DNA of 15,542 nucleotides, from contig DAOVDP010000011.1 in the NCBI GenBank assembly GCA_030669445.1, positions 1 through 15,542 of the forward strand, in the 5' to 3' direction. The notes beneath the pieces were generated by a model. That model had not been told where the DNA came from. It did no database searches and was given only the letters and a program-made list of their open reading frames with translations. The stretch comes from Candidatus Latescibacterota bacterium. Lineage in GTDB: Bacteria; Latescibacterota; MVCY01. Each line of letters begins with the position of its first letter. Within the stretch, counting starts at the first letter, position 1. The position numbers and the translations under genes were made by a program. Of this stretch, positions 1-15,542 are shown in pieces.

Positions 1-2
1 TG

Positions 3-110
3 GACTCCCTTGTCCAGATGGAGGTGGTCACCTACCAGCCCGAAGATTGCCCTCTCTGTGGCCAAGGGGTAAAATTGGTCAAACCAGGCAGCCGAAAGAG
101 CACTTACTGA
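3..110 (+). CDS. pyrE: Orotate phosphoribosyltransferase, C-terminal end (partial)
   Basis: This reading frame is open from the window edge and ends at TGA 108-110, leaving the last 35 residues. The tail includes [17 protein letters not shown]. The pattern CPLC followed a few residues later by LVKPGSR is the C-terminal signature I know from the shorter, thermophile-type orotate phosphoribosyltransferases. These enzymes convert orotate and PRPP to orotidine 5'-phosphate in pyrimidine synthesis. The catalytic PRPP loop lies outside the window, so function is judged only from this tail. The gene is convergent with the radical SAM gene at 437-1915 and is the only clear plus-strand gene here. Confidence 0.72.
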
Positions 111-231
111 CCCTGGAGGTAGAGAAAATGGAGACCCTGGAACAGAAAACCCCATTGGGCAGAAATTCTATCCCCGGATGGGCTTCAGGGAAGTAGCCCG
201 CCAGATCCACTATGTGAAGCCGCTGTTTTGA
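73..231 (+). pseudogene. Probable remnant of a GNAT-type acetyltransferase C-terminus
   Basis: In the frame ending at TGA 229-231 the last 24 or so residues read KFYPRMGFREVARQIHYVKPLF. The F-Y-x-x-M-G-F-R-E-V core resembles the last strand and acetyl-CoA-proximal helix of GNAT N-acetyltransferases. Upstream in this frame the sequence is not protein-like and overlaps the pyrE tail. A separate ATG at 128 with a good ribosome binding site (GGAGGT at 115-120) opens the +1-shifted frame, which stops at 196. One reading is a short start fused by deletion and frameshift to the end of an acetyltransferase gene. The substrate cannot be told. The match is short, so this is a tentative call. Confidence 0.32.
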
Positions 232-253
232 AGATCGCTATTTCAAAACAGAA

Positions 254-311
254 GTAGGGGCGCACCTGTGTGTGCGCCCAAATCTGGGCAGACACATAGG
301 TTTGCCCCTAC
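254..311. repeat. GTAGGGGC-type palindromic repeat (REP-like, two-hairpin)
   Basis: Two 26-base arms are inverted copies of each other: the left arm starts GTAGGGGCGCACCTGTG, and the reverse complement of the right arm starts GTAGGGGCAAACCTATG. They agree at about 21 of 26 positions. Each arm can also fold alone: GGGCGCAC pairs with GTGCGCCC on the left, and GGGCAGAC pairs with GTTTGCCC (one G-U) on the right. The element lies between the pyrE/acetyltransferase side and the end of the radical SAM gene, so it could also serve as a bidirectional terminator. A related palindrome is at 15284-15312. Confidence 0.7.
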
Positions 312-436
312 AAATATGTGCCTGCAATCCTTTATTTCACAAGGGCTGTTGGCAAAATAGCACCATTGGTTAATAAGGAGCCGCCCCCAGACTATTTCCT
401 TCTTTCCAGGGCTATTGGTCTGGCACTGCCCGGTTG
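312..436. other. Intergenic spacer, nothing recognised
   Basis: This stretch lies between the palindromic repeat and the stop codon of the radical SAM gene. No ORF, RNA gene or canonical intrinsic terminator is visible on either strand. Confidence 0.5.
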
Positions 437-1915
437 TTAAAGAATGTGTAGTTCGCAGATTTTGCGGAAATGGCGCCCGTAAATCGCAAGGGTAACGGCC
501 AGTGGGAACAATCGGGGGGTGCGAAAATGTGTCCATAACAGGAGCTTCCAATAATGGAGTCGCTCCTTGCCAATAATACCCAGATAGTAGATGGAACGAA
601 AGAAGGCCAGGATATCCCCAGAGTTCAGTGGGTCTTTAATCTTCGGCGGTTTGTATTCTCGCAAGAAGGTCTTGACGCGCTGATAGTAATGCGTGGGTGA
701 GTAAATGTGTCGCAAAATGTTTTTGTATCCCTCCTGTAGCGTATCACGGTTCATCTTAGGTATAATGTTTGTTGTACCATCTACATTATCCCCCGACATC
801 TGATTGACCAGGCGATCTTCTCGCTTCAAACGTTCATAAAGTCTTGTTCCAACGGGAGCTTGAAGTAGGCCAACCATCGCCGTCACAATTCCGCTTTTCT
901 GGATAAAATCAATTTGTCGCTGGAAAATAGAGGGCGTATCATTGTCAAAGCCGACGATGAAGCCTCCCTGCACTTGCAACCCAGCTTGCTGAATACGTTT
1001 CACGTCTCCGACCAGATCACGGTTCCTGTTCTGAGTTTTACTGCATTCGATCAGGCTATCCTCATCCGGCGTCTCGATCCCGACAAAGACCGTATTAAAT
1101 CCCGCCTCAACCATCATCTTCATCAATTGCTCGTCGTCGGCCAGATTGATAGAGACTTCAGTGCTAAATGACACCTTCTCCCTGTCTTTCTGCCATTCTC
1201 TTAGCGCGGGCAACAGCTCGGTCTTGAGACGTCTCTTATTCCCAATCAGGTTGTCATCCACGAAGAAGACACCCCCACGCCACCCCAGGTTATAGAGACT
1301 GTCCAACTCGGCGATGATCTGTTCGGCGGTCTTGGTGCGTGGCCGGTGTCCAAATAACGCCGTCACATTGCAGAACTCGCAATTATAAGGGCAGCCTCGG
1401 GAGAACTGGATGCTCATCGAGGCGTAGCGCTTCAAGTCGGCCAACTTCCACAGAGGAACCGGAGTCTTCTGGAGGTCAGGAAAGTCGGACGTCGTATAGA
1501 CTCGCCTGGCATGCCCCTGTTCCAGATCCGCCAAAAAGGGCGGGAGGGTCAGCTCGGCTTCATTGAGCACGAAATGATCGACCTCCTCAAATTGTTCGTA
1601 TTCGCTGGCGAAGAGCGGTCCTCCGGCGACGACCTTAACGCCCATCTTTTTGCATTGGGCAATGATCTGGCGTGCTGACTCTCTTTGCACAACCATACCA
1701 CTGATAAAAGCATAATCAGCCCACACCAGGTCTTTCTCCGTGAGCTTTTTCACATTGAGGTCGACTAAGCGTTTTGTCCAGTCTGGTGGCAGCATCGCGG
1801 CAACTGTCAGCAGCCCCAGTGGCGGTGAGGCTGCTTTTTTCCGTACGAATTTAAGTGCATGCTTGAAACTCCAGAATGTATCTGGAAACTCAGGATAGAT
1901 CAACAGAACGTTCAT
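437..1915 (-). CDS. B12-binding radical SAM protein with C-terminal DUF4070 domain (HpnP-like group)
   Basis: The 492-residue protein has three parts. An N-terminal Rossmann-like cobalamin-binding domain (about 1-140) opens with MNVLLIYPEFPDTFWSF and includes PPLGLLTVAAMLP. A radical SAM core (about 165-340) has the 4Fe-4S cysteines C175, C179 and C182 (RGCPYNCEFCN) and a G-I-E-T strand near 280. A DUF4070-type C-terminus (about 340-480) follows. This is the architecture of the hopanoid C-2 methylase HpnP and many uncharacterised relatives, which use cobalamin and SAM to methylate unactivated carbons. The substrate here is unknown, and no hopanoid genes are in the window. The ATG at 1915 has an AAGGGA-type binding site about 8 bases upstream. 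The gene is last in a minus-strand series after the sigma-factor fusion and two small ORFs. Confidence 0.85.
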   Translation of the reverse strand: MNVLLIYPEFPDTFWSFKHALKFVRKKAASPPLGLLTVAAMLPPDWTKRLVDLNVKKLTEKDLVWADYAFISGMVVQRESARQIIAQCKKMGVKVVAGGPLFASEYEQFEEVDHFVLNEAELTLPPFLADLEQGHARRVYTTSDFPDLQKTPVPLWKLADLKRYASMSIQFSRGCPYNCEFCNVTALFGHRPRTKTAEQIIAELDSLYNLGWRGGVFFVDDNLIGNKRRLKTELLPALREWQKDREKVSFSTEVSINLADDEQLMKMMVEAGFNTVFVGIETPDEDSLIECSKTQNRNRDLVGDVKRIQQAGLQVQGGFIVGFDNDTPSIFQRQIDFIQKSGIVTAMVGLLQAPVGTRLYERLKREDRLVNQMSGDNVDGTTNIIPKMNRDTLQEGYKNILRHIYSPTHYYQRVKTFLREYKPPKIKDPLNSGDILAFFRSIYYLGIIGKERLHYWKLLLWTHFRTPRLFPLAVTLAIYGRHFRKICELHIL

Positions 1916-2029
1916 CAGGTTTCCCTTATTAATGGTTTACTACTGTTTTCTTGTTAGATGTGCCGCGGCAAATGATTATTACTCCACATGTAAAACCAAT
2001 AGTTTCACACCTCGCAAAGCCCGCACGCA
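1916..2029. other. Spacer upstream of the radical SAM gene
   Basis: No ORF or promoter stands out. It is short enough to allow co-transcription of the radical SAM gene from the promoter at 2543-2571, if the hairpin at 2348-2410 does not terminate. Confidence 0.4.
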
Positions 2030-2347
2030 TCATCGGCTCAGGAGCTTGATTACTTTGAGGATGACGATCTGGTCGGTAGAACGCCACTGGTCAGGGGATT
2101 TCCACTTACTTAGTGTATCTAAGCTGTTCCCCTGGTAGCGGACGAGCCAGGTTTCATGCCAGAATGCAGCCCAGGCCTGATTGGTAAGGTTAAGGCTTAT
2201 GTCAATGTTGTCCCAACTCCACCCCCACTTGTTGTCGTCTGAGCGTTCGGAGGCAGAACCGCCATGCCAGAACTCCAAGTTATCGATGCCGTGACTGCGG
2301 ATATACCAGCGGTACTGATTCACGGCCTCTGACCAAAAAAGCCGCAA
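2030..2347 (-). pseudogene. Unrecognised 105-codon ORF, possibly the 3' part of a broken gene
   Basis: The frame is open from TTG 2347 to TGA 2030-2032. The product is rich in tryptophan (about ten in 105) and ends with a protein-like strand, DQIVILKVIKLLSR. I recognise no family. There is no Shine-Dalgarno sequence before the TTG, which lies immediately after the long hairpin at 2348-2410. In the same frame, upstream, are a TGA (2357-2359), a TAA (2387-2389) and the 32-codon ORF. A different frame starts with GTG at 2360 and encodes a signal-peptide-like MRILLAAFLV. It would join this ORF if the T6 run at 2335-2340 were one base shorter. So this is either a small gene, a frameshifted secreted protein, or a decayed 3' end. 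Confidence 0.35.
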
Positions 2348-2410
2348 GGAGAATCCTCACGGCGCTGAGAAGTTGGCATTCTTCACTTAAGCGCCGGGCG
2401 AGAATTCTCC
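2348..2410 (-). terminator. Long imperfect hairpin followed by a T6 run; terminator or attenuator-like
   Basis: On the minus strand GGAGAATTCTC (2410-2400) pairs with GAGGATTCTCC (2358-2348) over 11 bp with one G-U. Inside it GGCGCT (2395-2390) pairs with AGCGCC (2366-2361), and GAAG (2384-2381) pairs with CTTC (2372-2369) around an 8-base loop. Seven bases later comes TTTTTT (2340-2335). The TAA of the 32-codon ORF is inside the hairpin, so translation of that ORF would disturb its folding. The T-run is set a little far from the stem for a classical intrinsic terminator. Confidence 0.5.
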
Positions 2411-2485
2411 TACAGGGGTGGGCACAGTAATTTCCTTGTGGGTTCCACCTACGAAGCTAATTTTAATAGTCTTGATAAACCACAT
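2387..2485 (-). CDS. Small 32-residue peptide with a strong promoter and ribosome binding site
   Basis: ATG 2485 opens a 32-codon frame closed by TAA 2387-2389. It is preceded by AAAGGAGGTG, a near-perfect complement of the 16S 3' end of this organism, about 6 bases before the ATG. The peptide starts MWFIKTIKISFVGG and ends TPVGEFSPGA. It has no membrane segment or cysteine. Its transcript is expected to begin near 2536 from the consensus promoter at 2543-2571. No homologous family comes to mind. It could be a leader peptide controlling the hairpin at its 3' end, a small secreted or modified peptide, or the start of a decayed gene, since the 105-codon ORF is in the same frame beyond two stops. 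Confidence 0.5.
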   Translation of the reverse strand: MWFIKTIKISFVGGTHKEITVPTPVGEFSPGA

Positions 2486-2542
2486 TGAGCCCACCTCCTT
2501 TGGGGGAAATCTGGTTAAGATATTATTTTTGAGATTGCCGCT

Positions 2543-2571
2543 AATATACGACGCCCCTTGGCCATTGTCAA
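2543..2571 (-). promoter_or_regulatory. Consensus sigma-70 promoter of the 32-codon ORF
   Basis: On the minus strand TTGACA (2571-2566) is separated by exactly 17 bases from TATATT (2548-2543). The rrn promoter at 12231-12259 has the same two hexamers and spacer length. Transcription would start near 2536, giving an untranslated leader of about 50 bases. Confidence 0.8.
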
Positions 2572-2614
2572 GGGAAAATTTAGAAGATTTGAACAACGGG
2601 CTGAAAATGTTCTG

Positions 2615-4123
2615 TTACCCTATCGGCAAGTTCACTGTAAACACCGTCCCTCTGGGCGCATTGTCATCTACGGTGATTGTCCCGCCGTGCTTCCAGACGA
2701 TGTAGCGGGAAAAGTATAGCCCAAAGCCCGGAGTATTATCAATGAGGTCTCGATTGTGGATTCCCTTGGTGGTGAAACCCGGGCAGAAAATAGCTCGTTT
2801 GACCTCTTCCGGAGTTCGGGGACGAGCCCTTTTTGCCAAGGCCAAAGCTGTCTTCCTGTCAATATGTTTACTGTTGACAAATCCATCGGCTATCTCCTCT
2901 ATCTTCTCCTTGGTTTCTTCCCAGGGGTGAGGCAACCCAACTCCGTTGTCTGTGCAACTGAAGGCGATATTGTCAGATTTCTCTCTCAAAGAGAGAGCCA
3001 AAGTTATCTTCCTGAAAGCGTTTTCCCCGTGCCGCGCAGAAGTCCATTGGTGAATATCCGGATAACACACTGCTTCAAGAGCGTTCTCAATGATATAGAG
3101 GAAGGCACGACGTAGGTTTACTGGATCTCCTATAACGGCTGGAAATCTCTCGAAGAAATCCTTTTCCACAACGACGGGTATACCCTCAAATTTTGGCTGA
3201 ACGATTTCGAGCACCTCCTGAATCACGTTATGAAGGAAGACAGAATCTTTGCCTGCTGGTCTATGGATTTCCAAAAGGAGTTCTTCTTTGGGAAGCTTCG
3301 CTTTCTGTGTGTAATCTTTGTAACTGAAAGCCAACTTAAGGAACATCTCGAAGTTCAGCAGAGCTCTGTCCCATTCGCCTTTCTCCGCATAGGCATTTCC
3401 CAAACCAGCATAAGGAAAAGGATTTTGGGGATCAAGTTGTCGAGCTCCCTCGCAGATCTTAATGACTTCGTCAATTTTCCCCTCTGACCTGGGATAGATT
3501 GCCGTCTTGCAAATCTCAACAATTCTGTCGCTGAAATCCTCCTTTGGTGCTTCTTTCTTCAATGTCCTGTCTACCATCTCCATCATCTCCTCTTTTAATG
3601 ACTTCCGTGCCCGATGAAGTCTTTGCTTTACAACAGCTACAGAGATGCCTAGGAAATCACCGACTTCCCGGCAGGAGAGTCCATCGATGTAATAGAGCGC
3701 CACAACCTGACGGTTTTTCTCTGAAAGCCTGCCGATGGCCTCCATAACCTCTTCTCTGAGCTCCTTTTGTTCATAGAGTTCGGAGGGGTTTTTAGGGCGT
3801 TGAACAAAGGCCGAAACCTGATTTTCGTCCAGTTGGTCCACTGAGACCTTGTCAAAGCGCCTTCGGGCAAGGTAGCTCCTAGATAGGTTGGCTACGGTAG
3901 TCCTCAAGTAGCTTCCAAATCTTGAGGGATCCTTGAGCGCAGAGAGCTGGAGGTAAACCTTAATGAACGCCTCCTGGGCAAGGTCCTGGGCTATGTCGAA
4001 ATCCCTCACATAGCTCAGGGCTAGACCGTAAACAGCGTTCTGATATTCCCTTACCAGCCCGCTGAAGGCATCGAGGTTGCCCTCAAGGCACCGCTGGACC
4101 AGTTGACTATCGGTTGTACTCAA
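2615..4123 (-). CDS. ECF-type sigma factor fused to TPR segment and histidine-kinase-like ATPase domain
   Basis: The 502-residue protein starts as a sigma-70 family factor. Region 2 (about 15-90) includes DIAQDLAQEAFIKVYLQL. Region 4 (about 123-178) has the helix-turn-helix LSCREVGDFLGISVAVVKQR. Residues about 205-262 form a TPR-like segment (PYAGLGNAYAEKGEWDRALL). A GHKL ATPase of histidine-kinase type follows (about 300-500): N box IIENALEA (344-351), G1 DNGVG (392-396), F box PGFTTKG (448-454) and G2 PGFGLYFSRYIV (465-476). The sequence before the ATPase resembles the end of the second DHp helix, but no H-box with a phosphoacceptor histidine is visible. The start is TTG 4123 behind AGGGGG; no ATG fits. 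Known relatives of the parts are ECF factors, which bind RNA polymerase, and GHKL anti-sigma kinases such as SpoIIAB, which bind sigma factors. That the ATPase controls its own sigma part is inference. Confidence 0.88.
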   Translation of the reverse strand: MSTTDSQLVQRCLEGNLDAFSGLVREYQNAVYGLALSYVRDFDIAQDLAQEAFIKVYLQLSALKDPSRFGSYLRTTVANLSRSYLARRRFDKVSVDQLDENQVSAFVQRPKNPSELYEQKELREEVMEAIGRLSEKNRQVVALYYIDGLSCREVGDFLGISVAVVKQRLHRARKSLKEEMMEMVDRTLKKEAPKEDFSDRIVEICKTAIYPRSEGKIDEVIKICEGARQLDPQNPFPYAGLGNAYAEKGEWDRALLNFEMFLKLAFSYKDYTQKAKLPKEELLLEIHRPAGKDSVFLHNVIQEVLEIVQPKFEGIPVVVEKDFFERFPAVIGDPVNLRRAFLYIIENALEAVCYPDIHQWTSARHGENAFRKITLALSLREKSDNIAFSCTDNGVGLPHPWEETKEKIEEIADGFVNSKHIDRKTALALAKRARPRTPEEVKRAIFCPGFTTKGIHNRDLIDNTPGFGLYFSRYIVWKHGGTITVDDNAPRGTVFTVNLPIG

Positions 4124-4149
4124 TCTTACCCCCTGTGAGAAGAAGCACT

Positions 4150-4178
4150 TCTATAAAAGAGACACAAAAGAAGGTGAA
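4150..4178 (-). promoter_or_regulatory. Candidate promoter of the sigma-factor fusion gene
   Basis: On the minus strand TTCACC (4178-4173), a 17-base spacer and TATAGA (4155-4150) lie just upstream of the TTG start. The match is moderate and the leader would be only about 20 bases. Confidence 0.35.
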
Positions 4179-4511
4179 AAGGTGACATTTGGGATAAAAA
4201 AATATTGCGAACCGTGCGTGCTAAGGGAATTGGGGGCGCAAGCTGGTAGGGTAATTTCTCTCTGAAGATAAGCCGTTTGCCCTGAGGCGTCCTGGCAACA
4301 TTTGTGGAGTTTTGAAACCCTCCACTACAACAAAGCCTGGGCAGTTGCAGAGAAAATTGCCTCTGCAGTGAGTAGAGGATGAGCGGTTGAGAAAACTCTT
4401 TCCGTAATGCTGATCTCTCTTCACAGAGAGAATCTCTCTGGTTGAAAGGGACGAATAGATTCGTCGTGAGGATTTTTTTGTTTAGCCAAACGGAGCTATT
4501 AACCAAAAAAA
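4156..4511. other. Intergenic region upstream of the sigma-factor fusion
   Basis: No convincing gene is present; open frames here have no ribosome binding site and no protein-like composition. It contains small hairpins, including CAGAGAG/CTCTCTG around a 3-base loop (4424-4440) and, on the minus strand, GTGGAG/CTCCAC near 4310-4330. It separates the 5S-like fragment from the candidate promoter. Confidence 0.5.
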
Positions 4512-4551
4512 ATCCCGGCTATATCCTACTCTCCCGCAAGGTCTCCCAAGC
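4512..4551 (-). pseudogene. Fragment of the 5S rRNA 3' end (partial duplicate)
   Basis: Forty bases match the 3' end of the intact 5S gene (6874-6913) at 37 positions, in the same orientation. On the minus strand both read CTTGGGAGACCTTGCGGGAG and continue through CCGGGAT into a T-run. Upstream of the match the sequence departs from 5S completely, so helices II and III are absent and this cannot be a functional 5S. With the intact gene it forms direct repeats around the propeller gene. It may also act as part of a terminator through the retained T8 run. Confidence 0.85.
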
Positions 4552-4575
4552 GCGTCGTCGCAGGTATATTTTCTG

Positions 4576-6819
4576 CTACCGGAGCAGGCACATTTTTCTT
4601 ACTGCCGTGGCCCCACCTGCACGTAAGTGTAGTAAATAAACGCCCGACCCCACTTCTTCTCCGGACTCGTTTTTGCCGTCCCAGAGCACCCTGTACTTAC
4701 CCGCCGTTTGTATGCCGTGGTGTAAGAATCTTACTTTGCAGCCAAGTACATCAAAGACGCTCAATTCAACATCTTGTGTTTTGCCTATGCGGTACAGAAT
4801 TGTAGTGGTAGCGTTAAAGGGATTGGGGTAATTCGGTTCCAAAACGTGGGTTTCCAAGGTAGGGATTTTTTCTTCAAGCTCAACAGAGGTAGGCGAAAAG
4901 CCATATAAATGACTCAATCCCGCAACGGTGCCCACCCAAATATCTGAATTCCCCCCCATCAGTAGGCAGCGCACATGATTGTCAACCAGTCCTTCGTTGT
5001 AGGAAACAGGAAGCCAACCATCTTCTGTTAATATCCCAATTCCCTTCCAGGTTCCGACCACGACGTATTGCTGTTCCTCCTGGGAGTAAGCAGAGGCATC
5101 AACCGCGGTAATGTGAGATGAAGGCAGGCCGTCCGCCTCGGTATAGGTCACAAAATGGGAGCCGTCATAGAATACCAAGCCATTATAAGTTCCCATCCAG
5201 ACATGATCATCTTGATCGACGGACACAGCCGCAACATCACATCCAGAAGGGAATCCTTGGACCTCAGAGTAAGAGGTCCACCATGCACCATCAAAACAAA
5301 ATAGCCCATCGTTACTTGCGGCCACCCATATACGCCTAGCCCTATCTTCAGCGATATCCAAGGCAATCCCGGATCCACCATCCTCGTATTTTATGAGGTA
5401 ATTCGTCCAGGTGGTGTCATTAAAGACACTAATGCCACCTATTGAACAAACCCATTTTCTATCGGCATGGTCCACAAAAACCTTAGTGACGTAATTGGAA
5501 AGCGGCCTATCACTTTTAAAAAAAGGCAGCCCGGCATCTTTGGTAACATGTGCGTAAGGATCTTCGGCAAGATTCTTGAATTCTCTTCCATCGAACCGAC
5601 TAACACATCTCCCCCCTGTCCCGATCCACAAATTACCATGGTGATCAGCGGCGACGCTGGAAATATTCATATCGGGAAGACCGTCAGAGGTGTCATATGC
5701 GGTAAAATGCGTTCCGTCATACTTGGCCAAACCGCCCCAGGGGTAAACCCCACATGTGATAAGTAACCCCGGCCCTGTGGCTAACCAGAGATTTCCTTGG
5801 GTATCCACAAAGAGGTCATTTATTATCGGACAGTCGAAAGTGTTGAACGGGTTGCGTGCCAACCACCGCCATTGTTGTCCGTCCCAGTAACTAATTCCTT
5901 GACGAGTTGCCAGCCACGGGTTTCCCTCCCGGTCAAAAGCGATTTGGCTGACGCATAACCCCGAAGGGGAATCGTGTTTAATCCATTGGTGTCCGTCATA
6001 TTCATTCAATTGCCCTCTATAATACCAACTATCAGCAGTAGCTACCCATATATGTCCTTCCTGATCTTCCTTGATGTCAGTTACGGAGTCAAAAGTCAGG
6101 CCATCGCTAGTGTCGAATACCTCCCAGTGTGTCCCATCCCAGCGGGCCAGTCCCTTAAGTGTCCCAAACCAATAGGTTGCATGAGAATCTTTAAAGATAG
6201 CATATACCATTTCATTGGGCAGCTCGTCTGGTTTATCATAGGTCCAGTTCTGGCCGTCAAATCGTATGATCCCTCTTTCTGTTCCAACCCAAATGGTGTT
6301 CTGATCATCAACATAAAGACAGTTACTCCAAAGATACTCACCTGTAACCTGAAAGGTCGTAACTATCAGGTTCCACTCCTTACCGTTAAATTTAAGAATG
6401 GCCGATGCAGATGCTGCCCACAGGCTATTGTTGGCATCCACTGCCAAGCTGTTAATATCTGAAGATTTTAAAGATACCTCCCAACTGAAGCCATCAAACC
6501 AGGCCAAACCATTGTCAGTTCCTGCCCATAACCGTCCTGTGTGATCTCTTATTAGGCAATTGATCCGTAGGCTGGGCAGGCCATCTTCTCTTGTATACCT
6601 TTGGTAACTATTGGAGACTTTATCCCGGCGAACCAGCCCATCAGTACTGCCTGCCCAAATGTTGTTGTCCTCTACAAGAAGACAGTTATAATCGGACCTG
6701 AAGCCATAGTAATTTACGATGTGGGTTTGAGAAGCGACCTTCTGGGAAATGGTAAGGCACAAAACAAGGCCCAAGGAGGCAATTATTTCTATGCTCTTAG
6801 GCTTCATAATATTTCCCAT
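4576..6819 (-). CDS. Secreted double beta-propeller protein (two-component regulator propeller repeats) with C-terminal sorting domain
   Basis: The 747-residue product has a signal peptide (about 1-31, hydrophobic ASLGLVLCLTI). Fourteen Reg_prop-type strands of the form I/LW-x-G/A-T-x-x-G-L follow, at about 54, 97, 133, 177, 217, 258, 302, 345, 398, 456, 498, 540, 587 and 627. Fourteen would make two seven-bladed propellers, as in the periplasmic sensors of hybrid two-component systems of Bacteroidetes. Here no transmembrane helix or kinase follows. Instead there is a type A / FlgD-like sorting domain (about 662-747), starting PNYPNPFNATTTI and including VFDVLG and SGVYLL. Export to the outer surface is inferred from that domain. 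The ligand is unknown. ATG 6819 is chosen for its GAGGA site; ATG 6807 is an alternative. The gene starts 54 bases after 5S. Confidence 0.87.
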   Translation of the reverse strand: MGNIMKPKSIEIIASLGLVLCLTISQKVASQTHIVNYYGFRSDYNCLLVEDNNIWAGSTDGLVRRDKVSNSYQRYTREDGLPSLRINCLIRDHTGRLWAGTDNGLAWFDGFSWEVSLKSSDINSLAVDANNSLWAASASAILKFNGKEWNLIVTTFQVTGEYLWSNCLYVDDQNTIWVGTERGIIRFDGQNWTYDKPDELPNEMVYAIFKDSHATYWFGTLKGLARWDGTHWEVFDTSDGLTFDSVTDIKEDQEGHIWVATADSWYYRGQLNEYDGHQWIKHDSPSGLCVSQIAFDREGNPWLATRQGISYWDGQQWRWLARNPFNTFDCPIINDLFVDTQGNLWLATGPGLLITCGVYPWGGLAKYDGTHFTAYDTSDGLPDMNISSVAADHHGNLWIGTGGRCVSRFDGREFKNLAEDPYAHVTKDAGLPFFKSDRPLSNYVTKVFVDHADRKWVCSIGGISVFNDTTWTNYLIKYEDGGSGIALDIAEDRARRIWVAASNDGLFCFDGAWWTSYSEVQGFPSGCDVAAVSVDQDDHVWMGTYNGLVFYDGSHFVTYTEADGLPSSHITAVDASAYSQEEQQYVVVGTWKGIGILTEDGWLPVSYNEGLVDNHVRCLLMGGNSDIWVGTVAGLSHLYGFSPTSVELEEKIPTLETHVLEPNYPNPFNATTTILYRIGKTQDVELSVFDVLGCKVRFLHHGIQTAGKYRVLWDGKNESGEEVGSGVYLLHLRAGGATAVRKMCLLR

Positions 6820-6873
6820 TTGGAGTCCTCAATTATGTCACCATTCGATCATTCGGTATTTCAAGTCAAAAAA

Positions 6874-6993
6874 ATCCCGGTTACGTCCTACTCTCCCGCA
6901 AGGTCTCCCAAGCAGTACCATTGGCGCTGGAGGGCTTAACTGCTCTGTTCGGAATGGGAAGAGGTGTTGCCCCTCCGCTGTAGTAACCGGGAT
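6874..6993 (-). rRNA. rrf: 5S ribosomal RNA
   Basis: About 120 bases on the minus strand begin ATCCCGGTTACTACAGCGG and end GTAACCGGGAT, so the terminal helix I closes fully. The conserved loop segment CCATTCCGAACAG and the TTGGGAGACC region are present. The 3' end runs into T7, so the closing helix plus the T-run may terminate the rrn transcript. It is the last gene of the rrn operon. Confidence 0.95.
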
Positions 6994-7017
6994 ATTTAAA
7001 GATTTTTAAACTGAATA

Positions 7018-7048
7018 GGAGTTCGGGCAATACAAGTCACCGGAGTGA
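7018..7048 (-). other. 3' arm of the 23S rRNA processing stem
   Basis: On the minus strand this region (TCACTCCGGTGACTTG to GAACTCC) is complementary, with G-U pairs and small bulges, to 10250-10281 just before 23S. Together they form the long stem normally cut by RNase III to release pre-23S rRNA. Confidence 0.75.
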
Positions 7049-7189
7049 ATCAAATTTGGTCAAGCCACACGGCCGATTAGTGCCGCTCAGCTGAACATGT
7101 TGCCATGCTTACACTTGCGGTCTATCAAACCCGTAGTCTACGGGAGGCCTTTAGATCCGATAAACGGATGGGATATCTCGTCTTGGGGG

Positions 7190-7242
<53 letters not shown>

Positions 7243-7412
7243 AGCCTTTGCCCCTGGCGGGACAACTGGTACACTAGAGGTTCGTCCACCCCGGTCCTCT
7301 CGTACTGGGGGCAGCTCCCCTCAAATATCCTACACCCACGGCAGATAGGGACCGAACTGTCTCACGACGTTCTAAACCCAGCTCGCGTACCGCTTTAATT
7401 GGCGAACATCCA

Positions 7413-7443
<31 letters not shown>

Positions 7444-7449
7444 CGATGG

Positions 7450-7482
<33 letters not shown>

Positions 7483-7502
7483 ATGAACTCTTGGGGGAGA
7501 TG

Positions 7503-7536
<34 letters not shown>

Positions 7537-8005
7537 TCTTCGGCGCTTCCACACGCCACCGTCGGGTCACTAAGCCCTGCTTTCGCATCTGCTTGACTTG
7601 TAGGTCTCGCAGTTAAGCTCCCTTATGCCTTTACACTCTATGCACGATTACCAACCGTGCTGAGGGAACCTTTGGGCGCCTCCGTTACCTTTTGGGAGGC
7701 GACCGCCCCAGTCAAACTACCCATCAAGCACTGTCCCTGATCCTGATTCAAGGATCCAGGTTAGAGCGCCAACTAAACAAGGGTGGTATTTCAAGGGCGG
7801 CTCCACCCCGACTAGCGCCGGGGCTTCACAGCCTCCCACCTATCCTACACATGTTTAGCTAAAACCCAATACCAGACTGTAGTAAAGGTTCCGGGGTCTT
7901 TCCGTCTTGCCGCGGGTATCCGGCATCTTCACCGGAAATACAATTTCGCCGAGTCCCTCGTTGAGACAGCGCCTAGATCGTTACACCATTCGTGCGGGTC
8001 GGACA

Positions 8006-8072
<67 letters not shown>

Positions 8073-8086
8073 GTTCAGGGCTTCAA

Positions 8087-8197
8087 CCACTGAAACACCA
8101 AAAAACGCCGCAAAAAAACACTAAACAAGACTCTCGGCTGTTGCCAGCTTTGAATCTCGCTTTTGTGCTTCAATTAGCATCTTCAGCGTTTCAGCGG
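8087..8197 (-). other. Expansion of helix 68 in 23S rRNA
   Basis: Compared with the E. coli H68 region, remembered rather than aligned by program, about 100 extra bases are present. CCACTGAAAC (8087-8096) pairs with GTTTCAGCGG (8188-8197) over 10 bp with one G-U. This encloses 91 bases with A-rich stretches and smaller hairpins such as GCTG/CAGC. The flanking conserved sequences (ACCGGGGCTTC and TTAACCTTCCGGC on the plus strand) are intact. Confidence 0.7.
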
Positions 8198-8436
8198 TCT
8201 AACTCCTCCCTTTAACCTTCCGGCACCGGGCAGGTGTCAATCTCTATACGTCGTCTTGCGACTTAGCAGAGACCTGTGTTTTTAGTAAACAGTCGGCCAG
8301 GCCGTTTCTCTGCGGCCTCCTTCGGCTCCATCCGCTAAGGATTTCACCTACCAGAGGCACCCCTTCTCCCGAAGTTACGGGGTCATTTTGCCGAGTTCCT
8401 TAACGAGGGTTCTCTCGAGCACCTTAGGATTCTCTC

Positions 8437-8470
<34 letters not shown>

Positions 8471-8888
8471 CCTGATGACTCGCTTAGAGGTTTTTCTTGG
8501 CAGCCTGATTAGGGTTAGTTTGTGGCCTTACAGCCTTCCCATCACCTCTCGGAGTTGTGCCCCAACGGATTTGCCTATCGGGACCTCCTACGGGCTTGGA
8601 CCTCGTAATCCAACACGAGGCTGACCTTTCACTTCTGCGTCACCCCATCGCTCAGGTGTTATCAAGGTGGTCCAGGAATTTTGACCTGATCTCCATCGCC
8701 TACGCCTTTCGGCCTCGGCTTAGGGTCCGACTTACCCTGGGCGGATTAACCTTCCCCAGGAAACCTTAGACTTTCGGTGTTCCGATTTTTCATCGAAATT
8801 ATCGCTACTCATGCCGGCATAATCACTTCCATCTCCTCCACCCTTCGTTACCGAAGGACTTCACAGGTTAATGGAACGCTCCCCTACC

Positions 8889-8965
8889 AATGTCAGTCAT
8901 CAGTCATTGGTCAATAGTCATTAGTAAAACTAACAACCGGTAACCGATGACATATGGCCGACATT
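8889..8965 (-). repeat. Helix 63 expansion in 23S rRNA containing tandem heptamers
   Basis: A 77-base hairpin extends H63. AATGTC (8889-8894) pairs with GACATT (8960-8965), and GTCATC (8896-8901) pairs with GATGAC (8946-8951). One arm has four heptamers of pattern RGTCAWY in a row (8895-8922: AGTCATC, AGTCATT, GGTCAAT, AGTCATT). H63 is the position of expansion segment ES27 in eukaryotes. Confidence 0.7.
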
Positions 8966-9041
8966 TTGCAGCTTCGGCAGTAGGCTTAGCCCCGTTAATT
9001 TTCGGCGCCACGCCACTTGACCAGTGAGCAGTTACGCACTC

Positions 9042-9073
<32 letters not shown>

Positions 9074-9642
9074 TGGTTGTCTAAGCAACCCGACCTCCTT
9101 TGTCACTTAGCCTACATTTAGGGGCCTTAGCTGACAATCTGGGTTGTTTCCCTCTCGGCTACGAAGCTTATCCCCCGCAGCCTGACTCCTGCACAACAAG
9201 TAAATGGTATTCGGAGTTTGGTTGGGTTCGGAAATCCATCAAGATCCCTAGCCCATCCAGTGCTCTACCCCCACTACTCTATAATGCAAGGCTAGCCCTA
9301 AAGCTATTTCGGGGAGAACCAGCTATCTCCGAGTTTGATTGGCCTTTCACCCCTATCCACAGCTCATCCGAGCAGTTTTCAGCCTACACCGGTTCGGACC
9401 TCCACTCAGTTTAACCTGAGCTTCATCCTGGCCATGGATAGATCACTCGGTTTCGGGTCTACCGCACGTTACTAAAACGCCCTATTAAGACTCGCTTTCG
9501 CTACGGCTCCGTCCTTGGAGGATTTAACCTTGCAACGCACGAGTAACTCGCCGGCTCATTAAACAAAAGGCACGCTGTCACCAGTGAGTTGACCGAAATC
9601 AACTCACAAGGCTCCAACTGCTTGTAAGCACATGGTTTCAGG

Positions 9643-9694
<52 letters not shown>

Positions 9695-9889
9695 GGTTCA
9701 CTATCGGTCACAAGAGAGTATTTAGCCTTATGCCGTGGTCGGCACAGATTCCTGCGGGATTCCTCGTGTCCCACAGTACTTGGGAGAAGAGCCCAAGAAG
9801 CCTACTACCTTTTCGTCTACAGGGCTGTCGCCTTCTGTGGCCACCCCTTTCCAGGGATGTTCGACTAAGGTGCAGGTTTGTAACTTCTC

Positions 9890-9966
9890 GACCAGGCTGC
9901 ATCCTGGTCCGGTTCTTTCCCGCAACCCCGGTTGTACAACGCATGCAAGCTTTTACATACAACCGG
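9890..9966 (-). other. Domain I expansion of 23S rRNA with two stable hairpins
   Basis: GACCAGG (9890-9896) pairs perfectly with CCTGGTC (9903-9909) around 6 bases. CCGGTTGTA (9928-9936) pairs perfectly with TACAACCGG (9958-9966) around 21 bases. The segment between the conserved TTTCCAGG and GGCTGTTTCC blocks is about 75 bases longer than in E. coli. Confidence 0.6.
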
Positions 9967-10249
9967 TTTAGGCTGTTTCCTTTTCGCTCGCCGCTACTGG
10001 GGAAATCGCATTCGCTTTCTTTTCCTGAGGTTACTAAGATGGTTCAGTTTGCCTCGTTCGCTCTGGTCCGCCTATAGATTCAGCGAACAGTGGCCCGGCA
10101 TTACCCGGGTCGGGTTGCCCCATTCGGAGATCCCCGGATCTAAGGTTGTTTACACCTCCCCGAGGCTTATCGCAGCTTACCACGTCCTTCATCGCCTTCT
10201 TGTGCCAAGGCATCCACCATGTGCCCTTTATATCTTGACCAAAAACCCA

Positions 10250-10281
10250 TCACTCGGCGATCTTGTACTACCCAGAACTCC
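10250..10281 (-). other. 5' arm of the 23S rRNA processing stem
   Basis: On the minus strand GGAGTTC, GGGTAGTACAAG and GAGTGA pair in order with segments of 7018-7048 beyond the 3' end of 23S. This is the pre-23S stem. Confidence 0.75.
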
Positions 10282-10282
10282 A

Positions 10283-10300
10283 TATTCAATTTTCAAAGAA
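10283..10300 (-). promoter_or_regulatory. boxA-like antitermination sequence in the rrn spacer
   Basis: The minus strand reads TTCTTTGAAAATTGAATA between tRNA-Ala and 23S. It is nearly the same as the boxA-like sequence of the 16S leader (12191-12210). boxA is where NusB/NusE bind to keep rRNA transcription from ending early. Confidence 0.7.
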
Positions 10301-10313
10301 CGATTGTTACTTC

Positions 10314-10389
10314 TGGTGGAGATAACCGGATTTGAACCGGTGACCTCCGCCTTGCAAGGGCGGCGCTCTCCCAACTGAGCTATATCCCC
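10314..10389 (-). tRNA. tRNA-Ala (anticodon TGC)
   Basis: The minus strand folds as a cloverleaf: acceptor GGGGATA with TATCTCC, anticodon loop CTTGCAA with TGC, and T arm GGTTCAAATCC. The 3' CCA is encoded (10316-10314). It is the second tRNA in the 16S-23S spacer, which is the usual place. Confidence 0.96.
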
Positions 10390-10448
10390 GTCGTTTATTG
10401 CAGAATGCAAGTCTCAGGACTCACATCTTGTAATGTTCATTTACGTAG

Positions 10449-10522
<74 letters not shown>

Positions 10523-10536
10523 GTAAAGGGCAAGAA

Positions 10537-10557
10537 AGCGTGCTCAGGCAGGTTGAG
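10537..10557 (-). other. 3' arm of the 16S rRNA processing stem
   Basis: On the minus strand CCTGAGCACGCT (10548-10537) and CTCAAC (10557-10552) are exact complements of AGCGTGCTCAGG (12191-12180) and GTTGAG (12174-12169) in the leader. They form the pre-16S stem. Confidence 0.85.
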
Positions 10558-10570
10558 TAAATGCTCCATA

Positions 10571-12144
<1,574 letters not shown>

Positions 12145-12168
12145 TTTTCTTTCATTTGTACGAGCTTT

Positions 12169-12191
12169 CTCAACTCATACCTGAGCACGCT
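12169..12191 (-). other. 5' arm of the 16S rRNA processing stem
   Basis: AGCGTGCTCAGG and GTTGAG in the leader pair with 10537-10557 beyond the 3' end of 16S, 12 bp and 6 bp without mismatch. This is the RNase III-type stem of pre-16S rRNA. Confidence 0.85.
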
Positions 12192-12210
12192 ATTCAGTTT
12201 TCAAAGAGCC
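12191..12210 (-). promoter_or_regulatory. boxA-like antitermination sequence in the rrn leader
   Basis: The minus strand reads GGCTCTTTGAAAACTGAATA, matching the boxA consensus core GCTCTTTGAAA. It lies about 20 bases after the promoter and just before the 16S processing stem. Confidence 0.75.
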
Positions 12211-12230
12211 TTCAATTTTCTGCGACTAAC

Positions 12231-12259
12231 AATATAATCGAGACTTCTTCCCTTGTCAA
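12231..12259 (-). promoter_or_regulatory. rrn operon promoter
   Basis: On the minus strand TTGACA (12259-12254), a 17-base spacer and TATATT (12236-12231) give a near-consensus sigma-70 promoter. Start of transcription is expected near 12224. No second rrn promoter was seen. Confidence 0.88.
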
Positions 12260-12300
12260 TAGTTTTTTTTAGTTTTTTTCCAAAAATCTTTAAAAAATTT
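12260..12300 (-). promoter_or_regulatory. A-tract UP-element-like region of the rrn promoter
   Basis: Directly upstream of the -35 box are phased A and T runs (on the plus strand AGTTTTTTTT, AGTTTTTTTC, TTTAAAAAATTT). Such sequence binds the alpha subunit C-terminal domain at strong rRNA promoters. The role is inferred from position and composition. Confidence 0.5.
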
Positions 12301-12331
12301 CAGGGGGTCTTGTTTTTTTTCTAATATTGAC

Positions 12332-12461
12332 TGACTCGTAAAAAGTAGTAACGCCGTCATTCTGAGCAGAGCGAAGAATCTCATGTGTTAATAAATTGCA
12401 GCAACTTACGAGATGCTTCGGCAAGCTCAGCATGACAAAAAAAGAGACTTTTTACGAGTCA
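12332..12461. mobile_element. Miniature inverted-repeat element (MITE-like), 130 bases
   Basis: Perfect 15-base terminal inverted repeats, TGACTCGTAAAAAGT (12332-12346) and its complement (12447-12461), bound a palindromic interior. The inner left arm starts GTCATTCTGAGC and continues GAAGAATCTC. The inner right arm reads GTCATGCTGAGC and GAAGCATCTC when reversed. Repeats built on GTCATTCTGAGC are familiar as dispersed non-coding elements in many bacterial genomes. There is no ORF inside. Outside the left repeat the flank has an extra TGAC, so that TATTGAC-TGAC-TCG faces TATTGAC-TCG on the right. The right terminal repeat overlaps the end of tyrS. Confidence 0.72.
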
Positions 12462-13675
12462 ATACAACATCCTATCTCCAACCTCACAAACTTTTTTTTC
12501 CCAACCTTTAATACTTCTCCTCCCTTGAACTTAATTGTCAATTCAGGATCAGCTATCCGGGTCCCATCAATACTAACTGCCCCTTGCTGAATCAACCTTC
12601 GGGCCTCATTGTTAGAACTGGCAAATTCCACCTCAGTCAATAGCTTGACAATCCACAGGAGGTTAGCACTGAGATGGTGAACAGCTATCTGTTCGGGAGT
12701 CTCTTTTTTCCGGAAGATCGTGTCGAATTCTCTCTCCGCTGTCTCTGCCTTCTGGGGATCGTAATACATAGTCACCAGCCGTTTGGCTAATTGTTTTTTT
12801 AACTCCATAGGATTACATTTAGGATCGGCCAGAAGCTTCTTTATTTGCTTGAATTCCTCCCCGGCGACATCGGTGAGCAGTTCAAAATAGGGGTGTATCA
12901 GCTCATCAGGGACAGACATAGTCTTGCCGTACATTTGTTCTGGGGGATCATCAAGGGCGATGTAGTTGTCCAGGCTTTTGCTCATCTTCTGCGTTCCGTC
13001 GGTGCCTACCAGCAATGGCATAGTGATCACCACCTGGGGCATTTGCCCGTATTCCCGTTGAATATCCCTGGCCACCAGGAGATTGAACTTTTGATCTGTG
13101 CCACCCAGCTCAATATCTGCTTTCAAGGCCACGGAGTCATAACCTTGAATCAGAGGGTAGAGGAATTCCATAATGGTGATAGGTTGGCCAGTCCGATAAC
13201 GATTTTCGAAGTCATCTCGTTCTAACATTCGAGCTATGGTATATTTAGATGTAAGATTCAAGATTTCCTCAAAGCTCAATGCACTACACCAGCGGTTGTT
13301 GAACTCCACTACTGTCTTCTCCGGGTCCAATATCCTGAAGATCTGTTGCTTGTAGGTCTCGGCGTTCTGGATAACCTGTTGACGGGAGAGGCGTTTTCTG
13401 GCAATGGTCTTCCCACTGGGGTCGCCGATCATCGCGGTGAAGTCACCGATAATAAAGACGACTCGATGTCCCAAATCCTGGAATTGTTTTAGCTTCCTTA
13501 TAGATACTGTGTGTCCTAAGTGAATATCTGGGGCAGAAGGATCAGCCCCCCATTTCACCGTCAGGGGGATGCCCGTCTGGATAGAAGACTCGATTTTCCC
13601 CGCTAATTCGTCCTCGGAGATAATCTCTTTGCTTCCTCTGTTGATTATGTCCATTTGTTCGTTGAGGCTTATCAT
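12452..13675 (-). CDS. tyrS: Tyrosyl-tRNA synthetase
   Basis: This class I enzyme attaches tyrosine to tRNA-Tyr. The protein of about 407 residues has the HIGH-type motif HLGH (52-55) after [12 protein letters not shown], the tyrosine-site segment [22 protein letters not shown] (about 177-198) and KMSKS (230-234). A C-terminal S4 RNA-binding domain (about 340-400) includes [19 protein letters not shown]. Length and motif spacing fit the shorter TyrS type. ATG 13675 has AGGAGA about 8 bases upstream. The gene follows pgi by 17 bases, so the two are probably co-transcribed. The last residues, after VRLEI, read GCCIDS. The final IDS and the stop TAA are encoded by the terminal repeat of the adjacent miniature element, so the original C-terminus has probably been changed slightly. 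Confidence 0.96.
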
Positions 13676-13692
13676 AAATCGTTCTCCTGTTA

Positions 13693-15087
13693 CTAGTAGG
13701 GATTCTTTCCTGCATAGCTATTTGTTTTTAATATCTCTATAGTAACCCTTTTGTAGTCGTCAACCTTCGATTGGTCAAAGGGGTTGACTTCATACAAAGC
13801 GCCCAAATACATCATCTCCATCATTTTCCACTGAAGCCACTGGCCTATTGTATATTCGCTCTTTTCGGGGAAGAGGGTCAGTGTGCTGGGTCTTTTATTC
13901 TCCAGATAGGCTGCGACTGTTCCACCAAAGATGGCCTCCATAATCTGCGAAAAACTTCTGCCCCTCAGGTCCTCAACCAAGGTGTCCACTTCAGGGTGGT
14001 CGGGAACTTTCAGGCTTTGTTTGTTCTCAGTTAATACCCTAATAAAACTGGTGTATTTATCATTTGGCCCGGCAAGGAACAACTGGGCCAGCGAGTGAAG
14101 GTCAACCGAGCCAACTGCCACCACGGGAGTAATCCCCAGATTTACCCTCTCTCCCGTCAGCTTCTGTGCTTCTTTGCCAATGCTTTCCCCCATAAGTTGT
14201 CTGTACCAGTCGCCCAAGGATTTCAAATCCCAGGAGAAGATGAAATTGACATTGATACATTTCCCTTTTTTAGTCTCTTGAATGTACTGGATCAAAGCGC
14301 TCAAGGCGGCGGGATTTTGACTGATTTTTTCCTTCAAACACACCTCTCGCATAGCCTTAGCTCCTTCGCAGAGTTTATCTATGTCGAGGCCCAACATGGC
14401 CAGGGGGAAAAGTCCCGCCGGAGAAAAGACCGAATATCTGCCTCCCACCCGGTGAGGGATCTCTAATCTGTCGAATCTGTCCTCTGCCAGTTTCCAGAGC
14501 TTAGAGTTCTTATCGGTAGTAATTACAATATAATCAGCGTAATCTTCTGGGTAATACTTCCGTAAGATTTCCAGAAATAGTTCGAAATTAGCCACTGTCT
14601 CGGTGGTAGTCCCGGTCTTAGTCACTACATTGAGCAGTACTTTCTTCCCTTTTTTAAGAGTGTGTTCCACCACATTAAGTAGGTCTGCAATGTAGTCATT
14701 GTCCACCGTGTCGGCAAAGAGGATCTTAGGGGTAGCACCGGGCAACTGGTTGTATAATTTACCCAACAGAGCGTCTTTTACCGCTATTGTTCCCAGATTA
14801 GAGCCCCCGATGCCGATTACGACGAGACACTCTACCCCTCGCCTTTTTTTGTCGCGGGCCAGTTGTTTTACCTGTTTTCTCCTCTCTTCGTCGACGGGGA
14901 GATTTATGGAGGCCCGTTCATCGATATATGCCGATGGAGTGTCGGCTTTGGCGGCTGTCTGCTGCATCCTGGACAGATAAGGCCTTAACCTTTTTGTCTC
15001 TTGCTCAAGCTCTTCTTTACTTATGCCGTGTTCAGGGCCTATCAGTTTCGCCATAGCCCCTTCATAGAAGAAGTTCAGTCTATTCAT
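13693..15087 (-). CDS. pgi: Glucose-6-phosphate isomerase
   Basis: It interconverts glucose 6-phosphate and fructose 6-phosphate in the cytoplasm. From ATG 15087 the protein has 464 residues, close to other short bacterial forms. Visible features: [11 protein letters not shown] (about 89-99) and TKTGTTTET (156-164), which form the sugar-phosphate site. Signature 1 is [12 protein letters not shown] (about 214-225). The catalytic GESIGKE (about 300-306) follows, then a conserved histidine in DLHS (about 331). Signature 2, with [15 protein letters not shown], carries the lysine near 446. The open frame extends to 15144, but those 19 residues (MILFRISCFGFRI...) come from an AT-rich repeat. ATG 15087 has AGGAAG 6 bases upstream and begins [12 protein letters not shown], so it is preferred. 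It lies just upstream of tyrS. Confidence 0.96.
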
Positions 15088-15104
15088 CTTATTCTTCCTG
15101 AGTA

Positions 15105-15275
15105 AAATTCTAAATCCAAAGCACGAAATCCGAAACAATATCAAAATTCAAATGTTCAAAATTCGAAACAGCAAAAGCTGAGTTGCTGTAGGTAAAAGCT
15201 GCGAGGTTGTAGCATTAAGATTCTGGTCATTGGGATTTGTTTCGGATTTCGATATTCGGATTTCTGATTTTCTTG
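15105..15275. repeat. AT-rich inverted repeat of the AAATCCGAAA type
   Basis: GAAATCCGAAACA (15125-15137) and TGTTTCGGATTTC (15238-15250) are exact inverted copies, and similarity extends on both sides with degenerate AATCCGAA/AAATTCAAA units. About 100 bases lie between the arms, including CAGCAAAAGCTG. The repeat overlaps the promoter region expected for pgi, but no clear promoter was found. Confidence 0.55.
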
Positions 15276-15283
15276 CCAGCCCC

Positions 15284-15312
15284 GTAGGGACAGAACATTG
15301 TTCTGTCCCTAC
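15284..15312. repeat. Perfect GTAGGGACAGAAC palindrome (hairpin)
   Basis: GTAGGGACAGAAC, ATT, GTTCTGTCCCTAC: 13 bp without mismatch around a 3-base loop. The GTAGGG/CCCTAC ends match the repeat at 254-311, so both are probably one family. It lies 32 bases after the stop of the gene at 15345 and could help end its transcript, though no T-run follows directly. Confidence 0.7.
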
Positions 15313-15344
15313 TTCGTGCCTCGTCAGTTTGAGGCGAAGCTTCG

Positions 15345-15542
15345 CTAGAACAGGGTATAAGCCATGCTGCTGATCACGCCCACCACTACCAGTATCTCAA
15401 TCCACCTGCTTTTGTCCTGCAAGACAGTTCTCTGGGAGAAGATGTCGTTTTTCAATGCCTCTTCTCTAGCGGCTGGCACCAAGTCTTCCCACTGAATGTG
15501 CATCCATTTAGACCAAACAATAACCGAACTTTTGGGTTCACT
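15345..15542 (-). CDS. C-terminal end of an unidentified membrane protein (partial)
   Basis: The frame is open from the right window edge and closes at TAG 15345-15347, giving 65 residues. The last twenty or so (WIEILVVVGVISSMAYTLF) form a transmembrane helix that ends the protein. Before it is a charged segment including EDLVPAAREEALKND. I recognise no family from this tail. It could be a multi-helix membrane protein or a tail-anchored one. Its stop is 257 bases upstream of pgi on the same strand, with the two repeats in between. Confidence 0.6.
   Translation of the reverse strand, partial: SEPKSSVIVWSKWMHIQWEDLVPAAREEALKNDIFSQRTVLQDKSRWIEILVVVGVISSMAYTLF

Follow-up and report, generated by a model that had tools for sequence, protein, structure and literature searches.

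Positions 2615 to 4123 (minus strand) of the window, the whole 15,542-nucleotide stretch of a Candidatus Latescibacterota genome analysed here, encode in one frame a predicted ECF sigma factor, a short TPR segment and the CA ATPase domain of a histidine kinase lacking its DHp helices. The favoured reading, at a probability of roughly 0.5, is a one-component ECF sigma factor that would be gated in cis, with the nucleotide state of its DHp-less kinase domain, a partner bound to the TPR, or both as the input. The gene comprises the following features.

2615..4123, minus strand: whole fusion gene, 502 codons plus stop, with a TTG start and one uninterrupted frame
4125..4134, minus strand: Shine-Dalgarno-like AGGGGGTAAG preceding the TTG start (AGGGGGTGAG in the second genome, G003)
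3854..4123, minus strand: ECF sigma region 2, residues 1-90 (Sigma70_r2 at 23-89, E 4.9e-13; ten-residue pLDDT means 82-97)
3758..3853, minus strand: linker between sigma regions 2 and 4, residues 91-122, lying between the Pfam matches (pLDDT below 50 at 105-110)
3572..3757, minus strand: ECF sigma region 4, residues 123-184 (Sigma70_r4_2 at 123-176, E 2.1e-14)
3512..3571, minus strand: linker following the sigma part, residues 185-204, containing a P-x3-F-x3-I motif; identity between species jumps just after it
3326..3511, minus strand: about two TPR units, residues 205-266 (TPR_19 at 213-254; four helices)
3248..3325, minus strand: short junction, residues 267-292, occupying the position where DHp helix 2 would end, without an H-box and with one eight-residue helix (279-286)
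2618..3247, minus strand: histidine-kinase-type CA/GHKL ATPase, residues 293-502 (HATPase_c at 332-501, E 2e-11; ThkA-like fold)
2813..2929, minus strand: lid-adjacent insertion (residues 399-437, about 39 in all) separating the G1 and F boxes, a gap in all 23 aligned kinase-type domains

The initial annotation had read sigma regions 2 and 4, a TPR-like segment and GHKL ATPase boxes from a single 502-codon frame, and both the Pfam matches and the motif positions agree with it. Sigma70_r2, Sigma70_r4_2 and HATPase_c all exceed their Pfam cut-offs when the whole protein is scanned. The three-part order recurs in Latescibacterota CSMAG_1544 (G003), a genome of the same genus, whose 502-residue copy is 91% identical without any indel and shares the frame and start region of the window gene, which speaks against a chance open frame. 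AGGGGG lies five bases 5′ of the TTG, and this ribosome-binding region is kept in G003. The fusion gene is an intact bacterial gene, and its architecture is confirmed. Further upstream, a TGTCACC-N15-GTGTCTC element (4159-4187, minus strand; 36-64 bases 5′ of the start) is also kept in G003. It occurs once each in the window's own genome (G000, 62% complete) and in G003 (80% complete) and is absent from the other three genomes of the genus; a single occurrence per genome does not permit a regulon to be inferred for ECF autoregulation.

By sequence the protein is an ECF (group 4) factor predicted to bind RNA polymerase. Regions 2 and 4 are present while region 3 is unmatched in Pfam, and the general ECF model of NCBIfam (TIGR02937) scores 105.1 bits against a cut-off of 42.9.

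The TPR segment is short. TPR_19 scored 23.9 bits on the whole protein (E 5.5e-5), below its cut-off of 25, and 25.9 bits (E 1.2e-5), above the cut-off, when residues 186-300 were scanned alone. Helices at 197-209, 217-230, 236-247 and 251-266 were seen in the full-length model, built with TPR-bearing relatives, so that the tandem units that define a TPR protein are present within a short match. PF20239, which is taken here to mark ECF42-like proteins, had no match in the whole protein at E ≤1 or in its C-terminal part at E ≤10.

What follows the TPR has the nucleotide-binding boxes of a histidine kinase and lacks its phosphorylation module. HisKA had no match at E ≤10 in residues 186-502, 186-300 or 272-502, and histidine is absent from residues 171-286; the histidines of the protein are at 170, 287, 298, 358, 365, 399, 420, 456 and 479. 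A kinase of the same genus (L193) can be aligned with the fusion from residue 263 onwards (23% identity over 240 columns), and its VHEIKNPL motif sits upstream of the aligned part, where the fusion has the TPR. No DHp hairpin is seen at the TPR-to-CA junction in the AlphaFold2 model of residues 186-502. The absence of an H-box histidine noted in the initial annotation is thereby upheld by the HisKA searches, the histidine positions and the hairpin-free junction, and the HMM searches revealed no DHp helix with a conserved histidine. A DHp domain hidden by divergence was considered and is ruled out by these results together with the L193 alignment. With CA boxes present and both DHp and H-box absent, the fusion protein is not a member of the histidine kinases. 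CA domains that lack a DHp may still bind ATP, but ordinary histidine autokinase activity is beyond them.

The ATPase carries an N box (ENALEA, 346-351), a G1 box (DNGVGLP, 392-398), an F box (IFCPGFTTK, 445-453) and a G2 box (PGFGLYF, 465-471). Kinase-domain fragments from the phylum numbered 24, of which 23 were aligned and one, ended by its contig (L027), was left out. Across these 23 domains and the G003 copy, residues N347, D392, G394, G396, F446, G466 and L469 are invariant. Two insertions are specific to the fusion in this alignment: the one next to the lid, modelled as helices 405-419 and 423-432 (ten-residue pLDDT means 72-80), and another, some 15 residues long, that follows the N box. 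In the G2 box the kinases have GxGLG or close forms, and the fusion has GFGLY. The altered G2 box and the lid insertion could indicate a repurposed, non-catalytic domain.

Two separate alignments, of the full-length protein and of residues 186-502, were used for folding, and the resulting models are informative over different parts. The model of residues 186-502 has a mean pLDDT of 70; most of its ATPase blocks score 85-95, those near the lid insertion 72-81 and two loops 41-44, and the TPR blocks score poorly (41-59). In the full-length model, with two TPR-bearing relatives in its alignment, the blocks of residues 201-260 reach 67-80 and the pTM is 0.49; the ATPase is poor here because it has no alignment in this region, and the interface between ATPase and sigma part is therefore unreadable. 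Foldseek searches of the PDB with the model of residues 186-502 ranked ZraS first (9jfj, E 1.4e-12). The top matches are whole DHp-CA fragments aligned over about 300 columns at 12-16 Å rmsd, indicating that the TPR helices were superposed on the DHp helices without a real fit, while the isolated CA domain of ThkA (3a0t) gave a TMt of 0.83 and an rmsd of 3.4 Å. The RsbW/SpoIIAB-type HATPase_c_2 (PF13581, presumably the label of the HATPase_c_2-type GHKL domains) was matched neither by the whole protein at E ≤1 nor by the C-terminal part at E ≤10. Sequence and model together thus assign the ATPase to a predicted ZraS/ThkA-like type and not to the SpoIIAB/RsbW type. The comparison with free GHKL anti-sigma kinases made in the initial annotation holds for the GHKL fold, but not for the subfamily, which is that of histidine-kinase CA domains.

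The fusion is rare. All 60 genomes searched, the window's own included, have a match to the protein, and among the matches listed only those of its own genome and G003 span residues 1-502. In the named collection, 105 stretches had a relative and 80 were kept, one of which covers residues 1-502: the CSMAG_1544 contig (coverage 72.5). With residues 206-502 as query, three of 64 phylum genomes matched at E ≤1e-8. The match in G001 covers only 68 residues inside a 399-codon kinase frame, leaving the fusion in two of the 64 genomes and in two of the five of its genus. In a set of 5.8 billion proteins, HATPase_c stood beside sigma domains only in the window protein's own cluster (one of 21 and one of 51 matches, among the best 7996 candidates), and residues 205-502 matched only the window protein itself among 2227 candidates; these searches need shared five-residue words and could miss distant fusions. 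Free-standing relatives of the TPR-ATPase part were not found in the 60 genomes, where the non-fusion matches were weak (best E 8.4e-9) and mostly covered the last 70 or so residues, which are shared with kinases. No relative was found in viral contigs, and a viral origin is ruled out on that ground. No sigma-HATPase fusion was seen in the literature listings and passages searched; the ECF reclassification (10.1093/nar/gkaa1229), which lies outside that scope, may list one. Independent sigma-ATPase fusions may exist in other phyla.

The two copies differ unevenly along their length; neither this mosaic divergence nor the lid insertion is mentioned in the initial annotation. Synonymous differences number 39 in codons 1-202 and eight in codons 203-502 (Fisher P 6e-10), with dN 0.099 and dS 0.404 for residues 1-190 against dN 0.017 and dS 0.063 for residues 191-502. 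The CA domain has a dN of 0.010 against a dS of 0.072; the TPR alone, where changes are very few, has a dN (0.020) not below its dS (0.011). In both halves dN is lower than dS, which is counted in favour of the one-component sigma reading. For comparison, dS is 0.15 in the radical-SAM gene (437-1915), found downstream of the fusion in both genomes, and 0.16-0.25 in three other gene pairs, a fourth, gapped pair having been left out. Relative to the radical-SAM gene the C-terminal half is less diverged (P 0.0005) and the sigma half more so (P 0.0002), against an uneven background, as dS in 60-codon windows of that gene ranges from 0.05 to 0.32. The sigma half and the radical-SAM gene share a GC3 of 59%, against 51% for the C-terminal half. 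Codon 202 has the last synonymous difference of the divergent half, and from there no difference at all is seen until codon 264. This pattern is most simply read as a recent exchange of the TPR-ATPase half whose boundary lies between these codons; alternatively, this half may be under unusual nucleotide constraint.

The genes immediately flanking the fusion differ between the two genomes. In G003, the fusion and the radical-SAM gene are separated by a gene for a 769-residue DUF5916 protein (L054:2837-5146), to which the window has only a 105-codon open frame (2030-2347, minus strand) and short pieces that correspond. On the other side, a gene at 4576-6819 (minus strand) lies between the 5S rRNA and the fusion; its 747-residue product has seven matches to two-component-regulator propellers and, at its end, FlgD_ig/Por_Secre_tail. 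This open frame is absent from the G003 contig, where the rRNA ends about 390 bases before the fusion. The rRNA operon has the order 16S, tRNA-Ile, tRNA-Ala, 23S and 5S. Its 23S match (7056-10240, minus strand) spans 3185 bases against 2925 in the model, and may hold inserted stretches.

The fusion belongs to a broad set of ECF factors in this phylum that bear varied C-terminal modules, including ankyrin, HEAT, TPR, GNAT, FliG-like and F5/8C domains. This set was sampled as 58 proteins, namely the two fusions and 56 other ECF frames from the 60-genome search (the best matches of 18 genomes and 38 further listed matches chosen for their long open frames). Among the 25 of 54 families listed, ankyrin models were found in eight of the 58, TPR_16 in seven, HEAT_2 in six, GNAT (Acetyltransf_9) in four and the 3-keto-disaccharide hydrolase in two; HATPase_c falls outside these 25. 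A profile of the 24 kinase-domain fragments, run against 114 sequences, matched two distinct proteins, namely the fusion of the window (also present in the database as P0001) and that of G003, and no other sequence at E ≤10. In a 76-row tree of sigma parts, the two fusions group together (100/97) inside a four-member group (100/99) with P0002 and P0003, which bear TPR and F5/8 type C domains instead; close sigma factors therefore carry different modules. The linker motif, as P-x(2,4)-F-x3-[VIL] within 40 residues after sigma region 4, recurs in phylum ECF factors bearing other C-terminal modules. It was found in 20 of the 58 proteins (3% when shuffled), making it common, not general; in the database it was present in ten of 12 proteins with the anchor motif, the window protein among them, in a count that dropped proteins of more than 250 residues without the anchor. 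Another member of the set (L006:1495-3381, plus strand) is an ECF sigma factor that shares 51% identity with the window protein over the sigma part and has three FliG_C matches (E 5.3e-32) in its extension. In three members of the HEAT-bearing clade (L012, L013 and L155), GAACCTTT and, after it, a TCGWCA- or TCGTCA-like element were noticed by eye upstream of the ECF start, and the shared arrangement resembles an ECF-type promoter.

In the proposed mechanism of cis gating, the CA domain would bind ATP, and the extra helical hairpin would modulate the state of its lid (ATP-bound, ADP-bound or empty), which would be passed to the sigma part. Depending on lid state and on a protein bound to the TPR, the extension would either cover sigma regions 2 and 4 or free them for RNA polymerase. 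The kinase domain would then serve as a nucleotide-gated regulatory lid and not as a histidine autokinase, so that signal input and sigma output would share one chain with no separate anti-sigma factor. The initial annotation had already suggested such an arrangement, with the ATPase responding to nucleotide or a partner and keeping or freeing the sigma part in cis. The suggestion fits both the anatomy of the protein and the behaviour of the ECF41 and ECF42 extensions, the analogy from which cis gating is argued.

The main rival is a kinase role in trans, and it is judged improbable. Here the CA domain would be a working kinase that switches the sigma factor by phosphorylating its own sigma part or a partner, either a DHp or Hpt domain brought by the TPR or Ser/Thr as in SpoIIAB-type proteins. 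The nucleotide-binding boxes are intact, CapK, a DHp-less GHKL protein, phosphorylates the STAS repressor CapS (PMC13373217, excerpt), and ECF regulation by phosphorylation has been described (PMC8999054, excerpt). However, the domain is of histidine-kinase type with HATPase_c_2 unmatched, no partner gene occurs among the window frames scanned, and in the three incomplete genomes searched STAS matches were confined to G002, which lacks the fusion, with none in G000 or G003. The two STAS matches of G002, a genome of the same genus (C209:793-1949), adjoin a weak HATPase_c match and perhaps belong to a separate partner-switch cluster.

It is likewise doubtful that the CA domain is a scaffold with neither chemistry nor sensing, serving solely for dimerisation or docking of the sigma factor, a role that ankyrin, HEAT or TPR modules may have in its relatives. 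Unrelated repeat modules at the same place in the same phylum would be consistent with such a role, as would the altered G2 box and the lid insertion, but the nucleotide-contacting motifs are kept and the dN of the CA domain is low. Still less probable is a catalytically live built-in kinase, in which ATP-dependent phosphotransfer to the protein itself or to a His or Ser partner bound by the TPR controls promoter selection. If true, one protein would combine kinase and sigma factor into a signalling system that has neither response regulator nor anti-sigma factor. An unlinked anti-sigma factor may be encoded outside the window; Pfam found none among the five other window frames scanned, in a genome that is 62% complete. 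The assembly chimera or frameshift that the initial annotation had raised can be set aside as highly improbable: the C-terminal half is almost without relatives, its GC3 is distinct and the halves are unequally diverged, but the intact second copy, with the same 502-residue frame and joint on a contig of coverage 72.5 and the same radical-SAM gene downstream, speaks against any artificial joining of two genes.

A sigma factor carrying a kinase CA domain would unite two signalling systems that usually reside in different proteins. The regulatory extensions of ECF factors are a poorly understood area of ECF signalling, with at least 26 groups, 15 of which are still to be studied (PMC8999054, excerpt). 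Many-module ECF cores in an uncultured phylum, together with a visible exchange boundary, form a natural series in which to test how sigma factors are controlled by their extensions.

Several known systems share parts of this architecture. In ECF42 proteins (Sven_4377 and P. putida ECF-10) an ECF core is likewise followed by a C-terminal TPR extension, which is essential and thought to bind a protein partner (PMC8999054, excerpt), whereas the fusion has a TPR segment of only some two units, lacks a PF20239 match and adds a CA ATPase. ECF41 proteins such as SigJ have a soluble, SnoaL-like C-terminal domain that contacts the sigma linker and regulates the sigma factor in cis (PMC8999054, excerpt); the extension of the fusion has another fold, with no SnoaL match in Pfam. 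Sensor kinases of the ZraS/NtrB/ThkA type have the CA fold and the N, G1, F and G2 boxes in common with the fusion, which differs from them in having no DHp/HisKA or H-box, a sigma output on the same chain and a lid insertion of about 39 residues. SpoIIAB/RsbW and CapK are also DHp-less GHKL ATPases acting on a transcription regulator (PMC13373217, excerpt), but they are separate proteins of a different GHKL subfamily, whereas the ATPase here is fused to the sigma factor. In the excerpted account of sigma-SsdA of Actinoplanes missouriensis, a sigma factor fused to STAS is bound and apparently inhibited via its fused domain (PMC10733313), which makes it the closest parallel for the joining of a sigma factor to a partner-switch module, although it combines a SigB/F/G-type sigma factor with STAS and not an ECF factor with a CA ATPase. 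ECF factors with a regulatory C-terminal extension are already known; in this one the extension includes a CA ATPase.
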